Shown here: positions 1-64,000 of the stretch, in pieces
Position numbering within the stretch: the first letter of the stretch is position 1
Layout of the letters: each line of letters starts with the position of its first letter
Assembly (NCBI GenBank): GCA_012520505.1
Contig: JAAYOC010000017.1
Coordinates: forward strand, 1-64,000
Source: Oscillospiraceae bacterium
Lineage (GTDB): Bacteria > Bacillota > Clostridia > Oscillospirales > Acutalibacteraceae
Direction: 5' to 3'
DNA: 64,000 nt
Position numbers and translations under genes: made by a program
Notes under the pieces: model-generated
What the model saw: the letters and a program-made list of their open reading frames with translations, nothing else
Told to the model about the DNA's origin: nothing
Database searches by the model: none

Positions 1-183
1 ATGACCCTCATCGTCAATGGTACAAGTAAATGAATATTAGTTTCTTTGCTTGGCAAAAGTCACGATTAACTTATGACTTTATTTTTCTTTGTTGTTCTTT
101 ATTGTTCCTTATCGTTCTTTACTATTCTTCGGTTGTTCTTTATTATTCAATTTTTACTTGCCTCCTTTACTTGTTGCTTTAAA

Positions 184-209
184 AAAGCCTTGTCAAAAGA
201 CAAGGCTTT
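184..209 (-). terminator. Rho-independent terminator downstream of the GRE operon
   Basis: Perfect inverted repeat AAAGCCTTGTC-aaaa-GACAAGGCTTT, with a T run on the minus strand after the stem; about 100 bp downstream of the 312..1121 stop. Confidence 0.8.
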
Positions 210-311
210 AACCTATTGTTTGGTATTTTATTTGCTATTTCGTTTGTTGCTTTGCTGCATTAAACAAAAAATTATCGAATCCAGTTGTTAATTAGTTTTT
301 TATTTTTATCT

Positions 312-1121
312 TTAATTATCCCCATATATCCAACAATGTTTTGGTGGTATCGGGTTATATATGCGGTCTATGTCTATCGTAGCGAAGCCACCTTTGAAAC
401 CGGAAAATTCACCTTTAGCAAGCACTGCTTCAAACTGTAAATTTGCTCCATAAACAGCAACTCTAGCACCCGGTTCTATACTTTTAAGCAACTCAGAATA
501 AGGGTGTGGAGAAAGAATTAATGTTTTTCTATCCAAAGCTTGTAGTTGAATACATGGAGCAAGAACAGGGTATCCTTCCTTGTCATGCCAAGAAATAAAG
601 CAAAGACTATCTAGCTTTTGGAGAAGTTCCAATGCCCATAGACTAAGTCCTTCTTCTATGTTGCTTTTTTTACGAAATAGTCTTGCCAATGATACTCCTA
701 TTGCATTAATGACAATTCCGAACATATCCAATGCTCGTCCTTCAGATATATCCTTAAGGTCAAAATAATAAACACTGTCTGCACCCATATACGAATTGTA
801 ACGGAAAAGAGAAGTACGGTTATAAGCTTCATAATCCTCACCGCTATCTAAAAAATTAGTATAGTCCATTCGACCGGTCCAAAAATCTTGATCTGCCGAC
901 AAAATTAAAAATCCACATCTCGTATCCTTCTGCATAAATTCGTTAGACTGCCCCACGATAAAATTTGCAAACATCATTTTATCTTCACCCTTTGATTTTA
1001 GGGTAGATAAAAGAGTGATATGAGGATCTCCTTTATGATCTGTTGTAGCTAACAAACCAATTTTGTAGTTAGTATCAAAAGCCTGAGCTGCGCTCTGCGA
1101 TATTTTATTTAACATAATCAT
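312..1121 (-). CDS. Tandem FMN-binding split-barrel (pyridoxamine 5'-phosphate oxidase-like) protein
   Basis: 269 aa; two split-barrel-like segments (KIGLLATTDHKGDPHITLLST... and LCFISWHDKEGYPVLAPCIQL...); overlaps the preceding activase ORF by 4 nt. Confidence 0.65.
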   Translation of the reverse strand: MIMLNKISQSAAQAFDTNYKIGLLATTDHKGDPHITLLSTLKSKGEDKMMFANFIVGQSNEFMQKDTRCGFLILSADQDFWTGRMDYTNFLDSGEDYEAYNRTSLFRYNSYMGADSVYYFDLKDISEGRALDMFGIVINAIGVSLARLFRKKSNIEEGLSLWALELLQKLDSLCFISWHDKEGYPVLAPCIQLQALDRKTLILSPHPYSELLKSIEPGARVAVYGANLQFEAVLAKGEFSGFKGGFATIDIDRIYNPIPPKHCWIYGDN

Positions 1122-2041
1122 TCCTCCATTCTCGTTCTGCCGGTGTAAAGAACATTTTTAGCTCCGGTTGATTCAGCTATTTTTAAAAGAAATTCCATCT
1201 CTGATTCACGCATCAGTGGTTTATCTAGAAATTCCCATTGACTACCAAGACGTTCGTACTTATCTACACAAAGATTGTTAAAAGCACAAAGTTCCCAACG
1301 GTCAACTCTATTTCGAACCACTTCTGCTAAAGCTTTAATATTTTCTGTACTATCAGTTGCATCCGGAATAATTGGTGTCCTAACCCAAAGTTCAAATTTA
1401 GCACCTTGTTCACGAAGGTGACAAAGTTTTTCAAAATTTTCCAGTATCAGCTTATTATCTGCTCCTGTCCATTCTATGTGCTCCTGAAGATCATACAGTT
1501 TTAAATCATAAAGAACTAAGTCAGTATGTGGTAATAAAGTATTCAAATGTTCCCATTGACATAAACCACAAGTATCTAAAGCACGATGAATTTCCTCAGT
1601 ACCTAACATTTCTAAAAGCTGTGCCGCTTCTTTGTACTGTATACAAATTTCTCCACCGGATAAGGTTATCCCGCCATCTTCACCGAAAAATGCCTTATCT
1701 TTAATTAGTTCGCTAAAAAGTTCGTCTACACTCATATCTATGCCTTTAACTTCTATGGCACCGGTAGGGCAAACTTCTTCACATTTAAAGCAACGTGTAC
1801 ATTTTTCTTCAGACCAAAGAATTCCATCTTGTCCCTGTTTCAAAGCACCTGTTGGACAACTTTCAAAACAAGTATTGCAACCCATACATCGCACGAAAAA
1901 CCATTCAATTGAAGACTCACAAGCGATGCTTTCCGGGTTATGGCACCACTTGCACTTAAGAGGACAACCTTTCACAAACAAAGTAGTTCTCAATCCCGGT
2001 CCATCCTCGGTACTCATGCGTTGTATATTCAATACCTTCAT
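1118..2041 (-). CDS. Glycyl radical enzyme activating enzyme (radical SAM)
   Basis: Radical SAM motif CPLKCKWCHNPES plus two 4Fe-4S clusters (CMGCNTCFESCP, CTRCFKCEEVCP); adjacent to a GRE. Confidence 0.95.
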   Translation of the reverse strand: MKVLNIQRMSTEDGPGLRTTLFVKGCPLKCKWCHNPESIACESSIEWFFVRCMGCNTCFESCPTGALKQGQDGILWSEEKCTRCFKCEEVCPTGAIEVKGIDMSVDELFSELIKDKAFFGEDGGITLSGGEICIQYKEAAQLLEMLGTEEIHRALDTCGLCQWEHLNTLLPHTDLVLYDLKLYDLQEHIEWTGADNKLILENFEKLCHLREQGAKFELWVRTPIIPDATDSTENIKALAEVVRNRVDRWELCAFNNLCVDKYERLGSQWEFLDKPLMRESEMEFLLKIAESTGAKNVLYTGRTRMEE

Positions 2042-2043
2042 TA

Positions 2044-4560
2044 TTAAATCCCCCTGTGGCTTTCACGGGCAATAATCTCATCCTGAAGTTCTCTACCAAT
2101 ACTGGTAAAGTAAGCGTTATAACCTGTAACACGAACTAAAAGATGACGGTAATCTGCCGGATTTGCTTGCGCATCTCTTAGCACATCAGGGTCAAGAATA
2201 TTGATTTGAAGTGCAGTGCCTCCATTTTCTATATAACCTCGAAGGAAAGATTTAAACTTTCCTTTATGGTCTGCATCAGAAATCATAGAAGTATTGAAAG
2301 TCATAGTATGACTAGCTCCATTAGGCAAATAATTTACATAATCTAAGTAGTCTCCTTGATTTTCAGATTTACCTCCAAGAGCCTTACCTACAGAGTTTAC
2401 ATTGGCAGTCGGGCCCATTATATCTGCTCCATTAGATGGACAAATAGCATTAGACAGGAATTGACCTTCTTCTCGGCCGTTTGCAGAAGCTTTGAGAATA
2501 AATCCTGAACCAATCCAGTAGTTCCACGACAACATACCCGGTCTATATCTACGTCCGGTACAACCTGTTTCATGTTTCCATACAAGTTCCCCAAACAACT
2601 CCATAACGCGTCTTGCCATTTCATCAGCTTCATCATCATCTCTACCGTATTTGGGAGCTTTATAAAGAGCCATGTTTTGTAGCTTTTCATATCCTTTCCA
2701 ATTAGCTTTTAATGCATCAACCAATTCTTCTAATGTGCAGATTTTTTCATCATATACTAAATATTTTACTGCCAAAAGAGAATCTACCGTCGTAGCAAAA
2801 GTAACACCCTCTACGGTTGTATAATTTAGTTCCGGACCACCTTTGGTAACATCCATACCTTTTTCGATACAACCATTTACCAATATAGATAAATATGGTG
2901 TTGGATTATAAGTCGCACGAATTTTTTCTGTAAGCTCATAATGATTTACAAATCGTTCTACAATATAAGCTAGTTGTTTTTCAAAAGCCAAATAAAATTT
3001 TTCAAAACTATCAAACGAAGATAGTTCTCCTGTCTTTGGTCCTTCCTGTGTGATTTTTGAAAACTTACCTGTCATTTCATCTTTGAAAGGTAAGAAATCC
3101 TTACCGTTACCATAAACCAGTTCCATAGCTTTCAAAAGATTTAGATTATTATCCACAGTACCGGAACGGTCATTTCCAACCATTGTATTTTCAAGACAAC
3201 CAACAGAAGCATAATCGTGGACATTTTCTAAATTTATGTATTTTTCTACACCGGAAATGCGTCCTTGACGAAGCATACCTGCCATACTACGTTCATCAAA
3301 GTTAAGCAAAAACGGTGCTCCCTGACTTTTAGACACCATATCTACAACAACATCCAAAAGTTTCTCTGGTGTTCCTCTATGTAAGCGTACATTTGGTTTT
3401 GGTTCCAAAATTGGGCTCATATCATCAATAACTTCCAATAGCAAATAGGTCAAGTCATTGGTCATGTCTTCACCGTTTTTACCTACACCGGAAATATTAA
3501 AAAGCTGACCAAAACCGGCGGTTATACCCTGATTTCCGCCTACTCTTATCTGTGCATCATATGCGGTATTACAATGAAACCAAAAACAACCTAGTATTTC
3601 TTTCATAAAATCATGAGTCATACCCTGTTCTATAGATTTCTCGTAGTATGGCAACATATACTGGTCAAGTCTTCCAAAAGAAACTCCTGGACCGGGATAA
3701 TTTTCATCAGCCATTATTAGCATATGAGTAATCCACAAACTTTGTACTGCTTGCCAAAAATCCTGAGCCCCTTCCCAAGGTACACGGTCAAGATTTGTTG
3801 CCATTTGTAACAATTCTTCTTTTCTTTCAGCATCAGTCTGGTTTTCAGCCTCAGAGCGACATAAAGCAGCGTATTTAGCAGCTAACTCTCTAGGAATCTG
3901 ACAAGCGGTCATCATAGCTCTCAAATCAGCGCCTCGATCTCCCTTTTTATCTTCCGGACTCAAAGCTTCATATACTTTCTCCGCCATTTCATATCGAGCT
4001 TTAAACCCGTCCTTTACGATAGCAGCATAATCCGGAATTAAATGTCCGGATGTAGAACCGGAATTTCCATAACCATGATAATGAAGGTAAAGGGCTGACT
4101 TTCGTGCTTCACGAACAAGTTTGTCGCGTTGCTTCTGCTCCTTTTCAGTAAGACACATTGAACTAAGCATGTTAAATCGAGCACCACAAAGAAGATCTCC
4201 TTCCAAAATCTCTGTAGGCATGTACTGACATATAGCACGTCGATTAAATTCTGCTACCCGCTCAGAAATAGACATTTCATAGAAATCTTTCGGCAACTCA
4301 ATTGTTTCTGCAGCCTCCGCTACTGAGCGTGTAAAAGTGTCAAAAAAATTAAAAGTTTCCGGAACAATGTAGTATGATACTTCATTAAACTGAATATCCC
4401 ATTTTTCTCCTGTAGTGTAGCAATTATATTCATTGTTCCACTTTCGATTTGTGCCTTCGAAATAATAATCTCGCAATCGTTTAACGCGTGGAGATAACAT
4501 TCCAGGCTGTTTTACTGCGTTTTGGTATTTTGCACTCATTTCATCAAACCTCACTTTCAC
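2044..4560 (-). CDS. Glycyl radical enzyme, PFL-like superfamily, substrate unknown
   Basis: 838 aa; C-terminal glycyl radical loop RVTGYNAYFTSIGRELQDEIIAR; active-site loop DYASVGCLENT (GCxE type). Confidence 0.93.
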   Translation of the reverse strand: MKVRFDEMSAKYQNAVKQPGMLSPRVKRLRDYYFEGTNRKWNNEYNCYTTGEKWDIQFNEVSYYIVPETFNFFDTFTRSVAEAAETIELPKDFYEMSISERVAEFNRRAICQYMPTEILEGDLLCGARFNMLSSMCLTEKEQKQRDKLVREARKSALYLHYHGYGNSGSTSGHLIPDYAAIVKDGFKARYEMAEKVYEALSPEDKKGDRGADLRAMMTACQIPRELAAKYAALCRSEAENQTDAERKEELLQMATNLDRVPWEGAQDFWQAVQSLWITHMLIMADENYPGPGVSFGRLDQYMLPYYEKSIEQGMTHDFMKEILGCFWFHCNTAYDAQIRVGGNQGITAGFGQLFNISGVGKNGEDMTNDLTYLLLEVIDDMSPILEPKPNVRLHRGTPEKLLDVVVDMVSKSQGAPFLLNFDERSMAGMLRQGRISGVEKYINLENVHDYASVGCLENTMVGNDRSGTVDNNLNLLKAMELVYGNGKDFLPFKDEMTGKFSKITQEGPKTGELSSFDSFEKFYLAFEKQLAYIVERFVNHYELTEKIRATYNPTPYLSILVNGCIEKGMDVTKGGPELNYTTVEGVTFATTVDSLLAVKYLVYDEKICTLEELVDALKANWKGYEKLQNMALYKAPKYGRDDDEADEMARRVMELFGELVWKHETGCTGRRYRPGMLSWNYWIGSGFILKASANGREEGQFLSNAICPSNGADIMGPTANVNSVGKALGGKSENQGDYLDYVNYLPNGASHTMTFNTSMISDADHKGKFKSFLRGYIENGGTALQINILDPDVLRDAQANPADYRHLLVRVTGYNAYFTSIGRELQDEIIARESHRGI

Positions 4561-4575
4561 TCCAAAAAAGAAACA

Positions 4576-5250
4576 TTACACTTTGTATGTAAGAATGTTC
4601 TTCATCGCTTCTTGTGCCTTCTCAGGTTGCCGACTAAGAATAGCATCGTACATAGACTTGTGTAAAACACACATCTCCTTAGGGGTTATACCCTGCTCAT
4701 AATATTGTATCAAAAGAACCTCATATGTAGGTTGCATTGAACTAAGAAATATAGGATAAATAGGATTACCGCTTGCGCGGGCGATTTGACGATGAAATTT
4801 AAAACTAAACTTAGCTAATTCTAATTCACTACCATTAGGAAGTTTTTGTTCTTTACGTATGATTCCATAAAGTTGATAAAGATCTTCATCACTACGATTT
4901 AAAGCAGCTAATCGAGCTGTCTCCAGTTCTATAAGACTTCTAGCCTCCAAAAAACCTTTCATTAGCTCCGGATACAACTGTCCTTGAGAAGATAGTATAG
5001 CATTGAGTACGGGCAAAGAAGCATTACTCTGAATGTCCTGAACAATACTACCTTTTCTGTCTAAAGTTTCTATTAATTGAATAGCTGAGAGTTCAGCTAA
5101 TCCGGAACGCACCACCGTTCGGGACATACCCAATTGCTCTGCCAATTCTCGCTCTGAAGGCAAAACTGAACCGGCAGGATATTTCCCTGCTATGATATCC
5201 CTGATAATTATATTTACAAACTTGTCTTTTAATCTCTGCCTTTGTCCCAT
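4576..5250 (-). CDS. GntR-family transcriptional regulator with FCD domain
   Basis: N-terminal winged helix AGSVLPSERELAEQLGMSRTVVRSGLAEL and FCD-like C-terminus (EARSLIELETARLAA, FHRQIARASGNP). Confidence 0.93.
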   Translation of the reverse strand: MGQRQRLKDKFVNIIIRDIIAGKYPAGSVLPSERELAEQLGMSRTVVRSGLAELSAIQLIETLDRKGSIVQDIQSNASLPVLNAILSSQGQLYPELMKGFLEARSLIELETARLAALNRSDEDLYQLYGIIRKEQKLPNGSELELAKFSFKFHRQIARASGNPIYPIFLSSMQPTYEVLLIQYYEQGITPKEMCVLHKSMYDAILSRQPEKAQEAMKNILTYKV

Positions 5251-5260
5251 AGAACGCTCC

Positions 5261-5293
5261 TGATATTACCACTATTGTTTTCTGGTATTACCA
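5261..5293. promoter_or_regulatory. Tandem putative GntR operators
   Basis: TGATATTACCA (5261-5271) and palindromic TGGTATTACCA (5283-5293), start-to-start 22 bp, just upstream of the GntR start codon at 5250. Confidence 0.6.
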
Positions 5294-5684
5294 ATAATAT
5301 ATATTTTGTATTTCCCTTCGTCAATGGTGTAAATAACCGAACTTGCTCACCCTTAATTAGTAAAATTTACAGGTTAACAGTGAAATTTAAAATGGGTTAA
5401 CCAAAAGACTTAGAACAACATTCTTTGTTTTATCTCATAAATTATCACTTTTGAACATTTTTATGTTACTTTTTTACAATATTTTATCCTTTTTTTATTT
5501 AAACAGTGAATAGAAAACCGACTTTAAATTTGCTAATATTATGGAGCGATTTATTGACATAAAATAAACAAACTTTTTACTTCGCCAACATATAAGTTGA
5601 CAAAGTAGATTAAATTATGTATATTCAAGACTGTGTTGTTTTATGGAAAATAAAAAAACTTTCAAAAATCGAAGGGGGATAACA

Positions 5685-7271
5685 ATGGGAATTAAAGAAG
5701 ACCTTGCTACAGCAAAAGATGTGCATGTATTAAGACGAATTTTCAGTCTTTTCCTTGTACTTCTTGCTATTATATCTGTTGCTGCAGCTGGAATCGGACT
5801 AGACCAAGATTTTAAAGTCAAAGCTTTTTTAGAAGAAACTGACGTTGAACAGGCAAAAAAGGACCTTACAATGCTCAAAGACGGTATCCAAGAACTCAAA
5901 GACAACGAAGAAACTTATTTTGCTGGAATACAGGAATACACAGCAGGTCTTGCAGAGTTCACAGACGGTCAAAAGCAAGTTGCAGCTGGTGAAATTGAAC
6001 TAGCTGAAGGAGGAAAGCAACTAAAAGCCGGACAGGCTGAATACGACTATTATGTAAAACTACTTGCTGATGGTAAGAAAAAAATTGAAGAAGGCGAAAA
6101 ACTACTTGCTGATGGTAAGGCAGAACTTGCTGCTGGTGAAGCTGAACTTGAGTCCCACAGACAAGAGTACAACGAAGGTAAACAGATGATTGAGGATTCT
6201 AAAGAAGCCTTCGAACTAATTGAAAAATATAAAGATAAACAATGGTTTGTCGGCATGATGAGTACAGATGTTATGATTAACATCTTAAACAGAGAAATGG
6301 GATTGGATATTCCTAAGGGTACAAAAAATGTTCCAGCTTATCTTATTAAAATGAGAGATGACGGAATTGCTCAACTTAAAGAATTTGAAGATGGCGAAAG
6401 ACAAGTTGCTGAAGGTAAAAAAATGATTGCTGATGGTGAAGCAGAACTTGCCGCTGGTAAAAAGGAATATAATGAAGGCGTTGCAGCACTTGCAGCCGGT
6501 AAGCAAGAACTTGATGCAGGTTATGCAGAATATGCTGCTGGTGAAAAGCTGATTGCTGATGGTAAGAAACAGCTTGCAGAAGGTGAAATTCAGCTTACAG
6601 AAGGTAAGTCACAACTCGACATGTTTTCAGACGGTGTTCGTCAAGTAAGAGACGGTCTTATGGAAGTATTAGCACTTGAAACCGTTTATACAAGAAGTGG
6701 TGTGTTAAAAGTTAAATCTCCACTCTATAAATATCCAGACGCAAAAGAAAAACTCACCAAGTTAGACGAAAACGGTAACCCTGTTAAGCTACACGATGAT
6801 ACGGATCACATTGACTTAGATCTTGCTGCTAAAATATCAATAGCTTCTTTTGAATATCTTGAAGATGCTGGAGCGGACGCTGAATCAGAGCTTATAAATA
6901 GGATTCTTTTACATGGACTTCTTGCTATCGCTGGAATTCTTACACTTATTGCAGGTGTTATTGGTTTCTTTGGCAGAGGTGCAGGTCTTACAATCTTTAT
7001 TGCAATTTTTGGATTTGGTCTTCTCATCTTTGGTATTCACGGAAACTTCTTCGACTACGCATACAAACTCAAGAGTGGAGTTTATGTAGGAGACTTCCAA
7101 TCAATAATGGTTATTGTATTCGCATTAATGACTCTCAATGCAGCAATCGTTTATTGGTATACAAGACTTGAAGAAGGTAAGCCTCTTAAAGAAAAACTTA
7201 CCGGACTTAAAAATAAGTTTAAAAAAGGCGACAAAGAAAGTGGCGGAAAATACAACTCTATTAATGTTTAA
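5685..7271 (+). CDS. Membrane protein with heptad (A/D-x-G-x-x-x-L) coiled-coil repeats
   Basis: GGGGG RBS before ATG at 5685 preferred over ORF start 5643; N-terminal TM, repeats ADGKKKIEEGEKLLADGKAELAAGEAEL, C-terminal TM helices. Confidence 0.75.
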   Translation: MGIKEDLATAKDVHVLRRIFSLFLVLLAIISVAAAGIGLDQDFKVKAFLEETDVEQAKKDLTMLKDGIQELKDNEETYFAGIQEYTAGLAEFTDGQKQVAAGEIELAEGGKQLKAGQAEYDYYVKLLADGKKKIEEGEKLLADGKAELAAGEAELESHRQEYNEGKQMIEDSKEAFELIEKYKDKQWFVGMMSTDVMINILNREMGLDIPKGTKNVPAYLIKMRDDGIAQLKEFEDGERQVAEGKKMIADGEAELAAGKKEYNEGVAALAAGKQELDAGYAEYAAGEKLIADGKKQLAEGEIQLTEGKSQLDMFSDGVRQVRDGLMEVLALETVYTRSGVLKVKSPLYKYPDAKEKLTKLDENGNPVKLHDDTDHIDLDLAAKISIASFEYLEDAGADAESELINRILLHGLLAIAGILTLIAGVIGFFGRGAGLTIFIAIFGFGLLIFGIHGNFFDYAYKLKSGVYVGDFQSIMVIVFALMTLNAAIVYWYTRLEEGKPLKEKLTGLKNKFKKGDKESGGKYNSINV

Positions 7272-7292
7272 TTGAGTTAAAACAAAGTTTTA

Positions 7293-7318
7293 GGGCACCC
7301 TTGAGGGTGCCCTTTTTT
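7293..7318 (+). terminator. Rho-independent terminator
   Basis: GGGCACCC-ttga-GGGTGCCC followed by TTTTTT. Confidence 0.9.
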
Positions 7319-7385
7319 ATTACCTGCTAATTTAAAATCTTCTGTTTTCAAAGCATAGAATAAAATTCAATTTTAAGAAATTAAA

Positions 7386-7925
7386 TTAATAATTTTCTTT
7401 GTGAAGTTCAAAGTAGCTCTGTGAATGATCACATACAGGGCATACTTCCGGGGCTGCTTTGCCAACAACAATATGACCACAATTGCGACATTCCCATACC
7501 TGTATATCTGACTTTTCGAAAACTTTCTTTGTTTCTACGTTTTTGAGAAGTGCACGATATCTTTCTTCATGCATCTTTTCAATTGCAGCAACACCACGGA
7601 ACTGTTCAGCAAGCTCGTGGAATCCTTCCTCGTCAGCTTCTTTAGCCATTCTGTCATACATATCTGTCCATTCAAAGTTCTCACCTTCAGCGGCATCAAG
7701 AAGGTTCTCAGCTGTATCACCAAGCCCACCAAGAGCCTTAAACCAAAGTTTAGCATGCTCTTTCTCGTTTTCAGCAGTCTTAAGGAAAAGTTCAGCAATC
7801 TGTTCAAAACCTTGCTTCTTTGCTACTGAAGCAAAATATGTATATTTGTTTCTAGCTTGCGATTCACCCGCAAACGCTTCCATTAAATTTTTTTCTGTCT
7901 TTGTACCTGCATACTTATTTGCCAT
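7386..7925 (-). CDS. rbr: Rubrerythrin
   Basis: Ferritin-like ExxxR/ExxH motifs ([22 protein letters not shown]) and C-terminal rubredoxin-type [24 protein letters not shown]. Confidence 0.97.
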
Positions 7926-7987
7926 TTTTTATACCTCCATAGATTTATTTTACACATGCATTCTAACACAATTAAAGGTGTTTTTCC

Positions 7988-8000
7988 GTGACTTTGTCAC
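7988..8000. promoter_or_regulatory. Putative CRP/FNR-type operator in the rbr/crp divergent intergenic region
   Basis: Palindrome GTGAC-TTT-GTCAC; followed by a second inverted repeat TGTCAA-ATTAA-TTGACA at 8003-8019. Confidence 0.5.
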
Positions 8001-8081
8001 CCTGTCAAATTAATTGACATACACTTTTTAGTATACTACAATTTAAACATTAACAAAATTTAAACATTCAAAGGTGAGAAC

Positions 8082-8756
8082 ATGGATTATGCAACTTTCG
8101 AAAAAATCTTTCTTGAATATTTCCCATTTTATAAAGATCTTTCTAAAGAAGATCAAAAACTGCTCTGTCAAAACACTCAGTTTATTTCATACAAAAAGGG
8201 TGAAACGGTCCACACCGGTGCGGACTGTCTTGGGTCAACCCTTGTCTATTCAGGAGACCTTAGAGTTTATATGCTTTCGGAAGAAGGAAAGGACATTACC
8301 CTATACCGTCTTCTTGAAGGAGATTTCTGTATGCTTACTGCGTCTTGTGTAATTCAAGCAATTACTTTTGATGTTTGCGTAGACGCAGAAGCCGATTCTA
8401 AATGCATTGTAATGAACAGTAGCCTTCTTGAAATTTTAATGGATAAATATCCTTCTATGAAAATATATATGCTTGAAACAGCTATTGAAAAATTTTCTAA
8501 CGTTATGTGGTCAATGCAACAAATTCTTTTCATGAGCCTCGATAAACGCCTTGCAATTTTACTTATTGATGAACTTGCAAAATCTGAAGATGACACCATT
8601 CATTTAACCCATGAGCAACTTGCAAAGTATATGGGTTCAGCAAGAGAAGTTGTTTCTCGTATGTTAAAATTTTTCTCCGAAGAAGGGCTCGTAGAACTTT
8701 CTCGCGGTGGTGTTAAAATTCTCGATAAAAAGAGACTGCGTGAACTAACCATTTAA
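8082..8756 (+). CDS. Crp/Fnr family transcriptional regulator
   Basis: cNMP-like beta barrel plus HTH LTHEQLAKYMGSAREVVSRMLKFF; divergent from rubrerythrin. Confidence 0.93.
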   Translation: MDYATFEKIFLEYFPFYKDLSKEDQKLLCQNTQFISYKKGETVHTGADCLGSTLVYSGDLRVYMLSEEGKDITLYRLLEGDFCMLTASCVIQAITFDVCVDAEADSKCIVMNSSLLEILMDKYPSMKIYMLETAIEKFSNVMWSMQQILFMSLDKRLAILLIDELAKSEDDTIHLTHEQLAKYMGSAREVVSRMLKFFSEEGLVELSRGGVKILDKKRLRELTI

Positions 8757-9061
8757 ACATTTAACATAGCTAACAGATCTGCTTTTGTTCTTGCACCAAC
8801 AGCTGAAGAAACAACTTTGCCGTCTTTCATTACCACAAGTGTAGGAATACTAACAATTGAAAATCTGCCTGCAAGATCCGGATTTTCATCAACATTAACT
8901 TTACCAACGAAATATTCCGGATGTTCTTTTGCAATTTCTTCTACAATAGGACCTACCATCTTACATGGTCCACACCAATCCGCATAGAAATCAAGAAGTA
9001 CCGGTTTCTCAGACTTCATTACTTCATTATTAAACACATCGTTTGTTACTTTTACTACCAT
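8753..9061 (-). CDS. trxA: Thioredoxin
   Basis: DFYADWCGPCKMVGP active site; cis-Pro SIPTLVVMKDG. Confidence 0.97.
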   Translation of the reverse strand: MVVKVTNDVFNNEVMKSEKPVLLDFYADWCGPCKMVGPIVEEIAKEHPEYFVGKVNVDENPDLAGRFSIVSIPTLVVMKDGKVVSSAVGARTKADLLAMLNV

Positions 9062-9073
9062 AATTTACACTCC

Positions 9074-9277
9074 TTATTTTTCTTTGTAATAAAGCATACA
9101 GTGGCAATAGCCTTCAAAGTTTTCATCAGCAATTTGATCTCTAAACTCCTTGCATATGCATTTTGTATCTTCATTTTGTTCAAGTTTACATGGGCAATAT
9201 CCACCTTTTGCCTTAAGACCTTCTCTAATAGCTTTTACTACCTCTTGGTCTTCGTTTAATCTGATTTTCTTTTTCAT
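9074..9277 (-). CDS. Ferredoxin:thioredoxin reductase catalytic (beta) subunit-like protein
   Basis: CPCK ... CICKEF ... CHCMLY cysteine pattern; ATG at 9277 with AGGG RBS preferred over the GTG at 9286. Confidence 0.85.
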   Translation of the reverse strand: MKKKIRLNEDQEVVKAIREGLKAKGGYCPCKLEQNEDTKCICKEFRDQIADENFEGYCHCMLYYKEK

Positions 9278-9321
9278 ATTTATCACCCTGCATCCATAAT
9301 ACTTTTAAAAATTAATTTATC

Positions 9322-9336
9322 TGTGACACAGTCACA
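9322..9336. promoter_or_regulatory. Putative CRP/FNR-type operator upstream of FTR-trxA
   Basis: TGTGACACAGTCACA perfect palindromic arms, 45-59 bp upstream of the FTR start. Confidence 0.5.
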
Positions 9337-9343
9337 TAAAAAA

Positions 9344-9360
9344 GGCGCCCAGCGGGTGCC
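9344..9360 (-). terminator. Terminator downstream of murI
   Basis: GGCGCCC-agc-GGGTGCC stem with a T run on the minus strand. Confidence 0.75.
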
Positions 9361-9366
9361 TTTATT

Positions 9367-10158
9367 TTATCCCAGTTGTACTTGTTCAATGTTTTCTGTA
9401 AGTACTTCTCCCATAAAAATTTGAGCTAACTTTTTAAAATCTTCTACATTATTACTTACAAAATATCTCCTATCTACTTGCTCATTTCCTGAGAGTGGAA
9501 GACTTGCTTTAATTGTTTTAGCAACAGCGATTGAAGAACTAACAATCATAAGATTTGGATAAAGGTCCTCAATCATCTCTGTAAGTAGCGTATAGTGAGT
9601 ACACCCTAAGATTAAAGTATCTATTTCCTGTTTCATTAAAGGATCAAGATATTCTTTAAGAACATTTCTTGTAACCGTATCACCTTTCTTAAATTGTCCG
9701 TTTTCTATAAGTGGAACCAGTAAAGGGCAAGCTACAGAAATTACTTCAGCTTTCAAATTATATTTTTCAATTGCTTTATTGTAGGCCCTGCTATTTACGG
9801 TGGCATTCGTCGCAATTACACCAATTTTTCCATTTTTAGTTGTATTTGCTGCCACCTTTGAAGCCGGTTCCACAACACCGAAAACGGGAACATTGCAAAG
9901 TTCGTCAACTGCTTCCCTGGCAATTGAATCAACAGTGTTACACGCAATTACAATTGCTTTTAGATTGAAAGCAGACAAGAACTTTGTATCCTGTAAAGCA
10001 TATTCAGTTATTTGTTCAGGAGAATGTGTACCATATGGTACGTGCGCTGTATCTCCTAAATATATGATGTTTTCATTTGGCATAAGACGAACAATTTCTT
10101 TTACTACTGTAAGTCCACCAATACCTGAATCAAATACACCAATATAACTGTCTTTCAT
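9367..10158 (-). CDS. murI: Glutamate racemase
   Basis: IGVFDSGIGGLTVVKEI, IACNTVDS, LGCTHYTLL motifs. Confidence 0.97.
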   Translation of the reverse strand: MKDSYIGVFDSGIGGLTVVKEIVRLMPNENIIYLGDTAHVPYGTHSPEQITEYALQDTKFLSAFNLKAIVIACNTVDSIAREAVDELCNVPVFGVVEPASKVAANTTKNGKIGVIATNATVNSRAYNKAIEKYNLKAEVISVACPLLVPLIENGQFKKGDTVTRNVLKEYLDPLMKQEIDTLILGCTHYTLLTEMIEDLYPNLMIVSSSIAVAKTIKASLPLSGNEQVDRRYFVSNNVEDFKKLAQIFMGEVLTENIEQVQLG

Positions 10159-10192
10159 TATAATTCCTCAATTAAATTCATCAATTAATTTT

Positions 10193-11596
10193 TTAAAGCT
10201 CATAAACAAGTTTTTTAAAATGTTCGCCTCGTTCTTCAAAACAAGAATATTGATCAAATGAACTCGTTGTTGGTGATAAAAGAATAACATCCCCGCTCTC
10301 TGCAATTTTTTTTGCAGTAGTGACTGCTTCTTCTAATGTTTCTACAACGATTCCATCCGTACCAACTGTTTCATCTACTAATCTTCTACCACATGCTCCA
10401 AACCCAATAATCTTTTTTACTGAATCTAGGTTAGCTTTTATATTATCCATTGAAAGACCTTTTTCAAAACCACCAATAAGTAAAATTACACCTTTGTCGA
10501 ATGCTTTAAGTGCGGTTACTGTAGCATCAGTATTAGTAGCTTTTGAATCATTGTAGTACTTGACATTATCTATTTCTCTAACAAATTCCATTCTATGTTC
10601 AACACCGTTAAATTTTTCAACAACATCCTTTATAATCTCATTGTTTATTCCTAAGGCCTTAGCAAAAAAAACAGCAACAATTGTATTTTGAAGATTATGT
10701 TTTCCGGGAGCTTTTATACTATCTAACGGAAGTATCTCTTCACCAAACGCTGTAATTACATTGTTTTTTATAACTTCACTAGCTGTATTATTTCCCTTCC
10801 CGTCTACACCGCTGATTATATTATCACATTTAATGTAAATATCTGCTTCTTTTTCAAGACTAAAACTTTGCACCTTACAAGAAACCGGATACTTTTTCAC
10901 ATATTCATTTACAATAACATCATCCATATTAAGTAAAAAGATATCATCATCTTTCATATTTTTATACACCCTTGTTTTTGATTCATAGTATTCTTCAATA
11001 CTTCCCATAAAATCAACGTGGTCAGGTGATAAATTGATAATAGTTGCAAACGTTGGCCTGAATTCATCTATATTTATAAGCTGAAAATTTGAAACCTCAA
11101 GCACAATAATATGGCCCTCTTCATTTAATAAATTTTCATTTACTACAATTTCACAAAGAGGTATACCGATATTTCCACAAAGATGAACCTTTTCACCGTA
11201 TGCTTTTTTTATTATTTCATAAGTTAAACTCGCAGTTGTAGTCTTTCCATTTGTACCGGTAATTGCAATATAAGTTTGAGGTTTTGCTACTCTATATGCA
11301 AGTTCAATTTCGGTAATTACCGGAATTTTTCGGTCATGAAGTTTTTGCATTTGCTGAGTTTTATAAGGTACTCCCGGATTTTTTACAACAAGGTCATAAT
11401 CCTTTTCAAAAACTTCAAGGCTTTGATCGAGAACCGTTACACCAAGAGATTCAAGGGTTGAAAGCTCTTCTATTTCAGTCTTTGATTTACTCTCAGATAA
11501 GTAGATAGTTGCACCAAGGATACTAAGTAGCTTTATTGTCGCCATACCACTTCTTGCAAGACCTACAACAAGAACCTTTTTACCTAAAAAATCCAT
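10193..11596 (-). CDS. murD: UDP-N-acetylmuramoylalanine--D-glutamate ligase
   Basis: ITGTNGKTTTASL Mur ligase P-loop, NLSPDHVDFMGSIEEYYESK, EHRMEFVREIDNVKYYNDSKATN. Confidence 0.97.
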   Translation of the reverse strand: MDFLGKKVLVVGLARSGMATIKLLSILGATIYLSESKSKTEIEELSTLESLGVTVLDQSLEVFEKDYDLVVKNPGVPYKTQQMQKLHDRKIPVITEIELAYRVAKPQTYIAITGTNGKTTTASLTYEIIKKAYGEKVHLCGNIGIPLCEIVVNENLLNEEGHIIVLEVSNFQLINIDEFRPTFATIINLSPDHVDFMGSIEEYYESKTRVYKNMKDDDIFLLNMDDVIVNEYVKKYPVSCKVQSFSLEKEADIYIKCDNIISGVDGKGNNTASEVIKNNVITAFGEEILPLDSIKAPGKHNLQNTIVAVFFAKALGINNEIIKDVVEKFNGVEHRMEFVREIDNVKYYNDSKATNTDATVTALKAFDKGVILLIGGFEKGLSMDNIKANLDSVKKIIGFGACGRRLVDETVGTDGIVVETLEEAVTTAKKIAESGDVILLSPTTSSFDQYSCFEERGEHFKKLVYEL

Positions 11597-11692
11597 ATAT
11601 ACTTGCTCCTCTTAATTGCTAAATAACCGTATCTATTAGATGACATAAAAAACACGTAGTTATTATATGTATCTCAGGAAATAATTGTAGCA

Positions 11693-11729
11693 AAAAAGGT
11701 CACAAATTACAATAATTTGCGACCTTTTT
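11693..11729 (-). terminator. Terminator downstream of the asnS-degV unit
   Basis: AAAAAGGTC-a-CAAATTA / TAATTTG-c-GACCTTTTT hairpin. Confidence 0.75.
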
Positions 11730-11787
11730 GTTCGTTCGTTATATCTATACCTAACACTATTTCTACTTTTAGTTCTACGTTAACAAT

Positions 11788-12675
11788 TTATCTAAGATAT
11801 TCGTAATACTTTTCATTAATGGCATCCTGAAATACGAGACCAATAACTCCAGGGCCTGTATGTGCACCAATTGCGCATCCTACTTGACCTTTAAGAACAC
11901 CGTCAACTTTAAGTTTGTCACGAAGAATTTCTTCAACATAATTAGCGTCTTCCACAGTTGTGCCATACACCAATCCTACTGTTTGTTTAGAAAGTTCTGC
12001 TCCCTGTTCTTCACAGATATCAACAACCCTATTAAGTGCTTTCTTCCATCCGCGAACCTTTTCCGTTGCCTTAAGAGAACCATTTTCATCCATCATGATA
12101 ATCGGTTTAATGTCAAGCATACCACCTACTACAAAAGAGGCTCTGCCTACACGTCCGCCTGCATAAAGATAATCAAGGGTCTGTACTGCAACAGCATGAA
12201 TCATATGGTCACAGAAATATTTAGCTGCTTCAATAAGAAGTTCCTTTGGAGCTCCATTCTTCTGCATTTTCAGAACTCTTTCAGTTACGAGTCCATAACC
12301 TATTGAAGCACAACGTGAATCTATGATTGTAATTTTAAAATCCGGATATTTTTTGAGAACTGTTTCCTTTGCAAGACTGGCCGCTTGATATGTTCCGGCA
12401 ACACCCGTTGAAAAACAGATGTAAAGAACTTCATCGCCTGCTTTCGCAAACTTTGTGAAGTGTTCTTCAAACATGAGTTGAGAAATGTGATATGTTTTAA
12501 TTTCCTTTATTCCCTCTTCTTGAATTTTATAAAATTCTTCCGGAAATATCGTTACTCCGTCTCGTAGATCTTCATTGTCAATCGTAACCGGTGTAGGCAT
12601 AACATAAAGATCATATTTATCAATTACACTTCTTGGTACATCTGATGCAGAGTCTGTAATAATACAAAATGCCAT
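11788..12675 (-). CDS. DegV family fatty-acid binding protein
   Basis: N-terminal CIITDSASDVPRSVIDKYDL, YICFSTGVAGTYQAA, SRCASIGYGL, GAHTGPGVIGLVF. Confidence 0.95.
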   Translation of the reverse strand: MAFCIITDSASDVPRSVIDKYDLYVMPTPVTIDNEDLRDGVTIFPEEFYKIQEEGIKEIKTYHISQLMFEEHFTKFAKAGDEVLYICFSTGVAGTYQAASLAKETVLKKYPDFKITIIDSRCASIGYGLVTERVLKMQKNGAPKELLIEAAKYFCDHMIHAVAVQTLDYLYAGGRVGRASFVVGGMLDIKPIIMMDENGSLKATEKVRGWKKALNRVVDICEEQGAELSKQTVGLVYGTTVEDANYVEEILRDKLKVDGVLKGQVGCAIGAHTGPGVIGLVFQDAINEKYYEYLR

Positions 12676-12692
12676 TATATCGACTTCCTTTC

Positions 12693-14078
12693 TCAGCGGA
12701 TTCCACCTACAGTTCTAGGATAAAGAATCACATCTCTAATATTTTGAATACCTGTAACATACATCAATATACGTTCAAATCCGAGACCAAAACCACTGTG
12801 TGGAACTGAACCAAAACGACGAAGATCTATATAATCCGTATAGTCCTCTATGTGCATATCTCGTTCTTTCATTGCATCAAGAAGCCTTGTAAGGTTAGCC
12901 TCTCGTTCTGAACAACCGATTATTTCACCTACGCCTGGAACAAGTAAATCTGTTGCTGCAACTGTTTTCCCATCAGAATTTTGTTTCATATAAAATGACT
13001 TGATATCCTTTGGATAGTTAACAACAAATACAGGCTTGTTAAATACTTGTTCAGTAATGTAGCGTTCATGCTCTGTTTGAAGATCTAGACCCCAATCAAC
13101 CGGGAATTTAAATTCTACATTTGCCTTTTTTAAAATCTCAATTGCCTTTGTATATTCAAGTATTTCAAATTTATTATCTATGACATTCTTAAGTTTTGCT
13201 GAAAGTCCTTTTTCAAAGAATTTTTCAAAAAACGCAAGTTCTTCAGGACATTTTTCGATATAAGTTTTTACGATATATTTAATCATATCTTCAGCAATTT
13301 CCATAATATCTGAAAGTTCTGCAAAAGCCACTTCCGGCTCTATATGCCAAAACTCAGCAACATGCCTGGGAGTGTTTGAGTTTTCAGCACGGAAACTTGG
13401 ACCAAAAGTGTAAATTTTACCAAAAGCCATTGCTGCAACTTCACCCTCAAGTTGACCGGAAACTGAAAGACCTACAAGTTTTCCAAAAAAATCATTTGCG
13501 TAGTATTCTTCTGCACTCTTATATTTTGCTGCATCTTCATAATCCATCGTAGTTACTTTAAACATTTCACCGGCACCTTCACAATCAGAACCTGTTATGA
13601 GAGGTGTGTTTATATAAACATAACCACGGTCTTGGAAATATTCATGAATTGCTGCTGCAAGAACAGAACGAACTCGGAAAATTGCATTGAATGTATTTGT
13701 ACGCACACGAAGATGTGGCATTGTTCTTAGTGTTTCAAGGTTTATACGTTTCTTTTGAAGTGGATATTCAGCCGGACAATCACCTAAAAGTTCCATTTTC
13801 AAAACATTAATTTCAACACCGCCATCTTGGGCTACAGCAGATGGTACAACTGTACCAATAACTTTTAAAGCTGAACCAAGCTTTGTAAAGCTTGATGAGT
13901 TTTTAACTATTTCCTTATCTACAACAAGTTGGATATGTTTTAGAGATGTTCCATCATTAAGCTCAATAAAAGTCATATTTTTAGAATCTCGAGCAGTACG
14001 AACCCAGCCACATACCGTGACCTCTTTCCCTATATATTCCTTATCTGTCATTATAAGTTTTATGTCTGTATGCTTCAT
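12693..14078 (-). CDS. asnS: Asparaginyl-tRNA synthetase
   Basis: N-terminal OB fold VTVCGWVRTARDSKNMTFIELNDG; class II motifs; C-terminus HSGFGLGFERILMYVTGIQNIRDVILYPRT. Confidence 0.96.
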   Translation of the reverse strand: MKHTDIKLIMTDKEYIGKEVTVCGWVRTARDSKNMTFIELNDGTSLKHIQLVVDKEIVKNSSSFTKLGSALKVIGTVVPSAVAQDGGVEINVLKMELLGDCPAEYPLQKKRINLETLRTMPHLRVRTNTFNAIFRVRSVLAAAIHEYFQDRGYVYINTPLITGSDCEGAGEMFKVTTMDYEDAAKYKSAEEYYANDFFGKLVGLSVSGQLEGEVAAMAFGKIYTFGPSFRAENSNTPRHVAEFWHIEPEVAFAELSDIMEIAEDMIKYIVKTYIEKCPEELAFFEKFFEKGLSAKLKNVIDNKFEILEYTKAIEILKKANVEFKFPVDWGLDLQTEHERYITEQVFNKPVFVVNYPKDIKSFYMKQNSDGKTVAATDLLVPGVGEIIGCSEREANLTRLLDAMKERDMHIEDYTDYIDLRRFGSVPHSGFGLGFERILMYVTGIQNIRDVILYPRTVGGIR

Positions 14079-14215
14079 AAAGCCCCTTCTTATCTCTCTT
14101 TTTTATGCACTATATATTACCATAAAACATAGTAAAATCAAACATTAATTGTACCGACTGGTCATAGAATTACTAAACAAAATTACTGCAATACAGACTT
14201 TGTCAAATAATCCTT

Positions 14216-14683
14216 TCAACCTTCAAAGTTATAATCAAACTTCTCAGGTGACCAATTTTTTAAAACTTCAAGCATATCAACAGCAGATATTTTTGCACCG
14301 GAAAGGTCATGTTCCAAATAGTTTCCACATTCTTTTTGTTTTGCTCCCGGAATTTCACCTTCAAAATCTTTTATGAATTTAAATGAGTCAATAACTAGTT
14401 TCAGTACTTGATTTTTATCCATTCTATCTGTAAGAAGCATATAAAAACCCGTGCGACATCCCATAGGACCAATGTATACGACATCATCTTTAAATTCACT
14501 GTTTCTGGCATAAGTTGCAAAAAGATGTTCAAAAGTGTGAAGTGCACCATTTGAAATATAATCACCTAAATTAGGTCTTTTCATTCGAATATCATATGTC
14601 ACAACATTACCGTCAATTCTGGATACATATATTCCCTTTTGAAGAATATCATGATCAATGCTAAAACTTGCAATTTTTTCCAT
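14216..14683 (-). CDS. luxS: S-ribosylhomocysteine lyase
   Basis: HTFEHLFATYARN, GPMGCRTGFYMLL, ECGNYLEHDL. Confidence 0.97.
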   Translation of the reverse strand: MEKIASFSIDHDILQKGIYVSRIDGNVVTYDIRMKRPNLGDYISNGALHTFEHLFATYARNSEFKDDVVYIGPMGCRTGFYMLLTDRMDKNQVLKLVIDSFKFIKDFEGEIPGAKQKECGNYLEHDLSGAKISAVDMLEVLKNWSPEKFDYNFEG

Positions 14684-15945
14684 TATTTCATTGCCTCCGA
14701 AGTTCTTAAAATCCTTATAATATCTTTCAATTTAGGTGTATTTCCATATAGAAGTACTCCCGCTCTATAAATTTTAGTACAAAGTATTCCAAGAACTACT
14801 ATTGTAACTATTTGAATACCGATTGAGAGTGCAATCTCCCAAACTGCAACTATACCCATAGAAACGCGAACGAGCATTGCCATAGATGCAAAAAACGGAA
14901 TAAATGAGCAAACAATAAAATATGTCTCATTTACACCGTTGCTTGTTGTCATCGCAACGATTGAAATCATAAAACATGCAATAAAGGTAAAGTTAATTGG
15001 CATGATCAGAGAACCTAAATCTTCTACGCGACTCGTAAGCGAACCCGCAGCACCAAACATAAAAGCATATATAAAATAACCAAGTATAAAAAATACCACA
15101 CTATAAACAGCGACACTTATCGGCATGTCAAAGAGCGATTTAATCATCTCGTTTGTAGCATACTCTTTATTAAGCTGATAAAAACCAATTGCACTACCAA
15201 GAATTAAAATAAGTTGAATAAGTCCTGCTGAACCGGTGCCTAAGATTTTACCAAACATCAAATTTACAGGTTTTGCAGAAGTAATAAGAGTTTCCATTGC
15301 ACGAGTACCCTTCTCTGATGCAACATTACTTGCTACAAATTGGCCATACAAAAGTAGTACCATATAGAGTATCAAAACAACTGCATAAGTATAACCAAAA
15401 CTTGATGCCTGATCCTTACCTGTAACAATTGTCTCACCAATAATTTCTGTAAGAAGAGCTTTACCAACCTGCTCATCACTAAGACCCTGAGATTTAAGAT
15501 AAGAAAACCTATAATTGTTTTCAAGAGCAGCATTTATCATTTTTTCTTCCACGCTGTACATATCTACAGTATCAACAATATATTCATACGTTGTAGGACT
15601 TGTAATAAGAAGAGCTGAATGAATTTTCCCACCTTTCACTTTTTCCTTTAAGGCTTTTTTGCTGCTGGAGCTAATCTTCACCTCATATTCTTCACCTAAA
15701 AACCCTTGAAGCAAAGCAACGATATTTTGAGCATCTTCTTCATCATACATCACTTCTATTACTTGTATCTCTTTTTTATCAGTGCCATCCTCTTTTTTTA
15801 TTTTGTCAATAAGACCTGAAAAGCGTGGAAATGACAAAAGCAAAGCAATTGCTACAACCACTATCGTAGTAAGAATTATTGTTCTTTTATTTTTAAGTTG
15901 TCCTAATAGTTCAAACTTAAATACCGTAAAAAACTGTTTTATCAT
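14683..15945 (-). CDS. ABC transporter permease (NatB/ABC-2 type)
   Basis: Multiple TM segments, N-terminal F..FELLGQLKNKRTI, EKGTRAMETLITSAKP motif; follows an ABC ATPase. Confidence 0.9.
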   Translation of the reverse strand: MIKQFFTVFKFELLGQLKNKRTIILTTIVVVAIALLLSFPRFSGLIDKIKKEDGTDKKEIQVIEVMYDEEDAQNIVALLQGFLGEEYEVKISSSSKKALKEKVKGGKIHSALLITSPTTYEYIVDTVDMYSVEEKMINAALENNYRFSYLKSQGLSDEQVGKALLTEIIGETIVTGKDQASSFGYTYAVVLILYMVLLLYGQFVASNVASEKGTRAMETLITSAKPVNLMFGKILGTGSAGLIQLILILGSAIGFYQLNKEYATNEMIKSLFDMPISVAVYSVVFFILGYFIYAFMFGAAGSLTSRVEDLGSLIMPINFTFIACFMISIVAMTTSNGVNETYFIVCSFIPFFASMAMLVRVSMGIVAVWEIALSIGIQIVTIVVLGILCTKIYRAGVLLYGNTPKLKDIIRILRTSEAMK

Positions 15946-16856
15946 TTTACTACCTCCGCATCTTCGGTATAATCTACAAAAACTTCAGCGAGTGTAGGTT
16001 CATACGTGGTAACACCTGTAAACACGGCATTTGAATTTGCAAGAGCACCCATAATTTCGTTAATAGTTGCACCATCAGCAAGTTCTATAACAAGACCGTC
16101 GTCTGTTTTCACAGTGTTTAAAACGAAATCTGTCTTTAAGACTTCATTTAAAACAGTTTCCGGTGCAGTGGTAATCACTGATACTTTATTTTTTGTATAA
16201 CTGTGCTTTATTTTTTTTATTTCACCGGTAACAGCTACTTCACCGGCATTTATGATTGTAATACTCTTACAGAATTCTTCAACATAGTTCATTTGATGAC
16301 TTGAGAAAACTACAAGTTTACCTTCAGCAATTATCTCTTTCACTAAATCCTTTAAAATCATAGCATTTACAGGGTCAAGACCTGAAAATGGCTCATCTAA
16401 AATTACAATATCCGGATTACAAACTAAGGTTGCAATAAGCTGAATTTTTTGCTGATTACCCTTTGAAAGGGTATCAAGTTTTACATTTCTATATTCAGTC
16501 ATATAAAGCCTTTCAAGTAGTCGGTCTGCATTATTAGTTGCTTCCGCCTTTGAAATTCCTCTAAGTTCTGCAAAATATATGAGCTGATCAATTACCTTTT
16601 TTTTTGGATAAAGACCTCTTTCCTCCGGCATATATCCAATATTTGTTTTTCTAATATCAATAGGCTTTCCATCAAGTAAAACTTCACCCTCATTTGGAGC
16701 AAAAAGTTGCATGATTATTCGAATTGTTGTAGTTTTCCCTGCTCCATTTCTGCCAAGAAGTCCTAAAGCTTCTCCACTTTGAACTTCAAAAGAGATGCCT
16801 TTTAAAACTTCCTTTTCACCAAAAGATTTATGAAGATTTTTAACTTCTAATCTCAT
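15942..16856 (-). CDS. ABC transporter ATP-binding protein (NatA-like)
   Basis: GLLGRNGAGKTTTIRI Walker A; LSKGNQQKIQLIATLVCNPDIVILDEPFSGLDP. Confidence 0.95.
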   Translation of the reverse strand: MRLEVKNLHKSFGEKEVLKGISFEVQSGEALGLLGRNGAGKTTTIRIIMQLFAPNEGEVLLDGKPIDIRKTNIGYMPEERGLYPKKKVIDQLIYFAELRGISKAEATNNADRLLERLYMTEYRNVKLDTLSKGNQQKIQLIATLVCNPDIVILDEPFSGLDPVNAMILKDLVKEIIAEGKLVVFSSHQMNYVEEFCKSITIINAGEVAVTGEIKKIKHSYTKNKVSVITTAPETVLNEVLKTDFVLNTVKTDDGLVIELADGATINEIMGALANSNAVFTGVTTYEPTLAEVFVDYTEDAEVVK

Positions 16857-19006
16857 GATTGAGGAACCCCTTTCATCGTTAAACTAATTCTTTTCTTTTC
16901 TATATCAACGTCTAACACACGGACAGTTACTACATCGCCAACGGACAAAACTTCTGACGGATGTTTAATAAAACGATCCGCAATTTGACTTATATGCACA
17001 AGTCCATCTTGATGAACTCCTATGTCAATAAAAGCACCAAAATCAATTACGTTTCTAACTGTACCCTTGAGCTCCATTTCCGGTTTTAAGTCCTTCATCT
17101 CCATTACATCAAAGCGAAGCATTGGTGGTGGAAGTTCATCACGAGGGTCACGGCCAGGCTTTAAAAGTTCTTTTTCAATATCAATAAGAGTTGGCTCACC
17201 GATTGAAAGTTTTTCTGCAAGATTTTTGTATCCTAATTTTTCAATCCTTTCATGAAGTTTTGGAAGATTATTATTCTTAACGTCTTCAAGGTCATATCCA
17301 CAAAGTATTAAAAGCATTTTAGCTGCATCATAACTCTCCGGGTGAACACCTGTGTTGTCAAGAACATTCTTTGATTCTGCAATTCTAAGGAAACCTGCAC
17401 ATTGTTCAAATGCTTTCGGTCCAAGTTTTGGAACTTTTTTAAGTTGAACTCTACTTGTAAAAGCACCATTCTCTTCACGATAAACAACAATATTCTTTGC
17501 GATTGATGCATTGATACCGGCAATTCTTGATAGAAGTGAAGCACTTGCAGTATTAAGATCAGCACCAACTGCATTTACACAATCTTCAACCACTCCATCG
17601 AGAGCAGCCTCTAATTCTTTCTTTGGCATATCATGCTGATATTGGCCAACACCAATTGCCTTAGGTTCAATCTTAACAAGTTCTGCCAACGGATCTTGAA
17701 GCCGCCTTGCAATAGAGATTGCGGAACGAATAGATACATCAAACTGCGGGAACTCCTCTGCTGCAAGTTTTGATGCTGAATATACAGATGCACCCGCTTC
17801 AGATACAACCATATAGGAAACCTTTTCAGGAATCTTTTTAAGAAGGTCTGCAACAAAAATTTCTGTTTCCTTTGAAGCAGTTCCATTACCAATTGAAATG
17901 ATTTCAACCTTATGTTTTTTAATAAGTGAAGCAATTAGCACTTCTGCTTCCTGTTTTTGTCTTTCACTTTGTGTTACATAGATTACACCTGTATCAAGAA
18001 CCAGACCGGTAGCATCTACACATGCTACTTTACAACCTGTTCTATAACCCGGGTCAAGCCCCATTGCAATCTTTCCCTTAACAGGTGGTGCCATTAAAAG
18101 CGGACGAAGATTTTGTGCAAATACTTTTATTGCGGCAGTTGCAGCACGTTCTGTGAGCATTGAACGAATCTCACGTTCAACTGACGGATAGATTAGACGG
18201 TCATACGCATCCACACCTGCTGCACGAACAAATTCTGTACAAAGACCTTCATTTTTTATTGCCACTTTTTCGATTGTATCGAGAGCTTTTTCTCTATCAA
18301 GTGTTACAGAAACTTTAAGAAAATCTTCTTTTTCCCCACGATCAATTGCTAAGATTTTATATCCTGCAATTTTTTCAATTCTTTCTGAAAAATCATAATA
18401 TTGAGCATAAACACTGTCTTCTTCCTTTGCTGCCTTAGAAGTAATTACACCTAAAACCATAAAGAAATTTCTAAGTTTACGTCTAATATCTGCATTATCT
18501 GAAATGTCTTCTGCAATAATGTCAGATGCACCTTGTAGAGCATCTTCAACTGTTTCAACGCCCTTTTCTGCATCAATAAAATCAGAGGCTAAAAAAGCAG
18601 GGTCAATTCCCGGCTTTTGCTCCATAATTGCAGTTGCCAAAGGCTCAAGGCCCTTTGCCTTTGCAATAGAAGCACGGGTCTTTCTCTTTGGTCTATATGG
18701 TCTGTATATATCTTCAAGCTCTGCTAGAGTTACAGCAGCTTCTATTTGCGTTTCAAGTTCCGGAGTCATCTTTTCCTGTTCGGTGATTAAGTTAAAGATT
18801 TCCTCTCTACGTTTATCAAGATTTCTAAGATATTGAAGGCGATCAGCAATTTCACGAAGAACTTGGTCATCAAGTCCTCCATGTGCCTCTTTTCTATAAC
18901 GAGCAATAAAGGGAATGGTGTTTCCCTCATCAATAAGATTGACCGTATTTTCTATCTGCCAATGCTGAAGTTTAAATTCATTTGTAATACTTGTAATAAT
19001 ATCCAC
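16853..19006 (-). CDS. tex: Tex family RNA-binding transcriptional accessory protein
   Basis: 717 aa; LDDQVLREIADRLQYLRNLDKRREEI, GLDPGYRTGCKVACVD, C-terminal S1 domain; GTG start. Confidence 0.95.
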   Translation of the reverse strand: MDIITSITNEFKLQHWQIENTVNLIDEGNTIPFIARYRKEAHGGLDDQVLREIADRLQYLRNLDKRREEIFNLITEQEKMTPELETQIEAAVTLAELEDIYRPYRPKRKTRASIAKAKGLEPLATAIMEQKPGIDPAFLASDFIDAEKGVETVEDALQGASDIIAEDISDNADIRRKLRNFFMVLGVITSKAAKEEDSVYAQYYDFSERIEKIAGYKILAIDRGEKEDFLKVSVTLDREKALDTIEKVAIKNEGLCTEFVRAAGVDAYDRLIYPSVEREIRSMLTERAATAAIKVFAQNLRPLLMAPPVKGKIAMGLDPGYRTGCKVACVDATGLVLDTGVIYVTQSERQKQEAEVLIASLIKKHKVEIISIGNGTASKETEIFVADLLKKIPEKVSYMVVSEAGASVYSASKLAAEEFPQFDVSIRSAISIARRLQDPLAELVKIEPKAIGVGQYQHDMPKKELEAALDGVVEDCVNAVGADLNTASASLLSRIAGINASIAKNIVVYREENGAFTSRVQLKKVPKLGPKAFEQCAGFLRIAESKNVLDNTGVHPESYDAAKMLLILCGYDLEDVKNNNLPKLHERIEKLGYKNLAEKLSIGEPTLIDIEKELLKPGRDPRDELPPPMLRFDVMEMKDLKPEMELKGTVRNVIDFGAFIDIGVHQDGLVHISQIADRFIKHPSEVLSVGDVVTVRVLDVDIEKKRISLTMKGVPQS

Positions 19007-19017
19007 TACATATCCCC

Positions 19018-19049
19018 TAATCTGGTAATCTGGTAATCTGCTAATCTGC
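19018..19049. repeat. 8-bp tandem repeat (TAATCTGG/C x4)
   Basis: TAATCTGG TAATCTGG TAATCTGC TAATCTGC, immediately upstream of the tex start (minus strand). Confidence 0.9.
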
Positions 19050-19111
19050 CAATTTACTAACTTATTATTTAGCTAACATCAATTAACCTGTTACTCCTTT
19101 AATTTAACCCA

Positions 19112-20083
19112 CTAATCCGCCTTAAGTTGTCTTATATCTGCTCCGATAAATTCAAGCATTTGATAATCTCCTATTAAACGAGAATATACCCTTGGATTAT
19201 ACTTGTCTCCTATTTCGTCATAAAGAAGATTTGTGTTGATAATTGTCGGAAGTCCTGAAAGAATTCTTGTATTTATAATATTATACACTGTTGCGATAGT
19301 AAATTGAGTCGAAAATTCTGAACCCAAATCATCAAGAATTAAAAGGTCAACTGTAAGCACTTGTTCCTCTGGCGATTCATCAAAATTTATTTTTCCAAAC
19401 TTTTCTTTTTCAAGTTTTGAAAATAGATTTCCGGCAGAAGAATAAATAACATTGTAACCTTTTTCAACAACTACATTCGCAATTGCAAGAGACAAATGTG
19501 TCTTTCCAAGTCCTGTATTTCCATACATTAAAATACTCGGTGAATCTTTCGAAAAATCTTCCGCCCAATTTTTGCAGTAATTATAAATTTGGCTCATTCG
19601 CTCCCTTGCATTTGCACCGGTTGTCTCATCAATAAATCCATTGTAAAAGTCAAGAGAAAAATTAGCAAAAGTTGATTCCTTTGCCGGAGCACACGAACAA
19701 AGATTTTCAAGTTGAAGTTGTTTTACAAGCGATTTAAAGCATTCACAATAATAGTTTCCTTTTTCTCCTGTATCTTCACATTCAGGACAAGTGTAATGTA
19801 TTTCAAGAGTATCCTCAGGAAGTCCAAAACTTTTTAAAATTTCTATTCGCTGTGCTTTAAGAGCAATACTTTGATTCTTTAAATTTTCAATTATTTCTGT
19901 TCCTTTATTACCAAGCATTACTGCACGAAAAGCATCTATTCCTGATTTTTTTATTTTTTCATTAACTTCTTTAAGCTCTGGCGACACAGTCTCAAGCTCA
20001 AGCCGTTTTCTTTCTGCATCCTTTTCTGCTGCTTCACGTCTGCTCGCAATTATTGCTCTTGCACGTTCAACATTATTTGCCAT
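19112..20083 (-). CDS. DnaI/DnaC-like helicase loader ATPase
   Basis: Zn-finger-like CPECEDTGEKGNYYCEC; Walker A YGNTGLGKTHLSLAIA; Walker B LLILDDLGSE. Confidence 0.92.
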   Translation of the reverse strand: MANNVERARAIIASRREAAEKDAERKRLELETVSPELKEVNEKIKKSGIDAFRAVMLGNKGTEIIENLKNQSIALKAQRIEILKSFGLPEDTLEIHYTCPECEDTGEKGNYYCECFKSLVKQLQLENLCSCAPAKESTFANFSLDFYNGFIDETTGANARERMSQIYNYCKNWAEDFSKDSPSILMYGNTGLGKTHLSLAIANVVVEKGYNVIYSSAGNLFSKLEKEKFGKINFDESPEEQVLTVDLLILDDLGSEFSTQFTIATVYNIINTRILSGLPTIINTNLLYDEIGDKYNPRVYSRLIGDYQMLEFIGADIRQLKAD

Positions 20084-21149
20084 TCCTTTGTCTCCTCTTG
20101 TACTCTATCGGCGCCTGTGCACTCAGTCGCACCTTTTCTGAATCATATGATATGTTTTTGTTATTGCCGTTACCCTTTTTATTATTGCCATTACCAAAAT
20201 TTCTCACATTATTATTTTTACCATTTGCTTGTGAGTTGTTTTTGCCATTTTCTTTATCCTTAATTACATCTTCCGGTGTTTTGTAATCATTCGCTTTCCA
20301 ACTCTCAAGAATCGTATTCATATATCTAAATTCCGGCTTATTTATCTTTTCAATTGTAAGCTCATACGCATAATGAATAAGTTCAAAAGACTGTTTGTTT
20401 ACATTACGCCATTTTTTAAGGAACGAAAATCTAAAATCAGTATACCTTGGTGGATCCACGGTAAACATGGCTTCAAACTTTTTCCACATTCTCTCGTCTG
20501 CTCTAAGTTCCTTAATTTTCTCATCGACTAAATCTAGATTATTTATACCTTCATTTGCCCAATCTTTACCGACTGCAAACGCATAAGCTAAAGAAGGTTT
20601 TCCATTTTTTATACAATATTCAAGTATAGTTAAAATTACTTCCGGTGGAAGACAATAATCATCATGAAGCATAATTATTTTCGCTTGATCAGAGTAACCA
20701 ATAGTTCTTCCAAGCTTAATTTGAACTTCATTAAACAATGCTTTTAAAGTAGTATCTTCTAAAAGTCTTGCTGCAATTTGCTCATAGGTCGGTTGAATTA
20801 CCGGGGCATCTATAACGGTTGTCGCAGTCTTTGTTTTTTCTGTTTGTATTGATTTTTCTTTTTGCTTTTTCTGCTCTGTTTGTTTTTCATTTTTTACTTG
20901 AAAAGAGTCGCCATCTCTTAAAATTATTCCTTCAGAAATCCAATATGACATTGCATCTTTTACATCTGCCACAGACATACCCGTGCCGGATGATATTTTC
21001 TTTTCATCAACATCTTCATCGTTATGTCTTAAAACATAAATAAACACCTTTAGCTGCTGCCCGCTAAGCCTTGTTAGATGCTCATCTACAAGGCAAGCAG
21101 GAACTGCAAAGATGCTATTCCACATTGCTGAATTTATTTTAAACCCCAT
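20073..21149 (-). CDS. DnaD domain protein
   Basis: DnaD-like helical domains and IIKDKE-type C-terminus with an N/G/K-rich tail; overlaps the helicase loader. Confidence 0.8.
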   Translation of the reverse strand: MGFKINSAMWNSIFAVPACLVDEHLTRLSGQQLKVFIYVLRHNDEDVDEKKISSGTGMSVADVKDAMSYWISEGIILRDGDSFQVKNEKQTEQKKQKEKSIQTEKTKTATTVIDAPVIQPTYEQIAARLLEDTTLKALFNEVQIKLGRTIGYSDQAKIIMLHDDYCLPPEVILTILEYCIKNGKPSLAYAFAVGKDWANEGINNLDLVDEKIKELRADERMWKKFEAMFTVDPPRYTDFRFSFLKKWRNVNKQSFELIHYAYELTIEKINKPEFRYMNTILESWKANDYKTPEDVIKDKENGKNNSQANGKNNNVRNFGNGNNKKGNGNNKNISYDSEKVRLSAQAPIEYKRRQRNGK

Positions 21150-21170
21150 TATTTTCTCCCCTATAAAACG

Positions 21171-21197
21171 CTTGCACGCCCCCCTCGGGCGCGTGCT
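21171..21197 (-). other. GC-rich hairpin in the dnaD 5' leader
   Basis: GCACGCCCCCCTCGGGCGCGTGC stem in an otherwise AT-rich intergenic region. Confidence 0.5.
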
Positions 21198-21428
21198 AAT
21201 TATTATAAAATATTATACCGGAAAAGTCTATTATCAACCCCTACAAAACTGACCTAAAATTTTTATAAACCCACGACATATTGTGGAACTCAGTTTTAAG
21301 AAAACTATTATTTAAAGTGGTTGACTTTACAGCACAAAAAATATCATAATAATATCAGGTGTAACTTCAAAAGTTATGACTACTAAACGACAAAAATTAA
21401 ATTAAATCTACAGTTTTGAGGTGTTAAT

Positions 21429-21752
21429 ATGATTGTCAATTTTGATTCCATACCTGAAGAAAAAATTGAGAATTTTGTAGGTGGAGAAGGTCATGTACTT
21501 GCAAAACGTTATATTGATAATGCAGGCAAAATTATGAAACTTACTCTCCCCATTGGATCATCTGTCGGTCTCCATGTTCATGCTGACAATCAAGAAATTG
21601 CGTACATTATTTCCGGAACCGGCACTCACCTTTACAATGGTAAAAAGGAAGAAATTGTTCCGGGAGTTGCAGTTTATTGTCCAAAAGGGCAAGAGCATAG
21701 TATAATCAATACAGGCAACGAAGATCTTATTTTCATTGCTGTTGTAATGTAA
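21429..21752 (+). CDS. Cupin domain protein
   Basis: Cupin motifs GLHVHADNQEIAYIISGTGTHLYNGK and YCPKGQEHSIINTGNEDLIFIAVV. Confidence 0.92.
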   Translation: MIVNFDSIPEEKIENFVGGEGHVLAKRYIDNAGKIMKLTLPIGSSVGLHVHADNQEIAYIISGTGTHLYNGKKEEIVPGVAVYCPKGQEHSIINTGNEDLIFIAVVM

Positions 21753-21900
21753 CACCATGCTTTAACGGCGATATTTGTAAAATTCATTTTGTTAGAAAAT
21801 TTGTTAGAAAATAAGGTTTTTAAAAAAATTGTTAAAATTTTTCATTAAAAAGATTTATTTAAGTTTGCCTAAATTTATTTTTAAGTTAATTTTAAAAAAG

Positions 21901-21928
21901 AAGTCCTACGAAAATAGGACTTTTTTTT
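21901..21928 (+). terminator. Bidirectional terminator
   Basis: AAGTCCTA-cgaaaa-TAGGACTT + T8; convergent genes on both sides. Confidence 0.88.
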
Positions 21929-21937
21929 ATTAAAAAA

Positions 21938-22393
21938 TTAATTATCGCTTTTAAACTCAACCAATTTATCACCTTCATATCTAAGGGTCATATTGATTGT
22001 TTTTTTATTTTCTAACATTTCTTTTAAAAAATGTATGTCTCCCTCCCACATTGGTAGATCTAAAACCTCCGTTTTTGGAATCCATTTAAGTTCTCCCTCA
22101 GCTGAGTTTATAAGTTCACCTATAAAAGCTGTGCCTTTGTAAAGATACATTGCTTCATTTTCCCATTTGTCAGAGAAAAAGTTTACAATTCCATAAAAAT
22201 GCCAGTCCGTCAGGGTAAGACCTGTCTCCTCTTTTACCTCTCTGACAAGACATTCTTCCGGAGTTTCATTTTCTTCAAATTTTCCGCCAACACCTACCCA
22301 TTTACCTTCATTTAAATCGTTTTCTTTTTTGTTTCTAAAGAGCATTAGGTATTTGTCGTCTTTTTCAATATAGCAAAGTGTTGTGTTAATCAT
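21938..22393 (-). CDS. NUDIX hydrolase (8-oxo-dGTP diphosphatase-like)
   Basis: Nudix box GGKFEENETPEECLVREVKEETGL. Confidence 0.94.
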   Translation of the reverse strand: MINTTLCYIEKDDKYLMLFRNKKENDLNEGKWVGVGGKFEENETPEECLVREVKEETGLTLTDWHFYGIVNFFSDKWENEAMYLYKGTAFIGELINSAEGELKWIPKTEVLDLPMWEGDIHFLKEMLENKKTINMTLRYEGDKLVEFKSDN

Positions 22394-22395
22394 AA

Positions 22396-23364
22396 TTAAA
22401 GAATTTTTGCACGAAGCTCATCATCACTAAGTGGTGAAAGGTCTGCCGGTGCAATGTCAAACATAGTTATACATCCATATTCGCCACGAACATATTTCTT
22501 ATTTACTGCACGAGCAAGTGCTAAAAGAGCACTACTTGTAAATTCAGGATTTGAATCAAGAGTAAGTCTATATTCTATAGTATGAGTTTTTTCGCTCGTT
22601 TTACCTGTTCTAATAACCATTCCGCCATGTGAAAATTCGCTATAATTTTTCCGGAATTCTTCTGCAGTTACAAATGTTACTGTTGTATCATAATCAGCAA
22701 AATAATTTGGCATTGTCCTAATTTCATTCTCAATTTTTGTTTTATCCGCACTTTCTGTAACAACTACAAAACATTCTCTTCTATGCCTTTGTCTTGCAGT
22801 AAGTTCAGGCATTTTACCCGTTCTAACAGCCTCTACAGCTTCTTCAATTGGTACGGTATACTGGCAAGCATCAAGTACACCGTCTATTGTTTTAATTACA
22901 TTTGAATGTCCTTGTGACACACCTTTTCCCCAGAAAGTATAGTCTTTTCCTTCCGGTAAAACTGCTGACGCATAAAGACGATTTACAGAGAAAAGACCCG
23001 GATCCCAACCACCTGCAATGAGTGCAACGTGACCACTTTCTTTTGCTACTTTATCTACAGTCGCAAAATGTAAAGGAATCTTCGCATGAGTATCAAAACT
23101 GTCTACAACATTAAAATTTTTCGTAAGTTCCGGTGTCATTTCTAAAAGTTCTGTAGCACTACCTCCGCAAACTATAAGAACATCTATTTTATCCTTATAA
23201 TCTAAAATGTCATTTACAGAATAAACCGGAACACCGGATTTTGTTTGAATAGTGGCAGGATCCCTACGCGTAAAAACGCAGAGAAGCTCTATATCTTTAT
23301 GAAATTTTACTGAGGTTTCAACACCGCGACCAATGTTGCCATACCCATAAATTGCTATTTTCAT
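22396..23364 (-). CDS. ddh: meso-Diaminopimelate D-dehydrogenase
   Basis: IAIYGYGNIGRGVE, AGGWDPGLFSVNRLYA, WGKGVSQGHSNVIK. Confidence 0.94.
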   Translation of the reverse strand: MKIAIYGYGNIGRGVETSVKFHKDIELLCVFTRRDPATIQTKSGVPVYSVNDILDYKDKIDVLIVCGGSATELLEMTPELTKNFNVVDSFDTHAKIPLHFATVDKVAKESGHVALIAGGWDPGLFSVNRLYASAVLPEGKDYTFWGKGVSQGHSNVIKTIDGVLDACQYTVPIEEAVEAVRTGKMPELTARQRHRRECFVVVTESADKTKIENEIRTMPNYFADYDTTVTFVTAEEFRKNYSEFSHGGMVIRTGKTSEKTHTIEYRLTLDSNPEFTSSALLALARAVNKKYVRGEYGCITMFDIAPADLSPLSDDELRAKIL

Positions 23365-25268
23365 TTATGTCTCCGTTCCGTTTTAAGTATTCCAAGAGAA
23401 TTAATTACTGCTACAAGCATAACACCTACATCGCCAAAGATAGCAAGCCACATATCAATAATTCCAAATGCACCTAAAATTAGCAACAATAATTTAACTC
23501 CTATAGCAAAAAAGATGTTCTGTTTTACTATTTTATTTGTCTTTTTTGCTATATTAATTGCATCAATAAGTCTTGTTGGTTCATCGGTCATTAAAACAAC
23601 GTCTGCCGCTTCAATTGCAGCATCTGATCCTATTTCACCCATTGCAATTCCTATGTCTGCACGAGCTAAAACTGGTGCATCATTTATTCCATCGCCAACA
23701 AAAACTACGTTTCCACCTTCATGCTTTGCCTTCATAATCTCTTCCATTTTTTTAACCTTATGATGTGGAAGAAGGTCTGCATAATAATATTTCAGACCAA
23801 CTTGGTCTGCAACAGCCCTAGCACTTTCTTCATTGTCTCCTGAAAGCATTATTGTTCTTTTAATCCCCATTTGAGCTAATTTGAGAACTGTTTGTCTCGC
23901 ATCTTCTTTAATTTCATCTGAAATTATAATGCAGCCCACATATTCACCGTTAGCAGCAACATATACCTTTGTACCATACGAAAAAATTTCTGTAAAATTT
24001 ATGTTTGCGGCTTTTAACAACTTTGGATTTCCGACAAGAATTAAATAGCCTGAAACTATGGCTGTTATACCATGACCTGGAATTTCCCTATAATTTTTAA
24101 TGCTTTCTTTTGGTGCTACAAGTCCTCCTCTCGCCCTATTTGCTTCAACAATTGACTGTGCAATTGGGTGAGTAGAAAGAGATTCTGCGCTTGCCGCAAG
24201 TAAAAGAAGTTGCTCTTCAGTAAAATCATTTGCGGTCTTAACTTCAGTTACTCTAAATGTTCCCTTTGTCAAAGTTCCTGTCTTATCAAATACAACGGTA
24301 TTTACGTTGTTGAGGGCTTCAAGATAGTTACTTCCTTTAATGAGAATTCCTCGCCTACTTGCAGCTCCAAGTCCTCCAAAAAAAGTGAGAGGGATTGATA
24401 TTACAAGAGCACAAGGACATGAAATTACAAGAAATATGAGCCCTCTATAAATCCATTTTGCAAAATTATTGAAAATAAAGCCGGGAACAAGTGCAATTAT
24501 AATTGCAGCGAAAACGACTGCAGGGGTATAATATCTTGCAAATTTAGTTATAAATTTCTCAGCCGGTGCCTTTTTATCTACCGCCTCTTTTACAAGATTT
24601 ATAATCTTTGAAACTGTTGAATTTGAAAATTCTTCCGTTACTTTAATTTCAAGAGCTCCATTTTTATTTATACATCCGGAAAGAACAGAATCTCCGATAC
24701 CTATTGCTCTTGGAACAGATTCACCGGTTAAAGCCGATGTGTCAATCACTGACATACCATCCCTAACAATTCCATCTAAAGGAATTCTCTCTCCCGGACG
24801 AACAACAATTGTTTCACCAATTTTTACTTCTGCCGGATGAACAGCAAAAATTGTATCTCTCTTTACATAAGCAACATCAGGACGAATATCCATAAGTTTT
24901 TCAATTGAACGTGTTGATTTATCTACGGCAATATCTTGAAGAAGCTCACCAATTTGATAAAAAAGCATTACCGCTACCGCTTCCGGATATTCACCGATTA
25001 TAAATGCTCCAATAGTTGAAACCGACATAAGAAAATATTCATCAAAAATCTTACCATGGGTAATATTTTTTAATGCTCCTATAACTACATCAATTCCGAG
25101 AAAAATGTATGCAACTATAAATACCGGAAATGAAAGCCATTGCGGTACTGATGGAAGTTTAAAAAATAAAATACCTAACAGGAAAACAGCTGTACCGATT
25201 GCGATTTTCGCTATTCTCACCTTAGGTGTATCTTCATTTTCATGTACATGTATATGTGTATGTGCCAT
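23361..25268 (-). CDS. Heavy-metal translocating P-type ATPase (Zn/Cd type)
   Basis: CPC motif VISCPCALVISIPL, DKTGTLTKG, GDGINDAPVL; His-rich N-terminus MAHTHIHVHENED. Confidence 0.95.
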   Translation of the reverse strand: MAHTHIHVHENEDTPKVRIAKIAIGTAVFLLGILFFKLPSVPQWLSFPVFIVAYIFLGIDVVIGALKNITHGKIFDEYFLMSVSTIGAFIIGEYPEAVAVMLFYQIGELLQDIAVDKSTRSIEKLMDIRPDVAYVKRDTIFAVHPAEVKIGETIVVRPGERIPLDGIVRDGMSVIDTSALTGESVPRAIGIGDSVLSGCINKNGALEIKVTEEFSNSTVSKIINLVKEAVDKKAPAEKFITKFARYYTPAVVFAAIIIALVPGFIFNNFAKWIYRGLIFLVISCPCALVISIPLTFFGGLGAASRRGILIKGSNYLEALNNVNTVVFDKTGTLTKGTFRVTEVKTANDFTEEQLLLLAASAESLSTHPIAQSIVEANRARGGLVAPKESIKNYREIPGHGITAIVSGYLILVGNPKLLKAANINFTEIFSYGTKVYVAANGEYVGCIIISDEIKEDARQTVLKLAQMGIKRTIMLSGDNEESARAVADQVGLKYYYADLLPHHKVKKMEEIMKAKHEGGNVVFVGDGINDAPVLARADIGIAMGEIGSDAAIEAADVVLMTDEPTRLIDAINIAKKTNKIVKQNIFFAIGVKLLLLILGAFGIIDMWLAIFGDVGVMLVAVINSLGILKTERRHK

Positions 25269-25470
25269 ACTAGAGGGTCCTTTTCCTTTGAAGTGGAGTT
25301 TTTACTAGTTCTTACTTAGGTTACTTATTAGTTTATTATATGCAAAGCTTTTAATCAACTCAAAAATATGTTAATTTTTTACTTTCTTCAGCAAAACAAT
25401 TTTATAAAAGTTGAAAAGAATATCCGAAGAATGTAAAATAGTGCCATAATAAAATCTGAGAGGAAAACTT

Positions 25471-26172
25471 ATGGAACATTATTTGGGTGTAATTGTAAAT
25501 ACAGTTTTAGTCTTGACCGGCAGTTTTATTGGTCTTATAATCAAAAAAGGCATTTCAACTAAAATTATTGATACAGTTATGCAGACAATCGCTCTTTGTG
25601 TAATTGCAATTGCAATAATAGGAATTCTAAAAAGTGAAAATCAGCTTGTAATGATTCTTTCCATGATTTTTGGAGTAATTATAGGAACTCTCCTTGACCT
25701 TGATGGTAAAATTACAAAATTTGGCGATTGGCTTAATAAAAAAGTTAAAAAAAATGACGGCTTAGATAACAAAGTTTCAATTACTGAAGGATTTGTTTCA
25801 GCTTCACTTCTCTTTTGTATAGGTGCTATGACAATTGTAGGTTCTATAAACGCAGGAGTCCTCGGTGATAACCAAATGCTTTATGCTAAATCCTTAATGG
25901 ATGGTATTGCCGCAATAGTTCTTACAGCCTCACTTGGTATAGGAGTTATGTTCTCTTCCTTATTTATTCTTTTATTTCAAGGTGCACTCGTGACACTTGC
26001 AATCTTTCTCGGAAGTTTTCTTTCAGATTATATGATTGCTGAACTTGTATGCACAGGTTCTGTTATGATTCTTGCAATCGGTCTTAATATGCTGGGAATT
26101 ACAAAAATAAAAGTTGCAAACTTAATGCCTGCTTTAATTTTTGTTCCGTTACTTTGTATGGTGATAAAATAA
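25471..26172 (+). CDS. DUF554 family membrane protein
   Basis: LGVIVNTVLVLTGSFIGLIIKKGI, LLFCIGAMTIVGSINAG. Confidence 0.88.
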   Translation: MEHYLGVIVNTVLVLTGSFIGLIIKKGISTKIIDTVMQTIALCVIAIAIIGILKSENQLVMILSMIFGVIIGTLLDLDGKITKFGDWLNKKVKKNDGLDNKVSITEGFVSASLLFCIGAMTIVGSINAGVLGDNQMLYAKSLMDGIAAIVLTASLGIGVMFSSLFILLFQGALVTLAIFLGSFLSDYMIAELVCTGSVMILAIGLNMLGITKIKVANLMPALIFVPLLCMVIK

Positions 26173-26260
26173 TCAAAAAAACATATAAAATATAAAAATA
26201 TTTACGGAATTTATGGAACGTAAAAAATGATACAACAAATAGTATATTAAGATATATACA

Positions 26261-26296
26261 AAAAAGATGCTCAGCGACTACATTGAGCATCTTTTT
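26261..26296. terminator. Bidirectional terminator
   Basis: AAAAAGATGCTCA ... TGAGCATCTTTTT, perfect 13-bp stem. Confidence 0.85.
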
Positions 26297-26401
26297 ATCT
26301 TTTTCTCTTTTTATCTTACTATCTCGTTTTGCTTTCTCAACTTTTTTACTATTTATCGTTTTGCTATAGCTTCTTTTTTATTGTCTCATTATTTTATTGC
26401 T

Positions 26402-27409
26402 CTAATATCTTCTTAATATCTTTGTATATTTAAACTTCATAATCTTATCAAATGGTATTTTAAGCGGTGGCCATGAAAGAAGAAATGTAAGAACTACAGC
26501 ACAAGCAAGAAAAGCCCATGCACCGCCTTTCGACATAACAAAATCACCAAAACCTAAATCCATTAAAATATAAAGAATTGGTCTGTGAATAAAATATATT
26601 GGAAGTGTCGCGGCACCAATATATGACAACTTGTTTTCCTTATTTGGCAATACACAAATTATTGCAAATGATATTACTGCTCCAAGTATATATTGAATTA
26701 TTCTCGATAATAATCCAACTAAATCGCTACCCATTTTCTCATATGAAAGCCTCGCTACAAGAGCTGGTCTAAGTGAATAAAACTGATTGGTAAATATAAA
26801 CGAAAGAGCAACAAAGGCAATTATTATGATTAATGAAATAATTCTAAATGCCGGTTTTCTTGAAACCTCTGCAATCTTGTTACTATCAAGATAAAAGCCA
26901 AGCAAAAAGATTGGGAAAAATACAATAATTCTTGAAAGAGAAAATACATCGCCTATTCCGGATTCAAATCCTGCGAGAAGAGAAATTATAGTTGTTATTA
27001 GAATAAGAATTTGAGGTTTAATTCCTCTAAGTGCGTATGTTAAGCAGAGAAATACTGCCATTGCCAGCATATACCAAGGTATTCCTTGTTCATAAAAAAG
27101 TCTGAATGCACTATTATGTCCAAATGATATTCTCACAATGAAAATTACAAATTTAAGAAGTACATACAACAGTAAATATGAAATTACCCTATCTATTCGC
27201 AGTTTGTCATTTTTAATTGAAGATTTGGCAAAAAGACCTGATACAAATACAAAAAGCGGCATATGAAAAGTGTAAATTATTACAAACATACTTCTCATAA
27301 CTTCACTGCTTCCGGTATATTGAGTAACAAAATGTCCCATTACAACTGAAACAATTAGTAATACTTTTACATTATCCCAAAGATATATTCTAGTCTTAGT
27401 CTTTCCCAT
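26402..27409 (-). CDS. Acyltransferase 3 family membrane protein
   Basis: N-terminal YLWDNVKVLLIVSVVMGHF, FHMPLFVFVSGLFAK; about 10 TM segments. Confidence 0.88.
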   Translation of the reverse strand: MGKTKTRIYLWDNVKVLLIVSVVMGHFVTQYTGSSEVMRSMFVIIYTFHMPLFVFVSGLFAKSSIKNDKLRIDRVISYLLLYVLLKFVIFIVRISFGHNSAFRLFYEQGIPWYMLAMAVFLCLTYALRGIKPQILILITTIISLLAGFESGIGDVFSLSRIIVFFPIFLLGFYLDSNKIAEVSRKPAFRIISLIIIIAFVALSFIFTNQFYSLRPALVARLSYEKMGSDLVGLLSRIIQYILGAVISFAIICVLPNKENKLSYIGAATLPIYFIHRPILYILMDLGFGDFVMSKGGAWAFLACAVVLTFLLSWPPLKIPFDKIMKFKYTKILRRY

Positions 27410-27503
27410 TTTATCACTCCTGTTTGAGCATTTCTGCTTTGAACAACACCTATTTGAATATGTTTGTTCTGAGTACCTTCATCTTAAACACATTAAAACA
27501 TGT

Positions 27504-28454
27504 CTATTTCAAAAAGCCTTGAATGATAACCTCTTCTGCTTCTTCCTCTGAAAGTCCAAAAGTTTGAAGTTTAACAAGCTGATCGGAATTAATTTTTCCT
27601 ATTGCAGCTTCATGAACAATCTGTGCATCCGGATGGTTGGCGGAAATTGCAGGTATTGAAGATATCTTTGCATTATTCATAATAATTGAATCGCACTGTA
27701 TATGTGCAGAACAAGAATTATTACCTACTGCATTTGGATAAAATATCTGTGTTGAATTATCCTTGCCAACAGTTCTTGAAATTATCTGTGCTGATGAACC
27801 CTCTCCGTTTAAATTTACAATCATATCTGTTTTTGCGATCTGATCGCCATGAGTCATAAGCTTTTCAAGAATATAAAGCTTTGCATTTATTGCAAGATTT
27901 ACTTTTGTCTTTCTATAAGTTGAATCCACACCTTTAATCTGAACCATTTCCATTTCACAATATGAACCTTCTTCTTGATTCACCACTGTTACAGGATTTA
28001 AGATCCTTTTACCGTTACCATCTCCGTCACCATAATGTTTTTCAACATATTTCATATATGCATTTTTTCCAATATTAAAAGTATGAATTCCATCGTGCTG
28101 ACTATCATGGTTACCACAATTATGAATACCACAGCCGGCGATAATTGTAACCTCTGCACCTTCACCGATAAAGAAATCATTATAGACTGTTTCTACTATT
28201 CCTTCTTCTGTGATAATTACAGGCATATGAATTTCTTCACCTTTTGTGAAAGGTTTTACTAAAATATCTATTCCGGGCTTATCTGTCTTTTGACGAATTT
28301 CAACATTTGCTGACGAAGAACTTACAAGACCTTCACCATTTTTTCGAATACTAAGTGCGCCATCGGGAATTCCTGTAAGATCAGTAATTTCTGCTATCAT
28401 CATTCTGTCTACCGGTGTAAGAGTTGAGTCAAATTTAAAATCTAAAATATTCAT
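27504..28454 (-). CDS. SufB/SufD-like Fe-S scaffold protein (short, 316 aa)
   Basis: SufBD-like C-terminal region ANHPDAQIVHEAAIGKINSDQLVKLQTFGLSEEEAEEVIIQGFL; adjacent SufC. Confidence 0.9.
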   Translation of the reverse strand: MNILDFKFDSTLTPVDRMMIAEITDLTGIPDGALSIRKNGEGLVSSSSANVEIRQKTDKPGIDILVKPFTKGEEIHMPVIITEEGIVETVYNDFFIGEGAEVTIIAGCGIHNCGNHDSQHDGIHTFNIGKNAYMKYVEKHYGDGDGNGKRILNPVTVVNQEEGSYCEMEMVQIKGVDSTYRKTKVNLAINAKLYILEKLMTHGDQIAKTDMIVNLNGEGSSAQIISRTVGKDNSTQIFYPNAVGNNSCSAHIQCDSIIMNNAKISSIPAISANHPDAQIVHEAAIGKINSDQLVKLQTFGLSEEEAEEVIIQGFLK

Positions 28455-29191
28455 TCCTTTGCCTCCCCTCTAAGTGTACAGGCATCAGTAAATCTGCCAA
28501 ACTCTGAAAGAAGTTTTGGGAAGATTTCATCTTTTGGACCTTGAATCTGCACCTTACCGTCTGCAATAACTATTAACTCATCTGCAAGTTGCATAATTCT
28601 CTCTTGGTGGGAAATTATGATTATACTGTTATGCTCCGTTTTTGCAAGCCTTTTAAACGTATCTACAAGCATAGCAAAACTCCAAAGATCAATACCCGCT
28701 TCCGGTTCATCGTACATTGCAACATCTAATTCTCTAGCCATTAAAGTTGCAATTTCAATACGTTTAACCTCGCCACCTGAAAGACTTGAATCTACTTCTC
28801 TGTTTAAGTAATCCATTGAACAAAGACCAACCCTTGTAAGATATGAACAGCACTCATCTTCCGGGAGATCCTTACCGGCTGCAAGGCTCAAAAGACCTCT
28901 AACTGTGAGACCTTTAAAACGAGGTGGTTGTTGAAAAGCGTAACCAATTCCTAATTTCGCACGCTCGGTTATATTTAAATCTGTAATATCTTTTCCATTG
29001 TAGAAAATCTGACCGGAAGTCGGCTTTTCAATACCCATAATAAGTTTTGCAAGCGTTGACTTCCCGCCACCGTTTGGACCGGTTAAAACAATAACTTTCC
29101 CTTCATCTAGTGTTAGGTTTAAGTTATCTATTATTTCAAGTTGTCCTTCTTCACTATCAACAGTAAAAGATAGATTTTTGAGTTCTATCAT
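28451..29191 (-). CDS. sufC: Fe-S assembly ATPase SufC
   Basis: GPNGGGKSTLAKLIMG, SSLSGGEVKRIEIATLMARELDVAMYDEPEAGIDLWS. Confidence 0.93.
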   Translation of the reverse strand: MIELKNLSFTVDSEEGQLEIIDNLNLTLDEGKVIVLTGPNGGGKSTLAKLIMGIEKPTSGQIFYNGKDITDLNITERAKLGIGYAFQQPPRFKGLTVRGLLSLAAGKDLPEDECCSYLTRVGLCSMDYLNREVDSSLSGGEVKRIEIATLMARELDVAMYDEPEAGIDLWSFAMLVDTFKRLAKTEHNSIIIISHQERIMQLADELIVIADGKVQIQGPKDEIFPKLLSEFGRFTDACTLRGEAKE

Positions 29192-29274
29192 ATTTAAAGA
29201 CTCCTTATTTCATTACGGCAAAATACCTTTGAATTTTCTATTGCTCATTCCCTAATTACGCAGCTTACCTTATT

Positions 29275-29724
29275 TTAATTGTCCCTTAGCTTTTTAAAAA
29301 AATCAATCAAAATTTTACTGCATTCCTTTTCTAAAATACCACTTTCTACATTTGGTTTATGTGTAAAATCTAAATCAAAGAGATTTATTAGACTTCCTGC
29401 AGAGCCATTTTTTTCATCCTTTGCACCATAATAAACATTTTGAATTCTTGAATTGATTATAGCGCCTGCACACATTGGACAAGGCTCAAGTGTGACATAC
29501 ATGTCACACTGCCAAAGACGCCAGCCTCCAAGATTTTTGCAGGCGTCATCTATTGCAGAAATTTCAGCATGAGCGAGGGCATTTTTTGCACTTTCTCTTC
29601 GGTTGTATCCTCGACCAACAATTTCGTCACCTTTGACTACAACCGCACCAACCGGGATTTCTCCCTCGCCAGCAGCAATTTCTGCAAGTTTTAGTGCTTC
29701 TCGCATAAAAAACTCTTTGTTCAT
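29275..29724 (-). CDS. tadA: tRNA adenosine(34) deaminase
   Basis: Deaminase motif HAEISAIDDACKNLGGWRL, TLEPCPMCAGAIINSRI; start M at 29724 preferred to avoid overlap. Confidence 0.94.
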   Translation of the reverse strand: MNKEFFMREALKLAEIAAGEGEIPVGAVVVKGDEIVGRGYNRRESAKNALAHAEISAIDDACKNLGGWRLWQCDMYVTLEPCPMCAGAIINSRIQNVYYGAKDEKNGSAGSLINLFDLDFTHKPNVESGILEKECSKILIDFFKKLRDN

Positions 29725-29734
29725 ATCAAATGCC

Positions 29735-30778
29735 TCAATTGATCCCCACAAAACTTACAGTACCTATAACTTCCTTAATCATAATGATAAGTGCTGCAAA
29801 CATAGGGATTGAAATTATTGTGCAAATAAAAGCAGATACTCTATACTTTGCCTGAACCTTTGAAGTATTTCCACCAGGTTCATATAATTTGATATCATGT
29901 CGACGTGTAGCAATAAGCCAAATTATTGCAGCAAGACCTAAAAGTGAACCCACAACATTTATTACTGCAGCAATTACAAGATACCAACCATCTGATAAAT
30001 ACTCACCCATTGTTGTAACAACAAGTGCATAAGTGTTATTCATAAGATGAATTGCAATTCCGGTCCAAAGACTATCAGTGATAACAACAAACCAACCAAT
30101 TACAATTCCTAAAATCAAAGCGAATGGTGTCTGCACCATATTGCCATGCATTAGAGCAAAAATTACAGCACTTACAATAATTGCAAATGAATCACCATAT
30201 TTTCTGAGCGATTGAAGTACTACACCTCTCATTGCGAATTCTTCAACAAGGGCAGGTGTAATGGCAGTTGCTAAAAATTGCCATAAAAAATCCGGTACAT
30301 TTTTAGCCGCCTCAAATGGATATATTTCAAATTCAAATCCAACACTTTCAGCCGCAAGAATAAAAAAACTTGTAACAAAATTTGAAATTATCAATGTAAG
30401 AAAACTTATCGCCAACGCAGCAAAAAGGAGACTCTTTGTTTTTGGTAAATGATAAGAAATACGATAACTTGGTGTTATACGTTTAATAAGAAAATTTCCA
30501 ATCGTAAAGGGAAGTACTATTGTAAACATCGAAAAGAATATTTGAGTTGCATTATAAATTACTATGCTGTCAAAATAATAGTCAATAAGAACTGAATTTG
30601 TAATCCACGATGCAAGTACATCACCTAGATATTTAAAAGCAATCATACAAAAACCTATTATCCCACTGATAATAATGAGTCGTAAAGAATCTTTAAAACT
30701 CATTTTCTCGTAGGCGGATTTTTGTTTTTCATAACTATCATAAATTATATTAATTTGACCATAATTTGTATCTTCCAA
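29735..30778 (-). CDS. CPBP family intramembrane metalloprotease
   Basis: EEFAMRGVVLQSLRKYG, FALMHGNMVQTPFALILGIVIG, HLMNN. Confidence 0.93.
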   Translation of the reverse strand: MEDTNYGQINIIYDSYEKQKSAYEKMSFKDSLRLIIISGIIGFCMIAFKYLGDVLASWITNSVLIDYYFDSIVIYNATQIFFSMFTIVLPFTIGNFLIKRITPSYRISYHLPKTKSLLFAALAISFLTLIISNFVTSFFILAAESVGFEFEIYPFEAAKNVPDFLWQFLATAITPALVEEFAMRGVVLQSLRKYGDSFAIIVSAVIFALMHGNMVQTPFALILGIVIGWFVVITDSLWTGIAIHLMNNTYALVVTTMGEYLSDGWYLVIAAVINVVGSLLGLAAIIWLIATRRHDIKLYEPGGNTSKVQAKYRVSAFICTIISIPMFAALIIMIKEVIGTVSFVGIN

Positions 30779-30801
30779 CAGCTCGCCTCCTATCTAAAAC
30801 T

Positions 30802-30878
30802 TGGCACGCCCAATGTGATTCGAACACACGACCTTCCGCTTAGGAGGCGGACGCTCTATCCAGCTGAGCTATGGGCGC
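30802..30878 (-). tRNA. tRNA-Arg (anticodon CCT)
   Basis: Minus strand GCGCCCATAGCTCAGCTGGATAGAGCGTCCGCCTCCTAAGCGGAAGGTCGTGTGTTCGAATCACATTGGGCGTGCCA; cloverleaf folds, CCA encoded. Confidence 0.97.
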
Positions 30879-30967
30879 ATATGCTTAACAATTCTAACAA
30901 AATAATATATTAGTGTCAATCTTGAAAACTGTTGTATAAGTAGTATAATATTACCATATTTTATTTC

Positions 30968-30982
30968 TGTGATACACTCACA
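30968..30982. promoter_or_regulatory. CRP-like palindrome upstream of the DUF3048 lipoprotein
   Basis: TGTGA-TACAC-TCACA; 13/15 identical to the 9322-9336 site. Confidence 0.4.
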
Positions 30983-31000
30983 AATTCAGGAGGACACTAA

Positions 31001-32062
31001 ATGAATTTAACCGTAAAAAAAGTTTTCATAATCCTTATGAGCATATGTTTACCACTTTCTTTTATAGCTTGCTCAAAACCGGAAGCACCACCACCTGTTG
31101 AACCAAAGACAACTGAAGTTCAAATTGGAGAAAACAATCCTCTTACAGGTGATAATACCCTTGATAAATGTGCCGTAGGAAAACGTCCGATAGCAGTTAT
31201 GGTAGAAAATTCACCAGCCGCTCGTCCACAATGGGGGCTTGGCTCTGCAGATATTACTCTGGAAGGTCTCGTTGAAGGCGGAATTACCAGAATGCTTTGG
31301 ATTTACGCAGATGCAGCTTCTGCTCCAAAAATTGGACCTACTCGTTCTGCTCGAATAGACTACATTGAATGGGCAGAAGGTCTTGATGCAATTTTTGTTC
31401 ACTTTGGCGGCGCTTCCAATGCCTATGAAGCACTTAGAACACGTAAAGTAGACAATATTGATGGTATCGGCAAAGGCAATTTAAAAGGCGGGCCTAAATA
31501 TTTTAAAAGGGACGACACAAGAAGAAATCGTGGTATTGAACATTCAGCTTATACTACCGGCGAATGGCTCTCAAAAGCTATTTCTGAAACCGGTGTTCGT
31601 TATGATATTAACCTCGACTACATAAAACCTTTCGCATTTTTTAGTACAACAACAAAACTTAAAGACGGCGAATGCACATCAATCACATTTGCTTTTTCTT
31701 CAAACTACAAACACACCTTTAAATATAACTCTGAAGACAATCTCTACTACAATTGGATGAATACCTCAGAAATGCTTGATGAAAATGGCAATCAAATGGC
31801 TGTAACTAACGTAATTCTTCTCTATATGCCCGTTACTCCAATTCCTGGGGCGTCCGGTTGGGTAAACTGGGATCAAACCGGTGGCGATGGAATTATAGTA
31901 TCAAGTGGTTCATACGAAAACATCACCTGGACAAAAGGCAACACGCCCGGTAGTATGTTAAAAATATTTGATAGTGCAGGTTATGAAATGAAACTCAACG
32001 TAGGTAAAAGTTATATTGGTATAGTACCTCTTAAAAATGTAAGCCTTACTACTATCGCTTAA
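31001..32062 (+). CDS. DUF3048 (YerB-like) lipoprotein
   Basis: Lipobox LSFIAC; RPIAVMVENSPAARPQWGLGSADITLEGLVEGGITRML, GPTRSARIDYIEWA. Confidence 0.9.
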   Translation: MNLTVKKVFIILMSICLPLSFIACSKPEAPPPVEPKTTEVQIGENNPLTGDNTLDKCAVGKRPIAVMVENSPAARPQWGLGSADITLEGLVEGGITRMLWIYADAASAPKIGPTRSARIDYIEWAEGLDAIFVHFGGASNAYEALRTRKVDNIDGIGKGNLKGGPKYFKRDDTRRNRGIEHSAYTTGEWLSKAISETGVRYDINLDYIKPFAFFSTTTKLKDGECTSITFAFSSNYKHTFKYNSEDNLYYNWMNTSEMLDENGNQMAVTNVILLYMPVTPIPGASGWVNWDQTGGDGIIVSSGSYENITWTKGNTPGSMLKIFDSAGYEMKLNVGKSYIGIVPLKNVSLTTIA

Positions 32063-32079
32063 ATTGAGGAGGCGTTATA

Positions 32080-33342
32080 TTGGAACGCATTACACAACAA
32101 AAAGTTTATAAGTGGTCCGCTACTATTGGACTAATTATCGGAACACTCTGTATCACTCTTTTTGCTTTTTTCTATAAGCTTCCAACCATCTACAAATACG
32201 AAATAGATGCAGAAAAATCTGATCAAATCAAAGCTGTTTATACTGAAAAAGCTCTTCTCGCCTCAGACGACAAAGCACCCTTCCTTATGACAAGCTTTGA
32301 TAATATATTTTATTCATTTGAAGACAAAGAAGCTTTCTTTTTTACTTTCAAAGAAAAATCATTTGAACCCATAAGTATAAAGCGTATTCTTCAGTTTTCA
32401 CTTCCTATAGGCGATGGCTTTGAAAAAGTATCTGTAAATATGTTTTCAAAAGATGGAATCCTTGAAGGATATGGTCTTTACTCAAAGAAAAAAAGAGATG
32501 ATGCTCCATATGCCTTTATGAAAGTTGTTGAAAATAAAATTACAGATAATGCTGATTTTATTGTCTTTGTAGACTATACGATTGAGGATTTTTATAACAA
32601 CAGCAAATCATATGATGCCATTTTTGTTTTAAATTCAAAAACAAAAGAAATTCAAAATGTCTTCGAAAATAAAAAAAATATCATAATTCCAATCGATTTT
32701 ATAAAAGAGAGAATGGATGGATTTTATTATTTCACTAAATCAGAAAACAATTTTAATCTTTACAAGAAAAACGGTATAAACAGTAAAGAAATTTTAGTAG
32801 CTAAAAATCTTATTCTTCCACATGCATTTAGTATTGATGGAGATATTTATCTCTTTACAAAACCTCCTATAGTAAAAGATAAAAAAGGCGAAATTGTTGT
32901 TTCTACAGAAGAGGGCTTCATTCTTGCAAAACTAGGTGGAGTCGGTGAAGATCTTGTATACAATCGATTTTCAGGAAACCCTGGAAAATATATAATCAAA
33001 GACTATTTTGTGTTTAATCCGGAAAACAAATCTGTTTTTGATGTTAAAAACGGATCGAACCAAGTCATAAATACAACCGTGTCGATATTTGAAATTCAAG
33101 ACTTTACCATTGATCCAAACGGTGAAAGACTAATACTCGCAGGCACTTTTGCAGGGAACAAAGAAAAAATTCTTTTTTATGATTTTATCACTGATAAAAT
33201 CGTACTTGTTGAAGGAAAAACACTTTTCCTTTCCAATAATCCAAATCTTTCTTTTATAGGGGACAATGTATATTTCTTATCTCCCGGACAAACTGCTGAC
33301 TATGTAACTAACCTTGTAATAAAATGGTCCGACATTTTTTAA
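32080..33342 (+). CDS. Hypothetical membrane-anchored extracytoplasmic protein
   Basis: TTG start with GAGGAGG RBS; single N-terminal TM; 420 aa. Confidence 0.75.
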   Translation: MERITQQKVYKWSATIGLIIGTLCITLFAFFYKLPTIYKYEIDAEKSDQIKAVYTEKALLASDDKAPFLMTSFDNIFYSFEDKEAFFFTFKEKSFEPISIKRILQFSLPIGDGFEKVSVNMFSKDGILEGYGLYSKKKRDDAPYAFMKVVENKITDNADFIVFVDYTIEDFYNNSKSYDAIFVLNSKTKEIQNVFENKKNIIIPIDFIKERMDGFYYFTKSENNFNLYKKNGINSKEILVAKNLILPHAFSIDGDIYLFTKPPIVKDKKGEIVVSTEEGFILAKLGGVGEDLVYNRFSGNPGKYIIKDYFVFNPENKSVFDVKNGSNQVINTTVSIFEIQDFTIDPNGERLILAGTFAGNKEKILFYDFITDKIVLVEGKTLFLSNNPNLSFIGDNVYFLSPGQTADYVTNLVIKWSDIF

Positions 33343-33362
33343 CATTCTTCTATAGGTAGCTT

Positions 33363-34211
33363 ATGCAAAATTTATCTGACATAAACCAAATAAAGAAAAT
33401 ACTTTCTAAACATGGCTTCTCTTTATCAAAATCTTTGGGGCAGAATTTTATTATTGATGATTCTGTTTGTCCAAGGATGGCAGAAGAAGCCGTTTTTAAT
33501 GATAACATTGGTGTAATCGAAATAGGTCCTGGTATTGGTGTTCTTACTGTTGAACTGGCTAAAAGAGCAAAAAAAGTTGTAACAATAGAACTTGATGAAA
33601 GGCTCCTTCCTATACTTAATGAAACACTAGAAGACTATGATAATATAGTATTAATCCATGGCGATGTATTAAAAATAAACTTTCAAAAAATAATTGAAGA
33701 AAATCTTAAAGGCATGCAGATAGTAGTATGTGCAAATCTTCCTTATTACATTACCTCTCCAATCATAATGAAACTTCTTGAAAAAAAGCTTCCAATAGAA
33801 ACAATTGTAGTCATGGTTCAAGCAGAGGCAGCCGACAGGCTCTGCGCCAATGTAGGCACCAGAAAAGCCGGAGCCGTAACTGTTGCCGTAAATTTTTATG
33901 CAACAGTAAAAGAACTTTTTTTTGTTTCAAAAGAAGCCTTTATGCCTTCTCCAAAAGTTGATAGTAAAGTCATTCGTCTTTTAATAAAGAAAGACCCCAT
34001 CAACATAGTGAAGAATGAAAAAGATTTCTTTTCTATGATTAAAATGGGATTTTCAAAACGTAGAAAAACAATACTAAATTCCTTAATTTCAGATAAAATT
34101 TCAAAAGAAAAACTTGAAGCAACACTTGATGAATTAAAAATTTCAAAAACTTCTCGTATTGAGCAGTTATCAATGAATGAACTCATCACTATTTTCAATA
34201 AGCTCTACTAA
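33363..34211 (+). CDS. rsmA: 16S rRNA A1518/A1519 dimethyltransferase
   Basis: LGQNFIIDDSV, IEIGPGIGVLTVELAKRAKKVVTIELD, CANLPYYITSPIIMKLL. Confidence 0.96.
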   Translation: MQNLSDINQIKKILSKHGFSLSKSLGQNFIIDDSVCPRMAEEAVFNDNIGVIEIGPGIGVLTVELAKRAKKVVTIELDERLLPILNETLEDYDNIVLIHGDVLKINFQKIIEENLKGMQIVVCANLPYYITSPIIMKLLEKKLPIETIVVMVQAEAADRLCANVGTRKAGAVTVAVNFYATVKELFFVSKEAFMPSPKVDSKVIRLLIKKDPINIVKNEKDFFSMIKMGFSKRRKTILNSLISDKISKEKLEATLDELKISKTSRIEQLSMNELITIFNKLY

Positions 34212-34216
34212 AAGCA

Positions 34217-34250
34217 AACAAAGAACCGACCACTTGATCGGTTCTTTGTT
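34217..34250. terminator. Bidirectional terminator between rsmA and the CinA-like gene
   Basis: AACAAAGAACCGA-ccacttga-TCGGTTCTTTGTT, perfect 13-bp stem; convergent genes. Confidence 0.9.
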
Positions 34251-34285
34251 TTTATACTTACAACATTACTTGCAGTATACTATGC

Positions 34286-35470
34286 CTATAAAACACCATA
34301 TATATTTTCTACTACAAATGAGAGTATTGCTGAAATAATTGCTGATGCGCTGATAAGACTTGAAACAGCTATCTTAATTTTACGCATCTTTTTATCTGCT
34401 TCTTCTGCTTCTATATTTGCTTTTACAACACTCTCATCTGTAAATTGAGGAATTGCATATCCTGTATCAGCCCAAAGATCAAGCATCCTAAAAAGTTCTT
34501 CAATCGCTTTATATATTAATTGTGGAGGTGTTTCGCCCGGTTCTGCTACAAGTTTTGCGACATTTGCATTTTCTTTATCTGCAATACAAACATACATAAA
34601 AAACTGTGTTTCTCCATTTTCTTCCACAAGTGAAAAAACTTTTGTAATTGCTGCACCTACACTATTTGAAGAGTTAATAAGAGCTCCATTTGCAAGATTA
34701 ATAACATATTCTCGTGCTGACATATCTTCTTTCTCTGTAACATAAGCAGACACAAATACTACTTTACTAAGATCGACAGCAGTTGTAGAAATAGTACCAA
34801 GAAAATCTACTGTCTTCGTATTTGCAATAGCAACTGAAAGACCTTTACTTTGAAGTTTCTTTACTGCCGCCTTTATTGCATTTGCATCATAAAGTAATTC
34901 TTGTGTTGAACCCTTCCTTATAGCTACTCTATCCGCTATCACATTTTTCAAAGGATCTGCTTGTAGCAAAGACATATCCATATTTGCTCTTACATAAGGT
35001 TGAAGACCAGTATTGATAATGTAATCTATTCTCTTATCATCAAGAGGTAAAACTATAAGAAGTTGCTTTTTTGCCTTTATTGCAAAGCCCGAATAAAGAC
35101 CATCTTGAGAAAAAAGAGGAGTAGAACCACTTGGAATCAGGGCTTGCTCTTCAACAAACACCGGATCTAAATCCGGATGTGATTCAAGTGCCATCTTTAT
35201 AATAGTTTTATTTGGTTTGCTTTTCAGTTTAAAAGCATTACAAATAAAAGCTTTAAAAGCTTTATAAAGTCCCGGCTCTGAACCTACAACTACAATATTG
35301 TTGTTAGCAACTGCGGTTGAAAGTTCTTCAAGGAACTGCTTCTCATTAGTAAAATTTTTAAAAGTATACTCTTCATCAAGTATGGATTTAAAAGCATTTT
35401 CAATTGCAACTTGTGATTCTTTTACACTAGGAGAAACTTCAACACCCATTGAAAAAAGATTCAGTATCAT
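34286..35470 (-). CDS. Degenerate CinA-like protein with C-terminal TM anchor
   Basis: By-eye similarity to CinA N-terminal MoCF-like region (EEQALIPSGSTPLFSQDGLYSGFAIKAKKQLLIVLPL) and to the PncC domain, but catalytic motifs are lost; C-terminal KIAVSSLISASAIISAILSFVV helix. Confidence 0.6.
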   Translation of the reverse strand: MILNLFSMGVEVSPSVKESQVAIENAFKSILDEEYTFKNFTNEKQFLEELSTAVANNNIVVVGSEPGLYKAFKAFICNAFKLKSKPNKTIIKMALESHPDLDPVFVEEQALIPSGSTPLFSQDGLYSGFAIKAKKQLLIVLPLDDKRIDYIINTGLQPYVRANMDMSLLQADPLKNVIADRVAIRKGSTQELLYDANAIKAAVKKLQSKGLSVAIANTKTVDFLGTISTTAVDLSKVVFVSAYVTEKEDMSAREYVINLANGALINSSNSVGAAITKVFSLVEENGETQFFMYVCIADKENANVAKLVAEPGETPPQLIYKAIEELFRMLDLWADTGYAIPQFTDESVVKANIEAEEADKKMRKIKIAVSSLISASAIISAILSFVVENIYGVL

Positions 35471-35498
35471 TTTAATACCACTTTCCTATAAATTAAAC

Positions 35499-38159
35499 TT
35501 ATGCTTTCCATTGAGGCACATCCTTATAAGGATTTGTCTTGCCGTTTGCACTATACCAAGCTTGTGGATATCTTGGATTTTCATTAATAACAACCTTTGA
35601 CATATCAACTTCTTCGCTCTCGCCGTCTCTGATTAAACGACCTACGACTACGAGTCTTGCGTTATCAAATTCATACGTGCAAGTTGAAAGAGTAATAAGC
35701 TTATCTTCAGGCATAATTGTTACACCTGTTGTGTAAAGCTTCCGCTGGTTAATTTGATCAATAAATCCTGCAAAAGTTTCAATACTGGCAAAATTAGGAC
35801 TAGTGTAATCAAACACATACCCACCTAAATCACCGGCAGCTGTACCGTTAGAAATAAACACAGCATACACCTTAAATTTATAGTTCTCATAAAGTGTGTT
35901 GTACTCAATAATTGGATTTTTTTTGAATCCTTCAATATCTTTATACTCTCTAAGAGCTGTAAACATTTGTGTATCACGTCTCATTGAATGACCATAAATG
36001 ACATTATTTTTATCAAGTACCTGTGCATTGTTGGTCGCACCAAGAAACATTGTGCCATAAGCACTTGAATTCTTTTTAAAATCACGTTTTAAATAAAATG
36101 AATTGTCAGCCGCTTGAACAACCGGATAATCAATACCAAGGTCCGAAATTCTAATCCAACCAACAAGGTCTTGATTTAAAGCATATAAATCAACAAACTT
36201 TGTTTGCATTCCTGAAGGAAATTGAATATCTGGATATTGAGCATGAACCGCACTCCACTCTATCTGAGAATTTTCACCAGATGTCATTATGTTAGAAAGT
36301 TCAGTTGAAATCTTTTTTTGTTGGTTTGTTCCGATAAACGAGATAAGAAAATAAATACCGCAACCAATAAGAACGAGAACAGAAACAATAAGAACTATTT
36401 TTCTAATTATTTCAAGTGCAGAATCACCCTTAACCGGGAAGATAGCTGCTAACCCTTTTTTTGTCCCTTTTCGCTCTGCTGTTGGCATCTCATTTACAGG
36501 TGCTCTTTTAACCTTTTCAGCTTTTTTAGCTTCTTTTGCCTCTTTTGCTAATCTTGCTTTTTCAGCCTTCTCTACTTTAGCCTGAGCTTTAGCCTCAATT
36601 CTTTCCGCCTTTTTAGCTTCTTTTTCCGCTTGTTTTTCAGAAATTGAAACATCATCACTTTCCGAAACGAGCCATGTCATATCCTCTATAGGGGCATCCA
36701 TCACTACCGATGAAGGAGTAATAGGTATTCCCGGTTCTTCTATAGGCTCCTCTGTCACCGGTACATATTCCTGTTCTAATGAATCTCTTTCCTTATCGAA
36801 ATTATTAAGAATCGAATTCATATATTCCCAATACTCTGGTCCCTTTTCTTCTTCAAAAACAGAGTTTGAGCTAATATCTTGAATTATATTTGCCGGTGTT
36901 TCTGTTACAACCATGTCCGGTACAACAGCTGCCGGTTTCTCGGTAATAACCATATCCGGTACAACAGCTGCCGGTTTCTCGGTAATAACCATATCTGGAA
37001 CAACAGCTGCCGGCTCCTCAGTAATAACCATATCTGGAGCAACAGCTACCGGTTTCTCTACTACCTCAAATTGTTGCATAAGTTGTTCCATAACTAGTTT
37101 AGACACATCGGACTCTGCTGAAGTCTCTGTTTCCTCTGTCTCTAGTGATGCCGTCGTCTCCACAAAATCTACTGGAACAGATTGATCAACTGTTACTGAT
37201 TTTGGTTGTTCAACTGCTACAGATTCTAATTCCGATTGCTCAACTGATGCAGATTCTGATTCTAATTGTTCGACTGATGCTGATGCAGCAGTTTCTTCTG
37301 TTTCATCTGCATCACCCATAGAAACAAACATTGCCTTCATTGAAGCCATAAAATCAACCTCAGGTGCTTCCGGCTCAGAAATTGTTTCTACCACTCCCTC
37401 TGATCGGTCGAAACTAGGAGGCGGTACTGGTTCTACTAAACTTGATGATTCGTGAAAAAGTGGTTCCGAATTGTTTTTAGCAGAAACATTACCGTTATAT
37501 ACATTGAGTGTTTTATGAGTAAATGCGTCTGTTTCGTCCTCTTGACGTGCTTTTTCTTCTACTTCAGCAATATCAAAATTAGGTGTTTGATCATTAAAAA
37601 CATTTTCATCAGGAAATTTTATTTCTTCTATTGAAGGATTCGTATCTTGCATAAACCCACCATAATTATGATTCGAAATTGTTTCTTCTTCGAAACCATA
37701 CTCCTCAAAAATTGTTTTTGGAATAACTACCTCCGGATGTGCAGATGGTGCAACTTGCGGTGCCTGCATCTGAGGTGGCTGAACCTGTGGTGGCTGCATG
37801 TAATTAGATTGTGGTTCTTCATAAATTGGTTGCTGTATTACAGATTGTGGTTCTTCATAAATTGGTTGCTGTATTACAGGCTGTGGTTCCTCATAAGTTG
37901 GTTGCTGTATTACAGGCTGTGGTTCCTCATAAACCGGTTGTTCAAACTGTACCTGTGTTTGAACCTGCTCCTGCTCCGACTGTGGTTGCACATAACCGGG
38001 TTGCAATTGATCAAAATCAGGTTGCGATGTTTGTTGAGCATAGCCTGATTGTGCCTCTTGCGATTGCTCCGGTATAGTCGGATAGTAAGGTTGCTGTGGT
38101 ATATGATTTTCTTTTGATTCTACAGGCATATTTGGGTAATAATTATTTTGATCTGACAA
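35499..38159 (-). CDS. Class B sortase with long repetitive N-terminal cytoplasmic region
   Basis: C-terminal sortase motifs YGHSMRRDTQMF and TLSTCTYEFDNARLVVVGR; single internal TM (IIRKIVLIVSVLVLIGCGIYFLISF); about 600 aa disordered N-terminus. Confidence 0.92.
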   Translation of the reverse strand: MSDQNNYYPNMPVESKENHIPQQPYYPTIPEQSQEAQSGYAQQTSQPDFDQLQPGYVQPQSEQEQVQTQVQFEQPVYEEPQPVIQQPTYEEPQPVIQQPIYEEPQSVIQQPIYEEPQSNYMQPPQVQPPQMQAPQVAPSAHPEVVIPKTIFEEYGFEEETISNHNYGGFMQDTNPSIEEIKFPDENVFNDQTPNFDIAEVEEKARQEDETDAFTHKTLNVYNGNVSAKNNSEPLFHESSSLVEPVPPPSFDRSEGVVETISEPEAPEVDFMASMKAMFVSMGDADETEETAASASVEQLESESASVEQSELESVAVEQPKSVTVDQSVPVDFVETTASLETEETETSAESDVSKLVMEQLMQQFEVVEKPVAVAPDMVITEEPAAVVPDMVITEKPAAVVPDMVITEKPAAVVPDMVVTETPANIIQDISSNSVFEEEKGPEYWEYMNSILNNFDKERDSLEQEYVPVTEEPIEEPGIPITPSSVVMDAPIEDMTWLVSESDDVSISEKQAEKEAKKAERIEAKAQAKVEKAEKARLAKEAKEAKKAEKVKRAPVNEMPTAERKGTKKGLAAIFPVKGDSALEIIRKIVLIVSVLVLIGCGIYFLISFIGTNQQKKISTELSNIMTSGENSQIEWSAVHAQYPDIQFPSGMQTKFVDLYALNQDLVGWIRISDLGIDYPVVQAADNSFYLKRDFKKNSSAYGTMFLGATNNAQVLDKNNVIYGHSMRRDTQMFTALREYKDIEGFKKNPIIEYNTLYENYKFKVYAVFISNGTAAGDLGGYVFDYTSPNFASIETFAGFIDQINQRKLYTTGVTIMPEDKLITLSTCTYEFDNARLVVVGRLIRDGESEEVDMSKVVINENPRYPQAWYSANGKTNPYKDVPQWKA
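36909..37064. repeat. 39-bp tandem coding repeat (EKPAAVVPDMVIT x4)
   Basis: Four units of 39 bp starting at 36909, 36948, 36987 and 37026 inside the sortase gene. Confidence 0.92.
37807..37950. repeat. 36-bp tandem coding repeat (PxYEEPQPVIQQ x4)
   Basis: Four 36-bp units at 37807, 37843, 37879 and 37915 inside the sortase gene. Confidence 0.92.
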
Positions 38160-38171
38160 GTGAATTCCTCC

Positions 38172-39512
38172 TTACTTGTTTGCAGTAGTGTCATTTTGTT
38201 GATTTATAGCATATGAGTTCACATATTTTGTAACAAAATTAAAACCTGAATTGTCCTCTGTTTCACTACTTCTTGTACTCTTAAGCAAAATTATCATACT
38301 TACAAGGAGTAACACACAACAGATAACAACAAATCCTTTTCGTATAATCTCGAAAATGCCATCAGCCTGAGTTGGAACAAACTGTTCCACAATTTTAGGA
38401 AGAATTTTAAACTCGGCACTTACTGGTTTTGCTCCATCATCTAAATCTCTTTTATCAGTTGTTTCTTCAACCAACACTGACATTTCAAAATATTCAGCCT
38501 TCTTTTTCTTTAATGTCTCTTTCCGTTCTTTTTCTTTTTTTGGTTCTTCCTCTAGTTCTTTTTTTGACTTTGGCTTTTTCTCTTCCGGTATTTCAGATTC
38601 AACCGTAGCATCAACTTCTAGACTGTAAATCAATATATTTTCATTATCCGTCTTTTCTACTTTTCCACGAGGTTTTCTCTTTGATTTACCTTTACCTTTT
38701 GGCTTTTTAGAAGTTGTTTTTGATTCTTTTTTAGGTTTATCTTTTTCTTCTTTAACTTCTTCACCTTTCAAACCTTTAAGCTGCTTATCTATATCTAAAA
38801 AAGCGCTTTCCAGCAATTTCTGCTTATCCTTTGGAGTTTCTAAATAACCTTTAGAACGTTCAATCTGTTTTTCTTCGGTCTTTTTTAATTCCTTCTTATT
38901 TTTATCTTTTTCTTCTTTTGTTTTTTTCTTAGACTCTTCAGTCTTTTTCTTAGTCGTTGTTTTTTTCTTAGACTCATCAGTCTTTTTCTTAGTCGTTGTT
39001 TTCTTTTTAGAAGCCTCTTCTTTTACTTCAGTGGCCTTTTCCTTAACTGTTGTCTTTTTTTCAGCTTCCTTTTCATCTTTATCTTTTTCTTCTACTTTTT
39101 CCGTTTTCTTAGAAGTTGTTTTCTTTTTGGAAGTTTCTTTTTTAGTTTCAGTTTTCTTTTCTTTCGGTTTCTCTTCTTTTTTCGCCTTTTTCGATTCTTC
39201 TTTTTTCTTTGAATCTTCAACCTTTTCCGTTACACTTTCTGCCTTTTTTGAATCTTCAATCTTCTTTTTTGAAGCAGCTTTCTTTTTAGAAGCCTCTTCT
39301 TTTACTTCAGTAGTCTTTTTATTTGAAACTGATTCTTTTTTCGACTTTTCTTTTTTAGAAGCTTCATCAACTGTGTTAATTTCTTTTTTAGAAACTTCCT
39401 CCTCTTTAGAAGTTTCCGTCGCTTGAGCAATTATCTCTTCAAGTGATGTCTGGCCCTCTAAAATATTTTTCTCCTGTTTAGTTTTTTTCTTTGAATTCTT
39501 CTTTTGTGCCAC
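38172..39512 (-). CDS. Lys/Glu-rich low-complexity protein with one C-terminal TM
   Basis: KKTTTKKKTDESKKKTTTKKKTEESKKK repeats; TM FEIIRKGFVVICCVLLLVSMIILL; 12 bp upstream of the sortase gene. Confidence 0.85.
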   Translation of the reverse strand: MAQKKNSKKKTKQEKNILEGQTSLEEIIAQATETSKEEEVSKKEINTVDEASKKEKSKKESVSNKKTTEVKEEASKKKAASKKKIEDSKKAESVTEKVEDSKKKEESKKAKKEEKPKEKKTETKKETSKKKTTSKKTEKVEEKDKDEKEAEKKTTVKEKATEVKEEASKKKTTTKKKTDESKKKTTTKKKTEESKKKTKEEKDKNKKELKKTEEKQIERSKGYLETPKDKQKLLESAFLDIDKQLKGLKGEEVKEEKDKPKKESKTTSKKPKGKGKSKRKPRGKVEKTDNENILIYSLEVDATVESEIPEEKKPKSKKELEEEPKKEKERKETLKKKKAEYFEMSVLVEETTDKRDLDDGAKPVSAEFKILPKIVEQFVPTQADGIFEIIRKGFVVICCVLLLVSMIILLKSTRSSETEDNSGFNFVTKYVNSYAINQQNDTTANK

Positions 39513-39518
39513 GAATCA

Positions 39519-39995
39519 TCACCTTCCTATCAAATATTCTTTGAGCATTTCAAGTGCGGTTTTTAAAGCTATTTCTCTATTATATTCCCGCTCTCCTTGA
39601 GTTTTTGTATTTATTTCGGTTACTTTTACATTTTCTGCATCAACTAAAGCTATATAAATTTCTCCTTCAGGATGACCGTTTAAATCTCCCGGACCGGCAA
39701 CACCCGTAACTCCGATTCCTATATCGGCATTGCCATTTTTTCTTGCTCCCTGTGCCATCTCAATTGCAGTATTTTTCGAAGTCGCTGTAAATTCATCTAT
39801 GGTTTCTTTCTTTACACCGAGGTATTTAATTTTAACATCGTTTGAATATGACACTATACCGTATTCAAAAAAATCAGAAGAACCTGCAATATCTGTAAGT
39901 GTTTTTGCAATAAGCCCTCCCGTACACGATTCAGCAAGCGCAACTTTTTTCCCTTGACTTCTCAAAAGTTCTGCAACTTCTTCGACCATTCCCAT
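39519..39995 (-). CDS. pncC: Nicotinamide-nucleotide amidase, stand-alone CinA C-terminal domain
   Basis: VALAESCTGGLIAKTLTDIAGSSDFFEYGIVSYSN, IGIGVTGVAGPGD. Confidence 0.94.
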   Translation of the reverse strand: MGMVEEVAELLRSQGKKVALAESCTGGLIAKTLTDIAGSSDFFEYGIVSYSNDVKIKYLGVKKETIDEFTATSKNTAIEMAQGARKNGNADIGIGVTGVAGPGDLNGHPEGEIYIALVDAENVKVTEINTKTQGEREYNREIALKTALEMLKEYLIGR

Positions 39996-40035
39996 AATTT
40001 AACCTCTTTGTGCAATTCAAATCCTTCTACATAAA

Positions 40036-41223
40036 TCAATTTTCTCTAACAGACGCATCTATAATTACAAATTTTGTGTTTTTAACTGCTATCCCTATAA
40101 GCTCATCTATGTTAAGTGCTTTTTCAGCTTCTGCCACTTCATCTAAAGTTGGACGAAGCTTTGGATGTTTTGGTACAAATATCGTACAACAATCCTCATA
40201 TGGTTGTATTGATATATCAAATGTATCAATCTTCCTTGAAATAGCGACTATTTCATTTTTATCCATCCCTATAAGTGGCCTAAATATTGGAATATTTGCA
40301 ACAATATCTGTACAAGCGATTGATGGTAATGTCTGACTAGCTACTTGTCCTAAACTTTCGCCGGTAATAATTGCAGAACACCCCTGTTTTTTTGCAATTT
40401 TTTCTGTTGTGCGCATCATCATTCTTCGCATAATGATTGTAACTAATTCTTCAGGACAATCATCCTTAATGCGCTCTTGAATTTCAGTAAACGGAACTAT
40501 AAATGTATTTATTTTTCCACTATATTCCGAAACCTTTGAAAGTAAATCAAGTACTTTTTGTTCAGCCCGAGCACTTGTATATGGCGGCGACGCAAAATGT
40601 ACTGCATCAAGTACAAGTCCTCGCTTCGCCATAGTCCAAGCTGCTACAGGGCTGTCTATTCCACCGGAAATCATAATTACTGCACGTCCTGATGTGCCTA
40701 CCGGCATACCACCCGCTCCCTTTATTTGATTTCCGTGGATAAAAGCATAATTATCTCTAACTTCGACAGTTACTACAATATCTGGATTGTGTACGTCCAC
40801 TTTTAAATGATGATTTTTTGAAAGAATATATCCGCCAAGCTCATTACAAATTTCAGGTGATTTTAACGGGAATTTTTTATCCGAACGCTTCGCTTCTACC
40901 TTGAAAGTTTTAAAAGAAACTAAAGTGTCCTCCAAATATTTTACAGCTGTCTTTTTAATTGTTTCTATTTCTTTTTCACAAGCTGCGGCGATTGAGAAAC
41001 CTGCAATACCAAAAACTTTTGAAATAACTTCTTTTACGGCTTCCATATCCGGATTTTTAGATATGGGTTCTATCACCATTGTCGATTGAGACCTTGTTAT
41101 TGAAAAATCCATTATATTACTAAGTCTTCTTTTTAAATTTTTCACAAGAATGTCTTCAAAAGTACTTCTATTAAGACCCTTAAGTGCTAGCTCACCATAC
41201 TTGATAAGTATTATCTCCTTCAT
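40036..41223 (-). CDS. thiI: tRNA 4-thiouridine synthase / thiazole biosynthesis protein ThiI (no rhodanese domain)
   Basis: N-terminal THUMP region, SGGIDSPVAAWTMAKRG PP-loop, IITGESLGQVASQTL, PYEDCCTIFVPKHP. Confidence 0.95.
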   Translation of the reverse strand: MKEIILIKYGELALKGLNRSTFEDILVKNLKRRLSNIMDFSITRSQSTMVIEPISKNPDMEAVKEVISKVFGIAGFSIAAACEKEIETIKKTAVKYLEDTLVSFKTFKVEAKRSDKKFPLKSPEICNELGGYILSKNHHLKVDVHNPDIVVTVEVRDNYAFIHGNQIKGAGGMPVGTSGRAVIMISGGIDSPVAAWTMAKRGLVLDAVHFASPPYTSARAEQKVLDLLSKVSEYSGKINTFIVPFTEIQERIKDDCPEELVTIIMRRMMMRTTEKIAKKQGCSAIITGESLGQVASQTLPSIACTDIVANIPIFRPLIGMDKNEIVAISRKIDTFDISIQPYEDCCTIFVPKHPKLRPTLDEVAEAEKALNIDELIGIAVKNTKFVIIDASVREN

Positions 41224-42380
41224 TAAAGTTTAACCTTTCTAAGAGTATTGTTTGCTTGTTTAATCATCTTTGCAAGGTAAAGTACTTCTTTCTCTGTATT
41301 GAAACGAGAAAAGCTAATTCTAATTGCAGAATCTATTCTTTCATTACTTAGTCCCATTTCTGTTAAAATGACACTTCTTTGACCCCTTGAACAAGCGGAC
41401 CCTGTTGAAACATATACGCCATGTTCAGATAAATAATTTTTAAGAACTTCAGAAGGAAGTCCTATCAACGAAATATTTAAGATATAAGGAATTGATTCTT
41501 TTCCAGAGTTTTCTACCAAATTATCCAAATCTTTTAATTCTGCCAAAAGCTTCTTTTTAAGCAGTTTTACTTTTTCATAATTTTGCTTTATTTCGTCCTC
41601 TTTGATTTCATCGACAGCAGCACTAAAGCCTGCAATCCCCGGCACACCCTGTGTTCCGGATCTTATATTTCCCTCATGTCCTCCACCAAGCACATACGGA
41701 ACAAGCCTTGTACCTTTCTTTACATAAAGGGCTCCGACACCTTTTGGTCCGTGAACTTTATGTGCACTTACACTTATAAGATCTGCTCCAAGCAAACTAG
41801 GTTTTACTTTAATCTTTCCAAATGCCTGTACTGCATCAACATGAAGCATAGCTGGAGCATTTGCACTCTTAATTGCTTTTGCTGCGGCCTTTATTGGCTG
41901 AACACTTCCAACCTCACTATTTACATATGCAAGGCTAACAAGAATAGTATCCTTCGTGATAGCAGGAAAAAGATCTTCCTCTTTTACAGCACCATATTCA
42001 TCAACCGGAAGTTTTACTACATCATATCCTTGCTCTGAAAGTCTATCAATACACTTTGAAACTGATGGATGTTCAATTGAAGTTGTAACTATTCTTTTCC
42101 CTTTTCGCTTTAAAGCTTCTACAGCACCAAAGATTGCAATATTATTACTTTCAGTACCACCAGATGTAAAAAATATTTCATCTTCCCTACAATAAAGTGC
42201 TTTTGCAAGAGATTTTCTTGAGCTTTCCAAAAGATTCGCCGCATCATCTCCGATTTTATGTGACGAAGAAGGATTTCCATAATTTTCCGTCAATGCTTTT
42301 ACCATTGCTTTCACTACTGAATTTAGTGGTTTTGTTGTTGCACTATTGTCAAAATAACACTGCAAAACTGTTCCCTCCAA
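41223..42380 (-). CDS. Cysteine desulfurase
   Basis: CYFDNSATTKPL, SGGTESNNIAIFG, SAHKVHGPKGVGALYVKKG, STGSACSRGQRS. Confidence 0.95.
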   Translation of the reverse strand: MEGTVLQCYFDNSATTKPLNSVVKAMVKALTENYGNPSSSHKIGDDAANLLESSRKSLAKALYCREDEIFFTSGGTESNNIAIFGAVEALKRKGKRIVTTSIEHPSVSKCIDRLSEQGYDVVKLPVDEYGAVKEEDLFPAITKDTILVSLAYVNSEVGSVQPIKAAAKAIKSANAPAMLHVDAVQAFGKIKVKPSLLGADLISVSAHKVHGPKGVGALYVKKGTRLVPYVLGGGHEGNIRSGTQGVPGIAGFSAAVDEIKEDEIKQNYEKVKLLKKKLLAELKDLDNLVENSGKESIPYILNISLIGLPSEVLKNYLSEHGVYVSTGSACSRGQRSVILTEMGLSNERIDSAIRISFSRFNTEKEVLYLAKMIKQANNTLRKVKL

Positions 42381-42473
42381 TTGACATAACTTCCCATTTT
42401 ACGCAATAATACGTATACACTATAACATTATATATCAAATAATATAAGGGTGCAATGATTTTAAGATGAAAAA

Positions 42474-42501
42474 ACAGGAGCTGTCTTTCGACAACTCCTG
42501 T
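42474..42501 (-). terminator. Terminator downstream of the rnfDEA-like cluster
   Basis: ACAGGAGcTGTC-tttc-GACAaCTCCTGT stem with a T run on the minus strand. Confidence 0.8.
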
Positions 42502-42512
42502 ATACTTTTTCC

Positions 42513-43127
42513 TTAGAAAAATAATGCTTTTCCGGTAAAACCGGTAAATGCAATAGATAAAATTGCAATATACATAAAGAGTGCTGGAATTCCTTTAAAA
42601 CTTTCCGGAATTTCAGGATTTGCTTCTATTTTTTTCATTCCAAAATGAATAAAAACTGTTGCTAATATAAACGCAATGCCTGCACCAAAACCTTGGGCAA
42701 TAGATTCACCTACCGTACAAGCTGCTTTTTCATTGATAAAAGGCACTACAAATACTAACGTATTAAATGCTGCAACGGCGGTTTGTCTAAAAAATATTTC
42801 CTTTTCTTCCTCAGTCCAAGAAGACCCTTTAAGAGCTGTTCTTAAAACTGCAATTGTAATTAGAAAAATTTCTATAAGAACAATTGCATAAACAACAAGT
42901 GACACTGTAATTGATGCAGCTTTAAGTGCTGGAATAAATAACAAAATTCGACAAATAAACGATGTAATAGTTGAGAAAAAAACAATTGTTATCGAAAAAA
43001 GCATAAGTTGTCTTGGTCTTGCTGCACTTCGAATAGATTCACTAATACCGTAACCGCCGGTAAAAACGAGGTTTTGGGCGAACACAACATACATAAATGC
43101 TGCAAAAAATGCTGAAATAATGCTCAT
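42513..43127 (-). CDS. RnfA/NqrE-like membrane protein
   Basis: Six-TM pattern, AQNLVFTGGYGISESIRSAARPRQL, FVVPFINEKAACTVGESIAQGFGAGIAFILATVFI. Confidence 0.8.
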   Translation of the reverse strand: MSIISAFFAAFMYVVFAQNLVFTGGYGISESIRSAARPRQLMLFSITIVFFSTITSFICRILLFIPALKAASITVSLVVYAIVLIEIFLITIAVLRTALKGSSWTEEEKEIFFRQTAVAAFNTLVFVVPFINEKAACTVGESIAQGFGAGIAFILATVFIHFGMKKIEANPEIPESFKGIPALFMYIAILSIAFTGFTGKALFF

Positions 43128-44692
43128 TTTTCATCACCCTCCCTTTCTATTGGAAGTTCATTGAGAATGTCGTCAAGTGATTTTGACATGAGCTCCTCCA
43201 GTTCCTTCGATTTACGAACAAAAGTTGCATTTTTTCCCGAAGAAACCTTTTGTTTTCTCGCTTTTTCTACTTCACTTATAGTTTCTTCAATTTCTTTTGT
43301 TTCTTTAGGCTCTTTTATTTCTTCAGCTTCTTTTATTTTTATTTTATTCGCATCTTCTAATATTTCCCTTATAGTTTCTTCAACTTCATCTACAGGCTCT
43401 TTTATTTTTTCCTTTTTTTCAGTTTTTCTTACTTCTTCTTTTTTAGTTTCTTTTTCTTTTACTTCTTTCTTAGTTTCTTCAGTTTCTTCCCTTGCAATCT
43501 CTTTTACTTTTTCAACCGCTTTTTTAACTAAATCCTCTGCCGATTGTTCATAGGACTCTTCAACCTGTGGCCCAAGCTCTAATTCTAATTGTGGTTTTTC
43601 CCCTTCCTCAGGCCTTAACAATGACCGTCTTTTAAGCTTTTGTGGCTCCTCGCCTTTTATCTTCTTTGCTTGATTTCTCTTTATTCTCTGTCTTTGCTCT
43701 GGCTTAGCTTTACTTGCTGCCGCAGCCGCCGCAAAAGCTTCTGCCTCTGCTTTCGCCTTGCCTTCAGCTGAAAGATCAAGAGTTATAAATTCAAGCCTGT
43801 CTGTTCTATGAGTGACTTTTGTGCCACCTTTAATTTCTGCGCTCTTACTAATTTGTGTCTTAGATTTTGTGCCATCTTGCATTTCAGGCTTCTTGGTAAT
43901 TTGATCTTCTAATTTATCAATAATTGATTTTGATTTAAATATTGTTTCTTCCGGTACATCTTTTAATATTTCATCTGTCGATGCAGGTGTAAAAAGAACA
44001 GCTACATCTTCTTTTTCAACTGGAATCTCTTTAAGAGTTTTACGTTGTTTTTTAATTGCTGCACTTGAATTTACTGCTAATTCATCTGCAAATTCAGGAT
44101 CAAGCTTTCTAAAATAAGTACGAAGTGCAGCAGCTAGATATGCTAAAACAACAAATCCGCCCATTGGCATAAGAAAGCCTACTATTGGAGTAAAGTGTTT
44201 TATATTGTATCCCCAAATACTACCGTTTCCGAGTAATTCTCTTATAAATCCTACAACTAGTAAAACCAGCGAATACCCTATTCCTACACAAATTGAATTT
44301 ATAACAGCTTCAAATAAACCAACATTTATTCCTTCTCGTTCACATTGCCTTACAATAACGGGATTCACTGCAAGAAGTGGAAGATAAATCCCAAATACAA
44401 GCATAATTTCCGGAGCGATTTTATCTATTATAACCATGCTTACACATACAACAATCATTCCAACAAATGCGTAAAAACTCATCCTAAACCATGTTGGCAT
44501 TTTTTTGAAAACTAAAACTGTTAGTGTTTGTGCAATAACAAGTGTCACAATTGTGATAATTGACATTACTATTGCCACCTTTAAAGTTGTACAAATAGCA
44601 ACAATTGGACAAAGACCAATCATTCCTATAAGTACAGGGTTTTTAAGGAGGACTTCCTGGAAAAAATAGCTCTTATTCAGTAACGATTTCAT
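43124..44692 (-). CDS. RnfE/NqrD-like membrane protein with about 300-aa charged C-terminal extension
   Basis: NPVLIGMIGLCPIVAICTTLKVA, GIYLPLLAVNPVIVRQCE, RELLGNGSIWGYN; then a K/E/A-rich tail. Confidence 0.85.
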   Translation of the reverse strand: MKSLLNKSYFFQEVLLKNPVLIGMIGLCPIVAICTTLKVAIVMSIITIVTLVIAQTLTVLVFKKMPTWFRMSFYAFVGMIVVCVSMVIIDKIAPEIMLVFGIYLPLLAVNPVIVRQCEREGINVGLFEAVINSICVGIGYSLVLLVVGFIRELLGNGSIWGYNIKHFTPIVGFLMPMGGFVVLAYLAAALRTYFRKLDPEFADELAVNSSAAIKKQRKTLKEIPVEKEDVAVLFTPASTDEILKDVPEETIFKSKSIIDKLEDQITKKPEMQDGTKSKTQISKSAEIKGGTKVTHRTDRLEFITLDLSAEGKAKAEAEAFAAAAAASKAKPEQRQRIKRNQAKKIKGEEPQKLKRRSLLRPEEGEKPQLELELGPQVEESYEQSAEDLVKKAVEKVKEIAREETEETKKEVKEKETKKEEVRKTEKKEKIKEPVDEVEETIREILEDANKIKIKEAEEIKEPKETKEIEETISEVEKARKQKVSSGKNATFVRKSKELEELMSKSLDDILNELPIEREGDEK

Positions 44693-45836
44693 TTACAAGA
44701 ACGCCTCCTTCCTCTATAGACGGAGTCCCTACGATTCCTTCCGATTTTATTGTTCCTACTACTTCAATTTCCTTTATTGATTTTATTGTTTTCCTTGCCT
44801 TCCTTGTTTTTCTGATTTTTTTCATCTTTACATTTCTGTTTAGTGTTTTCTTTGGAGGATTCATTTGAAATTTGCTCATAACTTTTGCTCCTAAATCATC
44901 AAACTGTGCAGAAAGAGCATTCACTACAAGCACGGCAAAACATACACCCTCTTCAAATGTTCCAAAATAACGAAGCAACATCGTAATAACACCAGCCGTC
45001 AGTCCATATAAAACCTTACCTATTTGACTCTTTGGCGATGTAGCCGGATCTGAAACAAAGAATACCGCAGCAAAAAACAATAAGCCTGCAGACAACTCCA
45101 TAAAAAGAGAATATGTTCTTCCTGTAAGTATTCGTGGGAATAATACCGCCATGAAACTACAGGCAGCAAGAAAACTCACTGTTGTAATTACACCAGGTTG
45201 TCTGCGAATTATCATATATACCAGTGTGCCAAGCATGAGTATGAAGCACGAAGCACCAATAGGACCTGGTACTCGTCCCACAAACACATCAAGTATATTC
45301 AAAATATTTGTACCAATTGATTTTGATTGACTTAACATATTAGCAAGAGATGTGCCTGCCACAAATCCCGGCTCCGTAACAGCTGTTGATAGTGAACCGA
45401 TAGACAAAGAAGGATATGTAAACACATATTCCGGATAACTAATAGTTAAAAATGAAAGACCAACGGCAGCCGGAACAAATGGAACCGTGATTGCATTACC
45501 AAATGGAATTTTTGCAATTGCAATTGCAAAAACACTTCCCAATGGAGCAAGCCATAATGGTGCAGACGACGGTAAAGCCAATGCAATAACAAGGCCTGTA
45601 AATACTGCCGATAAATCTGAAATACGTTCCGGATTTTTTCTAAGAAAAACTGTGTACGAAATAACTTCAACAGCTACAGCTGCAAGTACTGAAAGGATAA
45701 TGCTTTCTGCTGCACGCAAACCATAAGTATATATTGACACAACTGAAATAACCAAAAGCATGATTATCATATCAATCATATAAGAACGCACAGCACTGTT
45801 TTCACTTTTCAGTTTTTCAGGGCTAGTTTTTTTCAT
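44673..45836 (-). CDS. RnfD/NqrB-like membrane protein with basic C-terminal tail
   Basis: SDPATSPKSQIGKVLYGLTAGVITMLLRYFGTFEEGVCFAVLVVNAL; ATG at 45836 (MKKTSPEKL) preferred over ORF start 45953, which overlaps rpe. Confidence 0.85.
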   Translation of the reverse strand: MKKTSPEKLKSENSAVRSYMIDMIIMLLVISVVSIYTYGLRAAESIILSVLAAVAVEVISYTVFLRKNPERISDLSAVFTGLVIALALPSSAPLWLAPLGSVFAIAIAKIPFGNAITVPFVPAAVGLSFLTISYPEYVFTYPSLSIGSLSTAVTEPGFVAGTSLANMLSQSKSIGTNILNILDVFVGRVPGPIGASCFILMLGTLVYMIIRRQPGVITTVSFLAACSFMAVLFPRILTGRTYSLFMELSAGLLFFAAVFFVSDPATSPKSQIGKVLYGLTAGVITMLLRYFGTFEEGVCFAVLVVNALSAQFDDLGAKVMSKFQMNPPKKTLNRNVKMKKIRKTRKARKTIKSIKEIEVVGTIKSEGIVGTPSIEEGGVLVNEIVTE

Positions 45837-45840
45837 ACTT

Positions 45841-46521
45841 TTATTCCTCTTCTTTTGGATATGCTTCCTTCGCACGTTCTTTGAGCAAGGAAATAATTTT
45901 TTTTGCATCAACTGCATTAAAAATTGTGCTGCCGGATACAAACGCATTTGCACCTGCTGCTGCAGCTTCTACAATATTTATTTCATTAATACCACCATCA
46001 ACTTCAATTACTATGTCGGCTCGACCTATTCGTCTCACCTCATCATAAATCGCTTTAACTTTTGACATCATATCTGCCATAAATGACTGTCCGCCAAAAC
46101 CCGGTTCAACTGTCATCACAAGTACTAAATCAATATCCTTAAGATATGGAAAAATTGCCTCAGCAGGCGTTTTTGGTTTAATACTCAATCCTACTTTACA
46201 TCCAAGTTCTTTAATCCTGTTAATTGTCTTAACAGGATCAGAATCCGCTTCAATATGGAACGTAATATAATCTGCTCCTGCTTCTGCAAAATCCTTTGCG
46301 TAAAATAACGGGTCTGAAATCATAAGATGTACGTCCGCAACAGCGCGCATTTTTTTCGTAAGTGCCTTTAAAACCGGAGCACCAACAGTAATGTTTGGAA
46401 CAAAATGTCCATCCATTACATCGTAATGCATCCATTGTGCACCCGCATCTTCCATTCTCGTTATTTCTTCTCCCATTTTTGCAAAATCACAAGAGAGAAG
46501 TGATGGGGAAATAATCATCAT
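45841..46521 (-). CDS. rpe: Ribulose-phosphate 3-epimerase
   Basis: ISPSLLSCDFAKMGEEI, HYDVMDGHFVPNITVGAPVLKAL, EVDGGINEINI. Confidence 0.96.
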   Translation of the reverse strand: MMIISPSLLSCDFAKMGEEITRMEDAGAQWMHYDVMDGHFVPNITVGAPVLKALTKKMRAVADVHLMISDPLFYAKDFAEAGADYITFHIEADSDPVKTINRIKELGCKVGLSIKPKTPAEAIFPYLKDIDLVLVMTVEPGFGGQSFMADMMSKVKAIYDEVRRIGRADIVIEVDGGINEINIVEAAAAGANAFVSGSTIFNAVDAKKIISLLKERAKEAYPKEEE

Positions 46522-46594
46522 ATTATTCTCCTATTATTCTACGGAAATTACCCATAAGACTGTCTATAAAATTATTCAAAATAGTATAACATAA

Positions 46595-46624
46595 AAAGGC
46601 TGTTCACACAAGTGAACAGCCTTT
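46595..46624 (-). terminator. Terminator downstream of the 43-aa ORF
   Basis: AAAGGCTGTTCAC-acaa-GTGAACAGCCTTT plus T run on the minus strand. Confidence 0.9.
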
Positions 46625-46653
46625 CGTTTATCATTCTTAAATTTAGAAATTTT

Positions 46654-46785
46654 TTAAATAAAAAGCATAGCTGAAGGAGTTACATCATCAAACAAAATTG
46701 CCATGATAAATGTTAGCACAAATATGCCTGCAATAATTGCTTTTGACAGTACACTTTCCCTGTTATTATTGATATACGCTTTCAT
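46654..46785 (-). CDS. 43-aa small membrane protein (not in the ORF track)
   Basis: AATTGGAGGTGTCTGC-ATG...; MKAYINNNRESVLSKAIIAGIFVLTFIMAILFDDVTPSAMLFI*; strong SD and downstream terminator. Confidence 0.7.
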   Translation of the reverse strand: MKAYINNNRESVLSKAIIAGIFVLTFIMAILFDDVTPSAMLFI

Positions 46786-46885
46786 GCAGACACCTCCAAT
46801 TTGTTTAACGTGCCTTTATTATACGAAAAATAAGGTGTCATTTAAACAAATTTGAAGTTACGAATTACTACAAGTCAGTAACATT

Positions 46886-48055
46886 CTACGTTTTCTCAAT
46901 TACATTTTGTAATTTTTCTTCCTCTTTTACCGGGAAAAAATCAATAATACCTTCTGCAGAAAGAAGCTTCACACAATAAACTGCAATCATAAACGTAAAC
47001 ATTCCAACCATGCCATAAAATTTAAGTCCCGTATACATTACTGCAAGAGTGAGAGCCGGCGGAAGACTCATTTCACCTGCAATAAATCTTGGCTCAACTA
47101 TCTGACGAACAATTGTAATTACAATGTAAAGAAGAACCAAACCGAAACCTAAAGCCGGATTTCCAAAAAACAAATTATAAAAAGCCCAAGGCAGTACTAT
47201 TCCACCTGTTCCTGCAACTGGCATAATATCAAAGACAGCTATGACTAATGCAATAGCTATAGTGTATTTGCTTTCAAAGATTCCTAAAACTCTAAAAATT
47301 GTAAGACCTATAAGCATTTCTGAAAAAGTAATACAACAAATAAAGAAATATGCCTTCATTAATTTCCAAATTGATGTCATTACAATTCTCTTTGTTACAG
47401 AAAAAATGTTATTGTCTCCGCCCTTTACATGTGTTCTAATAAATTTTGCAAATATATCATATTCAGCCGTTGCAAAACAAGAAAAAATAACAGTAATAAT
47501 TGTTGCAATAAGAAATGAAGGGATTTGTTTAGCTGTTTCTAATACGCCTGGAACTCTTGAAGTTATAAGTGAAAAATCAAATTTAGAAATATCAAAACCT
47601 GCAAGGCTGTCCGTAGCATCTTTTGTCAAAATAGATTTATATCCTGCAAGTATTCCTTCTACTTCAGGTAAAAGTAGATTTTTTAAAACTTCTGGAAGAG
47701 TGTTTATTATCCCAAAAACTTTTTCTTCTACCCAAGAATAATCTGAAACCTTTGAAAAAACAAATTGCAAAAGTCCTTTAAGCTCTCCAAAAACTTTTAC
47801 ACCAACGAAAATTATAAAAACAACAAAAATTGCAAGTACAAGTAAAACAAAAAATGTTGATACAACACCCTTTGGTATTTTTGTCTTTTCAACAACTTTA
47901 TTTACCGGACCTTGAAGCAATACACTTAATGTTAAACCTATAATTATAGGTAAAAGTGGTGTAAACAAATATTGCAAAAACAATGCAAAAAGAATCAAAA
48001 TAAGTGCAAAAAAAGCAACATTAATTATAAAATCTTTTTTCCTTTCGACACTCAA
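46886..48055 (-). CDS. AI-2E / YtvI-like family transporter
   Basis: LFTPLLPIIIGLTLSVLLQGPVNKV, DIMPVAGTGGIVLPWAFYNLFFGN, QIVEPRFIAGEMSLPPALTLAVMYTGLKFYGMVGMF. Confidence 0.9.
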   Translation of the reverse strand: MSVERKKDFIINVAFFALILILFALFLQYLFTPLLPIIIGLTLSVLLQGPVNKVVEKTKIPKGVVSTFFVLLVLAIFVVFIIFVGVKVFGELKGLLQFVFSKVSDYSWVEEKVFGIINTLPEVLKNLLLPEVEGILAGYKSILTKDATDSLAGFDISKFDFSLITSRVPGVLETAKQIPSFLIATIITVIFSCFATAEYDIFAKFIRTHVKGGDNNIFSVTKRIVMTSIWKLMKAYFFICCITFSEMLIGLTIFRVLGIFESKYTIAIALVIAVFDIMPVAGTGGIVLPWAFYNLFFGNPALGFGLVLLYIVITIVRQIVEPRFIAGEMSLPPALTLAVMYTGLKFYGMVGMFTFMIAVYCVKLLSAEGIIDFFPVKEEEKLQNVIEKT

Positions 48056-48298
48056 AAATCAGCACCTCCAAATAAATAAACCCTCACTCTTTCCTGCTTC
48101 TAAACCATTTTATACTAGTGTACATAAATAAACAATACAAAAAAGGTTACGAAAATATTTCATTTTAAATCAAAAAAGCTCTTTATTATAAGAATAATCT
48201 ATGCTATTATAATCAACATATCATGGACAAAGTCTTATACATAGTTGGACTTATCATAACTTTACCCGGCAAAACATTTTAAAAGAGAGGAGACAATT

Positions 48299-49537
48299 AT
48301 GAATATTGCAGTACTGGGATACGGCACAGTTGGTTCTGGTGTTGTTGAAATAATAAACAATCGTGGCAAAGATTTAATGAATAAAAAAATGTCTGAAAAT
48401 CTCTTCGTTAAATATATATTGGAAATTAGAGATTTTCCGGACGATAAAAACAAAGAAAAATTTACCAAAAATTTTGAAGATATTATAAGAGACCATGAAA
48501 TTTCAGTTGTTGTAGAAACTATAGGTGGAATTAATCCTGCTTTTGATTTCACTAGTAGATGCCTTTCCGCCGGCAAACATGTTGTAACATCAAACAAAGA
48601 GCTAGTGGCTGAAAAAGGGCTTGAACTTTTAGAACTTGCAAAGAAAAACAATGTAAACTTTTTATTTGAAGCAAGTGTTGGTGGAGGCATCCCTATTCTA
48701 AGGCCTCTCTCTGTTTGTCTTGCAGCAAATAATATTCGTTCAATTAACGGTATCCTTAATGGTACAACAAATTTTATCCTAACAAAAATGATTTCCGATA
48801 ATATGTCTTTTGAAACGGCACTCAAAATTGCTCAAAAAAAAGGCTATGCTGAAAAGGATCCAACCGCTGATGTTGAAGGTCACGACGCATGTAGAAAAAT
48901 TTGTATCCTTGCAGCTCTCGCTTTTGGCAACCACATCTATCCAAAAGACGTTCACAGTGAAGGAATTACAAAAATTATGCTTGAAGATGTTGCTTATGCT
49001 GCAAGTTATAATTCTGTAATCAAACTCATTGGCACAGCACAGCAACTTAATAATGGACAACTCTATATTCTTGTAAGTCCGGCAATTGTAAATAAAACTA
49101 GTCAGCTTGCAAGTGTTGATGATGTTTTCAATGCAATCCTTGTTGACGGTGATGCTACTGACGAAGTCCTCTTTTACGGTAAGGGTGCCGGAAAATTTCC
49201 AACTGCTTCAGCAGTAGTTGCCGATGTTATTGATGCTTGTAATCATACTGACAAACGCCGTCTTATCGGTTGGGGACCTGAAAAGAAAGGTGTTATTGTT
49301 GACTACAAAACAATTAAAAACCAATATTATGTTAGACTTCGTGTCTTTGATTCTTTCCAAATTCTTCCAACTATTAAAGCAAACCTTGGGGACATTCATC
49401 TTCTTTCAAGAAGTGGTGCAACCACATTAGAACTTGCATTCATTACTAATGAATATACGGAAACAGAACTTATTGATAAAATTGAAAATATCAAAGGCGC
49501 AGAACTTAAATCACTTATTAGAGTAGCAAAATGTTAA
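48299..49537 (+). CDS. hom: Homoserine dehydrogenase
   Basis: IAVLGYGTVGSGVVEI, EASVGGGIPILRPL, NGTTNFILTKM, AEKDPTADVEGHDACRKI; C-terminal ACT-like region. Confidence 0.96.
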   Translation: MNIAVLGYGTVGSGVVEIINNRGKDLMNKKMSENLFVKYILEIRDFPDDKNKEKFTKNFEDIIRDHEISVVVETIGGINPAFDFTSRCLSAGKHVVTSNKELVAEKGLELLELAKKNNVNFLFEASVGGGIPILRPLSVCLAANNIRSINGILNGTTNFILTKMISDNMSFETALKIAQKKGYAEKDPTADVEGHDACRKICILAALAFGNHIYPKDVHSEGITKIMLEDVAYAASYNSVIKLIGTAQQLNNGQLYILVSPAIVNKTSQLASVDDVFNAILVDGDATDEVLFYGKGAGKFPTASAVVADVIDACNHTDKRRLIGWGPEKKGVIVDYKTIKNQYYVRLRVFDSFQILPTIKANLGDIHLLSRSGATTLELAFITNEYTETELIDKIENIKGAELKSLIRVAKC

Positions 49538-49547
49538 GGAGGAGAAT

Positions 49548-50762
49548 ATGCCGCTTATAGTACAAAAATTTGGTGGCTCATCAGTTGCTAATGCAGAATG
49601 CATACATCGCGTTGCCGGCATAATTGCTGAAACCTATAGTGAAGGTAATGATATTATTGTTGTTGTCTCAGCACAGGGTGCTACAACTGATGAACTCATC
49701 GCAAAAGCAAAAGAAATTAATCCGGCCCATTCAAAAAGAGAATATGACATGTTAGTATCCGCTGGTGAGCAAATTTCTGCTGCCCTTCTTGCAATGGCTC
49801 TCGAAAAAATCGGACTTCCGGTAATTTCACTTCTTGGCTGGCAAGCGGGCTTTGTAACAAATTCGTCATACACAGCAGCACGTATTAAAAAGATAAATAA
49901 AGACCGTGTTGCCGCAGAAATTGATAAACATAGAATTGTTATAGTTGCGGGCTTCCAAGGTATTAACAAATACGATGATATTACAACTCTTGGTCGTGGC
50001 GGTTCAGACACGTCCGCAGTTGCGCTCGCTGCTGCTCTTCATGCTGATAAATGCCAAATCTTTACAGATGTTGAAGGTGTTTATACAACCGATCCACGCA
50101 AAGTTACAGGAGCTAAAAAACTTGAGGAAATTACTTACGATGAGATGTTAGAGCTTGCAACACTCGGTGCAAAAATTCTTAACAACCGTTCAGTTGAAAT
50201 GGCAAAAAAATATAACGTAAAACTTGAAGTGTTATCTAGCGTTAAGAGAGCATCTGGCACTATAGTTAAGGAGGCAATAAAAATGGAAAAAATGCTTATT
50301 AGGGGAGTTACAAATGACACTGACATTGCTCGTATTTCTGTTCTTAAACTTCCTGATAATCCAGGTATTGCGTTCAAGCTTTTTTCAAAGCTTGCTGCAA
50401 ATAAAATAAATGTAGATATTATTCTTCAATCTGTTGGTCGTGATGGTACAAAGGATATTACTTTCACGGTTCATAATTCGCATGGTGAAAAAGCGATAGC
50501 TTCTGTACTTGAGGCTTTTCCAAATCTCACAAAAGAAAACGTTGTAATTGATACAGACGTCGCAAAGGTTTCAATTGTTGGAGCCGGAATGGAAACACAT
50601 CCTGGTACAGCATCTCAAATGTTTGAAGCTCTCTTTAGCCAAAATATCAATATCCAAATGATTTCAACAAGTGAAATCAAAATCTCAGTTCTTGTTGAAA
50701 AGAAAGATGCTGACAAAGCTGTTTCTGCTATTCATGATTCATTCTTCCCAGAAGAAAAATAA
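49548..50762 (+). CDS. lysC: Aspartate kinase
   Basis: IVQKFGGSSVANAECI, LGRGGSDTSAVALAAAL, two ACT domains. Confidence 0.97.
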   Translation: MPLIVQKFGGSSVANAECIHRVAGIIAETYSEGNDIIVVVSAQGATTDELIAKAKEINPAHSKREYDMLVSAGEQISAALLAMALEKIGLPVISLLGWQAGFVTNSSYTAARIKKINKDRVAAEIDKHRIVIVAGFQGINKYDDITTLGRGGSDTSAVALAAALHADKCQIFTDVEGVYTTDPRKVTGAKKLEEITYDEMLELATLGAKILNNRSVEMAKKYNVKLEVLSSVKRASGTIVKEAIKMEKMLIRGVTNDTDIARISVLKLPDNPGIAFKLFSKLAANKINVDIILQSVGRDGTKDITFTVHNSHGEKAIASVLEAFPNLTKENVVIDTDVAKVSIVGAGMETHPGTASQMFEALFSQNINIQMISTSEIKISVLVEKKDADKAVSAIHDSFFPEEK

Positions 50763-50782
50763 AAAGTAAAAGTAAAAAAAAG

Positions 50783-50818
50783 TAAAGCCTTGAGAAAACA
50801 TCTCAAGGCTTTATTTTT
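50783..50818 (+). terminator. Terminator downstream of hom-lysC
   Basis: TAAAGCCTTGAG ... CTCAAGGCTTTA followed by TTTTT. Confidence 0.88.
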
Positions 50819-50834
50819 ACGCAGCTCTCGTGCT

Positions 50835-52484
50835 TTAAAAAGTAACTGTAATTGTTGTTCCTTTCCCAACAGTGCTCTCAAGTTTTATAGTTCCACCATG
50901 ATATACTACAGCATTTTTTACTATAGAAAGCCCTAATCCGGTACCACCAGTTTCTTTAGAGTGGCTCTTATCTACGCGATAAAACCTCTCAAAGATACGT
51001 GAATGATGTGCAGAAGGAATGCCGATCCCTGTATCAGTTACCGAAAGAACAATACTATCGCCCTCATTTTTTAAATCAACAGTGACTGAGCCACCCTCCT
51101 TGTTATAACGTATAGCATTATCACAAAGATTATAAATAATTTCATAGAGATACCTATGAACACCTTTCATTACACAAGGTTCACCATTTAAATTAAGCTG
51201 TACTTGCTTTTTTGCTGCAGAAAGAGTTAGCATCTCAAATACTTCATTTGCTATATCGTAAAGATCTACCTCCTCTTCAATGACAACCTTACTATCTTCG
51301 TCAAGCTGAGATAAATCAATAATATCATTAATAAGTGCTACAAGTCTTGTAGCTTCTTTTTTAATGTTTTTCACAAATTTATTTGTATCCTCTGCTTTTA
51401 CAAGACCATTTTCAAGAAGTTCTGCACTTCCAATAATAGATTGAAGTGGAGTTTTCAGTTCATGTGAAACATTAGCAGTAAACTCCTTTCGATTTCGTTC
51501 TGCAAAAGCAGTTTCTGTAACATCGAGACAAAGAATCACTATGCCAACCGTTTTACCTTCCGACTCTGTGCGATTTATGAAAAATTGATATTCATTACCG
51601 TTTCGTTCTTCACGAAATTCACTCTGTTTTCCATCAAAAGCTTTCTTAATAGCTTGTCTCATTTTTGCACTACGATCCAAAACAAGGAAATCATATCCAA
51701 CAATAAAATCATCCGTGTCAAATAATTTTTTCGCAGAATTATTAATGTTGATTATAAATCCTTTTTCGTCAAGTAAAACAAGACCTTCATTCATGGAATC
51801 CGTAATTTGCTCAAACTCATCATTCTTTTGTTTGAGTTCATGCATCTGTCCTACAATTTTTTTATGCTGCTTATTAATTTTTGTAAGAACAGGTGTCAAT
51901 TCCTCATAGGTTTCATTTTCAGTAGGATCTTCAAGATTGAGCTCATTCAATGGCTTTATAATACTCTTTGTCATCTGGTCAGATAATAAAAATGCTACTA
52001 TTATAGAAATAAAAATGATTGCACAAATAACAGGAAACATAGCAACTACTAACGTTTGAAAAGTTACTTGGCTTACAGATATTCGAAGAATTTGACCATT
52101 TTCAAGACGAATTGCCTCATAAAAAGTGCGCTCAGTTAAAGTCTTAGAGTATCTTGCACTGCTACCACTTCCATCTTTAAGCGCTTCTACAACTTCCTCA
52201 CGTTCAAGATGATTATCCATTTTTTCTATGTCAGCCTGTGAATCATATAAAACTGAACCATCAACATCAATTAAAGTATATCGGAAAATTGAAGAATCAA
52301 AGTTGTCAAAATATTCTATGCCAACTTTGTTCACATTATCTGCTACAATTGAAAGTTCTCCTTTGAGCTGTTCCACTTGCGTCTTATTAAAATAATCATA
52401 TAAAAAACTACTTGCAATAAAAAGGCTCGCTATCAGCACAACCATTGCAACAGTTATAATGGATCGAAAAATTTTTTTGCTCAT
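50835..52484 (-). CDS. Sensor histidine kinase (PhoR-like, PAS domain)
   Basis: FTANVSHELKTPLQSIIGSAELL H box, NLCDNAIRYNKEGG, GGTGLGLSIVKNAV; in the pst/phoU cluster. Confidence 0.93.
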   Translation of the reverse strand: MSKKIFRSIITVAMVVLIASLFIASSFLYDYFNKTQVEQLKGELSIVADNVNKVGIEYFDNFDSSIFRYTLIDVDGSVLYDSQADIEKMDNHLEREEVVEALKDGSGSSARYSKTLTERTFYEAIRLENGQILRISVSQVTFQTLVVAMFPVICAIIFISIIVAFLLSDQMTKSIIKPLNELNLEDPTENETYEELTPVLTKINKQHKKIVGQMHELKQKNDEFEQITDSMNEGLVLLDEKGFIININNSAKKLFDTDDFIVGYDFLVLDRSAKMRQAIKKAFDGKQSEFREERNGNEYQFFINRTESEGKTVGIVILCLDVTETAFAERNRKEFTANVSHELKTPLQSIIGSAELLENGLVKAEDTNKFVKNIKKEATRLVALINDIIDLSQLDEDSKVVIEEEVDLYDIANEVFEMLTLSAAKKQVQLNLNGEPCVMKGVHRYLYEIIYNLCDNAIRYNKEGGSVTVDLKNEGDSIVLSVTDTGIGIPSAHHSRIFERFYRVDKSHSKETGGTGLGLSIVKNAVVYHGGTIKLESTVGKGTTITVTF

Positions 52485-53155
52485 CTATTACCTTCCATAC
52501 GATATCCCACACCTATTACTGTTTCAATATAGGAACCTGCATCGCCCAATTTTTGACGAAGGGTTTTAATATGCATATCTACTGTCCTTGACTCTCCAAG
52601 ATAATCAATGTCCCATACCTCTGAAAGAAGTTTATCACGAGAAAATACAATACTAGGATTTGACATGAAAAATTTCAAAAGCTCAAACTCCTTAAAAGTA
52701 AGTACTACATTTTCTCCATCAACAGTCACACGATGTTCCTTGCTATTAAGTACAATTTCACCAACAGTTAAAATTTCATCTTTTTCATCCGGTTCATAAC
52801 GACGAAGTACTGCCTTTACACGAGACACCATTTCCATTACACCAAAAGGTTTTACAAGATAATCGTCAGCACCCAAATCAAGTCCTGTTATTTTATCCAT
52901 TTCAGTGCCCTTTGCAGTTGCCATAATTACCGGAATTTTACGAGTATCAGGATTACTTCTAATTTCTTTTAAAATATCTACACCGTCTTTACCGGGCAAC
53001 ATAATATCAAGCACAATCAAATCGGGTTTTTCTGTTTTTAATGCCTCAAGCATAGACATACCGTCGGCAAATCCTCGCGCTTCAAAGCCTGTCTGTTTCA
53101 ATGTATAAACTTCAATATCACGAATGGTATTGTCATCATCAACACACCAAATCAT
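52481..53155 (-). CDS. Response regulator (PhoB/PhoP-like, OmpR family)
   Basis: MIWCVDDDNTIRDIEVYTL, DLIVLDIMLPGKDGVDIL, C-terminal winged helix; start 53155 preferred over 53191. Confidence 0.94.
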   Translation of the reverse strand: MIWCVDDDNTIRDIEVYTLKQTGFEARGFADGMSMLEALKTEKPDLIVLDIMLPGKDGVDILKEIRSNPDTRKIPVIMATAKGTEMDKITGLDLGADDYLVKPFGVMEMVSRVKAVLRRYEPDEKDEILTVGEIVLNSKEHRVTVDGENVVLTFKEFELLKFFMSNPSIVFSRDKLLSEVWDIDYLGESRTVDMHIKTLRQKLGDAGSYIETVIGVGYRMEGNR

Positions 53156-53156
53156 A

Positions 53157-53810
53157 CTATTCTCCTTTGTAAATATTGTGAATACCAGCAACAGAAAATG
53201 CTACCCACTCTGCAATATTAACAGCATGGTCTCCAATGCGTTCAAAATATTTTGCAATCATAAGAAGATCTAATGCATATTCACCATCGGCAATATTTTT
53301 AGAAATCATCTCAATAAGAGACTGTTTTACCCGAACAAAAGCTTCATCTACTATATCATCACGAACAGCAACTGCTTTTGCTAATTCAAGATCTTGATTT
53401 ACATAGGCATCAATGCTATCGGTAACCATCCCAATTGTAGATTCTGCCATAAGGCGAATTTCTTGACAACTTTCACAGGTTCTACCATCAAGAAAGATAA
53501 TGATCTCTGCAATATCCTCTGCCTGGTCGCCAATCCTTTCCATATCTGTAATCATTTTTAGTGCCGCAGAAATTACACGAAGATCTGTTGCTACAGGTTG
53601 TTGTCGAAGTAAAAGTTTTAAACAAATACCTTCTATTTCTCTCTCCAACTGATCAATTCTATGACCTTGCTCTTTTGCAGCACGAGCATCATTAACATTA
53701 CCATCAAGCAATGCTTTTGCAGCACGGGCTATAATGCTTTCACACTCGGCACCCATTTCAATCATTTTTCTATTTAACAAATTAAGTTGTTCATCAAATT
53801 TACTTCTCAT
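53157..53810 (-). CDS. phoU: Phosphate transport system regulator PhoU
   Basis: MRSKFDEQLNLLNRKMIEMG, ITDMERIGDQAEDIAEI, KYFERIGDHAVNIAEW. Confidence 0.96.
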   Translation of the reverse strand: MRSKFDEQLNLLNRKMIEMGAECESIIARAAKALLDGNVNDARAAKEQGHRIDQLEREIEGICLKLLLRQQPVATDLRVISAALKMITDMERIGDQAEDIAEIIIFLDGRTCESCQEIRLMAESTIGMVTDSIDAYVNQDLELAKAVAVRDDIVDEAFVRVKQSLIEMISKNIADGEYALDLLMIAKYFERIGDHAVNIAEWVAFSVAGIHNIYKGE

Positions 53811-53812
53811 AA

Positions 53813-54568
53813 TTAACCAAACCTTCCCGTAATGTAATCTTCAGTCCGTTTATCTTTTGGTTGTGAGAATATTTTCTCAGTTTTGCCAAATTCCACTAAA
53901 TCTCCAAGAAGGAAGAAGGCCGTATTGTCTGAAATACGAACTGCTTGTTGCATATTGTGAGTCACTATAATAATAGTATATTTCTCTTTTAGCTGCAATA
54001 TAAGTTCCTCTATTCGAGAAGTAGAAATAGGGTCAAGTGCTGAAGTCGGCTCATCCATAAGTAAAACTTCCGGTTTTACAGCAAGAGCACGAGCAATACA
54101 AAGACGTTGTTGCTGACCACCTGAAAGGCTAAGAGCATTCTTTTTAAGTCTATCGCTCACTTCATCCCAAATTGCCGCATCTTTAAGCGCCTGCTCAACA
54201 ATTTCATTTAATTTTACTCTACTTGTAATCCCATGAGTACGAGGACCATAGGCAACGTTATCATAAATACTCATTGGAAAAGGATTTGGCTTTTGAAACA
54301 CCATTCCTATATCACGGCGAAGTTCATTTACATCTGTGTCCTTACTAAAAATATTACGACCCTTATAATTAACTTCTCCTGTGATTTTAACACTCGGAAT
54401 TAAATCGTTCATACGATTAAGTGTTTTAATAAAGGTGGATTTACCACAACCTGAAGGACCAATCAGTGCTGTTATGCTCTTTTCAGGAATGGCAAGATTT
54501 ATATTTTTTAAAGCTTGATTATCACCGTACCATAGGCATAAATCTTTAGTTGTAATTATTTCACTCAT
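53813..54568 (-). CDS. pstB: Phosphate ABC transporter ATP-binding protein
   Basis: [49 protein letters not shown]. Confidence 0.97.
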
Positions 54569-55407
54569 ATATTTTTCCTTTTTGCAAAATATTTGCCAAC
54601 CAATGTGGCAGATAAATTAATTAGTAATGTCAACATCATCAAAATAGCAGCAATCGCAAAAGCAACCTCAAATTCACCTTCCTCTTTTGCATAAACATAA
54701 AGAGCTACAGTCAAAGTTGCTCCGGGGCTTCTAAGTCCTGTAAAGAAATTGTTTAAAGCATGTGCAAAACCTGCTGTAAACAAAAGTGCTGCCGATTCAC
54801 CAAGTATTCTTCCTATAGAAAGAATACAACCTGTAATAACACCATCCAAACAACCGGGAATGACTACTGTTCGAATTACACGCCATTTGCCTGCACCCAA
54901 ACCAAATGCTCCTTCTCGGTAGCTTTGTGGAACCGTTTTAAGACTCTCCTGCGTGGTACGCATTATTGTAGGTAAATTCATTATAACAAGTGTTAATGCA
55001 CCTGCAAGTAAACTTGTTCCAAAATTATTAGAAAAAACCAACATACCTACAAGACCATATATAATCGATGGTATGCCTGAAAGAGTTTCTGCGGCATATT
55101 CAATTGTAGTAACTACCCTTTGATTTCTAGCATATTCTGTCAAGTAAATCGCCGCACCAACACCAAGCGGTAATAAAAATATAAGTGTTGCTATAACAAT
55201 ATAAACTGTATTAAGAATATCCGGCAAAATGCCTATTCTTTCCTCTAGGTAACTCGGTTTTGTTGAAAGAAGTTCCCAAGTAATATTTGGTATTCCTTCT
55301 ATAAAAACATATGCAAGTAAAAACAACACAAGTATTGCTGTAAATGCAGTTGTTACTATCATAATACTACGCATCAAGAAGATATAAAATTTTCTTTTCT
55401 TACTCAT
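54565..55407 (-). CDS. pstA: Phosphate ABC transporter permease
   Basis: Permease TM pattern; [42 protein letters not shown]. Confidence 0.95.
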
Positions 55408-55408
55408 C

Positions 55409-56281
55409 TTATTTCTCCTTATCTTTCTTTAAAAAGAAGTTTAGTGCTGCATTTATCAGCATAATAAAAAGGTATAAAACAAGAGCTATAGAAAACAAAG
55501 CATTTCTTTGTAAACTGCCAGGACTTGAATATGCCATTTCGCTTGCAACGGCTGTAGTAAGAAAACGAACACTCTCAAAAAGTGAAGGCATATTTGCCAC
55601 ATTACCTGCAACCATCATAACAGCCATTGCTTCACCGATTGCACGACCAACACCAAGTACAACAGCTGCCGCAATACCACTTTTAGCCGCAGGAACGGAA
55701 ACCTTAAAATAAGTTTCAACAGGTGTTGCTCCAAGAGCCAAAGAAGCATCTTCATACTCCTCTGGCACGGCATCTAATGCTGTAATGGAAACCTTTATAA
55801 TATTTGGCAATATCATTATTGCAAGTACAATAATAGCTGCAAGTAAGCTCGCACCATCCGGAACACTAAATATTTTACGTATTGATGGTACAAGAACTAG
55901 CATACCCACAAGACCGTATACCACTGAAGGAATTCCGGCAAGTAAATTAACAGCAGCCTCAATAACCGAACGAACCTTTTTATTCGCTATTTTTGACAAA
56001 TAAACTGCGGTAAAAAACCCAATAGGAACACCTAATATAATTGCTCCTGCAGTACCATATATACTTGTCAATATAAATGGAAGAATTCCATACTCCGGTT
56101 CAGCTGCAGTAGATGCCCATCTTTTTCCAAAAAGAAATTTTACAAATCCTATTTCTCTAATGGCAGGTAACCCTGAAATGATGAGATATATTGTGATAAG
56201 TAGAACACATCCAACAGTAATCAAACCGAGCATGAAAAATATTCCATGTACAAAGTTTTCAAATAATCTATTTTTCTTCAT
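55409..56281 (-). CDS. pstC: Phosphate ABC transporter permease
   Basis: [50 protein letters not shown]. Confidence 0.95.
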   Translation of the reverse strand: MKKNRLFENFVHGIFFMLGLITVGCVLLITIYLIISGLPAIREIGFVKFLFGKRWASTAAEPEYGILPFILTSIYGTAGAIILGVPIGFFTAVYLSKIANKKVRSVIEAAVNLLAGIPSVVYGLVGMLVLVPSIRKIFSVPDGASLLAAIIVLAIMILPNIIKVSITALDAVPEEYEDASLALGATPVETYFKVSVPAAKSGIAAAVVLGVGRAIGEAMAVMMVAGNVANMPSLFESVRFLTTAVASEMAYSSPGSLQRNALFSIALVLYLFIMLINAALNFFLKKDKEK

Positions 56282-56302
56282 AACTACCCCTTAAGTGAAA
56301 AT

Positions 56303-56331
56303 AAGCGACGGCTCAAAATGTGCCGTCGCTT
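56303..56331 (-). other. Intercistronic hairpin between pstS and pstC
   Basis: AAGCGACGGC-tcaaaatgt-GCCGTCGCTT perfect 10-bp stem. Confidence 0.85.
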
Positions 56332-56343
56332 AAAATCTCATTA

Positions 56344-57144
56344 CTAGTTAGCAGGAACTACACCTGTTTCACTGATAATTTCTTTTGCAGCATCTGTCTT
56401 GATGAATTCAAAGAACTTCTGAGCGCTCTTAGAGAGTTTGGCATCTTTCTTTGTTACAAGTACAAATGGACGCTGTACAACGTATGTTCCATCCTTAATT
56501 GTTGCTTCACTTGGTTCAATACCACCTACTGTAAGTGCTCTAACACTGTCTTTTACAGATGCAAGAGAAGCATAACCAATAGCATCCGGGTTGCTTCCTA
56601 CAGTTGTAATAACGTCACCGGTAGAAGTAAGTTCTTGACGGTAATCACAGCTATCTTTAGTATCTGTTATAGATTCAAAGCCATCTCTTGTTCCACTACC
56701 TGCTTCACGACCGATAACTACGATTTCTGCATCTTTGCCACCAACATCTTTCCAGTTCTTGATTTCACCTTTGTAAATTTTAGCGATTTTCTCTAAATCA
56801 AGATCTTTCACCGGGTTATCAGGGTGTACGATAATTGCAATACCGTCATATGCGAGAACTGTTGCCTCGAGACCGTTTGCTTCTTCTTCAGCCTTGAGTG
56901 CACGGCTTGAAAGTCCAATGTCACATCTGCCGGCTGAAACAGCTTCAATACCTGAACCTGAACCTGTAGCATTATATGTTAAAGCAATTCCAGATTCTTG
57001 TTCAAAAGCTTCGCCTAAAGCACCGATTACCTTGCTCATTGATGTTGAACCGTCTGTAGATACTGATTTCTCTTCAGGGGTACAACCAGCAAGCATTGTT
57101 ACAATGAGTATTGCTACTGTAAGTAAACTGATAATTTTCTTCAT
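56344..57144 (-). CDS. pstS: Phosphate-binding lipoprotein
   Basis: Lipobox MLAGC; DGSTSMSKVIGALGEAFEQESGIALTYNATGSGSGIEAV, REAGSGTRDGFESI. Confidence 0.96.
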   Translation of the reverse strand: MKKIISLLTVAILIVTMLAGCTPEEKSVSTDGSTSMSKVIGALGEAFEQESGIALTYNATGSGSGIEAVSAGRCDIGLSSRALKAEEEANGLEATVLAYDGIAIIVHPDNPVKDLDLEKIAKIYKGEIKNWKDVGGKDAEIVVIGREAGSGTRDGFESITDTKDSCDYRQELTSTGDVITTVGSNPDAIGYASLASVKDSVRALTVGGIEPSEATIKDGTYVVQRPFVLVTKKDAKLSKSAQKFFEFIKTDAAKEIISETGVVPAN

Positions 57145-57230
57145 CTAAATTTGTCTCCTTTGAGATTTTAATATTTTATAATCATTTCTCGCAGTCTTCT
57201 CTAACTGCAGAGATATTCTAATTAGCGCAA

Positions 57231-57270
57231 GTAAAATCTGTAAGCAGTTCAATGTAAAATCTAAGTAAAA
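57231..57270. promoter_or_regulatory. Candidate Pho-box-like GTAAAA repeats upstream of pstS
   Basis: GTAAAA at 57231, 57254 and 57265 plus GTAAG at 57240 (TTTTAC/CTTAC on the coding strand). Confidence 0.35.
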
Positions 57271-57276
57271 TAAATT

Positions 57277-57314
57277 ACCGAGGAGAACACTTTCGTTCTT
57301 CTCGGTAGTTTTTT
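57277..57314. terminator. Terminator hairpin between pstS promoter region and flavodoxin-like gene
   Basis: ACCGAGGAGAAC-actttc-GTTCTTCTCGGT, then TTTTTT on the plus strand. Confidence 0.6.
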
Positions 57315-57381
57315 AATTTCCTCTTTTCTTGCTTTTCCTAAAACAGCACCGCAAAATAAATTTAATTTTATAACAATTTGT

Positions 57382-57819
57382 TTATAACTCTCTAGCCCAC
57401 GTAAGAACTTTTTCCTTATCATTGTAGTCAGGATGATTACGTTTAATTATTACCATTCCTTGACCATAACAATTAATATACTCTTCTTCTAATTTTAAAC
57501 CGTTTTGTGCCAGCAGATCATTTATTTCTTTTCTTGCCGCTTCATTAGAACTTCCCATACCAAACCAGGTTAAAAACAAGTAAATTTTAACATCAGGGTT
57601 TACATTGTTGCTTTTTAAATTTTTCACAAAATTTAAAAGATTTTTATGAGCATGACCGCCATATACTCCTGATGATAATATAAGTACTTCACACTCTTTT
57701 AAATCAGTATTATTGTTGCTACCTACAACTTCTAACTCAAAATCAGACCTCTTTGACACATAATCACATACCTTGTGAGTATTTCCGGAAGACTTAGGAC
57801 ATACTATAAGCTTTTTCAT
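57382..57819 (-). CDS. Flavodoxin-domain protein
   Basis: N-terminal KLIVCPKSSGNTHKVCDYV, ILSSGVYGGHAHKNLLNFVKNL. Confidence 0.8.
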   Translation of the reverse strand: MKKLIVCPKSSGNTHKVCDYVSKRSDFELEVVGSNNNTDLKECEVLILSSGVYGGHAHKNLLNFVKNLKSNNVNPDVKIYLFLTWFGMGSSNEAARKEINDLLAQNGLKLEEEYINCYGQGMVIIKRNHPDYNDKEKVLTWAREL

Positions 57820-58000
57820 TTTAAAACCCTCCTACTGTTTTGTTATTTTACTACCCTATTATTCTATTAACTACTTTCGTTAAATTATGCGATACTTTCA
57901 CAACGACATTAATTACAGTTTTTTCTAATCTGTTTTGCAAATCCGGTCTATTATCATTTTATTACTCTACAAAATCTATAAAAACCTGTAAACTGCTAAA

Positions 58001-59716
58001 CTACATCTGCTCCGGAACTGTAATCTTCATCATTGAAAGTACATTTGAAATTACATTCTTCACGCAAAGACAAAGGTGGATTCTTGCACGACGTAGTGCT
58101 TCATTTTCCACATTTACATAACATGCATTATAAAATTTATGAAAAAGAGTAGCAAGTTCAATACAGTATCGAGTCATTCTTGCAGGTTCATAATTTTTTG
58201 CAGCTTGAACAATTTCATCCGTAAGTGCACTAAGATGACGAATAAGTTCACGCTCTTCAAATGATTTTAGAAGCATTAAATCTTCTTTATTTGCAGGAAT
58301 AATTTCTATTCTGTCCTCTTCTAATTTGCGAAGAATGCTACAAATTCTTGCATGTGCATATTGACAGTAATAAACTGGATTTTGCGAACTTTGCTCAACT
58401 GCTAAATCGAGGTCAAAATCCATCTGAGAACCTGCTTCTCTCATGTTAAACAAAAAGCGCACTGCATCAATTGGAATTTCTTCAAGAAGATCTTTAAGCA
58501 TAATTGCTTTTCCTGTACGCTTTGACATACGAACAACTTCACCATCTTTTACAAGTCTTACAAGCTGCATAAGTAATACATCAAGTTTTTCAGCACCAAA
58601 ACCTAAAGCATAAAGTGCCCCTTGCATTCTTGCAACATGTCCATGATGGTCAGCACCCCAAATATTTATACTCTTATCAAAACCTCTTTTAATTTTATTT
58701 CTGTGATAAGCAATATCAGCTACAAAATAAGTTGGGTTTCCATTTGCACGAACAAGGACATCATCTTTAAGCTCAAGTTTTTCTATATCCTCATTCGACT
58801 TGCCTTCAGCCTTTAAAATTTCTGTTTGAACTTTAATGTTTTTATACCATAAAGCATCTTCGCTTTCATAGGTATAACCACGTTTTGTAAGTTCATCAAT
58901 GGTATCTTTAACTTCAGTTTCGTAAAGAGAACTTTCTTTAAACCAAGTATCATATTCAATTCTATATTTAGCCAATATAGCTTTCATATCTTCAATATTT
59001 TTTGGAAGTGCAAATTCTACAAGTGCAGCCCTGCGAACTTCTTCACTTTCGTTTAAATATCTATCTCCATTGATTTCAGCGAACTCTTTTGCAAGAAGAA
59101 TAATATCGTCACCATGATAACTATCTTCTGGAAGTTCTACTATCTTTTCACCTTTAAAATACTGTTGATAACGGATATCAAGTGATAAACCAAATTTATC
59201 AATTTGATTACCTGCATCATTTATATAAAATTCTCTTTCAACGTAATATCCTGCCCATTCTAAAATAGTAGCAAGACAATCGCCAAGTGCACCGCCGCGG
59301 GCATTTCCCATATGCATAGGACCTGTTGGATTTGCAGAAACAAATTCTACAAGAACTTTTTTACCTTCGCCAAAATCACTCTTACCATAATTGCCACCGG
59401 AATTTAAAATATCTATTAGAATATCCGCATAAAACTCATCTTTTAAATAGAAATTCATAAAACCAGGTCCTGCAACCTCTACTTTATCAAAATAAGTTTC
59501 AGCAAGATCAAGTTGTTCTAAAATTTCTTCTGCCACCATTCTTGGAGCCTTGCTGAATATTTTTGAGTTTACCATAGCAACATTCGTTGAAAAATCACCA
59601 TTGCTTCTATCTGCGGGTACCTCAATTTTATATTCCATATGCTCTTTTGGCAGTGTCTTTTGTATCAAACTATAAAGTTGTTCTTTTACAAGTTTAACTA
59701 TTTGCGACATTGTCAA
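58001..59716 (-). CDS. argS: Arginyl-tRNA synthetase
   Basis: EFVSANPTGPMHMGNARGGALGDCLA (HIGH-type HMGN), VRMSKRTGKAIML; C-terminal DALR domain. Confidence 0.97.
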   Translation of the reverse strand: MTMSQIVKLVKEQLYSLIQKTLPKEHMEYKIEVPADRSNGDFSTNVAMVNSKIFSKAPRMVAEEILEQLDLAETYFDKVEVAGPGFMNFYLKDEFYADILIDILNSGGNYGKSDFGEGKKVLVEFVSANPTGPMHMGNARGGALGDCLATILEWAGYYVEREFYINDAGNQIDKFGLSLDIRYQQYFKGEKIVELPEDSYHGDDIILLAKEFAEINGDRYLNESEEVRRAALVEFALPKNIEDMKAILAKYRIEYDTWFKESSLYETEVKDTIDELTKRGYTYESEDALWYKNIKVQTEILKAEGKSNEDIEKLELKDDVLVRANGNPTYFVADIAYHRNKIKRGFDKSINIWGADHHGHVARMQGALYALGFGAEKLDVLLMQLVRLVKDGEVVRMSKRTGKAIMLKDLLEEIPIDAVRFLFNMREAGSQMDFDLDLAVEQSSQNPVYYCQYAHARICSILRKLEEDRIEIIPANKEDLMLLKSFEERELIRHLSALTDEIVQAAKNYEPARMTRYCIELATLFHKFYNACYVNVENEALRRARIHLCLCVKNVISNVLSMMKITVPEQM

Positions 59717-60155
59717 TCTTCCTTACACTTATCTTAAGTTCATTTTCTAATACTTCTCCGCCACCTACATCAAGTGAATATGAAAACTCTAAATCTCCAC
59801 CATCCGGATTCATATTAGAATCTATTCTATGTGCATAAACTCCCATGATTAACGTGCCATACGGAGTTTCATAACAACAATTATGACGTTTTTTAAGTTC
59901 AAGGATTAAATCTGTTTGAAATAATCCTCCTCGAGTTAAACGTACTTTGTTCGGTTCATCAACAAAAATCTTTGTCGTTGTACCAGCCATATCACCGGTA
60001 TGCTCCATATAACGAATTTCATACCCGTTTTTTTGCACAGAAAGATTCCCCATAAGTTCAGTTTCACTCTCTGTTTGTTCACCTGAAGTTATGTGCTTAT
60101 CATTAATTGTAATTCTATATTTTTTTTCGAATTCATTAAGTTTCTTATCACTCAA
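59694..60155 (-). CDS. DUF1934 (YwiB-like) beta-barrel protein
   Basis: YEIRYMEHTGDMAGTTTKIFVDEPNKVRLTRGG; between ddl and argS. Confidence 0.85.
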   Translation of the reverse strand: MSDKKLNEFEKKYRITINDKHITSGEQTESETELMGNLSVQKNGYEIRYMEHTGDMAGTTTKIFVDEPNKVRLTRGGLFQTDLILELKKRHNCCYETPYGTLIMGVYAHRIDSNMNPDGGDLEFSYSLDVGGGEVLENELKISVRKIDNVANS

Positions 60156-61222
60156 GAATTAATACCCCACTTTTCTAATGCTAATGTGAGCAAAGTGTCA
60201 CAAAGTTCTTCATATGAAATGCCTGCCGCTTCTATCATCTTTGGATACATACTTATTGATGTAAAACCAGGTATTGTATTGATTTCATTAAACAGGACCC
60301 TGTTATCTTCTTTTGCTATAAAAAAATCAACCCTAGCAAAACCTATTCCGCCAACTGCTTTAAAAGTTTTTATAGCAACACTTTTTACTTCTTCTTGCTT
60401 TTCTTTTGAGACTAAAGCCGGAATATTTAAAATGCTCGCTGTGTTAATATACTTTGCGTCATAATCATAAAACTCGTTTGCAGGAGTAATTTGACCTACA
60501 ACACCGGTTTTAATTTCATCATTTCCAAGTACTGCACACTCAACTTCATATCCATCAATAAACTCTTCAAAAAGAACTCTTGTATCATATTCAAAAGCTA
60601 AATATAAAGCAACTTTAAGTTCTTCATTATTATAAACCTTGGAAATACCTACTGATGAACCTGCATTTGCAGGTTTCACAAAAATTGGAAAACCTAATTT
60701 TGATACAATATCATCTAACGTCTTTTCACCAGTTTCAAAATCATATTTTGTTATATAATCCCATTTTGCCTGAGCAATGCCATTTGCATCAGCTACAATA
60801 TTTGTAAAAATCTTATCCATTGAAATTGCGGAAGAGGTCATGTCACATCCTACAAATGGAATTCCTGCAAGTTGAAAAAGTCCTTGAATAGTACCGTCTT
60901 CACCATTTTTTCCATGAAGAACAGGAAATGCAATATCAATATGAATATTTTCATATTTACCTTCTCTACACACAGTAATTCCGTGTATTTTTCTATCCGG
61001 TGATACAAAAGCCTCTGTAAGCTTACCCGTTTCCAACCATTTATCGTTTGGTAAAGCATCTACATCGCCCTCATAAAGATACCATCGACCGTTTCGTGTG
61101 ATGCCCATCATTAAAACATTATATTTTTCTTTTGGTGTATTTTTTATAACAGATGATGCCGATATTAAAGAGATATCATGTTCACTTGAACAGCCACCAA
61201 AAAGGACTAAAACATTTTTCAT
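60152..61222 (-). CDS. ddl: D-alanine--D-alanine ligase
   Basis: MKNVLVLFGGCSSEHDISLISASSV, FVKPANAGSSVGISKV, LFNEINTIPGFTSISMYPKM; start 61222 preferred over 61297. Confidence 0.96.
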   Translation of the reverse strand: MKNVLVLFGGCSSEHDISLISASSVIKNTPKEKYNVLMMGITRNGRWYLYEGDVDALPNDKWLETGKLTEAFVSPDRKIHGITVCREGKYENIHIDIAFPVLHGKNGEDGTIQGLFQLAGIPFVGCDMTSSAISMDKIFTNIVADANGIAQAKWDYITKYDFETGEKTLDDIVSKLGFPIFVKPANAGSSVGISKVYNNEELKVALYLAFEYDTRVLFEEFIDGYEVECAVLGNDEIKTGVVGQITPANEFYDYDAKYINTASILNIPALVSKEKQEEVKSVAIKTFKAVGGIGFARVDFFIAKEDNRVLFNEINTIPGFTSISMYPKMIEAAGISYEELCDTLLTLALEKWGINS

Positions 61223-61377
61223 ATCATTACAACCCCAAAAGTTAAAAATTATCCAATTAGCAAGGTATATATTAACATAATAGCGATACATCTTCAATTA
61301 AAATTTGTAATGACAAAAGACTGTCTATATGTTAAAATAATGACTAACTATTTGACTAAGGACGAGGCGTTACACAT

Positions 61378-62241
61378 ATGGTTTCAAAGAAAGATTCTAT
61401 TCTTGCTCTTTTAAAATCTTCAGAACCTACTATGGTTGCTGCCGGACTTAACCTTACGGGACCGGCAAAACCGGGAGAAGACGAGGCTGATATCACCTTT
61501 GAAGGTGAGCTCGGCGAAGTTGTGTTGAAACTTGAAGAAAACATCTTAAAAATTCTTTGCAAAAAAAATGATGGTGATTTCCGTACAGTTTCTCAAACTC
61601 TCTTTGATTATGAGGATGAGAATTGGGAAGCAAGAGACACAAAGTCAGTTGCAAATGAAGTAGCAGAGAGTATTTCTAGTTTCTTTGGCACAGAGCTTAT
61701 TTATGATTCTACAAAATCGGATAAAACTACAAAAAACAAAAATTTAACTCCTGAACTTGAAGAGTTTTTACAAAGTGGCAAAAAGAAAAAATCTAAAAGA
61801 GAAAGTACAATTTCCTACGAAGCAGAAAATCTTGCACATCGTATGGAAAACATTTTTCCTGAACTTAAAGGTGAACTTGATAAAAATATTGAAGAATATG
61901 AAATGTTTCTTCCTGAAGCATACTTTGAAAAACTCGCAACACCTTTAATTCTTAACGCAATTCGTAAAAAAGACAGACAAACCTTAAAGAAAATTTTCAA
62001 TGCATTTAATATTTTCTACGATGAAGGACCGTCAGATATTCAAAGTCTCATTGTCGTTTCAATTCTTGGTATAAATTTTGTAGCAGATGAAACACTTTTT
62101 GAAAAAAGTTCTGAGTTTATGTCCGAAGTACTTCTTGAAGCTGTTGAATCAGTTGTTTCCTTCCTTAAAACAGGAAAAGGGAAACGTCAAATGCAAATTA
62201 TTTTAAATCCACAACCTTACAAATCAAAAAGATTAAAATAG
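61378..62241 (+). CDS. Hypothetical protein
   Basis: Open frame of 287 aa followed by a terminator hairpin; no motif recognised. Confidence 0.7.
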   Translation: MVSKKDSILALLKSSEPTMVAAGLNLTGPAKPGEDEADITFEGELGEVVLKLEENILKILCKKNDGDFRTVSQTLFDYEDENWEARDTKSVANEVAESISSFFGTELIYDSTKSDKTTKNKNLTPELEEFLQSGKKKKSKRESTISYEAENLAHRMENIFPELKGELDKNIEEYEMFLPEAYFEKLATPLILNAIRKKDRQTLKKIFNAFNIFYDEGPSDIQSLIVVSILGINFVADETLFEKSSEFMSEVLLEAVESVVSFLKTGKGKRQMQIILNPQPYKSKRLK

Positions 62242-62284
62242 AGTTAAAATAATGAAATAAAAATAGGATTGAAATAAAAAGGAT

Positions 62285-62316
62285 AAGCCCCATGACCGGT
62301 CAAAGTCATGGGGCTT
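62285..62316 (+). terminator. Terminator downstream of the 61378 gene
   Basis: AAGCCCCATGAC-cggtcaaa-GTCATGGGGCTT. Confidence 0.75.
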
Positions 62317-62533
62317 TCCTTATAAAACGAAGGGGCAAAGAAGATATCTATTTAGATAATACATCTTGTCCACGTGTATTATAGCAAACACTATATATAT
62401 TGTCAATTAGGTAAATCTTTAGTTTTGGTGACCTCATAAAAATTTGTTCAAATTAATTGTTTACACATAACATTTTGTTATCAACTCATTATACAAATTT
62501 TTTAGTTGTTGTTTGTACGAAAATATTACATGT

Positions 62534-62566
62534 AAAAAGCAGCCGGCTTTCGCTAGCTGCTTTTTT
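62534..62566 (-). terminator. Terminator downstream of the OYE-family gene
   Basis: AAAAAGCAGC ... GCTGCTTTTTT hairpin. Confidence 0.75.
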
Positions 62567-62585
62567 ATTTTCTAAAGATATTACT

Positions 62586-64000
62586 TTATTTGAGCTGTAA
62601 TGCTACATCGTATGCGGTCTGTGTTGCCTGAGCAATACGTCCGTATTTTTCAGCATCTCCAACTTTGAAATATCTTGGAGTGATAGTTTTAATCTTATCG
62701 TCAATTTTATTCGGTTCAACACCCACTGCCAAAACAACATTATCACAAGGATATGTAGTAGTTATCTTAAATTTATCAAGAAGTTCAACTGTAACAGATC
62801 CTTCGTTGATTTGTTGAAGTTTTGCCGAAGTAATAAATTTTGCATGAGCAGCTTCAAGTTCCGGGACAACAGCATCAACATTTTGTTTCCAAGTATTTGG
62901 TGCTATTGTATCAGCCATTTCTATTACCATAATCTGGTTGCCTTGCTGTGCCAAATAATTAGCAGTCTCAAGGCCTGACATTCCTGAACCTACAACAGCA
63001 ACTTTTTTTCCGGTAAGTTTTACACTTCCATCAAGAATCTCAGTGGATGTGCAAACATTAGGAAGATTATATCCTGGGATATGTGGCCAAATTGCATGTC
63101 CACCCGATGCATCAATGATAGCATAAGGGTCAAGCTCTTTAAGGTTTTCGTATGTAGCAACAGTATTGAAACGAATTTCTGCACCAGCTTTTTTCGCTTG
63201 ATGTTCAAGATCTTCACATGCCCAACCAAGTTTTTCCTTCTTTGGAGGTGTAGCAGCAAGAATAAGCTGTCCACCAACTTTGTCGTTTTTCTCAAAAACA
63301 ACAACTTTAAAGTCTCTCTCAGCAAGAACCTTTGCAGCCATAAGACCAGCCGGACCTGCACCAACAACAGCAACAACTTTTCCACCGCCATCCTTAGGTG
63401 GATTAAGCGGATATTCAAGTTCATGACAAGTACGTGGATTAAGAGCACATGTAAGAGGGTTATTTGTCATAGCACCAGCCATCATAGACTCAATACACCA
63501 GAGACAAGAAATGCATCTTGTAATATCTTCAGGTCTTCCTTCTTCTGCCTTTTGTGCCCAATAAGGATCTGCAAGAAGAGGACGACCAAGTCCGATAATG
63601 TCTTGTGTTCCCTCTTGAAGTTGAGCTTCTGCCTGTGCCGGAGTTTTGATATGGTTAGCAGCAATAACAGGGATACTAACTACTTTTTTAACAGCAGCGG
63701 CATTACCTTTTCTCCAACCAAGTTCATAACATGTAGGCTCAAGCCATGAATTCATAGTATCATATGTACCACTTGAAATATCAAGAGCATCTATTCCATA
63801 ACTTTCAAGCTTCTTAGCAATTTCAACACCCTCTTCTAAGTGAAGACCAACATTTTCATAGCCATAAAGTCTGTAATATTCATCAACAGTAAGTCTGACA
63901 GTAATAGGAAAATCAGGACCACATTCTCTTCTAACACCTTCTATAATATTTCTCAAAAAGCGTAAACGATTGTCTAATGGTCCACCGTATTCATCAGTTC
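62586..64000 (-). CDS. NADH:flavin oxidoreductase (OYE / 2,4-dienoyl-CoA reductase / enoate reductase family), 5' end beyond window
   Basis: TDEYGGPLDNRLRFLRN upstream of the called ORF shows the frame continues; Fe-S CISCLWCIESMMAG...CALNP; FAD motif VAVVGAGPAGLMAAKVLAERDFKVVVFEK. Confidence 0.93.
   Translation of the reverse strand, partial: TDEYGGPLDNRLRFLRNIIEGVRRECGPDFPITVRLTVDEYYRLYGYENVGLHLEEGVEIAKKLESYGIDALDISSGTYDTMNSWLEPTCYELGWRKGNAAAVKKVVSIPVIAANHIKTPAQAEAQLQEGTQDIIGLGRPLLADPYWAQKAEEGRPEDITRCISCLWCIESMMAGAMTNNPLTCALNPRTCHELEYPLNPPKDGGGKVVAVVGAGPAGLMAAKVLAERDFKVVVFEKNDKVGGQLILAATPPKKEKLGWACEDLEHQAKKAGAEIRFNTVATYENLKELDPYAIIDASGGHAIWPHIPGYNLPNVCTSTEILDGSVKLTGKKVAVVGSGMSGLETANYLAQQGNQIMVIEMADTIAPNTWKQNVDAVVPELEAAHAKFITSAKLQQINEGSVTVELLDKFKITTTYPCDNVVLAVGVEPNKIDDKIKTITPRYFKVGDAEKYGRIAQATQTAYDVALQLK

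Follow-up and report, generated by a model that had tools for sequence, protein, structure and literature searches.

A class B sortase locus with CinA-derived parts, possibly the reduced form of an apparently undescribed membrane module of gut and rumen Clostridia

Why should a class B sortase lie in one tight cluster with CinA- and PncC-like genes? The question is raised by the window, the 64-kb stretch of DNA analysed here, in which an earlier note had picked out four such minus-strand genes as a candidate for an undescribed membrane-linked system (Table 1). The four ORFs are indeed found, separated by just 6, 12 and 28 bp, and the bidirectional terminator proposed to close them is there as well, but the unit starts two genes upstream and reads iscS–thiI–pncC–stub–srtB–CinLk, with terminators on both sides, where the stub is the Lys/Glu-rich protein and CinLk the CinA-like one. 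The position of iscS is the same in relatives, and promoter-like matches occur at chance level (27 against 32 expected). The gene order is not confined to one strain: the genus keeps it, and at least four families of the order have it in rearranged form. Since it is so kept in the genus, with a dN/dS of about 0.05-0.13 for the closest usable pairs, the arrangement is more than chance.

Table 1. Features of the unit and its borders, in window coordinates
Feature	Position	Strand	Basis
Terminator-like hairpin between upstream rnf-type genes and iscS	42474..42501	-	sequence
iscS-type cysteine desulfurase, first gene of unit, housekeeping context	41223..42380	-	PF00266 E 7.8e-73
thiI, tRNA 4-thiouridine sulfurtransferase, housekeeping context	40036..41223	-	TIGR00342 E 7.2e-121
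pncC, NMN deamidase domain, active site intact	39519..39995	-	PF02464 E 5.8e-50; TIGR00199
Stub, Lys/Glu-rich one-TM protein, sortase-derived, no catalytic domain	38172..39512	-	comparison with G007 orthologue
Stub TM, residues 392-410, juxtamembrane motif FVPTQADGIFEIIRK just before	38283..38339	-	TM prediction
srtB, class B sortase, ~585-residue low-complexity cytoplasmic N-terminus	35499..38159	-	TIGR03064 E 2.8e-48; Pfam sortase E 4.3e-12
srtB TM segment	36342..36398	-	TM prediction
srtB extracellular sortase domain and conserved C-terminal tail (NPRYPQAWY..NPY)	35499..36281	-	His, Cys, Arg intact
CinLk, catalytically dead CinA-like membrane protein, C-terminal TM	34286..35470	-	AlphaFold pLDDT 89; Foldseek
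COG1058/MoCF-like half of CinLk	34976..35470	-	hhalign to CinA; Foldseek 3kbq
PncC-like half of CinLk; ESCTGG motif, Tyr, Lys missing	34460..34888	-	hhalign; Foldseek 5kol, 2a9s
CinLk single TM, residues 369-387	34310..34366	-	TM prediction
Bidirectional terminator, closes unit and convergent ksgA gene	34216..34251	.	sequence

The match of CinLk to CinA family models is weak (NF001813 E 1.7e-4), and the top Foldseek match of its predicted structure is Thermus thermophilus CinA (4ct8, E 3.7e-13), with 3kbq and 5kol also found; per-domain TM-scores of 0.60-0.69 on the target bear out the two-domain fold, and hhalign aligns 279 columns with CinA at 99.3%. The similarity to CinA and the C-terminal TM read from the ORF are confirmed. 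In the alignment with CinA ANTKTVD stands in place of AESCTGG, the Tyr/Lys stretch is missing and a gap spans the KH region, and we can conclude that CinLk has the CinA fold and has lost both active sites as well as the KH domain. The known CinA enzyme is soluble and bifunctional (PMC4246079) and built of COG1058, KH and NMN deamidase domains; CinLk shares the fold of both outer domains, but differs in lacking the KH domain and the active-site residues, in carrying one TM and, in relatives, often a SpoIID ectodomain. The dN/dS of CinLk is about 0.09, and the catalytically dead parts of the module are under purifying selection; nearly invariant columns are few across CinLk. A single-sequence search of the genome contigs with CinLk gave no matches. 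Weak matches of the CinLk profile (A3) across the order were at first read as spread of CinLk, but most of these are by their length ordinary full-length CinA, and only strong A3 matches or fusions were counted as CinLk.

The stand-alone PncC, recognized by its PF02464 and TIGR00199 matches, is the sole PF02464 match in the window's own genome and has a complete active site (ESCTGG, Tyr, Lys, Thr and Arg are all there); in the NMN deamidase, Ser31 and Lys63 are catalytic, and Tyr58 and Arg145 bind phosphate (Agrobacterium numbering, PMC5384747). In many relatives full-length CinA occupies the pncC position, and the Ser and Lys are retained in every operon CinA/PncC copy that covers those sites. 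An apparent lack of ESCTGG in 25 of 64 copies was mostly due to an over-strict pattern, which missed ESCTAG, and to one truncated copy, the active site being intact where covered. An intact NMN deamidase shares the operon in 63/77 sortase loci. However, seven sampled genomes have PncC away from the thiI-sortase locus and an eighth (G186) gave no PncC match at all, and in all of these the sortase nonetheless keeps a CinA-derived domain or partner. PncC is therefore separable from the module, and since CinLk itself is dead, the link that had been drawn to pyridine-nucleotide salvage does not hold as a link to salvage chemistry as such.

The class B assignment of srtB and its giant cytoplasmic N-terminus, both already read from the ORF, stand, and the protein passes the TIGR03064 cut-off (164.3 against 153.75 bits); furthermore its nearest solved structures are all sortase B, and the catalytic H98, C201 and R209 are invariant in the module sortase alignment (A1). 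No sorting-signal substrate was found within the window. Among all module sortase copies His and Cys are kept in 125 of 127, and in G006 the Cys of the sole module sortase is replaced by Ala, so that even the sortase can decay. With the class B sortases known from TIGR03064 and from S. aureus, B. anthracis, C. difficile and C. perfringens (SrtB), srtB shares the fold, the catalytic His/Cys/Arg and the membrane topology. Module sortases differ from these in adding a giant cytoplasmic N-terminus or a CinA-derived domain, in two conserved elements, GD..EIIRK next to the membrane and the C-terminal tail NPRYPQAWY..NPY, and in occurring as tandem copies, some of them catalytically dead; of the 34 comparison sortases with a stand-alone label, 27 fall in a clade of their own (support 100/99).

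The stub gave no family match and was negative with the sortase HMM, the protein stopping shortly past its TM. It has the single TM that had been noted, but it is not an unrelated disordered protein. It sits at the locus position of sortase 1 of relatives, and its orthologue in G007 (L022 8333-10333) still has a sortase domain of class B fold (HMM E 4.7e-18; Foldseek 2oqw E 5.5e-13) devoid of His and Cys, with which the stub aligns up to just short of that domain (hhalign 99%, E 2.9e-18). The TM regions of stub and module sortases likewise align (hhalign 96%, E 4.8e-9) and have in common the motif FVPTQADGIFEIIRK before the TM, which was taken from reading the sequences and carries no statistic, a regular expression having under-counted it. 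Judged from these sequence comparisons, the stub is what remains of a second class B sortase that stood in tandem with the first; intermediates exist, and the Lys/Glu-rich protein is explained as a sortase minus its enzyme. As the enzyme is lost and the membrane part kept (the TM region is the best conserved piece, and the dN/dS of the C-terminus is 0.13), this would mark the membrane part as the one that counts.

In most relatives CinLk also carries a SpoIID ectodomain. A CinA-like part, TM and SpoIID make up one protein in 55/80 loci and are separate genes in 8/80, the two parts always lying about one TM apart; the SpoIID Pfam match is over cut-off in proteins of L026, L028, L029, L070 and L198, and the catalytic Glu is kept in 77 of 79 copies. 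The window's genome (G000) has no PF08486 match. This ectodomain was lost in the window's genus and could therefore not be seen in the window, and the parts list of sortase, CinA-like protein, PncC and TM protein, each of which is present, was to that extent incomplete. SpoIID-like proteins have roles beyond sporulation as well (PMC6635528). Relatives' CinLk shares the domain and its catalytic Glu with SpoIID and SpoIID-like septal enzymes (B. subtilis, C. difficile, Waddlia; PMC6635528, PMC6221140), but differs in that the module SpoIID shares its chain with a dead CinA domain, a sortase or both.

How general the association is was surveyed in 60 thiI neighbourhoods sampled independently of sortases. 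A class B sortase adjoins thiI in 14/18 genomes of family f1, 13/15 of f25 and 1/1 each of f15 and f23, against 0/25 in eleven other families, and SpoIID is also found in all 13 sortase-linked f25 loci; 12 sortase loci inspected class-wide outside the linked families had neither CinA nor SpoIID. Furthermore, domains called by Pfam and our own HMMs reveal fusions: one 1117-aa protein (L198, Pfam) unites CinA N, KH, PncC, sortase and SpoIID, a 912-aa protein (L145) joins CinA-like, sortase and SpoIID parts, CinA is fused to sortase in L142, L143 and L144, and PncC to sortase in L183 and L207. Several lineages keep the N-domain-like part of CinA alone, and the sortase N-termini of L152, L154, L155, L170, L171, L172 and L180 match the profile of the CinA N domain (95.5%) and not that of CinLk. 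In a few f1 genera (L160, L175) a sortase follows thiI with no recognizable CinA-derived part. The tie between sortase, CinA-derived parts and often SpoIID is well supported.

We give about an even chance to the reading that the window holds a reduced form of a conserved module that sits in the membrane, anchors proteins to the cell wall and remodels the wall, with CinA-derived domains as its cytoplasmic scaffolds, a module which belongs to gut and rumen Clostridia and is apparently undescribed. Outside the cell would act at least one class B sortase, accompanied in most relatives by a SpoIID-type enzyme that cuts the glycan strands of peptidoglycan; inside, each would be joined to a CinA-derived domain that does no chemistry and serves as scaffold. 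Published structures show CinA and PncC as dimers (PMC4246079, PMC5384747), and dead copies could therefore pair among themselves, and perhaps also with an intact CinA/PncC, bringing sortase and SpoIID to one membrane site, so that wall opening and surface-protein attachment would occur together. Besides SpoIID, the window's genus has lost the catalytic part of the second sortase, and its housekeeping CinA has lost the N-terminal part, which leaves one sortase predicted to be active, a sortase-derived TM stub, a putative CinA-like scaffold and PncC; as SpoIID is absent there, cutting cannot be coupled to anchoring in this genus.

A ligand-binding fold with a wall enzyme attached via a single TM is a usual layout for a sensor; both CinA domain folds are kept in CinLk, and an intact NMN deamidase mostly shares the operon. 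The CinA-derived domain might then bind NMN, ADP-ribose or a relative unconverted and gate sortase or SpoIID through the TM, wall work tracking NAD or DNA-repair status. This seems rather unlikely, however, as CinLk has lost its NMN-holding motifs (ESCTGG, Tyr, Lys), its few nearly invariant columns fit poorly with a ligand pocket, and the N-domain-like part persists alone in several lineages. We are similarly doubtful of a transmembrane machine in which anchoring by the sortase and glycan cutting by SpoIID would be under the direct control of a CinA-derived domain that senses or integrates a state related to NAD or to a nucleotide. An active enzyme beside a dead paralogue is also a common enzyme-pseudoenzyme pattern, and the strictly kept active site of the operon PncC/CinA, together with the dimeric state of CinA (PMC4246079), would suit a dead CinLk that pairs with the active enzyme and places the deamidase at the membrane, with the sortase as passenger; the genomes in which PncC is unlinked or undetected, and sortase fusions that include dead CinA parts (L144, L145), make this improbable.

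Nor is decay a probable account, in which the locus is vestigial in the window's genus and the sortase may work alone, with stub and CinLk as leftovers. Three parts are lost there, the genomes of the genus are small (0.9-1.8 Mb) and G006 has lost its sortase Cys, but the ORFs are kept across sampled genus members, the dN/dS of the dead parts is 0.09-0.13, and the stub conserves its TM region best. Least credible, and indeed very improbable, is that sortase and CinA-like genes are merely housed in a stable housekeeping operon, iscS-thiI-cinA, without any function in common: that operon is common without sortase in other families of the order, but independent fusions place CinA, sortase and SpoIID in one chain, and CinA-derived parts remain with the sortase after CinA/PncC leaves.

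The module reading, if confirmed, would give a function to membrane-bound, non-catalytic CinA relatives and name accessory parts for class B sortases of abundant gut and rumen Clostridia, the surface biology of which is hardly studied, and the natural one-chain fusions would be ready test objects; were sensing true instead, the bacterial cell surface would be tied in a new way to the metabolism of NAD or nucleotides. All domains are known singly, but we know of no described system tying CinA to a sortase or SpoIID. A search of the open-access literature likewise found none, and as far as that search goes the system is undescribed, as had been supposed. The literature on scaffoldin-anchoring sortases of cellulosome-forming Ruminococcus, hosts in the same broad bacterial group, yielded no CinA link, and no cohesin or scaffoldin was seen in the module loci read. 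One module SpoIID protein (L031 11734-13098) bears a dockerin.

All four minus-strand genes that the earlier note had described were found as given, with gaps of 6, 12 and 28 bp between pncC, the Lys/Glu-rich gene, the sortase gene and the gene for the CinA-like membrane protein, here named CinLk, and the unit furthermore extends upstream. Promoter-like matches within it are at chance level, so that one transcript for the whole unit is plausible but no firmer than that. Upstream of iscS, two Rnf-type membrane subunits (window 43124-44692 and 44673-45953, both minus strand) likewise carry long Lys/Glu-rich C-terminal tails, so that such low-complexity extensions occur more widely in this genome and are not peculiar to the module.

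Features of the sortase unit in the window
Feature	Position	Strand	Remark
bidirectional hairpin terminator	34216-34251		end of unit
CinLk (CinA-like protein)	34286-35470	-	confirmed
class B sortase	35499-38159	-	confirmed
Lys/Glu-rich one-TM protein	38172-39512	-	confirmed
pncC	39519-39995	-	confirmed
thiI	40036-41223		upstream extension of unit
iscS	41223-42380		upstream extension of unit, beyond thiI
hairpin terminator	42474-42501		before iscS

Wherever a copy of the operon-encoded PncC or CinA spans the active site, that site is intact, and since pncC of the window is the only copy in its genome, its product is simply a housekeeping enzyme. Of the link between pyridine-nucleotide salvage and sortase proposed in the earlier note, the tie of the sortase to CinA-derived domains stands, whereas the deamidase part does not, since PncC lies outside the thiI-sortase stretch, elsewhere in the genome, in seven sampled genomes of the window's family (f1) and was not found in the 99% complete genome G186. 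In these seven and in G186 the sortase still has a CinA-derived domain or partner, and the lasting link is that of the sortase with non-catalytic CinA-derived domains, the deamidase being separable; of all amendments to the earlier note this is the chief one.

Against sequence models CinLk gives only a weak CinA match (NF001813, E 1.7e-4). AlphaFold modelling, proposed as a check in the earlier note, gave a model (63 homologues; pLDDT 89, pTM 0.58) for which T. thermophilus CinA is the best Foldseek match in the PDB (E 3.7e-13), followed by an isolated N domain (3kbq) and then by PncC-type structures (5kol, 2a9s). TM-scores are low for the whole chain (0.33) but reach 0.60-0.69 per domain, on target, so that the domains match while their relative placement is unsure. 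Together with the alignment of the CinLk profile to the relatives' full-length CinA (99.3%, 279 columns, E 2.4e-20 in a single hhalign comparison), this bears out the claimed likeness to CinA. In the same alignment the KH domain is absent from CinLk, the deamidase motif AESCTGG has become ANTKTVD and the Tyr/Lys stretch is gone. Considering that mutants of Agrobacterium PncC show catalysis to need S31 and K63, and Y58 and R145 to be needed for phosphate (PMC5384747), CinLk is CinA by fold and descent but, by active-site residue criteria, not an NMN deamidase.

In several loci of relatives the parts are found in one chain. Pfam identifies MoCF, KH, PncC, sortase and SpoIID in 1117 aa at L198 (genome G311), full CinA and sortase at L143 (1039 aa), CinA N, KH and sortase at L142 (891 aa), PncC and sortase at L183 and L207, and degenerate CinA and sortase with Ig-like domains at L144, while for the CinA-like, sortase and SpoIID fusion of L145 (912 aa) the CinA-like assignment and some of the support for SpoIID derive from our own HMMs, which were built from few sequences drawn from the same loci. 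The Ig-like domains of L144 (8159-11602) and L207 (5202-7925) are bacterial (Big_2, Big_9) and lie C-terminal to the sortase domain. At L152, L154, L155, L170, L171, L172 and L180 the sortase itself has a cytoplasmic N-terminus resembling the CinA N domain (95.5%, E 1.6e-8), and several of these loci encode an extra small CinA-N-like protein downstream (96.4%, E 1.2e-9), the E-values again being those of single comparisons.

At the site of the window's Lys/Glu-rich gene and single sortase, relatives have two or more tandem sortases, and at least two occur in 49 of 80 named loci, which were picked up by sortase similarity and are labelled Oscillospiraceae, Ruminococcaceae, Clostridia, Candidatus Fimenecus and Candidatus Onthovicinus. 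His, Cys and Arg are intact in both copies of most relatives; loss of His and Cys from the first copy is seen in the nearest genus outside the window's own (L025/L065). In G007, of the window's genus, the Lys/Glu-rich protein has 666 aa and a sortase domain (HMM E 4.7e-18) without His and Cys, and its model (pLDDT 85.6) has only sortase B structures as best PDB matches (2oqw, 1ng5, E 5.5e-13). In the window and the other sampled members of the genus the protein stops directly past the TM. By single hhalign comparisons this stub aligns with the G007 protein from the juxtamembrane motif through the TM into the linker (99%, E 2.9e-18), and over motif and TM it also aligns with module sortases (96%, E 4.8e-9). 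The series runs from active sortase through dead sortase to TM stub. In G006, also of the genus, the sole intact-length module sortase (L023 813-3002) has Ala for the catalytic Cys, with His kept and STASFEF in place of STCTYEF.

In other genera of the family CinLk is a protein of 690-820 aa in which one TM is followed by a SpoIID domain (PF08486, E about 4e-9, above cut-off). This fusion occurs in 55 of the 80 named loci; 8 have separate CinLk and SpoIID genes, and 10 have CinLk with no SpoIID within the sequence read. The catalytic Glu, identified from PMC6635528 and PMC6221140, is retained in 77 of 79 domains covering that position. No SpoIID match was found in the window's genome, so that the ectodomain has been lost there.

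The relatives are almost all metagenome-assembled genomes with mechanically called ORFs. In thiI neighbourhoods of 60 genomes of the order, a non-random sample from thiI matches listed by thiI score with sortases ignored, thiI has a same-strand class B sortase downstream in 14/18 genomes of f1, 13/15 of f25, 1/1 of f15 and 1/1 of f23, and in none of 25 from eleven other families, always among the matches listed; SpoIID is likewise present in each of the 13 linked f25 loci. Class-wide, a sortase search and 12 loci inspected outside these families turned up sortases with neither CinA nor SpoIID. A tree of 132 sortase domains places 27 of the 34 comparison sortases labelled stand-alone in a single clade (100/99), distinct from the module sortases. 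This clade includes the second, short class B sortase of the window's genome (L034, G000:C49:42713-43405). Of the remaining seven, four have either long N-termini or flanks that are only short, and these may belong to the module without being labelled so. Diverged sortases adjoining thiI at L160 and L175 (G280, G156) lack a recognisable CinA-derived part and sit on a long branch, catalytic His and Cys apparently being missing at L160. At the f25 loci L167, L182, L165, L168, L197, L203 and L209, arrays of class B sortases, three or four in tandem, lie between pncC and spoIID.

Rough dN/dS estimates for the closest usable pairs (Nei-Gojobori, dS > 1) are ~0.05 for the sortase, ~0.09 for CinLk, ~0.10 for PncC and ~0.13 for the last 75 residues of the stub. 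Conserved order, fusions and selection show the association of sortase, CinA-derived domains and SpoIID. CinA and PncC are dimers (PMC4246079, PMC5384747), and in the best supported mechanism the CinA-derived domains would, by way of this dimer fold, serve as cytoplasmic scaffolds in membrane complexes, holding sortase and SpoIID ectodomains together and thereby bringing wall cutting and protein anchoring to one place; in the window's genus, which lacks SpoIID, the module's role would be confined to placing the sortase. That the domains scaffold such complexes and that cutting is coupled to anchoring is our inference, and the main rival is that the domains act as a nucleotide sensor instead.

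The earlier note's claim of an undescribed system agrees with a search of the open-access literature, in which no paper was found to join a class B sortase with CinA and nothing relevant came up on SpoIID with sortase or on other combinations. The parts belong to known families; combined, they form a system of putative function that is no variant of any known to us.

At L031 (11734-13098) the SpoIID gene adjoining CinLk also encodes a dockerin and is followed by a galE-type gene, which gives a hint of a scaffoldin as the possible docking site of the wall enzyme. A similar dockerin-like protein is found at the corresponding position of L030 (1079-2365).
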